Shown here piece by piece: positions 1 to 64,000 of a DNA stretch of 64,000 nucleotides. Every line of letters starts with the position of its first letter. Position 1 is the stretch's first letter. This stretch comes from Isoetes taiwanensis. Lineage: Eukaryota; Streptophyta; Lycopodiopsida; Isoetales; Isoetaceae. The stretch is taken from NCBI GenBank assembly GCA_021234155.1, contig JAJEKV010000020.1, positions 4,820,563-4,884,562 on the forward strand, read 5' to 3'. The notes under the pieces were generated by a model, which saw nothing but the letters and a program-made list of their open reading frames with translations, was not told the origin of the DNA and did no database searches. The translations under genes were made by a program, and so were the position numbers.

Positions 1-12379: not shown

Positions 12380-13202
12380 TCTGCTCAAGAACTGGAGGTA
12401 TTTTTCTTCAGAACAGGTTCTGCAATAGATTAAATCCCTGGTTTATGTTGTAGATCGATCAAGCAGTTTTTTTTTCTGTTTTCTAGCTACCAAGCAGTTT
12501 CAATGTCTGATTTGAATAATCTTTTAGATTGCCTTTAAACGATGTGTTTCTGCTTTGAACTTGATTAAGGAATGTTTTTGTCCGCATATGGCCAAATGCT
12601 AGATAGATACGGCAAAATATAATAATATGCAGATGTTGATTGTTGTGAGATACAAATAGATTCATTTCAAATGCTAAAACCAGACAGATCTAACATATCA
12701 AAATGCAGATTATCCGGACATGCTAAAAACAGATATATCTAGCATAAGTAGCATGTAATAAATAGGCTAAGATATAGAAGTTTTGAAGTTTTGAAATAAT
12801 ATCTTGGAAATTCTTCTATTATTGTTTACGAATTGTAATGACAAAAAGATTGGGACCATCAGATTGTCATGTTTTTCAACAGGTGGTGGTGTTGATGCGG
12901 AAATTTGTCTTTATCTTGCCTTTTTGAAAAGAACATAATTCATAAAGAAGCTAACCATCATGGGTGATCACTATCATAATATTTAGGAATTGGAAGTTCT
13001 ATGTTAAAGACTGAATGTAACCCAATTAAGTTGCAATATAATTGGAATTCAAAATATCCAACATGCAGTAGATAAGATTTCAAAGAAAGATTGCCTATGT
13101 TTCTCTTATCTTATCTTATCATTATTATTACTTAGTGTTTTGCCCCGAATAGTTGCAATTGCAAGTGTTGAAATCTCATAGGGCAGAATTTTGAACCATT
13201 GG
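12380..13202. other. Intergenic, no gene recognised
   Basis: AT-rich DNA downstream of the small gene. The first 100-200 bases are probably its 3' UTR. Nothing else is identified. Confidence 0.5.
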
Positions 13203-13211
13203 AACAACAAA

Positions 13212-16200
13212 AAGAAAACTACAAAATACCCTTATGTTTTGACAAATCTCATGACATACTCCTGAGTTTAAATAAATTATTAAGATGCCCTTAGTCAACG
13301 TATATTCCTCTGTGTAATTTTAAGTTTCACTGTATAATTTTAAGTTTCACCTAATGCCCTTTAGTTTTTCGTATTTCATGGAATACCCTTCTGTGATAGA
13401 TATTCATAGCGCCCTTTTAGCAAAGACACCTATTTCTATTCCCTGTACCTTAAAGGAAGACAAGACATCAAATTAATTTTTGGTCCATTGATTTGCTCTC
13501 AGCCCATTGGTTTCCTCTAGCGATTTGCAATGATCCTCCTGTCGAAAGCATTAATTTGATCCAACTTACAATTCTCTATATTATAAAATTTTAGTGTAAG
13601 TGTTAGACCCAGCCCTAAATCTAAAGGCTGAGATTTAGGGCTGAGATTTATTGGTTGAGATTTGGACAGCTAGGATTAGATGAGCAGAGGGTCCAAAAAT
13701 AAACAAAGAAAAATCTTTTTTGGTGGCCCTGGAACAAATGACATCATGCTATGCCAGCATGAGGCTGTCGAACCATTCCGACATTGGCCAAGGTTTTGGA
13801 TGGTCCAGACAGATCCCAGTTTTTTTTTTGAAGATCCTACAACAAAATATGGACGGTCTCGCCGTAATAACCTAACATATCTAAAACAACAAAAATCCGC
13901 TTCTATGCTCTACCCATTTGACTCCATGATATGATCCGATGCTGCAGCTCGAGAGGCCATAGGTAAGATACATCGGAATATACATGGGATCGATTTAGAA
14001 TTGTATTATTTTGACATTGAAAGGAGCAGAGGGAAAAAGCTTAAAGCTAAGGGAAACAAAAGGATTTGGCAACCGGATACATATAGATATACAGATTGGG
14101 AAATGATTATGTTTTGTTAGACATCTATTATTTACTTTCAGGCTCTGGTCAATATTATGCATCTTCAAGCTTGCACAATGGTTTTAGCAGGTTTCAAGCT
14201 TGCAGAATGATTTTTTTGCAGGTTCTAAAAAAAAGGTTATCATAGAAGCGTCTCCACAGAAGCATCTCCTTCACAACAGATCGAACTTCCCCTTAAAGCG
14301 CTAAGATTGCCTCAAGTGGACAAGAGCATGCATCCTAGCTATTTAGTCTATTTGGAATGATTTAGATCCCATTATAGGTTGTATTGTTTCTAACTGCCTT
14401 TTGTGTTTGTAGACTGACATAATATTGAAGTATAAGATGGCCAGAAGACTTAAGCTCTTTGCTATTTTATGATATTGGAAAGAAGAGGTAACAATGATGG
14501 CTCCATTTACTTCATCATTTGAAAACTGAGAGGGAATCATATCATTCCTCTTACGGCAGAAAAACAAATATAGGCTTCCTTCTTCATAAAGGCAAGCAAC
14601 ATCTGTCAATCTTTGGCCCATAGTTGTCTCTTAGCTTATATGGCAGATACAAATCCTGTGATGTTTATTACTAGCAGGAATTTTCCAAACACTGACAATT
14701 TGGAGAGTTGGCTGGAAGGAATTTGTTCTTCCATATAAACCTGGTATGTAGTCATGGTATGCAGTCGCTTCATGGTATGATACGCTTTCTTCTGTTTGCA
14801 ACAAGTTCTTTTAGAAATGTTGCACCTTTTTATGCTGTTACCATCCTTTGTGTATGAGTTGGTCCATTCATAGCTTTGGTAGTCATACTTGCTTAGCTTA
14901 GATATGCCCTACGTTGTGAGTGGCTGAGTGTTATGTCTTTTGGTTTTAGGATCAACAATATGAGTACAAAGACTGTGTTTTGTTCGGGAAGCTTCCTCAG
15001 AATCAATACATGATGTTGTATTGTGGAATGCGCATTGGAACTTCACCTTACATGGTAAGCTGATCCATGTATATGTATATGAAAGTACCATAATGCTTGG
15101 AGCCATTAGTCTTGTAACTACTAAGGATTCAAACAAAGAAAGGTTCTCACCCTATGCCAGGTTCTCACCCTATGCCACCGTTACTAGTAAATTATTGTAG
15201 TCAAATAAAATCAAGAAAGAGGATTTGTAGGAGCGAAGAAGTAGTAAAGGATGCAAGCGCAGAGATTATAATTCGCTCACATGCATGGCCTAATGGTATT
15301 TGGTGAATTTTGAAGCATTAGAAATTTGAAGGAAATCTCACGTTCTAGTTCTCAAGGGCATTTGGGAAATTCAAAGAAAACGAGGCAGAGGTTTGACTGG
15401 CGTCTGAAGGGGCGGCCGGCTATGGCAGCCGGTGCCCTGCTGTTCTTGTAGAAGCGACGATGCTGGAGATGTTGGATGCACCCAGGGCAGGGTAAGACAT
15501 GTTTTGAGCTGGCAAAAAAGGGTGGTGTGTGGAGCACTTCTCGGTGGTCGAGTTCCCCTGTTTTCTGCAGTGGAGTAGGCGTTTCCTGTGGTGCAGATCC
15601 TGCCGCTTTATCTCTAGAGCTTAATCATGTATGGGCACGGTAAGATCTGCAATATGTTATTCAGTTCCAATCAGTGCTGAGTCATTTCCTATCTAGTAGT
15701 TGGATTTATCTTCTAAGACGGCAGCACCACTGTGGCTGGGCCTTGCACTCACTGCAGGGCCATAATAGAGGTTCCTGCATATTGGACAGCAGTCACCAGC
15801 ATTTTAGATTGAAAATAGGGGCTTCTGTGTTGATGTTGCAGCCTTGCGAGCTTATTAGACTCAGTGATTCCATAAATATTTATGCAGTGCTATGACTATA
15901 GTCTCCTGTTGTCTATTCATCTGAGGCTTAGGAGTTAGTTTTACCCGAAGCTCTTAGACTGGTATATGCTATTCTTATTTTGACACAACAAATACATAGA
16001 TTTATTAAGCCGGCACTTATGGATTGTTTTGTAGACCTCAGTGCTGATGTCTTTGTTAGAGGGCATCTCCGTCTTGATGGAACTAGGGAAGTAATAAGCT
16101 GCTTTGTTTCAAAATGTTAGACTTCAGGTTATCTACATTTTATGTTATGCTGTGTAAGGGATACTTTTGAAACATGAGTTCTCAGTGGCCGCGATCTCCT

Positions 16201-17026
16201 GTCCCAATCAGGAGAAACTGGAGTAGAGGTGTTTACATTGATGGTGTGTAAGTATTGCTACATGCATGAGCAGGAGACGGGAGGCTCCTGATTATTGTGC
16301 ACTTGATCCCGTGAGGTGACAAGACTAAATGGGATTAGATGATGTTCTTTGTCTCTTTATTCCTATAGCCTTAGGTCCTTATAGAATAGGGAGCTCCAAC
16401 CTCGCGCGGTTGGGAACAAGTTCTTGAAATGTTTAAATCCATGCTACTTTCGGAGGAGGAGCTTCAAGGGAATTTTGATATTAAGTTCAGGAGCAGATCA
16501 TTGGCATGCTTAGAAGACTATTTCAATGAAGCATTTCACTAAAGTTCAATACTTTTTTTTGGAGGCAGAGGCATGTTAGCTTTTACAGAAACATTTTGCA
16601 GGAAAGGGCAGAACCTTTTTCCATAGTACTTACTAGTTGGGAAGAGGTAGTGGCTATGGCCCCCATAGTACTAGCTATTTTGGAAGAGGTTGAATCGGTT
16701 CCAATCAATTACTACATTTATAATGTAACTGCTCTCATGTTGGCTGCTGAATACATTGTGATAGGGGTCTTACAAAGCTTTGTAAAATTTTTTCCAATCA
16801 ATAAAACTTATCTTCTTACCTTCAAAAAAAAAAAAAAAGGGAGAAAAAAAGTTCAAAAAAAACTTAAGGGCATCTGGGAAATTAATGTAAATCTTAAGGG
16901 CATTTGAATAATTTTAAAAGATACACAATACTTTGTATTTTGACCAAGGGCATCTCAAGAAATTATCATAACTCAAGGATATGTGGTAAAATTTTCAAAA
17001 CATAAGGGTATTTTGTAGTTTTTCCT
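13212..17026. mobile_element. MULE-like non-autonomous element, 3.8 kb
   Basis: The ends are inverted repeats of about 130 bp: 13212-13340 pairs with the reverse complement of about 16890-17026. Both share the outer CTACAAAATACCC block and inner AAGATGCCCTTAG/AGATGCCCTTGG blocks. Just outside lie AACAACAAA (13203-13211) and AACAATAAA (17027-17035), a 9-bp target duplication with one mismatch. A 9-bp duplication with long inverted ends is typical of the Mutator superfamily. No transposase frame was found inside. The interior near the right end has a LINE-like 3' UTR with a poly(A) run (about 16823-16837), and the rest is unidentified, so captured host sequence is possible. Confidence 0.7.
13680..13934 (+). 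CDS. 84-codon ORF inside the MULE-like element, unknown
   Basis: An open frame with a Phe-rich middle and two adjacent Arg/Lys patches lies 470 bp inside the left inverted repeat. I recognise no family. It could be a fragment of a captured gene or chance; no splice-linked continuation was found. Confidence 0.15.
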   Translation: MSRGSKNKQRKIFFGGPGTNDIMLCQHEAVEPFRHWPRFWMVQTDPSFFFEDPTTKYGRSRRNNLTYLKQQKSASMLYPFDSMI

Positions 17027-17519
17027 AACAATAAATTAACATATGCTTTGTAGTTTTTTTCGCATGCTAATGGATCAAACTTAGAACTATGGTTGAATCT
17101 CCCCAGCATTGAAAAGGAGTTGGGAAGAGCACTGTAATGTATGGTTTGCTCGCTAGTCTGTGCAACAGGAACACTGCATGGTACTTGCAAGTTCTGATCT
17201 CGAGCTTTTGGAACACTATCTAGACGGTCATTGTTTTTTCCAAAAGATATGGGATGCATTTATCTTGCCTGAAGTCAAAGCTGGTCATTATCATGCACAC
17301 ATGAATCCCACTTTAGCACCAGGATTCTTATTTGCTTGTTTCTTTGTTCAGGAAAAAGTTTATAGGTATTGCATCAATTCGCAAAGGGTCCCACAAGCTA
17401 CGGATTGAGATAGGTAGATGGGAGCGGCCGCAATTGTCGCAAGAAGAAAGATTATGTGCATGTTGCGGTTATAGGTTATTGAAGATGAAAACCATGCACT
17501 TCTAAACGTCTTATGTTTG

Positions 17520-17748
17520 AGATGGTCATCTGTACTTGACTTGACATTATACATGTTGGAGGTTCTGATGCGCATCTACTTCTTATTCCTGATTGTCTAG
17601 TATCATAATTGCTGCCGAGGTATTTTCCTTGAAAACCTTTCGAGGTACGGGTTTTAAATCCTCGTAGTAATGGTTGTACTAGCCCATTATATGGGTCCCA
17701 TGACCTCTTGGTCTTTAAGGGCATTAAAATATCTATTCTATTCTATCC
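17520..17748 (+). mobile_element. 3' fragment of the U-hairpin LINE family (copy D)
   Basis: This fragment ends in a pentanucleotide tail (ATTCT repeats, 17732-17747), as in the longer copy at 36600-38672. The shared parts are the hairpin at 17608-17671, the sequence after it (GGTCC..ATGACC..TTGGTCTT) and the tail. No coding part remains. Confidence 0.6.
17608..17671 (+). other. ENE-like U-rich hairpin (copy D)
   Basis: The sense RNA forms a lower stem (ATTGCTGC with GTAGTAAT through G.U pairs, then CGAGG with CCTCG). Opposed U runs (TATTTT and GTTTTAAAT) follow, then a short upper stem closed by a CCT-TTCG-AGG hairpin after an AAAA bulge. The G.U and A-U changes relative to the other copies keep pairing. 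Confidence 0.55.
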
Positions 17749-18959
17749 TTGTTCTTGCCTACTGCTAAGAGAGTGACACACAAAATATAAAAGTGTGAGC
17801 ATTATGTGTGGTGAAAGCAAATTATAGTTTGTAATTTTAAAGAAGAATTTTTTGTCTTCCAAAAATATGATAAGTCACTGTTGTCATCCTTCCTTATCTT
17901 TGTTCAGTTTTTCTATATTGAAGACATACAGTCACGTCATACTTTATCCAGGATTTCAATACATGCATAAATTTTGCGAGGAAAACTGCTTTGCTTATAT
18001 GTTCATACCACAAAAGGATAACGTAGGATGTTATGCTCTCAGAATTATTCTCAATTGCTTCTGTCAGAACTAAAGACACCTAAGTTTTGGAAGAGATTTC
18101 GTGGTTTAATACTATCCGTACCGTTCTAAGTTGTAATACAGAGGTACTTTGCTACCACACCCAATTCCATTCCACGAGTGTGGGATGAACTTTTATAAAA
18201 TACTTCAACTGATTTACATGCTCTTGAATTTCACGTGTTGCATACATCCAATAAATGTAATCCAGAGGAAACCTCTTCAAGGGCTACAAATATGTATTGC
18301 TAGAGGCTAAGATACAACATGCAAATAATTATCCTGATCATTCCATATGCAATGGAAAAGATGCACCTCTTGGTTCTTTGATACAACACTTACAACGACC
18401 AAGTTCATCAAACTCTCCATCAATAACAAAGCAGCGGCGGCCATTACAGACATCAAACTCTCCATCAATAACAAAGCAGCGGTAGCCATTACAGACAAGG
18501 ATATTACCATAGCCAAACTAGTATGGAAAAACATCAGGATCAAACTTATCTTCTACAATATTGGACAAGTCAAATGATTCCACTTGCTCGGGCAATTTAA
18601 AGTCAATATTACGTAACCGAATCCCTCCAAGGGTCTTCCCTTGCCTCAAGATTGCAGCCACCAAAACCGTCAACTATATCGACCATATTCACGGAACTAC
18701 CAGGACCGCTGTCATTTTCATTTGGAAGAGTTATTGAAATACCCTTGTTGTTTTGCTAAAATTATCGAAATGCCCCTCAAGTAGGGGCAAAAAAAAAAAA
18801 AAAAAAAAAAAAATGCTAAAAACATTTTTATAATAATTGAATGCAAAGTACCCTTCAAATAAATTGTAGATAATAATGAGAGCTTTCCAACGAGTAGAAT
18901 ATCACCTAATTTTAAGATCGCAGCATTAAGTTTTGACATTCTTGCTCTCTAATTTTTAA
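17749..18959. other. Intergenic with small repeats
   Basis: A 45-bp unit is present twice in tandem (18406-18450 and 18451-18495). A run of about 26 A lies at 18788-18813 and may be the tail of a decayed retroelement. No gene is recognised. Confidence 0.55.
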
Positions 18960-18995
18960 GAATTTAAGGCAAGGAACTAAGTACGCTGAAGCAAG

Positions 18996-20199
18996 GAACT
19001 ATATATAAGGCAAATACCCAGTTCTACTTCCAGAAATGGGATCCTAAATTTGACCTCCCAGATCTGAATAAACTATTCCACCCAGCCTTGTGTTCTGTAC
19101 AAGGGCTTAACCCGATGTACTGGCATGAAGAAATATTCAAAGAACGTTTCACAAAGGTTGGTGACTACATTGGATGGGAAGCAGTCCCCGAAAGAGCCGC
19201 AAGGATTTGGACTCAACTGAATATCCTGAAACCTATCCCAAATTCTATGGAATACAAGGAATTTTGGTGAAACCAAAACTCTCAAGTTGAATTGGCAGGG
19301 TATCCCAATTCCTTGTAATAAATGTAGTCTTCAATTGCATGGAGGAGGTGTATGCCAAGGTAAATGGATGAAGGACCATAAGATGACATTAGACAAAGGC
19401 TTGTCCACCTGCTGTTCCAAAATTCTCAAGAGTAAATTCGAGGGAGCAGTGGACTGTAGTTAACAAGAATAAAAGGTATAAAAATGGAAGTGCCTATAAA
19501 AAGCCAAGAGCAAAGGGTACTTTCCTTTCTCTTATGGCCAATGATGAAAACCTCAATAATGCTAAGCTGCTCCTAGATACTTTCTCCCTGGCATCTGGAG
19601 TGATTTTTTACCAAGTCTCCCATGGAATTCGACTGCAATATGGAAGAGAGCATGGATAAAGGTACTGAGGAGATTAAGTTTTCTTCAGAGGAAGACATGA
19701 GGAGCACTGACCCTATAAGTCCTATGGGCCAAGGGGTGGTCAATATATGCCAACAAGAGAAGGTGCAACCTAATGGCCTAGTAATTGACACTTGTGTCAA
19801 TAGGCTAATAAGTCCATTGAGTAATACTTTGGCAGCTGATGACGGAGAGGATAAGGACGAGACTTTTTTCACCCCAACAAGAAAGGGGGACCAAAGTATA
19901 ACATCTCCAGGTGGCCTGGGAATTGAAGCAAATAGACCAATAAGTCCACCTGGTCAACCTTTCCCAGATGGCCTGGAAATTGTTTCAGAATTGAACAATA
20001 GGCACTAAGCCCATCTAGGCATATCTTGGCTGAGCTAAAAGGAAATGAAAATCAACAAAGCAATGTCAAGGAAGGTGATAGTGACAAGTTCTATACTCCT
20101 CATACTAGGAAAAAAGGATCTAAAGTTGTGCACTTCTCGGAAAACAGTCCAGCCTTGAACTTGATGAGCCAAGGCAAAAAGAAATTATTTGCCCAATGA
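18996..20199 (+). pseudogene. LINE ORF1 remnant with CCHC zinc knuckle
   Basis: The N-terminal part resembles the end of a DUF4283-type domain (WDPKFD.., then KVGDYIGW) in the frame of 19088. After a shift near 19260 a perfect CX2CX4HX4C zinc knuckle is read at 19314-19355. Two more shifts (between 19355 and 19450, and near 20005) lead to a Ser/Pro/Asp-rich tail. The protein would bind the element's own RNA. The stop codon TGA at 20197-20199 overlaps the ATG of ORF2 (ATGA). Confidence 0.75.
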
Positions 20200-23100
20200 G
20201 GATCAGAACATGGAATTTGAGAGGAATTAAAGGTCCTCTCAAGAGGAAAAGGGCTTTAATTGCATTAAAGGAGATGAAGGCAGATATTATTCTGTTACAA
20301 GAACATAGATTACCTGAATTTGAAACATCAAATTTAGGGAATTGGATCATACCAAATGGAGATTCTGTTTGGGCACCAGCAGATGGAACAAAAGGAGGTA
20401 TTTGTAAGGTCTGGAAGGGTTTTAATTATGTGAAAAAATATAGGCATAGCAGTGGCAGGTGGACTGTAGCTGTGTTAAAAAAAGGGAATAATGTCATTGG
20501 AATAATTAATGTATATGCCTCAACAGATCCAGCTGAAAGAGAGGAACAATGGAAACAAATTCATGTTTGGATCCAAGCTCATCAAACTAAAAACTGGCTT
20601 ATGGCTGGTGACTTTAATAACACACCAATTTGGGAACAAAAACTTGGTAAACAGATGAATATGTCCAAGGGTGAAAGACTGGCTTGGGATAGGCTGATGT
20701 CAAATTTCATCTATATTCCTCCATCCTCCTCGTATCAATACTCTTGGAGCAATAAGAGGAAAGGTGACCAGAGAACATTCTGCCTGCTAGACAAATTTTA
20801 CTTATGCAATAATGATCTTGAGGACTGGGACAATCTAACTACTTCTTGTGATGTTGGTAATTCCATCTCGGATCATTTTCCTCAGTTCCTAGGGAACGTG
20901 GCAACTCCACAGAAATGGGGCACAAATACCCCATTCAAGTTTAACACATGGATGCTAAAGAACAAAAAGTTATGTGATGACTTCATAGTGTTTTATAATC
21001 AGCTCCCCAAGGTCCCCATCACAGAATCCATGAATTCTTTTGTGCATAAACTCAAGAAGATTAAATCATGGGTCAAAGAATGGGGTAAGGAGTGGAATCT
21101 GAGGAAGAAAAAGGAAAGGCAGGATGTTTATGAAGCCATGAGGGAGATTAGGAAATTATTATTCCAAGACAAAGACAGTAAAATTTGGCACAAAGTGAAG
21201 CAGAGTTGGAGATTAAAGTTAAGAAAATTGAAGAAGCGAGAAGCTAAAAAGTCCGGGCGTTTAGAAGTAGGTGCAAATATATAAATGAGATGGATGGTGC
21301 AGGCTTAGCTTTTCTTCTTGAGCGCAAAGAGCCGAATTTTAAACAATGGAATTGTGCGAGGTTAATAGATGATGAGCAAGGGAAATCAGGACAAGGTCTC
21401 TCAATCGAGATACAAGAATTCTTTTCACAAAGAGTACCAAACCCTATTCAACAATTATGAGGTGGATGGAAAGATAATAGATGAATTCTTCAAGTAAAAG
21501 AAATTCCTAAGGGGACAAAAAAATAGAGGACAAGGAAATTATTTGAAAAACACACGAGGAAAGGAAATAAAAAGAGACACTAAAGATTTTTTCAATGGCA
21601 CATGGTAAGAGGGTAACAACATTGAGAGGGGATGGATGCCTGGATTTTATATTGAGTTTTGGAAGATTATGAAAGAAGATTTTATCACCTTCATCCAGGG
21701 AGCATGGCAAGCCAGATACTTACATTCAACAATTAATGCTGGCCACATTACCCTCATACCTAAGGTAGGGGGCCCAATGAACATAGGGGATTGGAGACCA
21801 ATTTCCTTGACCAACACCACTTATAAAGTGTTGGCTAAAATCTTAGCAAATAGACTGAAGTCGAGCTTAATCAAAGTTATTAATCCATGTCAGTCTGCGT
21901 TTCTTCCCCTAAGGAACATCCTAGATAACTACATTGGTGTTGTTGAGGGCTTACATTGGAACAAACTATCCAAACAAGAATGTATGCTCCTTAAGTTGGA
22001 TCAGAAGAGCATATGACACAATAAGTTCGCAATTCTTGGAGAAAGCTATGGCTCATCGGGACTATCTGATATGGTATACCAGAAAGTTTATGGATTTAAC
22101 ACAACAGCATCCTCAGCTTTGATGATAAATGGATCCCCTACTGATCAGTTCCCTTGCAGAAGAGGGGTAAGGCAAGGCTGCCCCCTAGCCCCTTATCTCT
22201 TCTTGATTGTGGCAGAAGTATTGACAAAATTGGTGTTACACATGCATGCTAAAGGGGACATTCAGTGTTTGCAGCTACCAGGAGGGGAAGGTATCTTTTC
22301 TATCATGCAATATGCTGATGACACATTTGTTTTTTTGAAGAAGGAAGGAAATAGTCTTCTAAACTTTTTAACTGCAATGGAAAAGTTTGGCAAAATATCT
22401 GGAGTTTGTTTAAATAACAACAAGTGTGCCATCATTTTGGTCTTTGCAAGGAATTAAAATTCTAAACGAAGATGCTTGGAACAGTAATTTTGGGCATCCC
22501 TCTGGCATTAAACTCCTCACTCAAAGGATTGTGGGATCCAATTGTGACTCGGATCAAAAGGAAGCTTGGATCATATTCCTCCTCCCTATCCCTGGCTGGC
22601 AGAATTCAGATAGCAAATGCAGTCATAGGCAGTACTCATGTTTATTTCTCTTCTGCAATTATAGGTGACAAAGCCTCATATAGCAAGATTGAAGCAGCCA
22701 TCAGAAAATTTATTTGGCAAGGGGTACATAAAGTGGCATGGGATGATCTGACTAAATCTAGGAAAGAAGGAGGGTTAGGTTGCAAGGATTTATTTGTACA
22801 AGCACAAGCTTTAGCAGCTAAGATGATTTGGAGAGCCATATAGAATAATTCCCCATCTCCAGCCCAAAAATTGGTTAGATATTGGGTGCAAGAGTCATAT
22901 CCTGTAGGCAGTCATAGCTTAAAACACCAACTACCAGACTCTGCATATTTCCAATTTACACCTTGTCCTAATACATCCATCATTTTGAAAAGAATGTTTC
23001 AGGCCTGGAACTTGGCTTCCATGTGTTACAAACCTCCAATTCTTGATGCAAAATCCAAAGATGTAAACTTCTTTTGGCATCCACGTGTGGTAAATAGTGA

Positions 23101-23983
23101 AAATGATTGTCTGGCTTTAATGCATCCTCAGAAATATATGCAATGGCATCAGGCTGGGATCAGACAGATTGGTGATCTTTGGGATGGAATAAATGGATGA
23201 AAATCATGGGATGCAATAGCTGAGCTTACCAAAGGATCAAATCTGGACAGAAAGATCTATAATGTAGTAATGGGGAAAATCAAACATTTTGATGAATTGG
23301 CAAGCAGTTCTAATCAATGGCACTTAAAGGGCAAGAAGACATATTCAGTAAGAGAAATTTACAGGGCATTAATCAATCATAAACCTTCCAGAGCAACCCT
23401 GTTATGGAACTGTGGAGAGGAAACTTTGGCAGCAGTTTGCAAAAAAGGATGGAAAAGCTACACTGCAAACAAGATAAAGACCTTCAGTTGGCTCATCCTG
23501 CATCAAGGATTAATGACTAACTCGAGAAGACATAAGATTGATCCATCCATCTCACAGACATGCCCCATGGGATGTGGAGAGGTAGAAACCTCAAATCATG
23601 TGTTTTAGTGGCAGGTTGGTACATATTTTTGAAGCTGGACTGCTCAGGTTAATAAAGCAACAATTGGTGAAGATGGCCTGATAGATTTCTTGAATATAGA
23701 TAACAGAATATTGTGCACAACAAGATCTTTGGGTTGCTGGGCAGTGTGGAAACACAGGAATAGGGTTGCAATTGAAAATAAGAATCCCAACCTCATATGG
23801 CTTAAACAAACCTTCCTAGCTGAATTGGTAGACTCGGCTGTGGCTCATAGGTCCCTGAAAGGGAAGAATTATGATAAAGGATGGACTGCCTTTGGTAGAT
23901 TTCAGGGAATGTATGATTTTTTTATTCTTAATCTAACTGCCAATGATGATATTTTACACAGATGCAATGAGGAGACTCAATAG
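20196..23983 (+). pseudogene. LINE ORF2: endonuclease-reverse transcriptase, broken
   Basis: Residues 1-230 of the first segment are an APE-type endonuclease with Asn7 in TWNLRG, Glu36 in LLQEHR, Asp139 and Asn141 in GDFN and the SDH triad at 225-227. A poorly conserved linker with stops (21285-21635) leads to the reverse transcriptase: fingers with WRPISL, QSAF, RQGCPLAP, then YADD at 22311-22322. Shifts occur near 22010 and 22440-22470 and there is an in-frame stop at 22841. The thumb and C-terminal part continue (22472-23608, 23690-23983) and include a zf-RVT-like Cys pair (CPMGC) near 23560. The enzyme nicks DNA and copies the element RNA at the nick. This copy cannot be translated intact. 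Confidence 0.92.
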
Positions 23984-24332
23984 GTATGGTGTTGCTGAAA
24001 GAGGAATGGGAGTAGCAGAGGATTTGGACAGTGAGGATTCAAACCTCCCTAGGATCGAGGAAGAAGATATCTTTATTCAGCTGAAGCAGGAAATGATCCA
24101 TGCATCTGCAATAAAGAAGATACTTAAGAGACCTGAAGCTTGGAGCCACAATAATCTCCGACCTTTCTTCATGAATTTATATCACAAGTGGCAGCAGAAG
24201 AGGGAGGCTCATGTCCTTCTACTTCTGGATTTTACAAACTACCCGGTGGCCAAGCTTGATCTGTTGCTGAACATTTTTGGCAGGCACAGAGTTATGGATT
24301 TAACCATGCAGGACCTGATATATGCACAGTAG
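23967..24332 (+). CDS. LINE third ORF (ORF3) overlapping the ORF2 stop
   Basis: An ATG at 23967 lies 14 bases before the ORF2 stop (TAG 23981-23983), in the +1 frame. It opens 121 codons rich in acidic and then helical, Leu-rich sequence, with no recognised domain. It is longer if the ATG at 23943 is used. A second, different LINE at 40389-43164 has a comparable ORF at the same place and in the same relative frame. It may be a genuine accessory protein made by reinitiation, or the C-terminal part of ORF2 after a one-base change. Confidence 0.45.
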   Translation: MRRLNRYGVAERGMGVAEDLDSEDSNLPRIEEEDIFIQLKQEMIHASAIKKILKRPEAWSHNNLRPFFMNLYHKWQQKREAHVLLLLDFTNYPVAKLDLLLNIFGRHRVMDLTMQDLIYAQ

Positions 24333-24770
24333 AGTAAGCTAATCAATATTTAAACTTTCCATAAGTCTGAGCATATGATTTTTGTATCGACTATTGTTTT
24401 GTGTATCAGGCTTTGATTTGATTTTGAACACATTTCCTATTATAAGGAATGTGTATATCAAACTTAATAGTATACCCACTATGGGATACTCTATATCTAT
24501 GTAATCTATTGTTATGAATATAAAACTTACCTTGCCTCCCAAAAAAAAAAAGGTTATAAAAAAATCAGTTACTTGCAGTTCCTGCCTCAACTTCCAATTA
24601 AAGCATGCCATGTGGCATTCTTCAACCTATGAATTCACTGCAGTTGATTTTTACTCAACTGTTCAGTAGATTTACATCAAATTCCACCAAATTTATCCCA
24701 CATTCTGCTATCTCACATTCAACAAGTAATAGATCTTCGCGTTACAAGAATGCCCAGTTTGGTGACTTTA

Positions 24771-24824
24771 CTGGCATGGAAACCATACCGACGCCTCACG
24801 GTTTCCTCATGGTCTCCATGCCAG
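24771..24824. repeat. Short foldback element
   Basis: CTGGCATGGA at the left pairs perfectly with TCCATGCCAG at the right, and pairing continues over AACCAT/ATGGT. The flank to its right resembles that of the larger foldback at 25651. Confidence 0.65.
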
Positions 24825-25650
24825 AAATACCACCAAAATAGACATATACAAAGTTATTCAAATGGATATTAATGGATACAATATGGTACTTGGGTCGCCA
24901 AATTTGGCGTTGCGTTATTCTGGTGATGCCATGTGGCATAGCATTCCATTGCAGAATGGCATTTGGGTCGACCATTCTTTATCTTCGGTTTCCAGCCGGT
25001 TACTCTGTTTCTTTTCTTTGATTCTTTACATGGCCATAGCTTGAATCCGGCCCTGTCACAGCTTGTTTAGCTTGTCGGAATAGCGGTAGCCTTAGCTTAG
25101 GCATATTAATATTTTGAATCCCCTGTTTTTTTGTAGCTTAGGCATATTAATATTTCGAATCTCTGCTTTTTTGCCGCATAAAAGGGAAGAAGAAGAAAAG
25201 GATCCCGATCTAAGAAGTAGGGCTAGCACAAAATGTGGAAGCAATGCACCTTATATCGGGCTAAGAAAGCAGAGCTTTGGGGCACGTAAGGAAGACGTAA
25301 GAAAGCTCATGCAAAAGAAAGTTTAAGAATGCCAATGTAGAAAAGGATAGCATAGAAGAAAGCCGATGCGTAAGGGGATAAATACGTAAGAAAGCCGGAT
25401 GCGTAAGAAAAAGAAGAAAGCCCCATCCCGCTTTCGCCTCTCACAAAACCCCATCGCTACTGAGCTTCATTTAAAACCATCCTCTTCGCCTCACCGCCAC
25501 GCCCGCCATCACCGCCCGCCATCGCCATCGCCGCTCGCCATCGCCATCTTCCTCATCGCCGCCGCTCGCTCTCGCCTCGGCCGCAGCCTCCGCCCGCCAT
25601 CGCTGGAAGAGAAAGGGGGGAAATTTTGGCTCCCCAAGTACCATATTGTC

Positions 25651-25764
25651 AGTTCAAGGCATATGGTCTGCCATTCCGGCGTGGCCGGTGACCCGCTCCC
25701 GGCTAACGCCGGTCGCGGGACCCCACCGGTCCACACCGGAATGGCATCCCATATGCCTTGAACT
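25651..25764. repeat. 114-bp foldback (MITE-like) before the ferredoxin-like gene
   Basis: Arms of 53 and 57 bases, starting AGTTCAAGGCATATGG and ending with its complement, pair with a few mismatches around a 4-base centre. The element ends 117 bp before the annotated ATG, so it lies in the promoter or 5' UTR. The CCAAGTACCATATTG just left of it is an inverted match to 24879-24893. Confidence 0.8.
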
Positions 25765-25880
25765 GGTACAAAGACATATACAAATGGATATTCTAAATCC
25801 ATCAAAGTTATACATGTTTGTTGAGCAAATGTTTTTGAGGCCAGGAAGTTCCCACGTTACGGTATGGAGAAGAAGACGAC

Positions 25881-27085
25881 ATGGCGCCGTGCAACCCTAA
25901 TCCTTGCAGAGGAGCGGGCATGGCTGCCATTGTGCCGGCCTCCATCCTATGTGCAGTTCCTTTCCCATCCTCTCGGTTTGATTTTCTTTGTCCATTTGGG
26001 AATTTGGGAATTAGGAATAAAGCAGTTGGAAAACTGCGGGCCAGCATTGATGCAGAAGCTGAAGCTGATGAACGTGCCCCCCCTCTCATTGATCTTCAGT
26101 TCCTCGGAGTATGTATATTCTAACAATTTCTTGGTTTTGTTATCCAGAAACGGAGTGAACTGATATAATCTGCTTCAGGTTATGCAATTTATATTGTGCA
26201 TGTCTTTTCTGAGTTACAAGATTGTCTATATATACTATTGTGCTTTTATCTGATTAATTTCTTGAATTAAAAAAGATTTGAGCCTCACAATCGTTTTTTT
26301 TTGTTGTACTTCACAGCCAGACGCAGAACCTGATGTAGGTAATGAAAAGATCGTTGTTGTAAGTGGAGATAAGCTTCTGAGGAATATAATGATAGACAAT
26401 AAATTGGAGCTCTATGATCTTTATGTAAGTACTCTAGCTATGATATATGTTAAAACAGAGCTTTGTTGAGCTTGACAAATGTCATGCGTAGGATCTAAAT
26501 CATGACCTGATTTGGCTTCTGGTGGTAGAGCTTTATTGAGCTTGACAAATGTTATGCACAGGATCTAAATCATGACCTGATTGTAAATACAGGGAAAAGT
26601 GATGAATTGTGGGGGAGGTGGTAGTTGTGGCACATGCCTTGTGGAGGTATATTTTGTTGCCTTGTTCTCAGGACCATTTCCTTTACAGTGTGCTTCTGCT
26701 GTTTTTTAGAGTATGAAGTTGCATTATGTGCTAAAAGTAATATATTAGAGACAAGTTTCATATAAACCTTCTTGAATCAATTTTCAGATTGTAGATGGGC
26801 AGGATTTGCTAAATGAAAGAACGGATACAGAAAATCGTCACCTCAAGAAGGTAATTATGTTTTGTTTGTTAAAGCATGTGAAATAGGATCGCATTTTCTG
26901 AGACTTTAACCTTATAGAAACCAAATAGTTGGAGGCTTGCTTGCCAGACAATTGTTGGAAACAAGATAAATTCAGGGAAGGTACAGATTAATAGCACTTG
27001 TCTTTTAAGTGGTGAATATTTTAATTTTAATTATAAATTATTACAGGTTACCGTGCAGAGACTGCCACAGAAAAAAGGGAAGTAA
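25881..27085 (+). CDS. Chloroplast 2Fe-2S ferredoxin-like protein (PNSB3/NDF4-related), six exons
   Basis: Exons are 25881-26108, 26317-26424, 26593-26646, 26788-26850, 26918-26980 and 27047-27085 (stop). All introns are GT-AG, phase 0 and 66-208 bp long. The joined frame has 184 codons. Residues 1-60 look like a transit peptide; Met14 (ATG at 25920, ATGGCTGCC context) may be the true start. The ferredoxin fold follows the PPLIDLQFLG segment, with SGDKLLRNIM (about 92-101). The cluster ligands are Cys118, Cys124 and Cys127 (CX5CX2C in CGGGGSCGTC) and Cys160 in WRLACQT. The fold would carry one 2Fe-2S cluster in the stroma. The family includes PNSB3 (NDF4) of the chloroplast NDH complex and a close paralogue group. 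The CGGGGSCGTC loop and the LLNERTD..KKP.SWRLACQT block seem nearer to the paralogue, so no symbol is given. No break is seen. Confidence 0.93.
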
Positions 27086-27485
27086 CACTTATTTGCAAAT
27101 TTTTGGGTGTAATACCATGAACAGCCCCTTGTCCATTTAAAATATAGAATGCTAACATTTTGGCATGTAAAGAACATATCGTTGATGCCTGAATGAAAGA
27201 ACTCTAAAAGACTTTTACCATAGTTCAATGGGTCATGGAATGTCTGACACCCACCCCAACCCAACCAACCCAACCCAACCCACTTCAAAAAAAAACCTCA
27301 AAACCCCAAAAAGAAGGTTTTCTATATTTTGCCACTGGCCTCCCAAAACTTGCCAAATAGAATTGCTTATCAAGCAACCTGTGGAGGTTGGTGGAGGTGG
27401 GGCTGTCATTTTGCATTTTGCAAATTTTCTTGGAGCTTTGCATGCTCATTGCCATTGTCCTAACTAAGATGCACTTTTGTATAGA
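27086..27485. other. 3' flank of the ferredoxin-like gene
   Basis: Probable 3' UTR, then intergenic DNA with a CCAACC-rich microsatellite at about 27248-27283. No gene is recognised. Confidence 0.5.
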
Positions 27486-28116
27486 CGAGTGATGGAAAAT
27501 GAAATCCATTTTTTGATTAATTGAAAGGTCTTTATGTCTTATATCATGTGCTAAAATCCTAAACTGTAGGGCTTTTATATTTCTTGGTCTTAATATAAGT
27601 TCGTACGATCTTATAGTTGCTAGAAACAGTGCCCAGGCAGTTAGAGATGCAAAGGGTAGATGGACGGAAAAAGCAAGCAAGCAAGCAAACATAGGCAGTT
27701 AGAGATGCAAAGGGTAGATGGACGGAAAAAGCAAGCAAGCAAGCAAACATAGGCTCTTGCTCATTTATGCAACATCTGACAGCAAGGTAGTGTTGTGGCA
27801 AAGGATCTCATTCATGCACCGATCCGGCGCCAGGGCACAAATACGACAGATCCAGCGGCAGGCAATGATGCAAAAAGACCTCGTGTTTCTTTATTTCTAT
27901 TTCTATGCTAAACTCATGTAAAGGAAAAGGTGAAAGGGTCAAGCTAAACAAAGCTTCTAATGTGGTTATTCATGACAACTCATTCCCAGACACACACCAC
28001 ACGTGATGAGACTCATGCTCACCCACTTTATTTGCAGAGCACACCACACACGATGAGACTTGCACACACGCTATGAGATAGGGCACTGTCTTGCTCTTCC
28101 TACATATTAGTTAGAA

Positions 28117-28380
28117 CTAAATTGAATTGGACGGATTTTTCTCGTCCACGGAGACTAATAGGCGTATGAGACCCAATCAAAGAGCGCACATTATGTGACA
28201 TTTCAAGGCAGTGTCTGAGGACAGTCGACTGTGCATATCCATGCTCTGGGAGTATAATCCCAGTGATCCCACTGAAGCCGTGTCCAACGTCACATGAAGC
28301 AGCTTATTAGGCGGGACCAACTCAACACAGCATGCCCGTATATGGGCGAATGCCAGACAGCTCTGAAGAATGATGTTCAA
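28117..28380 (-). mobile_element. U-hairpin LINE family, 3' fragment (copy C)
   Basis: Minus-strand 3' end homologous to 32230-32620 and continuing after the insert at 31305-31600. The tail is CAATTC-like. The hairpin region present in the other copies is deleted here, between GCGCAC and ATTTCAAGG at about 28188-28202. Confidence 0.65.
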
Positions 28381-31304
28381 CATGCATGCACCATAGAGAG
28401 CATATAAGCAAGGGTTTTGCCTTTTTGAAAAAGCTTTTGCAGAGCATGAAGCAAAAGAGCAATTTCTGGGCAATTTTTGTGGTCGAACTTTGGAGGATCA
28501 TACCTCGGCAACTAAAGATCCTTTGTACTTGATTTTTCTTTTGTTGGAAAGATTTTTGAATTAGCATTCTGGATTGAGTCGGATCAGGCCGAAATTCGTC
28601 CGTATGAGGGAGATATGGCAGAAAGAGTGAAGCTAAGTCAGAATTGACTACACTATGTATAATCTTCTGCAGTTTGGTTCTTGGAGCTGGAAGCCGATCC
28701 TTTGAGGCACAAGCAATTGCAAGGGGGCTAGCAGTCCATACATGAAGAATTCTCAAGTGGGGTTTTAAGATTTACATCTGGGGCTTTTATGCTTGCTAGA
28801 GATATGGATCTTAATAGATGTATGAAGCTGATAGTTGCGTGAAGCTTTACATAATTAATCATTGGTTTATGATCTGGGATATAAGTTTGGATTAGAATTT
28901 ATCATGAGAATATAGATTGGACAGGAATAAGGCATTGTCTCTTGCAATTGTAGAAGAAGTGGTTAGTCCTCGTGACTGAGTGGGGATCCCAAAGCTGCCT
29001 CTGCATGCATAGAACATCTTGAAAGTCTTGGATAACAAATTATAAACATCTTAAAGACACAAGAACCTATGGTGCAATGCTAGACAATGACAACAAAGGA
29101 AACATCATGAGCATCAAGAGAAAAGAACATAACCAAAGTACCAAACCATCATAAACAAAGCTCCAAGACAATGGGAAGCTCGCCAGCCTACATACACGTC
29201 CTGTTAGCAGCATAATGCCCAGCCAACTTACATTCCAAGCCCTGTAGTAGGTGGTGGGGTGAACCTCGTATGCGCATACCCTCTCAACCCACGTCTGGCA
29301 CTGGAGGACCTCTTACCATGGGAGTCCACAAGAGTTTACTGATGTAGCATCCTCGCCAAGAGAACTACGCCCGGTGTCACAGAGCACAAATACAGAGAAC
29401 ATAGAACATGATTCATGCCGGAGCAACCCAGGCCACCGAACCTGGAAGTCCGGCCCCGGAAGATCCAAGTACATAACAAATACCAAGACATCAAGACACT
29501 GTGATACAATGACTGAGACAATGACAGGTGATGTTCATTAGAGTATTTACTAAACATGTGCCTAGATCATACTCTTGCCCCTTGTAGAGGTTGCCCATAC
29601 AACCTAACCATGTCGAAGTAGCTAATTTAGTGATGAAGATCATGATAACAATCCCAATACGTTGAAGAAGTCCCAAGCCTTGTGTCATTCCCAGGCTTGA
29701 TCCCCACTTGGAAATTCCGTTTGCTCCTTCTGCAACTCCAGCAATGCTCCCAGATCACTCATGCAATTAGCTCCTTTAGCAATCCATCCACAATCGGTCT
29801 CCTTCCAAAAGCTCCACCAACACATGCACCAAGATATTCACTATATTTATTATTATTATTATGTTATTTTGAATGTTTTGAGTTGTGATGGTTGTATTAT
29901 ATAGTAGATATTCATGGATAAATTATGCATTGTTGACATGTTTGTTTAAACTATTAACTTGCTTATGCAATGCTTTCCATCCTAAGCTCATCCCCCGGAA
30001 GGAATACAACCCACGATCTTTTCTGTTAAATCCATAAATATAAACTGACCATACTTTCGACATGTACTTCCCTTGCCAATTCATCCAATATCATGTTGGA
30101 GAAGGTAAACAAGTGATGAAGACCTAACAACCCAAACAAGTCGATGTAGAATGCTAGAACCACTACTGTAATGTAGATGCAGGCGAACTTCACAAAATTA
30201 TTTATAGAGGGTCACTTAGCTATGATTTTTATAATTTAATATAAAAAAGCCACTTCCTTAAATATGAATTTATTGACTCCACTAATGTGATTCTCGAAAA
30301 CCCAACACTTTCAACTCAAAAATCCATAGGGTTTTATAACCACAACTGCTTATACCACATGTCCAATGATCCCACACCCAAGCTCCATCTTCGAGTGTTA
30401 AAAATACAATCGACTCATTAGCCTTGGAATTAATAACCTTATATTTCATAATTTCTTAGTTAATTATATTCAACCATTAACAGCATGCATGTTCTTATTA
30501 CTTGTGATTACTACCCAACGTTTAATGCTCTGATCTCCTTTGCTGCCTAAATTCTTCCATTTTGCATAAGCTCGGATGCAATCCAATTCCATCCATAGGT
30601 ACTTAGATTTATATTTAACATGCAAATAAAATGACTAAAAGCAACAAATTATCACGTAAAATAAAGACAAGAGAAAAGACATAAAACTAAAACATAGACA
30701 TGCCATTGGAGTTCTACGCTCAAAGGAGTTCTTATCATCCAACTTTGGTGTTATTCTTCTTGTCCAATCTATAGCTTCATGATAAATTTTAATCCAAACA
30801 TATATCCCAGATCATAAACCAATGATTAATTATGTAAAGCTTCAAGCAACTGTCAGCTTCATACATCTACTAAGATCCATATCTCTAGCAAGCATAAAAA
30901 CTCCAAATGTAAATCTTAAAACCCCACCTGAGAATTCTTCATATATGGACCGCTGACCCCTTTGCAATTGCTTGTGCCTCAAAGGATCGACTTCTAGCTT
31001 CAAGAACCAAACTGCAGAAGACTATACATAGTGCAGTCAATTCTGACTCAGCTTTACTCTTTCTACCATATCTCCCTCATACGAACGAATTTTGGTCTGA
31101 TTCGACCAATCCAAAATGCTAATTCTAAAAAATTTTCAACAAAAGAAAAATCAAGTAAAAAGGATCTCTGGTCGCCGAGATATGATCCTCCAAAATTCGA
31201 CCACCAAAACTGCCCAGAAATTGCTCCTTCTGCTTTCATGCTTTGCAAAAGCTTTTTTTAAAAGGCAAAACCCTTGCTTATATGCTCTCCATGCTGCATG
31301 CATG
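28381..31304. mobile_element. 2.9 kb element Y with about 550-bp terminal inverted repeats
   Basis: The arm 28381-28930 is the inverted match of 30748-31304, diverged but alignable throughout. Landmarks are CATGCATGCA at both outer ends, GCATATAAGCAAGGGTTTTGCC, AGAATTCTC and CCAATGATTAATTATGTAAAGC. The core (28960-30700) is repeat X. No transposase was found. The flanks TTCAA and TTCTA may be an imperfect target duplication. Long inverted ends suggest a foldback or MULE-type element, but the superfamily is not settled. Confidence 0.7.
28960..30700. repeat. Dispersed repeat X, copy 2
   Basis: This stretch has the same orientation as 1308-3200. It includes the TAGTCCTCGTGACTGAGTGG block, the CTGGCACTGGAGGACC block and the GGCCACCGAACCTGGAAGTC block. 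It lacks the AATCAC array of copy 1. Confidence 0.65.
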
Positions 31305-32229
31305 TTCTATCTTGCATGCATATTCTATCTTGCATGCATGTCAAGCATGCATATACGCACATGAGTATGTATACTGGCCCATCAAGTGTCCAGGATCGTT
31401 ACAGTCTCTTTTTCTAAAATTTCAGTTGATAACACTAACAAAACCCATTCTCGCATGCCTCCCAAATCCATCTGCTTGTCTCAATTCTGGGGGAATGCAC
31501 AGCTGTGCGAATTGCAGCTATCAGTCTACGCTTCTTCATGTGCAGATGTGTTTGCAGTTAATGCTGTGGACCCCGTTCAATCATGAGATTGATCTGACAC
31601 TAGTAGTGTGTTGTCTTGACCTGTTGATTAATGATGGAAAATGATATCCACTTTTTGATTGATTGAAAGGTCTTTGTCTAATACCATGTGCTAAAATCCC
31701 GAATTATGGGGTTTATATGTTTCTTAATCTTGGTATAAGTTTTTATGATCTTATAGTTGCTAGACACATTGTCCAGCTGAGGGTAGATGGAGGAAGAAAG
31801 CAAGCAAGCAAGCGAACAAACAAACAAACAAAGGCCCTCATTCATTTATGCAATATCTGACAATAGGACAGTGTTTCGACAAAGGATCTCATTCATGCAC
31901 CGATCCGGCGCCCGGGCACAAATATGACAGATTCAGTAGAAGGCAGCAATGTAAAAAGACTTCTGTTTCTTTATTTCTCTTTTTGTTTCTATGCTAAACT
32001 TATGTAAAGAAAAGATGGAAGGGCCAGCTAAAAAAAGCTTCTAACATGGTTTTAGGAGTTTGATCTAATACTTGATAATACTTACGCTATAGTTTTACAA
32101 TTTAATTTAATTGAGTAGTTTTAACGGCATACCACTTTGGCAACATCCCCCTAAGATATACAATGAGCACGCACGCTATGAGGTAAGGCACTTCGACATA
32201 TTAGTTAGAATTGAGTTGAATTGAATTAA

Positions 32230-33340
32230 AATGAAATGAAATGAAATAAATTGAATTGAATAGTATTTTATTGTCCACAGAGACCAATAGATCTATGGGA
32301 ACTAATTAAATAGCACATCAAACTCATTATTGTCAGGATTAAAAAGCCCTTGCCCCGAAGGGTTTTAAAGGGAAAAACCTTGATAGTAATAAGCGTATTG
32401 GTAAACTATACAATGATACATTTCAAGGCAGTGTTTGAGGATATAACTGAGTGTGCATATCCATCACCTCCTGGAGTATAATCTCAGTGACCCTACCGAA
32501 GCCATGCCCAACATCTAAGCAGCTGGTTAAGTGGGATCAACTCAATATAGTGTGCCCACATATGGTCGAATGTCAGACAATTCTAGAGAGAGTGACACTC
32601 ATCCTTAATGACAATCAGTTAATAACACTGACAAAGTCTATTCTCGCACGCCACCTGAATCCATCTGACTGTCTCAATTCTGAGGCAAGCCGAAGCTAGA
32701 AAGACTTTCTGTAGCTGCTCCAACTCATGCTAGGTGGCAAATATACCACCGGGCCGCGGACTTCGACCTTGTATAGAAGAATGGGCTCCACTACGACTTT
32801 GAACAAGTGTAACTGATAGGTTCAGTCATACAACTTTGCTTTATAACCCTTGTTTTGCATTGCATACAATGAAGGAAATGCCACTTCCAAATACTTTTAG
32901 GTGGATGCCGTCTCCACGTTTTGTCCTTGATAAGTGAAGGGGGGAGGCCTTGGCTGACGAGAAGATGAGATAAGCAGTACCTTAGTCTTCGCCAAATTAA
33001 TGCTCATCCCAAGCCCAACAGGAGCTATCCAAAGGCATCTACATGGTGTTGCATGTCATCTGGGGTGTACGATAAAAGGTCCACATCGTCAGTATATATG
33101 AGCTACCTAATGATTTGGTGCATGTGTTAAGCTCCACCCCCCATGTCCAGCAAGACAACCTTGCAATTGATCAATATAGAGACCAAATAGCATTGGAGAG
33201 AGTGGGCATCCCTCGCGGAATTGATAGGTTGGCCTCACGGTGTCAGTCGGCCTGAGTATGTCTCATACAACATGTATACTGCATTTTTCAAAACCATAGC
33301 AACTGCCTCAATTTTTTCCAAAACTTTTACCGAGGTATAG
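32230..33340 (-). mobile_element. U-hairpin LINE family (copy B), reverse transcriptase and 3' end
   Basis: The minus strand reads a decayed reverse transcriptase: a GCPLS-like block near 33210, YTDD at 33085-33096 followed by VDLL, then a TKVLLI block near 32970 and a YKYLG-like region. The 3' UTR carries the U-rich hairpin (32326-32390) and ends in ATTCA/ATTTC repeats (32210-32265). It matches the longer copy A. It is truncated at its 5' end and full of stops. Confidence 0.7.
32326..32390 (-). other. ENE-like U-rich hairpin (copy B)
   Basis: In the sense RNA a lower stem (ATTACTATCAAGG against CCTGACAATAAT) leads to opposed U5 runs. Then CCC pairs with GGG as the upper stem, with an AAAA bulge before a CCC-TTCG-GGG cap. 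Confidence 0.6.
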
Positions 33341-33714
33341 TGTCTACAGCCTTTGCAAAACTGGCAAAGCAGCACACAGGTCATACCGGCGATTCCTGCT
33401 ATCTTTAATCAAGATCCGCAAAATAAAAATACAACTAATGGTGGAGTGTCAGAACCTGAATCCTGCCTGTGTGAGAGCCCGTACCCCTGTTTCCTCTGCC
33501 CACATCATCAACTATTGCTCAAGAATTATTATCCGCAATTTTGCAAATAGCGAACTGATTATGATTGTTCGATAATTGGCTAGACTGTGGTCTACTATGA
33601 GGGGAAGGTACAATTCTAAGTAAGGTTAACAAGTCTACACTTACTTTTGAACTTTTTAGAATTGCATCTAATTCATCCCTCCCTCCCTCCCTCCCTCCCT
33701 CCCTCCCTCCCTCC

Positions 33715-33747
<33 letters not shown>

Positions 33748-34299
33748 TGTGCAATCTTGGAAAAAAAGATGGCAATAATACCTGAGCAGCTTTGGTTACA
33801 TCTTCCTTATCCTTTCTTACCTCTGTAGCTTCATTGTTTGGCCATATCTTCCATACATGCTTTTTCACACATTCTTCTCATATGTGCCATTACTTCTTCT
33901 TGCTCCTCAGACACTTCCATAAATCTCACCGCAAAACTCCCTTTAAGCTTCTTGTTGTTGTCATGTTTTCTCAAGTATTCCTTCACAATACACCCCTCCG
34001 AAAGTACAAACATGATACTATCTTCCATAGTGTTTTTGCTTGCCACATTTTCGACAGGATCTGTACCAACAAATGACAAATGTGTGAGTAGTCTTAGAAC
34101 AATGGATGCAAGGTGGATAGGTCCTTAGAGCTGCCTTAGAATCCTTAAGCTCAAGGAGCTACTTCGTGATCTCAATCAGGGTTTTAGAGATCTTAAACAT
34201 TTCTGCTCTCATTTCTGCAACTTCATCTTCATCACTCTTACTCCTCTTATTCTTGTTTTGTATTGCATACACCGGGATTGACCCTTTATGAACATTTTT
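33341..34299. other. Intergenic with microsatellite
   Basis: A (CCCT)9-10 run followed by CT repeats lies at 33678-33750. Nothing else is recognised; the frames around 33792-34128 overlap on both strands and look non-coding, though they may be the tail of the adjacent gag relic. Confidence 0.45.
33678..33750. repeat. (CCCT)n(CT)n microsatellite
   Basis: An uninterrupted tetranucleotide array passes into a dinucleotide array with one GT interruption. Confidence 0.95.
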
Positions 34300-34920
34300 T
34301 GGATAAAAAGGATTACTCATATAGGTGGGATATAATGACCTAGGAGGTATACCAACATATCTGCAACCTCTATGGCTATTGCAAAAGCTCTATGAATGAT
34401 GTCAAACCTTTGCTTCTGGATCTTCAAGAGTTTCCTATGAATCTTTTGCCTGGCTATTAGTCCTTTTATATAAAACAAGCTACTAACTGCAAAGTAGAAT
34501 TAGGAATGTTGTTTCTTTGACATTCCAACAAGTAATGATTGAATCTTTCTACATACTAGTTTATGCTCTCAACTGGCTTGATGGAGTTGTTCTACAACTC
34601 ATAAACTAAGCCTTGAGGTGTAGATAGCTTATAGAATCGTGCAAGAGACTTTTGCGCCATGTCATCCCATGAGTTTTTACCCATGCTAATCACATAGTCC
34701 AGCCAACATCTAACTTTATCATTCTTGAAGCATTTTTTGAACTCAAGACTACTTGCAGCCTTTCTTGTAGCTATATTTCTGATAGTAATCATTAGAGGTC
34801 TTTAAAACATTCATGCTTGAATAAAAAACAAGTGTTGGTACAAGCATATTGAATTCAAATTGATAAGGCAAACCTACATTTGCTTGAATTGCCTGCAACT
34901 CGTAAAAGATCTCCTTGTTC
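34300..34920 (-). pseudogene. Ty3/gypsy-type gag remnant
   Basis: The minus strand at 34792-34592 reads a capsid-like block (KNDKVRCWLDYV, then NSWDDMAQK and LARFYK). This is the W-x-SW-x-D/F pattern of plant Ty3/gypsy gag. Past a stop, VERFNHYLLECQRN continues in the expected position. No zinc knuckle, protease, polymerase or LTR was found, so it is a fragment. Confidence 0.55.
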
Positions 34921-36599
34921 TATCACTTCTTGTGCTGCTGCATAAATTCATAAGTATAAGTATTTTTCCTTAGAGTCATGAGTTTGAGATCCCAGGAGAG
35001 GATCTCGGTAGGACCTCAAAAATGTTAGGGAGAAGTCTGGCTAAATCCCCAACCTTAGTGGTACTAAGTGTTGGCAAGAGATGCCAACTAGGTCAACACC
35101 TTTAGATCACTTGAGGTGATCAGTTTGTGCCAAAACATCTGAAGGAAAAGTGAAAATTTTGCAGAACTTTCTAGGTTCCTGAAGCAAAAAAATCTAATCA
35201 AGCAAGAAAGAACATAGTATGCAGAGATTTTTTGTGTTTCGCCATGAAATCACCTTATAAATCAAGCTTGAGATCCAAAGAATGATAGAACGAAAGTCTA
35301 AGTTGAAATCCAAAAGATTTGAGAGCTAGACGATTTTCTGACCAAGTCAAAAATAAGTCGGTAGCCCAATCCGAGAGCTGAAATTTATAGTAGAATATGG
35401 ACATACATACTTTTTAGAGATTGAAAATATGGTGGAGTCTGATGAACAAGTGGTTTATGAGGCAATTGTGGCTGCAAACAATTTCGACAATGCATGGGAG
35501 ATTTCAGATGCGAAGAAACTTTAGGTGTGGGGGGTGCCGAATGAGCGTGCGAACGTGGATGACCACCTTCAATATCATAGTCTCCATAAATAAAGTCATG
35601 AGCGGCTTCCTGGCTTTGCTGTCTGGCCAATCTAGTAGCGGTTTGGCTGAGAAGCTCTTCTTGAGTAAAACGCTGAAGAGACATCTTAGGGATGAAAAGA
35701 AGAATCTAGGGCCCAGCAATCAGCAACAGTGTTTGAGGCTGGGTTCGGGATAGCCTGAATCCTCCATGAAGGCCTTTGTGTCAAACAGATAAATTCTAAG
35801 TAACAGAGTGTCACATGAGATTTGCAAAAGAGAAACTAGGAACTAACAACAGACATGCCAAGATAAGAATCCTTGAAATGATCAAGAAAAATATATGAAG
35901 TCTCCAGAACACGGAGATGAGACAACTAGAAAATACTAAGACTTGCCTAAGCTTCTAAGTCTAAGCTTCTGATATATATAGTACAATGGCCTTGAGCCCA
36001 AAATAGCAAAAGTGTCGTCTCAGATCTCAGTTACCTAATCCCGAAATCTCTACTGAAAGTGCAGGAAAATCCGTCGTAACATCTGGAGTCATGATTGCCG
36101 TGGTTCTTGCTGCATGAGACTCACGCTCCAAGGTTCACTTTTCTTGGTCGTGAGTTCCTCACGCCGTAGATTCTCGCGCTTCTTCTTTGGTGGCTTGGTC
36201 TTGCTCCTGACGTGGACACATGGCCCTTGCTTTTGGGCTCTTTTGTATACCTTAGAAATAGTCATGTGCCCTTGGGCACGGGACTAACACTCACCAGAGA
36301 TGAACTATGTCCTGGACACCTGCTTGTAGAATCTCGAGCGCAACTCCACTGCTCGAGAATGTGAATTGTAGGAGTTGCGAGCAGTCCTCGCCCACCAAAG
36401 CAAGGGCCTCCATGAAGAAGCTCATGAGCATCTGCAGTGGTGTGTACATGAACTGGCAAGACAACAACGATTCCAAGAAGAGCTGAGCTCCCAGCTCCAG
36501 AAAGGACAGGCCAATGCATAGGCCAAAGTAGTGCCACACGTCGAGCGGCCTGCGCACAATAGTCAAGATTGTCCTAGGCTCCTACACACAAACACCCCA
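34921..36599. other. No gene recognised
   Basis: Frames at 35385-35684 (-) and 36262-36566 (-) are open but match nothing I know. The first starts with a Gln/Arg-rich helix and could be more of the retroelement to its left. Confidence 0.4.
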
Positions 36600-37269
36600 T
36601 TCCGTGCCTCAGCTACGACTGGACTATGGACACACAGAGGCTGCCCGAATGCTCACAGATGACTTGGCTGACATTTTGCAATTCCCTACGCTAGACCAAC
36701 AGGCAAACGTGCTGATTGACATCCTCAGCGCGGCGACAACAAGGTGCTTTGAGAGAAGTCGTCCCCGACGGACCATGGGGCCACGACCTTCCTATGTAAT
36801 CATTGGTTTGATGCGGAGTGCAAGGAACACAAATGCTGGCTTTGCTAGATCACAAACCCTACTCTATGCCCACACGCGGTCAGACAATACTGCCTTCTTC
36901 TTAAGGTTAAGAAGGCCAGGTACATCACCGCCCATCAGCAGGAAATGTTCTTCCTTTTGGACCGTCATTCGAGGAATTCTGGCAAATGGTGCTCAGAAAG
37001 CCAGTACAACCTACAAGGAACATTACGTCTGAACAGTGGAGGCAATATTCGCAGCAACTTTATAATCCTCATGGAGCACAGGCGAAGGTACCCCCACAGC
37101 ACAACCAGTACTAGAAATCATAGAGGCAGATGTAGACCAGGGCCTACAATGTCTAGCCAATGGAAAAGCGCTAGACCTGGATGGTATGCAGGCGAAGTTG
37201 CTCATAAATAGGACTCAGGCCACGATACCCAACCATTGATCACATCTTCAAACTTTGGACTAACAGATT

Positions 37270-37720
37270 CCGACAACGAGACATGTATTGCTGCTTTTGT
37301 GGACTTCGCAAAGGCTTTTGACATGATGCCATGGGAAAAGCTGTGTGCAAGATTGCAAAACCCAGTGGTCCTTGCAGATTTGTAAAATGCGTTGTGCAGG
37401 CTGCAGTGACATGTTTAGGCCGGTTGCATCTAACATGCCAACCATTCAATAGCAGTATCGGGGTTCACCAAGAATGCCCTCTGTCTTCTACTACATTGTT
37501 TGGACTGTACATTGACCAATTGACGAGCTGACTTGCTGAAAATGGGGGCGATGGAGCTCACCTCTTCCATCAGATTGTCAGGCAGCTCATATATGCTGAT
37601 GATGTGGATCTCCTTGATGCCAAGACTAAGATGGTTCCGTCAGGGGTTCTCTCCTTCAGTTATCGGGGGCAGAATGTGGAAGTGGCATCCACCTATAGAT
37701 ATTTGAAAATGGAGTTTTCT
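37270..37720 (+). pseudogene. Reverse transcriptase core of LINE copy A
   Basis: Frames broken by several stops carry the AFD motif of the palm, the (Q)xCPLS motif and the YADD catalytic motif in the right order and spacing. The first catalytic Asp lies in AFD and the other two in YADD. Confidence 0.75.
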
Positions 37721-38507
37721 CTAGGATGCAGTGGGATGCTTCTATCCACCTATGGGTGGTAGTGGGCTAGAAGGCGTTGTATGGCATGCAGAACACAGTC
37801 ACAGAGCAGAGTTATATGACTGGGCTCATCAGTCACACCTGTCCAAGGTCTTGGTGGAGCCTGTCCATTTATATGGGGTCGAGGTCTGGGGCCCTGTGGT
37901 GTCCCTCGCTACCTAGAATGATTTGGAGTGTCCCTCGCTACCTAGAATGATTTGGAGCAGGTGCAGAAAGCCTTCTTAGTCCGAGCACTGCGAGTGAAGT
38001 CCATGGTCCCATATTAGATCTTGCTATAGGAGACAGGTTCCTTACCTCTTAAGAGGGCAGCTCTAGGTCTACCTTTAGAAGGTCACTATGGGCGATGCTC
38101 GCCTTCCTAGCCTGGCTTATGCCGTCGCAATGGAGCCACAATGCCTCAAGGCCTGTTGGAAGGAAAAGCGAGCCCAGTGGCTCGACAGGTAGAATGTGCA
38201 GGAGCATATATGCATGGGGAACCACGGTAGGACAAGCTCTATAGATGTTGTCAAATGGGGGCCGTTGAAGATGAATGCCATATCCTATAGGGATGTCCAG
38301 CATATGACCAAATCTAGATGCGCTATGCTGAGTTGGTCAGGCCTGGCCAACCGCTACATGTGATACTCAACGCGGCTTCAGTCCGGATGCTGGGACCATA
38401 TCTTTAGAAGGTTATGGATCTGTAGGACCAACTCTGTCCTGGGACACACGCATGACTTGAACTTGTTTTGTCTCATATGTATATTAGTACAGTTTGACAT
38501 CATTCTT

Positions 38508-38572
38508 ATTACTGCCATGGTTTTTTCCCTCGAAAACATTTCGGGGCAGGGATTTTTTAACCCAGCAGTAAT
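38508..38572 (+). other. ENE-like U-rich hairpin (copy A)
   Basis: Lower stem ATTACTGC (38508-38515) pairs perfectly with GCAGTAAT (38565-38572), and GG pairs with CC above it. U6 (38521-38526) faces U6 (38553-38558). CCCT (38527-38530) pairs with AGGG (38548-38551), and the cap keeps the AAAA bulge and a TTCG loop. It lies 62 nt before the pentanucleotide tail. Confidence 0.6.
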
Positions 38573-38672
38573 AGGTCTGCTGCACTCTCTCTTTTGGGTC
38601 CTATAGGCCAATTGGTCTTCGTGGATGATAAAAGTCTATTCTATTCTATTCTATTCTATTCTATTCTATTCT

Positions 38673-40388
38673 TCCCATGAGTGGAGCTTAATAACAAGAT
38701 CATATATCAAGCTCCAAGTAATAGTCCCCACATCCACAACATGACTCTAAGCTAGTAAGGCACCAAATTGGGGAGCGGGGGGGGTGGGAGGTCTACTAAC
38801 CTTGTAGCGGCCATAGAGAAGAGCTAAGTGGCTAGGCACTGGTGGGATTGCTGGAGTTGGGAATGGAGGCACTAGCTCTGAGGAGGAGCGGGAACTGAAT
38901 ATAAAGGTGATAAATGAAGGTATATATACAGGATTAAGTTAATAGTGCATATAAACATATAAATGTTGTAAAATGATTTAAATGTTTAGGGTTTAACATT
39001 ACAAGAAATTTATCGCGGCGGCACATTTCTCTTCTTTGACTTATTTGCATTTATGGTGATAAGGCTAAAACCTATGGTACTGTGGTGTTGTGTCTTGGAC
39101 TTAAAGTCCAAGCAAAGGGCTTGGAAGAAACCGATTGCTTTATAGGTAGACCATGGAAATAGATATTTTCTAGGCTTTGCCCTAAAACGCTTTACTGTAA
39201 ATGCATTTGTGCTTGGCCGAAAGCTTGCTCTATTCTCTAGAATGGTTTCCACCACTTTACTATGCTTTGGAGTACATTTGTGTAAACAGGAGCCTAGGCA
39301 AGAGATGCAAGGCACTGAATGCTGGCTGTTTGCTTCCCAAAAAGGTCCGGAAGCCAAGTTTTTGAAGGATGAATGGGTATAATGTTAACGATCAAGGGAT
39401 GCAAGGCACTGAATGCTGGCTATTTGCTTCCCAAAAATGTTGGGAAGCCAAGTTTTTGAAGGATGACTGGGTATAATGTTAATGACCAAGGACCACAAGC
39501 GGGTGTTGCATGCACCAAAATCTGATTTAGAAAGAAAATTTTCTGATAATGCAAGTTTGTGCAAATTGGTTCCCATCTGCACACTTACCTTTGACAGGCA
39601 AATCTGCTCGAAATCCAATCTCCAGCAGCCATCTCTGTGGAAACGTGTTCTACAGCGTCTAACCTTGTGAGACATTCTCCAGCTTAGCCTGATTCAGAAC
39701 TGCATTATAAATGAGATCAACAGCCCAGGTATAAATGGACGCATCTGCCATAGCCAGAACTCTGGATTGCAATAATAGAACCGCGGGATTGCAAGCAAAA
39801 AAGAAAAAGGAAGGTTTATTTGATTCTTCAAAAGCACCACCTGAAGGAGGAGCAACTGATTGATGTGTTAAGCTCAAGAAAGGTCATTTCTGGCAGAGGC
39901 AGTCCATCTGTCTACATGTTCAAAGCTTCTGATGCCAAGAGCAGATCACAAATATATGTTGGAGTTCTGTCAGAGTTCTCTGCAACAGATGAAGCTTGTG
40001 CCACTTTTGTGCTCCAGCGATGGCGGTGCAATGTGCCATAGCCAGCAAGCTGCTCCGGCGGCATTGCAACAACAGGACGCCCGCTTGCTTGTCAGGTCAG
40101 TCTTTTTTTTCTGCTTTTTTCTTATTTTTTTTAAATCCCGATTTTTTTCTCAGAAAGGTACGTGTCAATTGTAGGGGAAATCATCAATCAAGAATATTCT
40201 AAAAGCATATTTGTAGGAGAATTATATATGTTAGATAAAGTGTAATGTTAAAGTTACTAAGTGCAAGTGGATTTATCATATCCCGGTATCCCCTCAACAT
40301 CGGTGGATAATGGGTGTTGGTGATGTGGTAGGTATCCACAGTCATGGACACATAACCTGAGAGAGGACGACGTACAATCCCGATTTAT
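38673..40388. other. Intergenic, no gene recognised
   Basis: A 94-bp unit is tandemly repeated (39304-39397 and 39398-39485). The frames at 39820-40041 (+) are open but unrecognised. Nothing else is identified. Confidence 0.45.
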
Positions 40389-42380
40389 ATGTACAACACA
40401 GAGAGTGTTTTAGATGCTGATATATCTAACATCGAGTTCTTTCTTGACATTATCAATCAATTCTCAGCTGCTTCTGGGGTCCACCTAAACTTGGCTAAAT
40501 GTGTGATCATTGGTGATAATATCCAGCCTAACTTTGCTAATCTCAAGGTTGTCAATACTCATCATGCCTCCACTCTATTAGGTATGCCTTTGTCTCTCAA
40601 TCCTAATCTTAAAGGCCCATGGCAGCCTATAATAGACAGAATAAGGAAAAAGCTAAATAATTTCAGAGGTGGTTTGTCCTTTGCTGGTAGATCTATTATT
40701 GCAAACTCTGTTCTGGCCAGCACTCACATCTATTTTTCCTCTGCTTTAGTGGCCCCTAAGTCAATCTATTCTGAGATTGAAAAGATTATCAGAAAGTTCA
40801 TTTGGAAAGGCTCTCATCTTGTTGGATGGAATTATGTGTCCAGGCCTAAAAAACATGGTGGTCTTGGATGCAAGGATCTTTATCTACAAGCCTGTGCTCT
40901 GGCTGGCAAATACATATGGAAATCCTTCATGAACAATGTTGGTCCAGGGTAAGAGCATGTTAGGGCCTACATGTTTTGGAAACTACCTGGAAAATACTCT
41001 GGGTAGTCAAAGATGATGATATATTTGAGTTCTTAACATCTTCTTGACATCACAAAGTACCTTACAACATGTATGTACTACTACTCTTGAACATAACACA
41101 ATTTCTTTTAGTCAATCTTGTAATCTAGGTACTTTAAAATACAATTATGTACTTGCACAGAAGTACACAGAAAAGTACCTTTTTGGTAATTTTTTATGTA
41201 GGCCCTAAATGCTTTCACCCTCCATCCTCTCATTTTATCAGATACTGGCTCTCTTGCTCTCACCTGGTTGGCCATCCTACAATTGAACACATTTTACCTG
41301 ATTCCTGTTTTAATGTTCTCCAGGCTGGTGCAAATACTTCCCCTCTTATGAGAAACTTCATTATGGCTTGGAATAAAGTGCAATCTGCCTATGTATATGA
41401 TGATCCTCAAGATCTTAACTTGCAAATGACTATTTTCTGGAATCCAATTCTGAAGAATCATCCCAGTAAGAATCTTGCCGTGAGACATCCAAGAATTTAT
41501 AAGAAATGGTCTGATTATGGCCTCCTTTTCCTACGTGACTTATATTTGAATAATAAGCTCATCTCTTGGACCAAACTGAAAAACTTAGTTCAGGGCACTT
41601 CTAGTGATAAAAAGATCTATTTGCACATTAAGTCAATCCTTCCTCAGACTTGGTTAAATAATATTGTCCCCAAGGCAACCAATTGGAGCATTGTAGGTAA
41701 GTGTTCATATAAGGTCAGTCAAATCTATTCTGCTATTAGCAACTTTGACAATCCTTCCAAAGCTGGTCTCAAATGGTCTATCACTATGGAGGAGGCCAAA
41801 TCTCTATTTCATGATGTTTGGAACTCTTATTGCTTCCCCAAGGTCAACTTCTTTATCTGGTAATAAAAGCATTCCTAATTTACAACTTCTCTCCCTCAGG
41901 AATGACAACATCTCTGCCTTGTGCCAGCTTCATTGCAATCTGGAGGAAGATCTTGAACACATCTTTATCTGCCCTAAGCTTAATTCTTTTTGGTCTTGGT
42001 TTGATGATAAGTTGTGTCAGTTTTTTCCTAACAGGATCTCTGGAAATTTGCTGTCTTATGTCCAAAATGGTTGCACTTTTGCTAATACTATCATGTTTAT
42101 TGCTCTTTGGAATATCTGGAAGGCAAGAAATAGAGTAGTTTATGGCAAAAAGAATTTCTCTATTTTTTGGATCAAATTGCATTTTCAACTTGATGTTCAG
42201 TCTACTGCTACAGCACACAAAAGGAAGCAATCTGATAAATATGACAGAAAATGGGATTTGGTTGGTCATTTCAGGGGGTCTTTTGAATTATTTGTAGCTA
42301 ACTTCAATGTTATCAATTCTAATTCTGCTTTTGGTGATGATGTTAGCCTACTTGAAGAAATGCAAGAACAACATGGGTGA
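40389..42380 (+). pseudogene. LINE ORF2 C-terminal part
   Basis: Reading runs 40389-40942, jumps the MITE and continues in frame to 41863. A frameshift at about 41860 leads to the 41745-42380 frame, which holds a CQLHC..EHIFICP zinc-binding block (zf-RVT-type) and a WKARNRVVYG block. It ends at TGA 42378-42380, a position homologous to the ORF2 stop of the first LINE. Confidence 0.85.
40947..41220. mobile_element. 274-bp MITE inside a LINE
   Basis: Terminal inverted repeats of about 26 bp start GGGTAAGAGCATG at the left and end GCTTTCACCC at the right, with the inner TTAGGGCCTACAT/ATGTAGGCCCTAA blocks perfect. TCCA is repeated at 40943-40946 and 41221-41224. Removing the element plus one TCCA restores the LINE reading frame across an alignable stretch. 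The short duplication does not settle the superfamily (TCCA may be a 3-bp CCA or TCC duplication). Confidence 0.85.
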
Positions 42381-42768
42381 ATTGGATGACAATCTACTCA
42401 AAAGGGATGTTGATCTTGACCTAAAACTGTTCTTCAACAAACTCTCTGGAAATGAAGAAAACCTGGACATGAATATTGCAAGAATGTTCTGCAGAGAGGT
42501 GGTGCAAGTCTATACTATGTTTGATTTCCTCTGCATGTACCACAGATACATGACTGAGGAACAATTCTCAAGATTCAGAGAGCAGCACTATACTCACAGA
42601 CTGTTGGCTGATTTGTTTGGTTCCTTGCTTTGTTTGACTGTATCTGACCTCTCTTGCGTGGATAGCATTGCTGAGCAGATTACTGGTAGTTACACCTTTG
42701 GATCTGCTGACTCTTTCTATGCCTTCTTCAACTCTAAGCTTGACTCCCTCTCACTTCAGACCCAGTAG
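42373..42768 (+). CDS. LINE third ORF (ORF3) overlapping the ORF2 stop
   Basis: The ATG at 42373 overlaps the ORF2 stop (ATGGGTGA) and opens an intact 131-codon frame in the +1 frame relative to ORF2. The product is acidic at its start and then helical (DLDLKLFFNKL, FREQHYTHRLLADL, later a Ser/Asp-rich end). No domain is recognised. The first LINE carries an ORF at the same place and relative frame, though the two sequences show no clear identity. Confidence 0.5.
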   Translation: MGELDDNLLKRDVDLDLKLFFNKLSGNEENLDMNIARMFCREVVQVYTMFDFLCMYHRYMTEEQFSRFREQHYTHRLLADLFGSLLCLTVSDLSCVDSIAEQITGSYTFGSADSFYAFFNSKLDSLSLQTQ

Positions 42769-43164
42769 CCCCATCCTTGTATCTGGCTTCCCATCCAACT
42801 CTGCTAAGACAGTAATTGCTCAATGGTATCTCCTAATCTAGCAGAATTTTGGTTAATGTTACTTTCAGGTGTTAACAATAATTACTGGTTGGGGTCGTGA
42901 TTTCTGCACATTTTTGAAGACTATCTCATTTTTGGAAGACTATCTCTACTTATCATCTATCCTTTGACCAATTCAGCTCACCCAAGGATCTGATTTCTGC
43001 TGCATATTTTTCAGACTGCACATCACAACATTTTGATGGGCGTTTATGTTTAAAGATCTTTGTTATGCTTTAATCTGCTGATCAAAGCAGAACTATGTAC
43101 TGTGTTTCTTGATTAATGGAAAAATTTACTCTTACTCTCTCTCAAAAAAAAAAAAAAAAAAAAA

Positions 43165-43404
43165 CGTGAAAAGGCACACCGATAAATGGTTCAAACACTA
43201 AATGGTGTTAGTCTTAGTTAATAGGTTGATAAACTTCCGATAGCAACCACATCAGAAGACCTCGATACACATTTCCACATAAAGAATGAGATGTAAGGTT
43301 GGCGTGATATTTCGTAATAAATAGTAAGTTCAAATTACTGTAATATTGCATCATTTTTATTTCATCCTCCACCTGTTCATGGGGGCGCCGCTTATTTCGT
43401 CCAC
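43165..43404. other. Short intergenic spacer
   Basis: No feature recognised. Confidence 0.5.
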
Positions 43405-43510
43405 AGGGTTTCAATCGTCCATCGCCATCGCCACAGGGTTTGAGAAGTCCATCGCCATCGCCACAGGGTTCAAGCGTCCACAGGGTTCGAGAAGTCCATC
43501 GCCATCGCCG
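43405..43510. repeat. Minisatellite with GTCCATCGCCATCGCC units
   Basis: Imperfect units combining CCACAGGGTT and GTCCATCGCCATCGCC are repeated about three times. A similar ATCGCCATCGCC run lies upstream of the ferredoxin-like gene. Confidence 0.85.
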
Positions 43511-43631
43511 TTTAGGGTCCTACCATCGCCCTTGAAGAGGAAGATTCATGCCCTGTTTTTTGTGAAATGCTTACAAATGCTCCATGAAAGCAAGGTTCAA
43601 CATGATTCGTCTGTGAAATTTACAGTGCAGA

Positions 43632-43726
43632 GGAGGTTAACCTCCTCCTCTCGGAGGTAATGCAAAATAACCCTCTCACCTCGAGGGTTATTTTGCATTA
43701 CCCCCGAGAGGAGGAGGTTGACCTCC
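43632..43726. repeat. 95-bp near-perfect foldback
   Basis: Arms 43632-43675 and 43683-43726 are 44 bases each and match at 42 of 44 positions around a 7-base loop. The arms start GGAGGTTAACC and contain TAATGCAAAATAACC. The right arm abuts the TTAA-bounded element next to it. Confidence 0.95.
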
Positions 43727-43731
43727 CTTAA

Positions 43732-44767
43732 CCCCTTGTCCGAGCAGGTTGAAGCTCCGGAATTGGGTGCTAAAAATCAGATGGGGTTTCAGAAATATAT
43801 AGGATTTGAGAAATAGCAAAATCTGTTCTGGCATAGCGCAGTTTCAAGCTCTATTCCGGTCCTGTTCTATTTCATTCCTGCTTTATTCCATACCTCTGTT
43901 CCGGCATACTCTGTTTTGAACCATGTTTTTCCAGCAACGGGAATGGGCCATTTGCTCTTCGAGGCTTGAGAAAAAATTCGCAAAATACCAGAACCAAAAA
44001 TGCTCCAAGAACTGCAAAATATCAGAGCCATTTGCTGCAAGAACCAGAAATGCTTGGATCTTTGCGCAGATCCAGCACCCTTGATTCTTCCTTTGTAAGG
44101 GAGAAGATCCAGTGATGGCATTTCTGGAATACCAGACAATATATGTGGCGGCTCATTCTATAGTAGAACCCACAGAAGAAAGAATCCAAACGGATCAAAA
44201 AAAGATGAAGAAATCGGATCAAGGGGGCCGATATTTTAAAGAATGGTCGATAAAGATATTAGAGCCCACACGAATCCGTGCCTCCTTCTTCCAGGGATGC
44301 AAATCTGAAAAGAAATCTGCTCCGTTCTCCAGTTATTTGGTGCAGATGCAGCATGATATCTACCATTTATTTTTCTTGCAGAGATCAAATCTGCCTCTTC
44401 TTCTGCAGATCAATGAAGGGCTTCTTTCTGTCTTGAGAAAGCGACGGAGTTGAGAACACCTTAGGGACACCGAATCATCTGGATGCTTACTATCTCCGGC
44501 GCCCACTCTAAGGACAGAGAAACAGAGTTGCGGGAAGAAACAGAGTCATCGATCAAAATGGAATATTTTTTGTTCATTTGGCATATTCGAGTGATTATCA
44601 CAATAACTACTGGAATATTCTGTATGGAGAGAATATTCGAAGAGTTATGGCAATAATCTTTGGAATATTCTCTGACAAAAGCACATTCTGAAAATTATGC
44701 ATAATAACCTAGTTGCAATCTGACGGTCAGCAACGGTTGGATCAGCTTAACCTGCAAGGACAAGGGG
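43732..44767. mobile_element. 1.04 kb element bounded by TTAA with inverted ends
   Basis: CCCCTTGTCC (43732-43741) is the exact complement of the right end GGACAAGGGG (44758-44767). A second inverted block follows (CAGGTTGAAGCT against AGCTTAACCTG). Both sides carry TTAA (43728-43731 and 44768-44771). TTAA duplication is the piggyBac signature, while a Harbinger-type TAA duplication is an alternative. No transposase frame is seen inside. Confidence 0.7.
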
Positions 44768-44771
44768 TTAA

Positions 44772-45141
44772 GGAACAAGAATCAACATCATTCTTCTGCC
44801 TTTTGTTCTACCAATTTTTTTCGGACGATAAGCTACAGAGATTCTTGGTCGCATGAATGCGCTGCAAGGAGCTTGTAAACAATCCATTGGTCAAAGCATT
44901 TGTGTTTTCTTTTCTACCTCTTACCCTGTTTGAAGGCAACAACTTTTATCTCTATTTTGCTTCAATAAAAAGTTCATATAATACTCTAAATCTAAGCTTC
45001 CTCTGCTTCTATTGCTAGGCTTTGTGTTGTCTAGAGCCAACTCTAATGATGGCAATAGATTCGTTGCTTGCCACAGCCGAGAGAGGAACCATATGTGGCA
45101 ACAAGGTATTGAATGTAATTTGACTAACTGTTTATTGCATA
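44772..45141. other. Intergenic, no gene recognised
   Basis: Nothing is identified between the two transposon-like elements. Confidence 0.5.
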
Positions 45142-45300
45142 AGGGAAAGTTCCTTGTCCCGAAATATTCCCTCAGGAATATCCCTCAGCGGTGCCGCCAG
45201 ACTTGGCGGCACTACGGCTTCGCCGCTTGGGCACCGCCTCGTCTGGCGGCACTGCCTCAAGGAATTCCCTCGTGGAATTTCCTCAACGGGAACTTTCCCT
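45142..45300. mobile_element. 159-bp foldback MITE-like element
   Basis: AGGGAAAGTTCC at the left pairs with GGAACTTTCCCT at the right. Inner blocks also pair: GGAATATTCC-type and GGTGCCGCCAGACTTGG against the CCTCGTCTGGCGGCAC side, around a GC-rich centre. It accounts for an ORF that overlaps it. Confidence 0.75.
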
Positions 45301-47101
45301 AGTACTTAGGCTCTAGTTCTCAATTGCTTTAAAAAGAAGGGGTTAAAGAAAAACAAGAAGAGGCGGAGAGAGACTACAAAAGTTCCCGTATGTGAAGTAT
45401 TAAACTTAGTAACTTAGTTTCATGGATTTCACATTTTCTTGCATTTATGATGCTGTTAATTGAATGAACTTCACATGGTTTTCTCAAAAAAGAAAAAAGG
45501 AAAAAAAAAAAGAAAAAAGAAAAATAGAACAATTATCATACATTTGGTAATTTGCACTTCCTCTATGAAAATGATGTGTGGAAAGTTTAGTCCATATGTC
45601 AGCAACTTATAGGAGAAGAAGGGATGGAAATCTTACCGACTTGGTGCCATATCAAGGCAACTTGAAAGTGTAGATAGTCATGGAGTGGGATGAGGTACAA
45701 TACAAATATATGTGATCTAACTACTAATAGATATATTTTTCCAAGGCAAAACACAAGCTAATTGATTTGGTAAAAACCTACCATTATGCTACGAGACGAG
45801 GCTTTAGCCAAAATAAGTTTGCAAGTTTGTACCCCTTAAAGTTCTTTCTGAACATCCTCTTAAAGAAACAATGAGTGCACACCCTTTACCAACTCTTTCT
45901 TATTTTTAGATTTCCTTGGCTATCATTTTCAAATGTAATTAATTAACTCTTAAGCGAAAATCAATGGTTCCATTCAGGTCAATATCAAGTTGGAATCTCC
46001 CAACACAAGTTCTTGTGTGCAAGTGAAGATTGACATTGTTGTCATTGTGGAGTATAAAGGATGACTTGACTGACCAGATAGGAGCACGATTCGCATGTTG
46101 CGTGCTCGATTTAGTTTAGACAATAAGTCCATCGAAGCAATGAAACTGAAATCATGGCTAAGCACAAGAAACAAAGGAAGAATGGACGTGAAATTCTTCA
46201 TTTTAGAAGCAAAATTAGGGGAAGATAGGACGAGATTAAAGGGAGCTAGAGGGAGGCGAATTCTGCAGTTGTTGTTGGAATGCGAGATCGGGCAAAGGCC
46301 ACATGTGATATGTTAGTGGAGGAAGCGTCGGAAGAGACCATTACGTTTCGGGCTTGATGTTAGGGGCGGATCACGTGAATGCTGCGAAGGATGAGGTTGT
46401 AGAGAGCACGGAAAGGAGAATTGAATTGAATTGAATTGTTTAACCTTGGCTAAGAACATCATGGGTAATGACAACATTGTCACCAATTTTAAATACATAT
46501 GTCACCTATTTTGTAAAATACGCGGTCCAAGTATTTGGGTTTGGGTGGAAAGGGGGGCCCGTGATCAGCCGTTCGGGATAAAATGGAGCCGTTTTAGACT
46601 GGGAACAGTTTCATACTCCTTGCCGAAAAAATTAAACAAGTGGTTTTTACACATACGTGTTGGGAGTGCTGCCGGCGCCGCCTCCATAGCCACGCTCTCC
46701 ACGAAAGCGACACCATCCCTCCGTCTTTGACCCAATTCTCCCTCCTTTGACCCCCCAATTCTCCATCTCGCCCTTCTTATAAATCGCCCAACTTCGATTT
46801 CTGCACTTATTTGCAGCAATCTGCATCGGATTTGCTCTGGATCGCCATTTTCTGATCAATCTTAAATCGCCCACTTCGGTTTTTGCAGCAATCGGCATCG
46901 GATTTCTCCCAATCCGCCATTTCGCCCCTGTTTTCCCTCTCGCCCATCAAAGGAGCTTTAATCGAGATTAAATCTCTTCGTCGGAGGTCAGATTTGGCTC
47001 GCCGGAGAATGGCAACATGGTTTTTGTGGTCTTAAAGATCGATTGCAGCTTGCGTTTGGCAGAACCCGTAGCGGTTTGTTGGTTTAGGTTAAAAATTAAG
47101 G
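45301..47101. other. Upstream region of the U-box gene
   Basis: No gene is recognised. (GAATT)4 lies at 46418-46437. From about 46660 the sequence becomes richer in CGCC/AATCGCC phrases typical of a plant 5' leader and probably contains the promoter of the downstream gene. No TATA box is claimed. Confidence 0.4.
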
Positions 47102-48388
47102 ATGAGGCGCGGAGTTTCTATGCCCAAGATGCTAAATGTGCAAATTCCGCCCTACTTCCGGTGCCCAATCTCTCTGGATTTGATGAGGGATCCGGTAATC
47201 TTAAGCACTGGACAGACTTATGATCGAGCAAGCATAGAAAAGTGGGTAGCCGATGGCAATACCACATGCCCTGCTACCATGCAGCAGCTGAAGGATTTTA
47301 CCCTCATTCCAAATCATACACTCCGGCGCCTGATACAGGACTGGTGTGTTGCAAATCGGTCTAAGGGTGTTGAAAGGATTCCAACACCTAAACAGCCTGC
47401 TGATCCCCAAAGGGTTGAAGCCCTTTTATTAGATTCTTCATCCTCTAATCCGAACAGGGCATCTCAGTTCTTCGCCCTCAAAGTGCTAAGGGGATTGGCA
47501 AAAGAAAGTGATAAGAACAGGCTTTTGATTGCAGAAAAGGGTGCTTTTGAGACCCTTGTAACAGCTTTCTTCAACGGTAATTTTCCTACAGAAAGAGAAG
47601 AGAAGACAGGTATTTCAGACCCTGATCCCCCTAAATGTGACCAGGAACTGATAGAAGAAGCTTTAGGAGTGCTTGTTCTTCTTCATATGAATGAATTGAA
47701 CGGAGCTGCCATCTCGAAACCTAATCAGCTGGCTATGGTGTCTTGGCTGCTAAACAAAGGCAGCATGGAAGGCAGAATCAATGCAGCCTCTTTGGTGGAA
47801 AAGCTAAGCAGTTTGAATGAAGAGCTAAAAAACTCATTAGGCACAACAGGAGGAATAATAGAAGGATTAGTGAAGCTTATGAAAGAACCTATGTATCCAA
47901 GGTCCGTGAAGATTGGAGTGAAGGCATTATTTTCACTCTGTTTATCTACTTCAAGTAAGATTGGAGAGAAGGCTGTGGCAGCGGGCGCGCCGGAGGCTTT
48001 GGTTGAGCATTTGCCAGAAGCACAGAAGGGAGATGCTGAAAGAACACTTGCAACGTTAGAACTATTGTGTAAGACTGTTTCTGGTAGAGCTGCTGTGGGC
48101 AGCCATGCCCTTGCAATTCCAGCACTCTCTAAGATGGTGTTAAGGGTATCAGACCAGGCTACAGAATGTGCAGCAGGTACTCTGTATTCTATATGTACTG
48201 CTTCAAATTGTGCTCAAAGGGCTGCTGTTCAGGCTGGTGTCTTTACACAAATGTTGCTTGTAATTCAAAGTGATTGCACTGTCAGAGCTAAGAGAAAGGC
48301 CATGGATTTGCTTAAACTGCTCAAGAGTTGCTGGACTGAAGATCCTTGTGTTTCGGAGTTCGGCCGCACCAATATCGTCGCCTTTTGA
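47102..48388 (+). CDS. U-box/ARM-repeat E3 ubiquitin ligase (PUB25/26-like)
   Basis: An uninterrupted 428-codon frame without intron. Residues about 17-85 form a U-box: IPPYFRCPISLDLMRDPV, then GQTYDRASIEKW, TCPATMQQL, IPNHTLRRLIQDWC. This is the E2-binding fold that uses no zinc. Residues about 108-415 are helical armadillo-type repeats that would bind substrate, with ALKVLRGLAKES and AAGTLYSICTAS typical of the family. The length and the single exon match plant PUBs of the PUB25-PUB29 group, which act in immune and cold-stress signalling in Arabidopsis. Met1 is chosen by the longest frame; Met7 (SMPKMLNVQ) is equally plausible. A conserved basic and acidic C-terminus is present. No frame damage. 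Host function in this species is inference. Confidence 0.95.
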   Translation: MRRGVSMPKMLNVQIPPYFRCPISLDLMRDPVILSTGQTYDRASIEKWVADGNTTCPATMQQLKDFTLIPNHTLRRLIQDWCVANRSKGVERIPTPKQPADPQRVEALLLDSSSSNPNRASQFFALKVLRGLAKESDKNRLLIAEKGAFETLVTAFFNGNFPTEREEKTGISDPDPPKCDQELIEEALGVLVLLHMNELNGAAISKPNQLAMVSWLLNKGSMEGRINAASLVEKLSSLNEELKNSLGTTGGIIEGLVKLMKEPMYPRSVKIGVKALFSLCLSTSSKIGEKAVAAGAPEALVEHLPEAQKGDAERTLATLELLCKTVSGRAAVGSHALAIPALSKMVLRVSDQATECAAGTLYSICTASNCAQRAAVQAGVFTQMLLVIQSDCTVRAKRKAMDLLKLLKSCWTEDPCVSEFGRTNIVAF

Positions 48389-51300
48389 GTAGAATTCAAT
48401 GAGGTACCATTGATTTTTTTGAAGGTATCAGTGAACCTTAGAAGATGAAATCTGCATTGGCCTTGATCAATCTCTTTGCCTGTCTTCAATAAGACTAGGA
48501 TTTCTACTTGTACAGATAGTTACGGAAGATTACTGTGTAGTTTTGCTTAAGATCAGATAATCTTTAAACCTTGCGAGGAATTTCTCATTCTGCCAGTTGT
48601 GATCTGTTGATCATATAGAGTCATAAGGGCTGATCAGTGATCACATAGAGGCAATGTTTTTGGTTACTATTCTTGGGAAGGCAGTTTTTATCTTCTCCTA
48701 TTGTGAATAAAAGGCTAAGAGTACTAATGTGCTCTTCCATTTTGAATGACCCTTTTTAATGGAGTGGAAGAATGATATTCTGCAATGCATTTGTTTCTGT
48801 TGATTCTATGTCTGTACGTCCAAAATGAACTGTAACAGTGAGTTTACTTTTACATAATGGAGTGTGAAACAATGATATATTTCATTGCAAATGTTTCTGT
48901 TGATTCTATGTCTGTACGTCCAAAATGGAATGCAACATGGTTTCCCTTTTTTTTGATTAAAGATGTGATTCTTAACACATTCAAACCAATTATCTGAATT
49001 TTCAAGCTATATTGAATTAAGTAGATATGTTCTTTAATCATGTGATTAACAGATCGACCTCTGGTGAGAGAAGGCATCCTTGCATGAATTTATCGACTTG
49101 TCGCTCATAATCCAGCCAAAAAACCAAGGGGGCTTTTCAGCCTGGCATGGTTAATTTTAAGGAATGCATACCATTTGCTCTCCTGGCATCTCCACTCAAA
49201 TGTTTTAAGGCTGCCCTGTCTGGCATGAGTAAACATAAACAATATAGGAACAGAAGGGCCCATTTGCTAGCATGTAGGTCCTTGGAAGTGGCTCTCCAAG
49301 ACAATCAAAAGCCAGAAATATTAAAATGGCCACAATCCCCAGAACAAGAGTTTAAAATTGCACTCTAAACATGCTCGAATCTTCGTATTGCCATAGATTA
49401 AAGCAATCAAACTCTAACCTTTAACCAGTCAACTCTAATCCATCATCCTGCACCACAATACTACACTAGACTAGCCCACACTACACTACACCACGTCCCA
49501 GCCCCTTGGATTTCTACAAGCAAGTGACTTGCACTTGGATTTCTTCAATCAGCCACATTGAATTAATAAAAAATCACGCTATTCCATGGATTGGATTGAA
49601 ACTCCAAATCTTGGGAGTAAAGCAATCCCTTTGTGCGACCTGACTGGCCAACTTACAGTCCTTAAATGTGGTTAAATGTGATACGACCCTAGCCGTCTAA
49701 GCCAATGACTAACATGGATTATCTTAATGGTGGAGTCTGTGCATTTATTTATATAAAACATGCCAGTGGAGACAAGCCATATATAGATCATATGCATAGA
49801 TAAGATAAAAAAAACGTGGTTTAAGTTCATTGTCATTGCCTTGTGATCTGGACTCTGCTGGAACTAGTGCCTGCATTAGTTAAGGTTATTGCAGCGACAA
49901 TTTATAATCCCACTCCTTATTCAACGTCAACCCAATTCTTGAATTACTACAAGAAACTCCAAAAACTGCTTGTTATCCACATTGAAATATTAAAATTTTA
50001 GACAATCTGAGGGGAAGAGTCATTTTATACTATTCATTGAAGTGACCTAGAAATTTCATGATGCGAGAAAGAAAAGCAAGGCCTGGGGTTTTGATCAGAA
50101 AGGAAGAAGTGCGTGAAGAAGCAAGGGATCTTATGTCGGTAGTCTAAGTTGTGTTACGTTTAATGCGACAATGAAAGATGCTGCACTCGTGCAACGAGAA
50201 TACAAGTCACTCGTTGCAAATATATAAATATAAATCCAACCGTTTGGAAGGCCTAGAGGAAAAACAACCCTACATTTTTTAATCACAGATTAAACAACCC
50301 TAAAATTCTTGGTTTTAGCTCTAATTCCTCTCCCTAAAGACCAGACAAAAAAGGGGCCCTCCAATTCCTCTATTCTTCAACCACAGGAGCTGAGAGAAAA
50401 GAAAAAAGGCAGGAAAAACAAGTCAGGGGTCAAAACAAGCGTCTGGCCATGTCTGCGGATGTGCGCAATTTAGATATACAATCCAACAATCCCTTTTTTT
50501 GCATTTATAAGCCTCTGCCTAACTCAAAGCTTACTAAGTACTGCTGCAGCAGAGCATGATCGGGTCAAACGAAAAACCGTGGAAAGGGGTCTTCATGTCG
50601 AATGCCTACCTTCTGATAAGTGGCAGATCTGTCGCGTTTTGGGCTTGTTTTTTTCCTTGAAAATCCCAACCGGGTGGGGTCCTGGTCTACGTTGTCCTGG
50701 GCCCTTGCTCTTCTCGCCCTCTAGTCCGGCGTCCTTCTCCGCCATAGCCGACGGCGCAGCTTGTGCTGCCATAGCCGTGTGTTTTCGTCATGGATCTGGG
50801 CCACACGTGGGTCTATTTGGGCCTTTGTGGACCGTTGGCCAACATATGGACCTCAACCACCTCCCCAACCTACCATTAAAAAAAAGGGCAAAAAGAAAAG
50901 AAAAAGAAAAGAAAAACCATCACCATATGTACACCAGCTAAAGTTTAAAAAAGAGAGAAAAAAAAAAGCAACACTTGTACCCCCCACCCTTTTTACCCCC
51001 AACACCACAACCTAGTGAGAGAATTGAGAATCTAACATACCTATATACCTTACCATCATCTGGCTCCCCTCGTGCTCCCAGTTTTCCATCATCCCTTCTT
51101 TTCACCCCTGACCATATCCAGCTCTACGATTCATCTGCCACCTCCCTCCATCCTTCCTCTTCCGTATTCTACATCATCAATCAGCTTTAGCAACCCAATT
51201 GTCTATCATCGATATCATCTCGCAACCCAATTGTCTATCACAATATCATATCATCAGTATCACATCTCATATCTTATTCATATCAAGTTTAGGTCACGCT

Positions 51301-54300
51301 ACAATGATAGGATTTCAATCTTATTACTTCCATCAACCGGTGCTCATATCAAAATTGGGATTCTAAATAGCTACCCTTATTATCTGGTTTATGTCGTTGG
51401 CCAAAGTTGGGATTCTAAATAGGTACCTTTATAATCTGGTTTACGTCTTCTGTCTTCTGACTGTGTGAAGCTGTTGGGACCATATAAAGCTTAAAGATTA
51501 GGTTCAATGGCATGTATGCATGTCGTACTTGTTGATAATGGATATAAGGTGGGATGTAACATAAATATTGAGTAGTTGACAAGGGATCTCATTAGTCTAT
51601 TTGGTGAAATGTCTATGCCATTGGTAGGTTTGGCTTGGGTGAATGTTGGTTGGATGTACAACTTGGACTGTTGTGGTTGTGCATCAGAACATATCTAGAC
51701 TTATCACACATAATTTCAAAGCCATACATCAAAGATGATTGTAGCTTTTGGGCAGCGCAACCAAGATTTATTTTGCCCTCATAAACAATTGGGATTGTTG
51801 GGTGCATTATCCATGGTTCGATCAATTTCATGGAACTCTTAGAAGCATTTGACTAAAAATAAAAGCTAGTTAGTTAGAAATTGTAGAAATTTTCCATATC
51901 TAAACTGAGAGTAGTTTAGACATTATTAAGCATATAAGTGAATCGAGAGCTATAAGAAACTTACATTGCCATGTCAAGGAACTTCCCCAAACCTTGGTCA
52001 TATTCCATTGTATTTTTATTGCTTATAGGCGGTTATTCACTATTGTCTATCTACTTGATTATGTGGCAATGCATGCTCTTTATAGTCTTTACACCTTTTG
52101 AGGTCGAATATCATTTAGATACAAAGGGATAGATTGCTTCACTCCTCTTCTTCCTCTTTTAGTGAGTATAGACACAATATTACTAATCATACATGTCGTT
52201 AAAAATTACTTTAATTCATTGGTCCCTACTGGACGTTAAAAAAATTAATCTTTTCCTTCTATTTTTTTAACAGACTTACCTAACTGGCCCTATTTTTGTG
52301 ATTCTACATGTGGACATAAAAAGCTCACCCATCCATCCTATCCACGAGTTCATCTACCTAAGCAATGTTGAGTGACTTAAGCTTATCCATTGGACGTTTA
52401 AATTTTTCTCTTGTTGACAATTGTAAAAGGACGAAGATGGTTGTTGTGCGAGACCTTTGCAAATGAGCAAGTCAAAGGTATTGCACATCTGAAGCGACTC
52501 TTTTAAATCTTGTGATAGGATTGCTCCTGTTAAAGGGACCTGATCATGGAGGCAAAGAACCATGACAACTTTTGTCAATATAACTGTTCAGATTATTGAT
52601 AAGCAATCTGGCTTGTTTTAGACATTTAGATATAACAGGAGGGATGTCCTACCCTTTAGGGCTTTGATCATGCATGTTAGCAAGGAAAGACTTTATATGC
52701 AGGCTATTTCTATCTCAAATTATGCCTTATATGTACATCAGTTTGAGCCCAAATAATGTTGCTCGAGACATAAGTAAACTCGTGGAGGGTGCTGTACATA
52801 ATGGCTTTTGACAAATATTTTGTACACAGTGGCTTTAATCGAAGACGTCTGCCTTGGGAAGTATAACACGTAAAGATTGATGCGTGTGAATATTCTAAAC
52901 ATAAAGTAAAGTTATGGAGATCCTTCCTATTTTCAAAATGGACAACCCTTGCTATTTTTCGTGGAAACCCTTCCTATCTTTCAAAGCAAGAAGTTCGAAA
53001 GGGTTTCCACAGAAAATGGATATGCTTCCTGGTTTTAATGAAAGCCGAAAGTGGTTTCCAAAACATGGAAGGGTTTCTATGGGAGGCGGACTCAAATCAG
53101 ACATACATAAACCATTGGCCTTGTCATGCTTTTCTTAATGTACTTTGCTGCAGCTCAAGTTAACTGTTGGCATTAGAAGAATGTTCAATCATTTCTCATA
53201 AGATGAAACTTGAGGATATGGAGTCAAGCAAGTTTACACTTATCTATATCCTCAAATCAGACTCAGTACCCTCATTGAAAATTTAGCAATGGTCATGGAA
53301 GAAGGGGCAAAAGTAAGATTGAAGCTGCTAGAGACTTAAGATAAGAATGTTTCCACTCGAAATTAACAAATTCAATTTTTTCATTCTAACTAGAGATGGT
53401 AGTGGAGTAAATTCACACAACATGTTGGTAATGGGGCAGGCTAAGGAGTCCTTTCAATGTTTTGAAAAAAAAAACTTGCAAAGTTGTAAAACAAGACAAG
53501 TTTAATTTTATTCTCGATGAAATCGCGCATATTTACTGCATGAAGGTCGCATCACTCTTCTACACTTCTACACTTTTGCATGGTTGATCTTGTAGGTTGC
53601 TAGCTGAAGTAGAAGATGCCTCATAATGTCCATTCAATGGCAGGTCAACCCTCCAGTATTTTGATCTGATTTTAAACTGGATTAGCTGATTTTTACCAAT
53701 ATTTTGATCATGCAGGATGTTTCAAAGAACCAGAAGAAGTGTTATAGGGTCAACCAAATGTTTGTGTTGGACATCATTGCCTAAATCCTACAGAATGCAT
53801 GGGAACAAAGACTGTAGAAAATTGAGTTTCACTGAGATTATCCACCACCTAGATTCTTATTTTGGGACTCATATCATATATTTACTGAATTGGAGCAAAG
53901 GAAAGCTTAGATGCATCATGGAAAGGTCATGATTTTTTGAAAGCATATCCCTGAATACTGCAAATGTGTTTTATCTACCACATATTAGAAGTACATATAT
54001 TGTTTGCTTTCTTCTATTCTATTCTATTCTATTCTTGCATCGCTACTATAAATTTGTGACTATTAGGTCGTTTGGAGTTGCATTTGTTCAGAAACGTTTC
54101 GGATTGTAAGTCTACAGAACATTATCCAAGTTACCTTCAAGCAGTCCTGGCTCGATACGACATGTATGATTTAAAGATATGCCAAAAGATATGGCACCAA
54201 TGTTCTTCTAAATAAGCATTATGTCTAAGTATAGAAGTCAATAATTATGTCCAAGATACCACAAGTATAAATAAGGGACCAACTTCTACACCTTCTTATC

Positions 54301-54856
54301 CATTGGCAACGTCCATATTTCTTAGCACATCATTGAATCTAGGTCTTGTTCCATGAAGTAGGAACTTAAGAATGATGCATGACTATGGTTATTCGAAGCA
54401 AACGACTTATGTCCTAATGAAAACTTTATATTCATAAAATAAATTCCGACTATCAATTTAACAAGCAAGTTTGTCCAAGTGACTTTATGCATCATAATCT
54501 TCAAACCCAACACATAGACTAATGATTTTGTTCACATATAAAGCAATGCAAAAATAGTATATTGCACTCAAATGAGATAATGCAAATAAAGACAAACGTT
54601 TCCTTATACTAAGGCATAAGCAGCAAACTACTACTTACAACATGCATAACAATAGGCCTCGTGTAAACAATGATGTCTGATAACAAAGGGGTTGTACTAC
54701 AACTGGCTTAATGGTATTGGACATTACATTGCCAATGCTAGGTAATGAAAGATGATATCAAATGATCAACTAATATTTTATCTATGTAAAGTTGGTTGTT
54801 TTATAACCTTCCGTCCTTGTGATGTAATTTTCCTATGATAAATAAAAAATCCTTAC
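48389..54856. other. 6.5 kb without a recognised gene
   Basis: Includes the 3' UTR of the U-box gene (about 48389-48760). A short duplication follows (about 48770-48830 and 48870-48930, sharing TGTCTGTACGTCCAAAATG). There is a purine-rich tract at 50876-50915, a foldback at 52954-53017 and (TTCTA)4 at 54013-54034. The remaining frames are short, overlap on both strands and match nothing. Confidence 0.5.
52954..53017. repeat. 64-bp foldback
   Basis: GTGGAAACCCTT (52961-52972) pairs perfectly with AAGGGTTTCCAC (52999-53010), and pairing extends outward over the ATTTT/AAAAT flanks. Confidence 0.8.
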
Positions 54857-55094
54857 CCCGGGGGATTCACATTTGTTGGGTGTATAGAACATGTGAGTTC
54901 AACTATAGGGGGCTTTTTTGACCATTTTACGTAGGCATACTTACCATTAGGGTTTTTTTTTCCACCACTATTTGGGGTAAACTATATAATGTAGGGGTAA
55001 ATTAGCTTTCATAAGTCAGTATACCAGGGGTGTTTTTGGCCACCCCTTGAACGCAGATGGCATATCCCCTTTGTTATAAGTGAATCCCCCCGGG
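54857..55094. mobile_element. 238-bp hAT-like MITE
   Basis: The ends CCCGGGGGATTCAC and GTGAATCCCCCCGGG are inverted repeats with one extra G. Flanks are ATCCTTAC (54849-54856) and ATCCTTCC (55095-55102), an 8-bp duplication with one mismatch, as made by hAT transposases. It has no coding capacity. Confidence 0.75.
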
Positions 55095-55848
55095 ATCCTT
55101 CCATTTCCTCAAAAAAGGGGAATATTTATTCTGCACTAGTGTACCTTCTGGCCCTTACATCTTTACTAAGATGATTGCTAAAGTAATGTGTCCAGTGATT
55201 GGTTGCAGGTAGGAGTGTTTCTTCCCCTATTGTATATTTTCTACTCTAAAGCATCTGTCAACTGCAAAGGAAATCGAATTGGTTATGCTTTATGTGTGAA
55301 AGAGGTTGGGTATGGAAAATAGAAGGCTCATGTAGTACCTAACATTGGCATTCTAATATTACAAAATCAGTTTATAGGAAGCTCCCTTTAAAACTTTGAA
55401 GTAGTTCTGGTAAATGATACCTTTTGTATCGGCAGAAACTATAATAGTTGATGTTGAGATTAATGTTCATAGCTGCATCTTAAGGACATATAGTAGATAA
55501 GATATAGATAATGCACAAGGCTTCTTGTGCGGTACAAAGCATGTAGAAAAGCATGCTTAATTCTAAGGTTTATATGAATTTTTGAAGGGTATTCTTCAAA
55601 GAAGGTTGTTAACCGTTAAACTGTTTCCAAGTACATGAGGTTAATACAGCGACATAAGCATGCTACATTCTACCACATGAAGTATTATTTAAAGACCACA
55701 AGTCGACCTAAGAAAGAGCCCAACACTGGATACTGGGTACTTGTATAATGTCTCAATAATTAATAAATGTCAACTTAGATGCATTCATTTTTACCTCAAA
55801 TTGTATTCTTTACCTGATTGAGTTCTCGTGGACGTAAAAATTCCATCC

Positions 55849-55892
55849 ATCCACCTACCTACCTACCTACCTATCTATCTATCTATCTATCT
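55849..55892. repeat. (CCTA)n(TCTA)n microsatellite, unit 1
   Basis: A short CCTA array passes into a TCTA array inside duplication unit 1. Confidence 0.9.
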
Positions 55893-56619
55893 AGTTTTGA
55901 TAAAAAGAAAGAGGAAATATAATCCATTCTAGAAGTACTAGTTTAGGTACTTTGGCGGGTCCTAAATTGGACACCTGTAGCATGCTTATGTCCATGTACC
56001 TGTGCATGATATATCAGTTTGATCTGCCACTTATGTAGTCTCCTATATAATGGACGAATTTTTTTTTTTTTGAAGTCTTTTAATGGAAAAAAAAAAAACA
56101 TGTTGTATACAATGGTCTTTGAATACATAAAGAGAAACTTATGAATATTGTTGTAATGCCTTTCAATTGAGCCTACACACAAGTTACTAGATTGAACCTG
56201 ACATGAAGCACAACTCTTGATCTGAAACTAAAGGTTTTTCAGCTACATGGGAATATAAAAACCATGTTATGACCTATGCTTCTCATTAGGGGGGGCTCAC
56301 AGCATGCTTAATTCTAAGGTTTATATGAATTTTTGAAGGGTACTCTTCTGGTGACTTGATCAACCAAAGAAGGTTATTAATTGTTACCTTAAACTGTTTC
56401 CTGGTACATGAGGTTAATATAGCGACATAAGCATGCTACATTCTACCATATGAAGTATTATTTAAAGACCACAAGTCGACCTAAGAAAGAGGCCAACACT
56501 GGATACTGGGTACTTGTATAATGTCTCAATAACTAATAAATGTTAACTTAGATGCATTCATTTTTACCTCAAATTGTATTCTTTACCCGATTGAGTTCCT
56601 GTAGACGTAAAAATTATAT

Positions 56620-56805
56620 CTATCTACCTACCTACCTACCTACCTACCTACCTACCCACCTCCCTACCTCCCTGCTTGCCTACCTACCTCCCCTCACTTT
56701 TTGCTCCTTCACTTTTTTTTGCTGCACCTTTGCTGCTGCCACTTTGCTGCCTGCTTTTGCTGCTGCTGCCTGCCTACCTACCTACCTACCTACCTACCTA
56801 CCTAC

Positions 56806-56852
<47 letters not shown>
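56620..56852. repeat. (CTAC)n...(CTAT)n compound microsatellite, unit 2
   Basis: CTAC repeats (about 56625-56690), a TGCTGC-rich spacer (about 56700-56770) and CTAC then CTAT repeats (about 56771-56850). They explain Leu-Pro-Thr-Tyr repeats in spurious ORFs. Confidence 0.95.
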
Positions 56853-56853
<1 letters not shown>

Positions 56854-57303
56854 ACTTTAACCTTGAACACTAACATGCTTTTAACATTTATTTTGAACTT
56901 TTGAACAAGTTTTGATAAAAAGAAAGAGGAAATAGTATCCATTCTAGAAGTACTAGTTTAAGTACTTTGGCGGGTCCTAAATTGGACACCTGTAGCATGC
57001 TTATGTCCATGTACCTGTGCATGATATATCAGTTAGATCTACCACTATTATATTCTCCTATATAATGGATGGGAAAACTTTTTGAAGTCTTTTGCTGGAA
57101 ACAAAAACATGTTGTATACAATGGTCTTTGAATATATAAAGAGAACTTATTAATATTATTGTCATGCCTTTCAACTGGGCCTGTGCACAAGTTACTAGAT
57201 TGAACCTGACATAAAGCACAACTCTTGATCTGAGACTAAAGGTTTTTCAACTACATGGGAATGTAAAAACCATGTTATGACCTATGCTTCTCATTAGGGG
57301 GGC

Positions 57304-58505
57304 TTACATAAACCATCATAACTTCCAATAGATAGCTAGGCATTTTACTCGTCCCAACGGTTTCTTGACACAATAATTACATATGATAAGTGAGGGTAGG
57401 CACAAACTACCCACGAACAGAAAATAAAATAAGGGTTAATCCAGTTATACGGTCCTAAGGGTTAATCTATTCTATATTTGAAACTCAAGCGGCTTTCATG
57501 CTTTTACCATCTATGTTTTCAAAGACATCATTATTATTAAGAATAGAATAGAATAGATCAAAAGTACGAAAGTAAATCTCATGCCTCTTGAACTTCGTTT
57601 GTTGAGAACCAAGACCATGTCATTTCCTACATAAATTAATCATTTAAAAATACCAAAGCTCTAATACTTTTTGTCAAGAGGTGAGTATCTGTGAAAAGGA
57701 TGCGGGCCTCTCCGTAAAGATGGTAGTGGGTAGTCTTTGCCTTGTGGTGATAATACATGTCCCTAAAGAAGGGAGATTGGGCTTCCGAGAGCAGCCTATT
57801 GTAGCAAAGTAGAAACCTATAATCGTAAGGGCTTGATAGCCATTGAGGAAGAAGGGCTTCATGTTCAGCAGATCCAGAGTGATACGAGTATTGAGTGGCC
57901 ACATATGAGCATTATGACTAGTGTCAAGTCTAATAGTGGAAATGTGGAAACAAATAAGCTTCGTACATTTTATATCTTTTTTTTTTTCCGTAGATCACAA
58001 TCTTGATTCTACTTAACTTTTGAAGAATGTAAAAATGTATCAATATTAGAATCCCATCGATCCGAGCCATCAGATCGGCATTCTCGAATGGGCGAGCATG
58101 CATCTCTTGCATGCATGCATTGCATGCATTTTCTGTGGCTCTGGTTCATTTGGGATCGCTATTTCTTGCAGCTTCTTCATCGTCTTCGCATCGGCGTTTT
58201 CTCCTCTCTCAGCAGTTCCCTTGACTCCCACCCACCCTCCCTTAATGTGTATATTATTGTAAATGTTGTTTTTGTTGCGTGGCACGCATGACCAGCCCTT
58301 CGCTTTTTCGAGGTTGTTTTTTTGTCGCGTGGCACGCGTGACCAGCCCCTCGCTTTTCGAGGTTGTTGTTTTCTTATCTTTATGTTTTAGTTTGTTGATG
58401 TGCAGGTACAGCAGGATGCGCGATTCCGTCTTCTTCAGGCTTCGGGGGTTTCTTTGTGGGAGCATTTGTTTTTGCAGCCTTACGTCGTGTCCAAGCCCCT
58501 TGCAA
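57304..58505. other. No gene recognised; short tandem repeat
   Basis: A unit of about 49 bp occurs twice (58269-58366) with GCGTGGCACGC and GACCAGCCC. The frame 57636-57904 (-) is open but unrecognised. The stretch from about 58130 to 58600 may be part of a transcript carrying the hairpin at 58506. Confidence 0.4.
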
Positions 58506-58576
58506 AGGGCTTATCACTAGGGTTTTTCCTCGAAAACCCGAAAGGGCGAGGTTTTTTAATCCTGGTGATAAGCTCT
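58506..58576 (+). other. ENE-like U-rich hairpin (copy F, independent locus)
   Basis: A 16-bp lower stem (58506-58521 with 58561-58576) pairs completely with two G.U. GUUUUU (58522-58527) faces UUUUUUAAU (58552-58560). CCTCG (58528-58532) pairs with CGAGG (58547-58551). An AAAA bulge (58533-58536) precedes a CCC-GAAA-GGG cap (58537-58546). The lower stem is unrelated in sequence to the LINE copies, yet the core and bulge are the same. The flanks match no element I recognise, so the host transcript is unknown. Confidence 0.65.
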
Positions 58577-59528
58577 CTGCAGGTACACTGAACCGATATC
58601 TGTAGAATTTTTTTGGAGTCCAGATGATATAACTGGATATTCTTTGTGTTTTTTCATTGTGGGTACCTTGTAAATATGCAGCTACCCACTCGAATGTCAC
58701 CGTGAAAAGAGATCACAACTCTATTATCATTTTTTCTAAGGTGTCCTTTAGAAATGCAAAATGTTTTCTAGTGTGCTTATTTTGTTTTCGGATTTTATTT
58801 TGTTGTAGTTGTTTATCATGGTCTTTTTGAATTTGGTCAAAAAGCAGAAAAACAATCATAAACAGGCACAACAAGCTTTTTTTTTTCTTCTTTTTTTTTT
58901 TCAATAGTAACAATACAAAAAACATAACATTTGGAAGTCAAGAAAAGCCTAAAAGGGGAGGGAGCTTTTGCAGAGGAGGCAGGTAGTATGGCTATTGCAA
59001 AGCCAAGAATCAATACAATCTTTGTGAAATGGATGTGCACAGTGTGGCATTCATCCAAACATATCTTCATCCTGCATATTCAACACAGAGCACTCTTAGT
59101 CTAAATTTGCGCTCAACTCTGAGTCTCTACTGCGGGATTTTTCTGTAATTGCCATAAGTAGGCCATAATCTTGGGCAAATTTCTAGGCAGATCTATATTT
59201 CTCAATTCATATATGTATCTACAATGTGTGGCCGCTTTGAAATGATCAAATGATCAAAATCGCTAGAACTGCAAAACCCAAAGCTTCTGAAAACTACAAA
59301 AGACTGACTAGCTAAAACTGGCAGAATCCCCTGCTCTCAGAGGCAGGGATAGATTCAGTACATGTTTCAAAAAACTTTTGTCTGTGTTTTGAAAGTATAA
59401 ACCATATCTTTTGTTGTTTTAAACCCAGCTAGAAAAAACGTTAGGTGCACCCACATCACCTACTGGATGCATCAACGTAGACATCGGTACATCTATGAGA
59501 CACATTGGATGCGTCGAGGAAACAAAAT
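58577..59528. other. No gene recognised
   Basis: AT-rich DNA with T runs at 58877-58902. Nothing is identified. Confidence 0.45.
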
Positions 59529-59538
59529 AAAATCAAAG

Positions 59539-59827
59539 TTTTTTTTTTTTTTTGAAGAACGTGTTTTACTTTATATTATACACTCAAAATATTACAAAGT
59601 ACTTCCAAAAGTAAGAAATATCCCTGAAGCATCAATCACTTTTAGATGATCACTCCATATTGGAAATTTAATACGATCAGGCCAATTGGAGATCTGAAAG
59701 CAATTATACAACTTCTTACGAATTTCTTGAAGTACCACCTGAGAAGAAATATGCTTATCATTAAAGACCTTTCTTCGCCTTCGCTTCCATACACTCCATA
59801 TTAGTCAAGACTTTGCCATGTGAAATG
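59539..59827 (-). mobile_element. 5'-truncated LINE insertion with target duplication
   Basis: The element starts with a T run (59539-59554, the poly(A) tail on the minus strand) and reads inward as the C-terminal end of an L1-type ORF2: VWKRRRRKVFNDK, then VVLQEIRKKLYN, in the minus frame around 59790-59645. AAAATCAAAG flanks it on both sides (59529-59538 and 59828-59837), possibly longer into the T runs. The clean duplication suggests a fairly recent insertion. Confidence 0.85.
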
Positions 59828-59837
59828 AAAATCAAAG

Positions 59838-61842
59838 TTTTTTTCTTGGTGCAAAAGCATTTAGTGGGTCATGCAAACACGCCGATTTATGTGCGGACGC
59901 GTTCAGTGGGTCCTGCTGCAGCAAAACTACGTTTTTTGTTGTACCGGGGTTCAATAAAAGTGTCGGCACAGAAGCCACTACATCCAAAAAACCATTGGAT
60001 GCAAAAAAAAATTTGAAAAAAAAAAAATTCCGCAGACTTGTCCAGTGAGTCTCGCGGATGTGGCAATATGCTGCATGGACGTACCAGAATTTCATTCTTC
60101 TGCGGATGCATCCTGTGAGTTTTTTGTCCGCATCAATTTTCAACGATTTCCCACAAGTGGTTTTTTTTTCACGTATAAAATGCGTATTTTTGTAAAAAGA
60201 ACAGAAGCTTCATACATTTCTTACCATGTCCCTGTTGAGGGAGGGCCAGTTGGCTGTCGATTCATTGGCCATGGCTGCCGCCGTGGCTAGTTGGAAAATC
60301 TTGGGGAGGCGACTTCGGAAAGGCTGCAGATCTGCGACCATGTGACAGGAGAACTGTTATGAGAGCTTCTTGTGCTGTAAGTATTTGGCTTTTGCTTTGC
60401 CAATGGTCCATGCTAAAAGAACTTTTTTTTTAACTTATAATTGTTTCTTTTCGACCAAAATTTTGTATAAGACATTTGCAAACCTTATGTTATGGCATGT
60501 GTACCCATGTGCCTTGAAGAACAACTCTTTTTTACTTGAGAAGGAAAGTAGTTTGACCTTCTCTATTATGGTTTCTTCAGAGAGAGTCTATTCTCAATAA
60601 AATACAAAACATTTTTTAGTGTGCTTATATGTGAATTTTTGGCATGTGTGTATACTTACCTTCAAGAACTACTCCATGTCACTTAAAGGACAGTACTTTG
60701 ACCTTCTCATTAATCTTGAAATGCAATTTAAGGTTCTGGTCAGTGTGGGACAGACTCTAAAAACCTAAAAACATGTGTGCTGTACAATTTAAATTAGTTA
60801 GAAGGAGTATACAAAAATCTATAAAAAATATAAAGAACCACATGGATTTTGACCGAAAAAATTCTGGAAAATTTTCTATGCCGAAAATTCTCAACTTTAA
60901 ATTCTTTGTCCGGCGCTAGTTTTGGTTATAAATTAGATACTAATGACATGCAAATTAAAATATTTGTGCGTTCCCTTTTGTGAATCTTCCTGTTTGTGTA
61001 CTTATCCAAGCAAAAGCAAACAAGCGGCCAAGTGGAATTTCACAATGTATAGTGTTACATTGACTTCAAGATACTTTGAAAGTGATTGCAAATCACATTC
61101 ATGATACCATTCACAAAGAAAGATGGATTATATTTTGTCACCGTCAACTTTTTAGAATTAAGTGGGCATTCTAAATTTGGAAGCATAAAGAAAAAGGAGA
61201 TGCTTTGTAAGATTTATTTATCCTGGTAGTTGTCTAAGATGAGCAAGAAAATTGGATTGAAATGTTTTTCATCCACCCAAAATATAGTGTACATATGGAG
61301 CATAGAAGACCTTTTAGAGATATCAAGAGATAAAGAGATTATTAAGATACATAAGAAGATTTCCTTCATGCTCTTGATATACAGGTCCACACCATCTGCT
61401 ACCTGCACTTCATGACCATATTCAAACTATCCACTCTTAAGTATCATAGTCTCTAGAGTATAGTTTTTTACAGCTAGTTCCGATCTTAGTTGTTGACTTA
61501 GTGTTCAGAATCCTTTGGAGACAGTTGATGCATCCGCATAAACTATAGAAGTGGACATAAAGGTCAAATTAAAAGTATTTTATTGAGGTAGGAATGTGAA
61601 CTCCTTCCAAAATGCACAATTGAACGTAACCTTTGGCAGGCTCACCAGCAATTTTAAGGGGCCTCTACACACTGAATGTACGCATTATTGTAGGAGGGCA
61701 GAGAACCAATCTAGAGAACTACTCAGAGAATCAACCTCTGGCGCTACTCCAATTCCAAGAGGCCTCTATGTATAGACTAGAGTGGGATTATATCTGCCTA
61801 TAGGGTGGAAATGCATATGCAGTATTTGATATTTCTTAGAAA
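59838..61842. other. No gene recognised
   Basis: AT-rich DNA. GTGGATGC/TTCAGTGGGTC-like phrases recur irregularly between 59460 and 60120, on both sides of the LINE insertion. No coding region is recognised. Confidence 0.45.
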
Positions 61843-62275
61843 TGAATTGAATTGATTTTTATCGTCTACGAAGACTAATAGGCTCATGGGACTTAATCAA
61901 AGAATACACCAAATGTTTTACTGTCAGTACCAAAAAGTCCCTCCTCGAAGGAATTTCGAGAGAAAAATCTTGGCAGTAATAGGCATGCTGAGAAACTGTA
62001 CAATGGTACATTATGATCCGTTTCAATTTTAATACAATGTCAAAAGGGTGGTTAGGCAGCATCAACTTAGCATAGCGGACTCGAATATGGGTGAATGCTA
62101 GAAGAGTATGGCATTCGTCGTCAATGGCACCTTGTTGGCAACATTAACAAATTCTGTTCTCACGTGCCTGTTTCAATCTGCGTTTCTTCATGGGCAAATG
62201 TGTACGGAAATAGCGTTGTTGACCTATACAAGCATGCAAATGATCTGGTACTAGTAGTGTATAAGTTGTATTTAA
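61843..62275 (-). mobile_element. U-hairpin LINE family, 3' fragment (copy E)
   Basis: The tail is AATTC-like (61843-61856), the hairpin is at 61917-61980, and the following 300 bp matches copies B, C and D1 (landmarks GGCTCATGGGACTTAATCAA and CTGGTACTAGTAGTGTATAA). Coding sequence is not recognisable. Confidence 0.65.
61917..61980 (-). other. ENE-like U-rich hairpin (copy E)
   Basis: In sense RNA the lower stem is ATTACTGCCA against TGACAGTAAA. U5 faces U5. CTCTCG and the GGGA side form the upper stem, and a CC-TTCG-type loop caps it. It is less regular than copies A and B. Confidence 0.5.
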
Positions 62276-62458
62276 TTAAAGTGGGACAAATCTTGAATTT
62301 TGGGACTCGGACTGAAAATGGGACTCACACACCATAAAAGAAATTTCTGAATTGATTGCTTGAATAGAATTACACATGACACACATAGAATTGGGTTACT
62401 TGTTTTCCTCATAAATTTTACAAACCACTAGTTGAGAAAGTTTTCAAACTTCTCAATA
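62276..62458. other. Spacer
   Basis: No feature recognised. Confidence 0.4.
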
Positions 62459-64000
62459 TTATGTACCCTCATACAATGATATAGCATGGAGGTTGCTCAT
62501 GGCCTTGTCCATCTCCCTTTTTGGGATCTTGTGTGTGTTGTCCTTTGCAATGTGAGAACTTGGATATGACCATACCACACACTCCACCAATTCCCTCCTT
62601 TGAGGGTCAGCATAATTTGCCCTCCACTTCTTCTCCCCCGGTCGGTGTATTGCTCCTTCAAGTTGCCCTTCTTGTGTCTCCCAATGAGCTCCCAATATTG
62701 AATTTGGAATCCGGGGACTTAACTCCTCTCCATCGGGCATAGTGGTGGTTACATCGAGAGTGCCACCCCTAACCATATTGGGACGGTCCTCATCATCGGG
62801 GCTTACTAGCACAAAGTATCCTTCCTTGATGTCCTCAAAGGGATCCCTTTCGGGGAAGATCAAACCACTTCGGCTTTGAGGCCTTACTTCCCACAAACCA
62901 CTTGGAACCCTTGTTGGGACCCAAGTGAGCATTCTTAGGCGTGCTTGCACCTTGAGAACCCTCCCATCTTGACTCGGCAAGAACCCGTCTCTTAGCTCCC
63001 TCCCACATGGGTGTTTGGGTTTCTAAGCATGTCACAACTTTCTCCCAAGTACTTGATTAGGGAGTCCATTTAATTTTTCTTAAGAGTGGAGGTGTGCTTT
63101 CCATTTCGAACATCATCCCCGGTCGTTATGTAATCCTTGATGCCCTTCACTAGTTGGCTAGAGTCTTTTGACTGTCTTGAAGGGAGGTAGTGGTTTTGGC
63201 TGCCCTTTAGGAATGAGAACTTCACCAGTAGCACCCCTTTGCCACAACTCGATACCTTGTACAGGCATCCACAACTTGTCACCTGGTCTCCACTTATATT
63301 GCATGATTGGTATTCCATCCCTAACCCAAAACTTGAACTGAAGTGGCTTTTGTGTGTCTCATTAACCGGTCCTTACCATAAGTATCCCTCTACAAATGAT
63401 TTCCAATCTGCAACCTCATCCATCAAGAAAGGGGGTCAATGCAGCTCTCAAACACATCCATTAGTTCAGGGAGAGTGGTCACGTTTTCTCTCTTGAGCTT
63501 GGTGGAGAAAGTTCCAAAGAATCCATCTATATCATCATGCGTATGCCCAACCATCATGAATCCCACTTTCACAACTTTGAATACTCCCACCTTTGTCCAA
63601 GTATGACATTGCCCCAAACATCCATCTATTCTTGTTTTCTTTCCAACAGTTGTCCAACTGAACACATAGCTCCTCAGGCAGTGATTTCTCAAGTAAGGGG
63701 AAATCATCCCAAGTCCTCCTTGATTCACTAGACACCTTGGATGTGAGCTTTTTTATTTGCCTTTGGTAACAAAGCGGTTGATCATCCATCAAAGCCTCAA
63801 AAATGGGTGCTGAAGGGGAATACCTCCTCCCTTCTATCGATCCTTTCTCTAGTGTTCTCAGGCACTTGAAAATAGAGCTCACATGGAAGTTTGGATCATC
63901 TCTCCATAGATCAAGCACAAAATGACCATATGTTCTAGTTCCATGACCATGTGTTAATACACCCCTTGGACTTACTTTCATCTGAAAAGCGTTTTGACAA
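62459..64000 (-). pseudogene. DUF7869-type transposase-like protein, partial and frameshifted
   Basis: The minus strand reads from beyond the right edge of the window. The first frame (63981-63600) ends with LCVQLDNCWKENKNRW. After a one-base shift near 63580-63600 the next frame reads KVVKVGFMMVGHTHDDIDGFF (63620-63423). LQLDN..ENKN and GHTHxDID blocks mark the DUF7869 group, an RNase-H-like transposase fold as I recall it. Two more segments follow with breaks: 63318-63070 (LLVKFSFLKGS.., KGIKDYI) and 62980-62459. The latter has EGYFVLVSPDDED and ILGAHWETQEG and resembles a BAH/chromo-like module. At least three shifts or stops make the copy inactive. Its 5' end lies outside. Confidence 0.7.

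Follow-up and report, generated by a model that had tools for sequence, protein, structure and literature searches.

A U-loop hairpin of ENE-like architecture shared by LINE subfamilies and other repeats of the lycophyte Isoetes taiwanensis

A hairpin with two facing runs of U recurs near the 3' end of a LINE of Isoetes taiwanensis and also in repeats other than this LINE. Five examples, four of them in LINE copies, lie in the window, i.e. the whole stretch of 64,000 nucleotides of contig JAJEKV010000020.1 analysed here. We favour, with some reserve, the view that this is an ENE-class RNA-stability hairpin shared by several mobile elements, in which a predicted triple helix with the A-rich 3' end would slow decay. 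Found in thousands of copies, the hairpin probably helps the mobile elements to keep their RNA alive.

Four LINE copies in the window carry the hairpin

The original prediction had placed an ENE-like hairpin in four LINE copies (A, B, D and E). All four were recovered where it had put them, each in the sense of the element (Table 1). When the hairpins were folded alone and compared with dinucleotide shuffles, the z scores of the minimum free energy (MFE) were -3.78 for A, -3.16 for D and -2.13 for E; copy B taken alone is not significant, as its z score is only -1.40. The D hairpin, which belongs to another subfamily, has a lower stem lengthened by UAGUA/UACUA. The covariance search of the window described below also reported an antisense echo of copy A (38487-38584, minus strand, 18.2 bits, E 0.39).

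The distance from the hairpin to the first ATTC unit is 66 nt in A, 65 nt in B and 64 nt in D, and about 65 nt in E as judged by eye, a chance ATTCT occurring earlier in that copy. The predicted spacing of 60-130 nt is thus borne out at about 64-66 nt in all four copies. The predicted CCC-UUCG-GGG cap fared less well, being intact in copy B only; it is altered to CCU-UUCG-AGG in D and to CCU-UCG-AGG with a three-base loop in E, and is broken in A (CAUUUCGGGG).

Table 1. Positions of the hairpins and of associated LINE and F features in the window.
Feature	Position	Strand	Basis
Hairpin of LINE copy A	38496..38594 (core 38508-38572)	+	Covariance model, 86.5 bits; copy in training set
Second, smaller hairpin, copy A	38597..38626	+	Folds of subfamily majority sequences
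GATAAAA, candidate A-rich partner between second hairpin and tail, copy A	38627..38633	+	
ATTCT repeat tail, copy A, seven units	38638..38672	+	
5'-truncated LINE body, copy A	36355..38673	+	blastn with L043, L065, L068, L070, L047
Hairpin of LINE copy B	32305..32402	-	Covariance model, 97 bits; copy in training set
LINE body, copy B	32243..33589	-	blastn; tail side from sequence
LINE copy C, same-family 3' end, hairpin deleted	28111..28380 (junction about 28188-28198)	-	
Hairpin of LINE copy D, other subfamily	17596..17692	+	76.5 bits; copy in training set
Hairpin of LINE copy E	61896..61992	-	77.5 bits; copy in training set
Fifth hairpin, in F repeat	58498..58593	+	56.4 bits, E 7e-10; not in training set
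Body of F repeat holding fifth hairpin	58048..58691	+	Matches to 39 scored relatives

In copy A the body is made up of a 3' UTR and of pieces with homology to LINE loci that contain fragments of a reverse transcriptase. Across 32 A-type loci the homology starts at varied 5' points and stops at a common 3' end or tail, as is typical of a LINE. A reverse transcriptase is encoded (RVT_1 5.5e-15 in locus L047, and 1.8e-7 and 8.5e-8 in L065), with the R2 reverse transcriptase (2.4e-7) and then human L1 ORF2 (3.8e-4) as nearest solved relatives in sequence, while most other frames tried gave no match. Taken together, the 5' truncation, the shared 3' end and the reverse transcriptase indicate at the sequence level that copies A, B, D and E are hosted by a LINE, whose clade is not settled. 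The tails of 112 LINE copies consist of ATTCT units in 43, ATTCA in 27 and ATTCC in one, with fewer than two units in 41 within the stretch examined.

A further copy of the same family, copy C, which the original prediction had overlooked, retains the LINE 3' end with the hairpin cleanly missing, for which skipping of the hairpin by the reverse transcriptase is one possible cause. Only copy C itself, among 40 scored places, runs through the deletion junction; for the other 39, the main pieces stop at query base 155-203 of 286. The junction looks private to this copy, and no hairpin-less LINE lineage was found among its 39 scored relatives.

The window contains several other features. Another kind of LINE is present at 20124-22016 (plus strand) with Exo_endo_phos (4.2e-7) and RVT_1 (5.7e-11) fragments, an open frame at 9682-10092 (minus strand) matches the Replitron HUH endonuclease (PF21859, E 2.4e-9), and three direct-repeat blocks of 159-278 bases, 92-94% identical and spaced by 773-1015 bases, occupy 55616-57302. 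Elsewhere in the genome, the LINE locus L042 has an uninterrupted frame of 457 amino acids with kinase and NAF domains (1553-2923, plus strand), approximately 1 kb upstream of the LINE 3' end, which is possibly an intronless gene or a retrocopy.

Architecture of the hairpin

Majority sequences were determined for four LINE groups (A1 from 9 rows, A2 from 32, BE from 51 and D from 22). The 5' half of the LINE hairpin runs from P1 through GG, UUUUU, P2 (CCCUCG or CCCUUG), AAAA and P3 (CCC or CCU) to UUCG, and the 3' half returns through GGG or AGG, C, the rest of P2, UUUUUU, AA, U or C, and CC to P1. The core GGUUUUUCC..GGUUUUUUAANCC is common to LINE groups A1, A2, BE, D and G as well as to a repeat family F and a further context H (both described below), with GGAUUUUCC and one A fewer in the F2 variant.

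The majority sequence of each of the four LINE groups has facing U5 and U6 runs, and so do the F, G and H copies. At least two U4 runs are present in 95 of 114 rows, some single old copies having lost one run. The AAAA bulge, too, is retained throughout the LINE group majorities and in F, G and H. In the U-loop folds of representative sequences, the U loop is directly flanked by G-C pairs, GG/CC on the lower side and CC/GG on the upper, and two U-A pairs lengthen the lower side. Placement near the transcript 3' end is shown for the four LINE copies of the window by closeness to the tail. In the LINE groups, the U-loop hairpin is followed by a second hairpin, an A4-A6 run and the tail, in that order; the second hairpin reads AGGCC-N4-GGUCU inside GUCC/GGAC and is shortened to GACC-UAUU-GGUC in the D subfamily.

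By its architecture the hairpin is a candidate member of the ENE class, and it would be expected to work like an ENE. In this reading, P1, whose sequence is family-specific, holds the facing U5 and U6 (then AA) runs, with G-C pairs closing the loop on both sides, and the top is made up of P2, the AAAA bulge and a short P3 closed by a tetraloop of UUCG or GAAA type. The U runs would clasp the A-rich 3' end of the transcript as a U.A-U triple helix, which would slow 3'-end decay and may thereby favour transposition. The match to the ENE put forward in the original prediction holds for the conserved hairpin, its U5/U6 loop, the G-C flanks and the location at the LINE 3' end, while the triple helix, its A-rich partner and the protection that it would confer are predictions from this architecture.

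Conserved single-stranded U runs, an A bulge and stable tetraloops might equally suit a protein. The hairpin could hence be a binding site for a host or element protein, such as an export, localisation or decay factor, with no triple helix formed. We regard this as very unlikely, as such a site predicts G-C-flanked facing U runs less specifically than an ENE does.

The core also occurs outside the LINE

A covariance model of the kind proposed alongside the original prediction was built from 39 LINE copies and run over the window. It gave one additional hairpin that had been overlooked, located in a repeat of family F (Table 1). This fifth hairpin has its own P1 sequence of more than 20 bp and a GAAA cap, combined with the same U-loop core and AAAA bulge as in the LINE, and folds with an MFE of -48.4 kcal/mol (z -8.3). 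The placement of the hairpin in a LINE, near a 3' end whose tail is not poly(A), is upheld, with the qualification that it is not confined to the LINE.

Family F is an unclassified repeat of about 0.55-0.75 kb. Both limits of the window copy were obtained from 32 of 39 scored relatives, which match from query position 746-752 to 1389-1393; because this copy served as the query, 58048-58691 are the limits of this F copy itself, and other F copies (L112-L115) reach further at the 3' end. In 15 of the 39 relatives a further, partial 5' unit of some 178 bases lies upstream. In the fetched sequence of the family (L111-L115, L021 and L035), neither an ATTCT tail nor the second LINE hairpin was found. 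The LINE and F can be aligned over only ~30-70 bases around the core. Variant F2 was detected in L021 by the covariance model. In context H (L117) the core sits within a stem of ~19 bp, without the LINE tail, whereas G (L116, L118 and L119) is a further LINE subfamily with the tail present.

Other aspects of family F were noted in passing. A TATA-like box lies close to the 5' end of member L021, F units lie head to tail in L021 and L035, and several members have the 3' end ..TTCTAGAAT or ..CCCAGAAT. An interpretation of F as an LTR is not favoured, with few same-strand neighbours at LTR distance among the places listed: none was seen by eye in two listings, and one pair, 2.96 kb apart, was present among 100 places listed (contig C106).

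The occurrence of the same core, each time within its own stem, in LINE subfamilies, F and H points to a function that different elements share, for example RNA stability. As F lacks the LINE tail, the enzyme of one LINE explains the hairpin poorly, and the presence of the core in an unrelated family is easier to reconcile with a role in RNA stability than with one restricted to the LINE. It is nonetheless conceivable, if unlikely, that the LINE, as one of the stringent type, uses the U-loop hairpin as a recognition structure to start reverse transcription from the 3' end, and that copies of it in other repeats allow these to be mobilised in trans. The tail, ~65 nt from the hairpin, is a short tandem repeat like that of some stringent LINEs and has a second hairpin and an A run next to it, and the junction of the hairpin-less copy C is unmatched among the 39 others scored. 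Against this, F and H hold the core with neither the second hairpin nor the ATTCT tail in the fetched sequence, and a hairpin outside the LINE speaks against an exclusive LINE-recognition role. Furthermore, a recognition stem-loop needs no invariant U runs, and the second hairpin, being nearer the tail, is the better candidate for recognition by the LINE enzyme.

Copy number of the core in the genome

To the extent that the core can be written as an exact pattern (GGTTTTTCCN{14,28}GGTTTTTNAANCC), its abundance was determined by searching the genome of 1,658,258,908 bases in 1,110 contigs (1.66 Gb). The pattern occurs 9,541 times (4,679 + 4,862), a count that is conditional on the flanking G-C pairs because the pattern demands G-C letters. 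The reversed core pattern, used as a control, has 0 occurrences in the same 1.66-Gb genome. The 27-base F core with the GAAA cap, counted apart, is found 2,206 times (1,084 + 1,122). The share of hairpin-bearing sequences among the copies collected is not an estimate of their frequency, since these copies were fetched with hairpin-bearing queries or cores.

The core pattern is also found in 61 stretches of a 257-Gb prokaryote collection and in 2 viral contigs of IMG/VR (L120 and L121). In the 60 prokaryote matches that could be measured, the arms pair at a mean of -8.5 kcal/mol (lowest -18.1). We ascribe both sets to chance and reject them as true hairpins, the prokaryote arms being weak and L120 and L121 folding as other hairpins.

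A comparison of the window to Rfam yielded, at the gathering threshold, only a tRNA (60.3 bits, 11320-11391, minus strand). Loci L021, L035, L112, L115 and L064 gave no Rfam match. When E values up to 1 were admitted, the F hairpin region reached 17.8 of 100 bits and L064 17.3 of 45 bits, in both cases far below threshold.

Stem pairing is kept between families

The families differ in the sequence of the P1 arms. The arms of the F copies are 33-46% identical to those of the LINE types A1, BE, D and G and 38-58% identical to those of H. Between F1-type and F2 the identity is 25-29%, yet both make long stems. The duplex formed by each family's own P1 arms has an energy of -18.7 kcal/mol in A1, -25.7 in BE, -23.9 in D, -19.5 in G, -24.2 in H, -38.2 in F1 and -27.2 in F2, compared to means of -6.4 to -11.6 kcal/mol for shuffled arms across the seven families. 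The observed value was reached by 1 in 1000 shuffles for A1, 3 for G and 0 for BE, D, H, F1 and F2. When left and right arms were exchanged between the seven families, 2 of the 5,040 possible assignments were as low as or lower than the true one (which is itself included). Among the mutually divergent families BE, D, H, F1 and F2, the true pairing was the lowest of 120 assignments.

Within the LINE the picture is less clear. When 39 LINE copies are aligned, 80.0% of cells are paired by the structure (35-42% when slid), double-changed cells number 43 compared to 28.7 in shuffles, and 16 pairs show a double change compared to 12.4, with 25 of 500 shuffles reaching 16; as structure and alignment derive from the same copies, these scores lean in favour of pairing. 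RNAalifold gave 0 consensus pairs for these 39 decayed copies.

Column-level covariation was assessed by a G-test with a tree-based null, our own re-implementation in the style of R-scape. No pair reached an E of 0.05 or below in 112 LINE copies. None was significant in 104 mixed LINE, F, G and H rows (best E 0.255, between two columns of the same arm) or in 96 LINE rows with anchored arms (best E 0.200, again two same-arm columns); 20 of 124 rows were left out of the anchored alignment, as their U-run anchors or full arms are missing. We read these null results as a lack of power, and not as support for the hairpin, because the copies derive from few master lineages, carry loop-side indels and include dead copies that decay freely. 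The original prediction had held that pairing is kept between copies and had made its case depend on covariation above phylogenetic background. The arm tests uphold pairing between families, but the column-level analysis does not extend this to LINE copies, where no covariation above that background was found; at this level, and in a test of low power, the outcome goes against the prediction.

Conservation along the element was compared between LINE groups in two cases. In the last four 40-base windows, from hairpin to tail, the A2 majority sequence shares 70-80% identity with the D copy of L039, as opposed to 23-57% in earlier aligned windows, apart from one with 72%. For A1 compared to BE, identity is 90% in the hairpin windows and 75-85% in the coding windows. 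An inverted repeat devoid of RNA function that hitch-hikes in the elements would be consistent with the free decay of single copies. We consider this extremely improbable, given that families keep pairing with differing arm sequences and that the U-loop core is all that the LINE and F retain in common.

Competing folds of the U loop

The first U run is complementary to the AAAA bulge (GGUUUU/AAAACC, for example within 58520-58570 of the window), which permits a second fold. Unconstrained MFE folding of 19 representatives gave the open U loop in 11 and other folds in 5 (D and E of the window, L116, L119 and L062); in the remaining 3 (L008, L114 and L118) the AAAA bulge pairs with the first U run. 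For the window hairpins, the facing-U loop is accordingly present in the unconstrained MFE structures of A, B and the fifth hairpin and absent from those of D and E. Across 124 hairpins, the first U run is placed on the bulge in 36. When the two states were imposed, 10 of 11 sequences folded better with the A bulge held open than with the first U run forced onto it, the gain being 0.7 to 11 kcal/mol; in D, the exception, the forced fold is better by 1.6 kcal/mol.

These folds raise the question of a two-state RNA switch, in which the bulge would pair with the first U run, the second U run would close on AA-U-CC, and the ENE-like loop would exist in one state. The two folds are separated by 0.7 kcal/mol in F1 and F1b, the alternative is preferred in D and in the minority of representatives and hairpins given above, and the AAAA bulge on which it depends is kept in all LINE group majorities and in F, G and H. 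For A1, BE, G, H, F2 and the A, B and F hairpins of the window, however, the alternative fold is less stable by 4.0 to 11 kcal/mol, and the complementarity itself may stem from the proximity of U, A and G/C runs. A switch thus appears decidedly improbable.

A candidate A-rich partner

For the ENE-class reading, the nature of the stretch clasped by the U loop has to be considered. Because the DNA tails are without poly(A), the partner in the LINE would be either a poly(A) carried by the RNA and left uncopied into DNA, or the encoded A4-A6 run that precedes the repeats. The candidate A-rich tract of the LINE is GAUAAAAAUC. At least four consecutive A's occur 30-65 nt beyond the hairpin region in 96 of 112 LINE copies, compared to 46 of 112 in an upstream control. 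Runs of A8 or longer follow the hairpin in 3 of the 72 LINE copies with enough flank and in 0 of 71 controls.

A more specific proposal, which we regard as tentative and on balance doubtful, is that the hairpin represents a distinct ENE class, defined by the four-A bulge and the tetraloop-capped P3, that has moved between unrelated transposons within a single plant lineage and protects the RNA of a LINE that is not copied from poly(A). Here the U loop would either clasp the encoded A run or hide the poly(A), so that reverse transcription starts in the repeats.

Relation to known RNA elements

ENEs in plant transposons are already known; Tycowski, Shu and Steitz reportedly described them in plant and fungal transposable elements in 2016. 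The ENE of Evade (Arabidopsis Copia93) takes up A repeats into a triple helix in vitro, for which the U's and adjacent G-C pairs are needed, and protects RNA from deadenylation (PMC12501189). The Isoetes hairpin resembles Evade and the plant and fungal transposon ENEs in its U-rich internal loop, G-C flanks, sense orientation and placement in the 3' part of the transcript. It differs in its host, which is a LINE with an ATTCT/ATTCA tail instead of an LTR element with poly(A); in having a single pair of U runs, compared to the four U tracts of Evade (PMC12501189); and in its conserved four-A bulge, its capped P3, the sharing of a core across unrelated families and its occurrence in a lycophyte.

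The double-domain ENE of the rice hAT transposon TWIFB1 likewise places a U-rich internal loop in a plant transposon RNA, but it has two ENE domains (PMC10855403) in contrast to the single U-loop domain found here, the host here being a LINE or an unclassified repeat. The 3' triple helices of MALAT1 and MEN-beta are also built on a stem-loop with a U-rich internal loop (PMC11411715, PMC10855403). Their A-rich partner is genome-encoded rather than poly(A), which the A4-A6 run of the LINE would resemble; MALAT1 has ten triples, compared to five or six U's per side at most in the present hairpin. No MALAT1-like tRNA-like 3' signal was reported by Rfam in L064.

A conserved stem-loop near the 3' end, such as the Isoetes LINE has, is also a feature of stringent LINEs, one monocot L1 lineage among them (PMC3747384); that a plant L1 lineage bears such a hairpin is a further point in favour of a recognition structure. 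The second hairpin (GUCC..AGGCC-N4-GGUCU..GGAC) fits this stem-loop type well, whereas the U-loop hairpin is of greater size, lies at a greater distance from the tail and is found outside the LINE too.

An ENE in a LINE or in Isoetes was not present among the matches listed from the open-access literature. As far as these matches show, the new elements are the LINE host without poly(A), the lycophyte, the core across unrelated families and the combination of a four-A bulge with a capped P3, although the 2016 list of ENEs may include LINEs.

Implications

If the ENE-class reading is correct, ENE-type RNA protection would operate in a LINE that is missing the usual triple-helix partner, and in lycophytes. 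Thousands of natural variants are available, and the question arises of what the U loop clasps in the LINE. Furthermore, one core with stems rebuilt per element suggests that transposons may take RNA-stability modules from one another.
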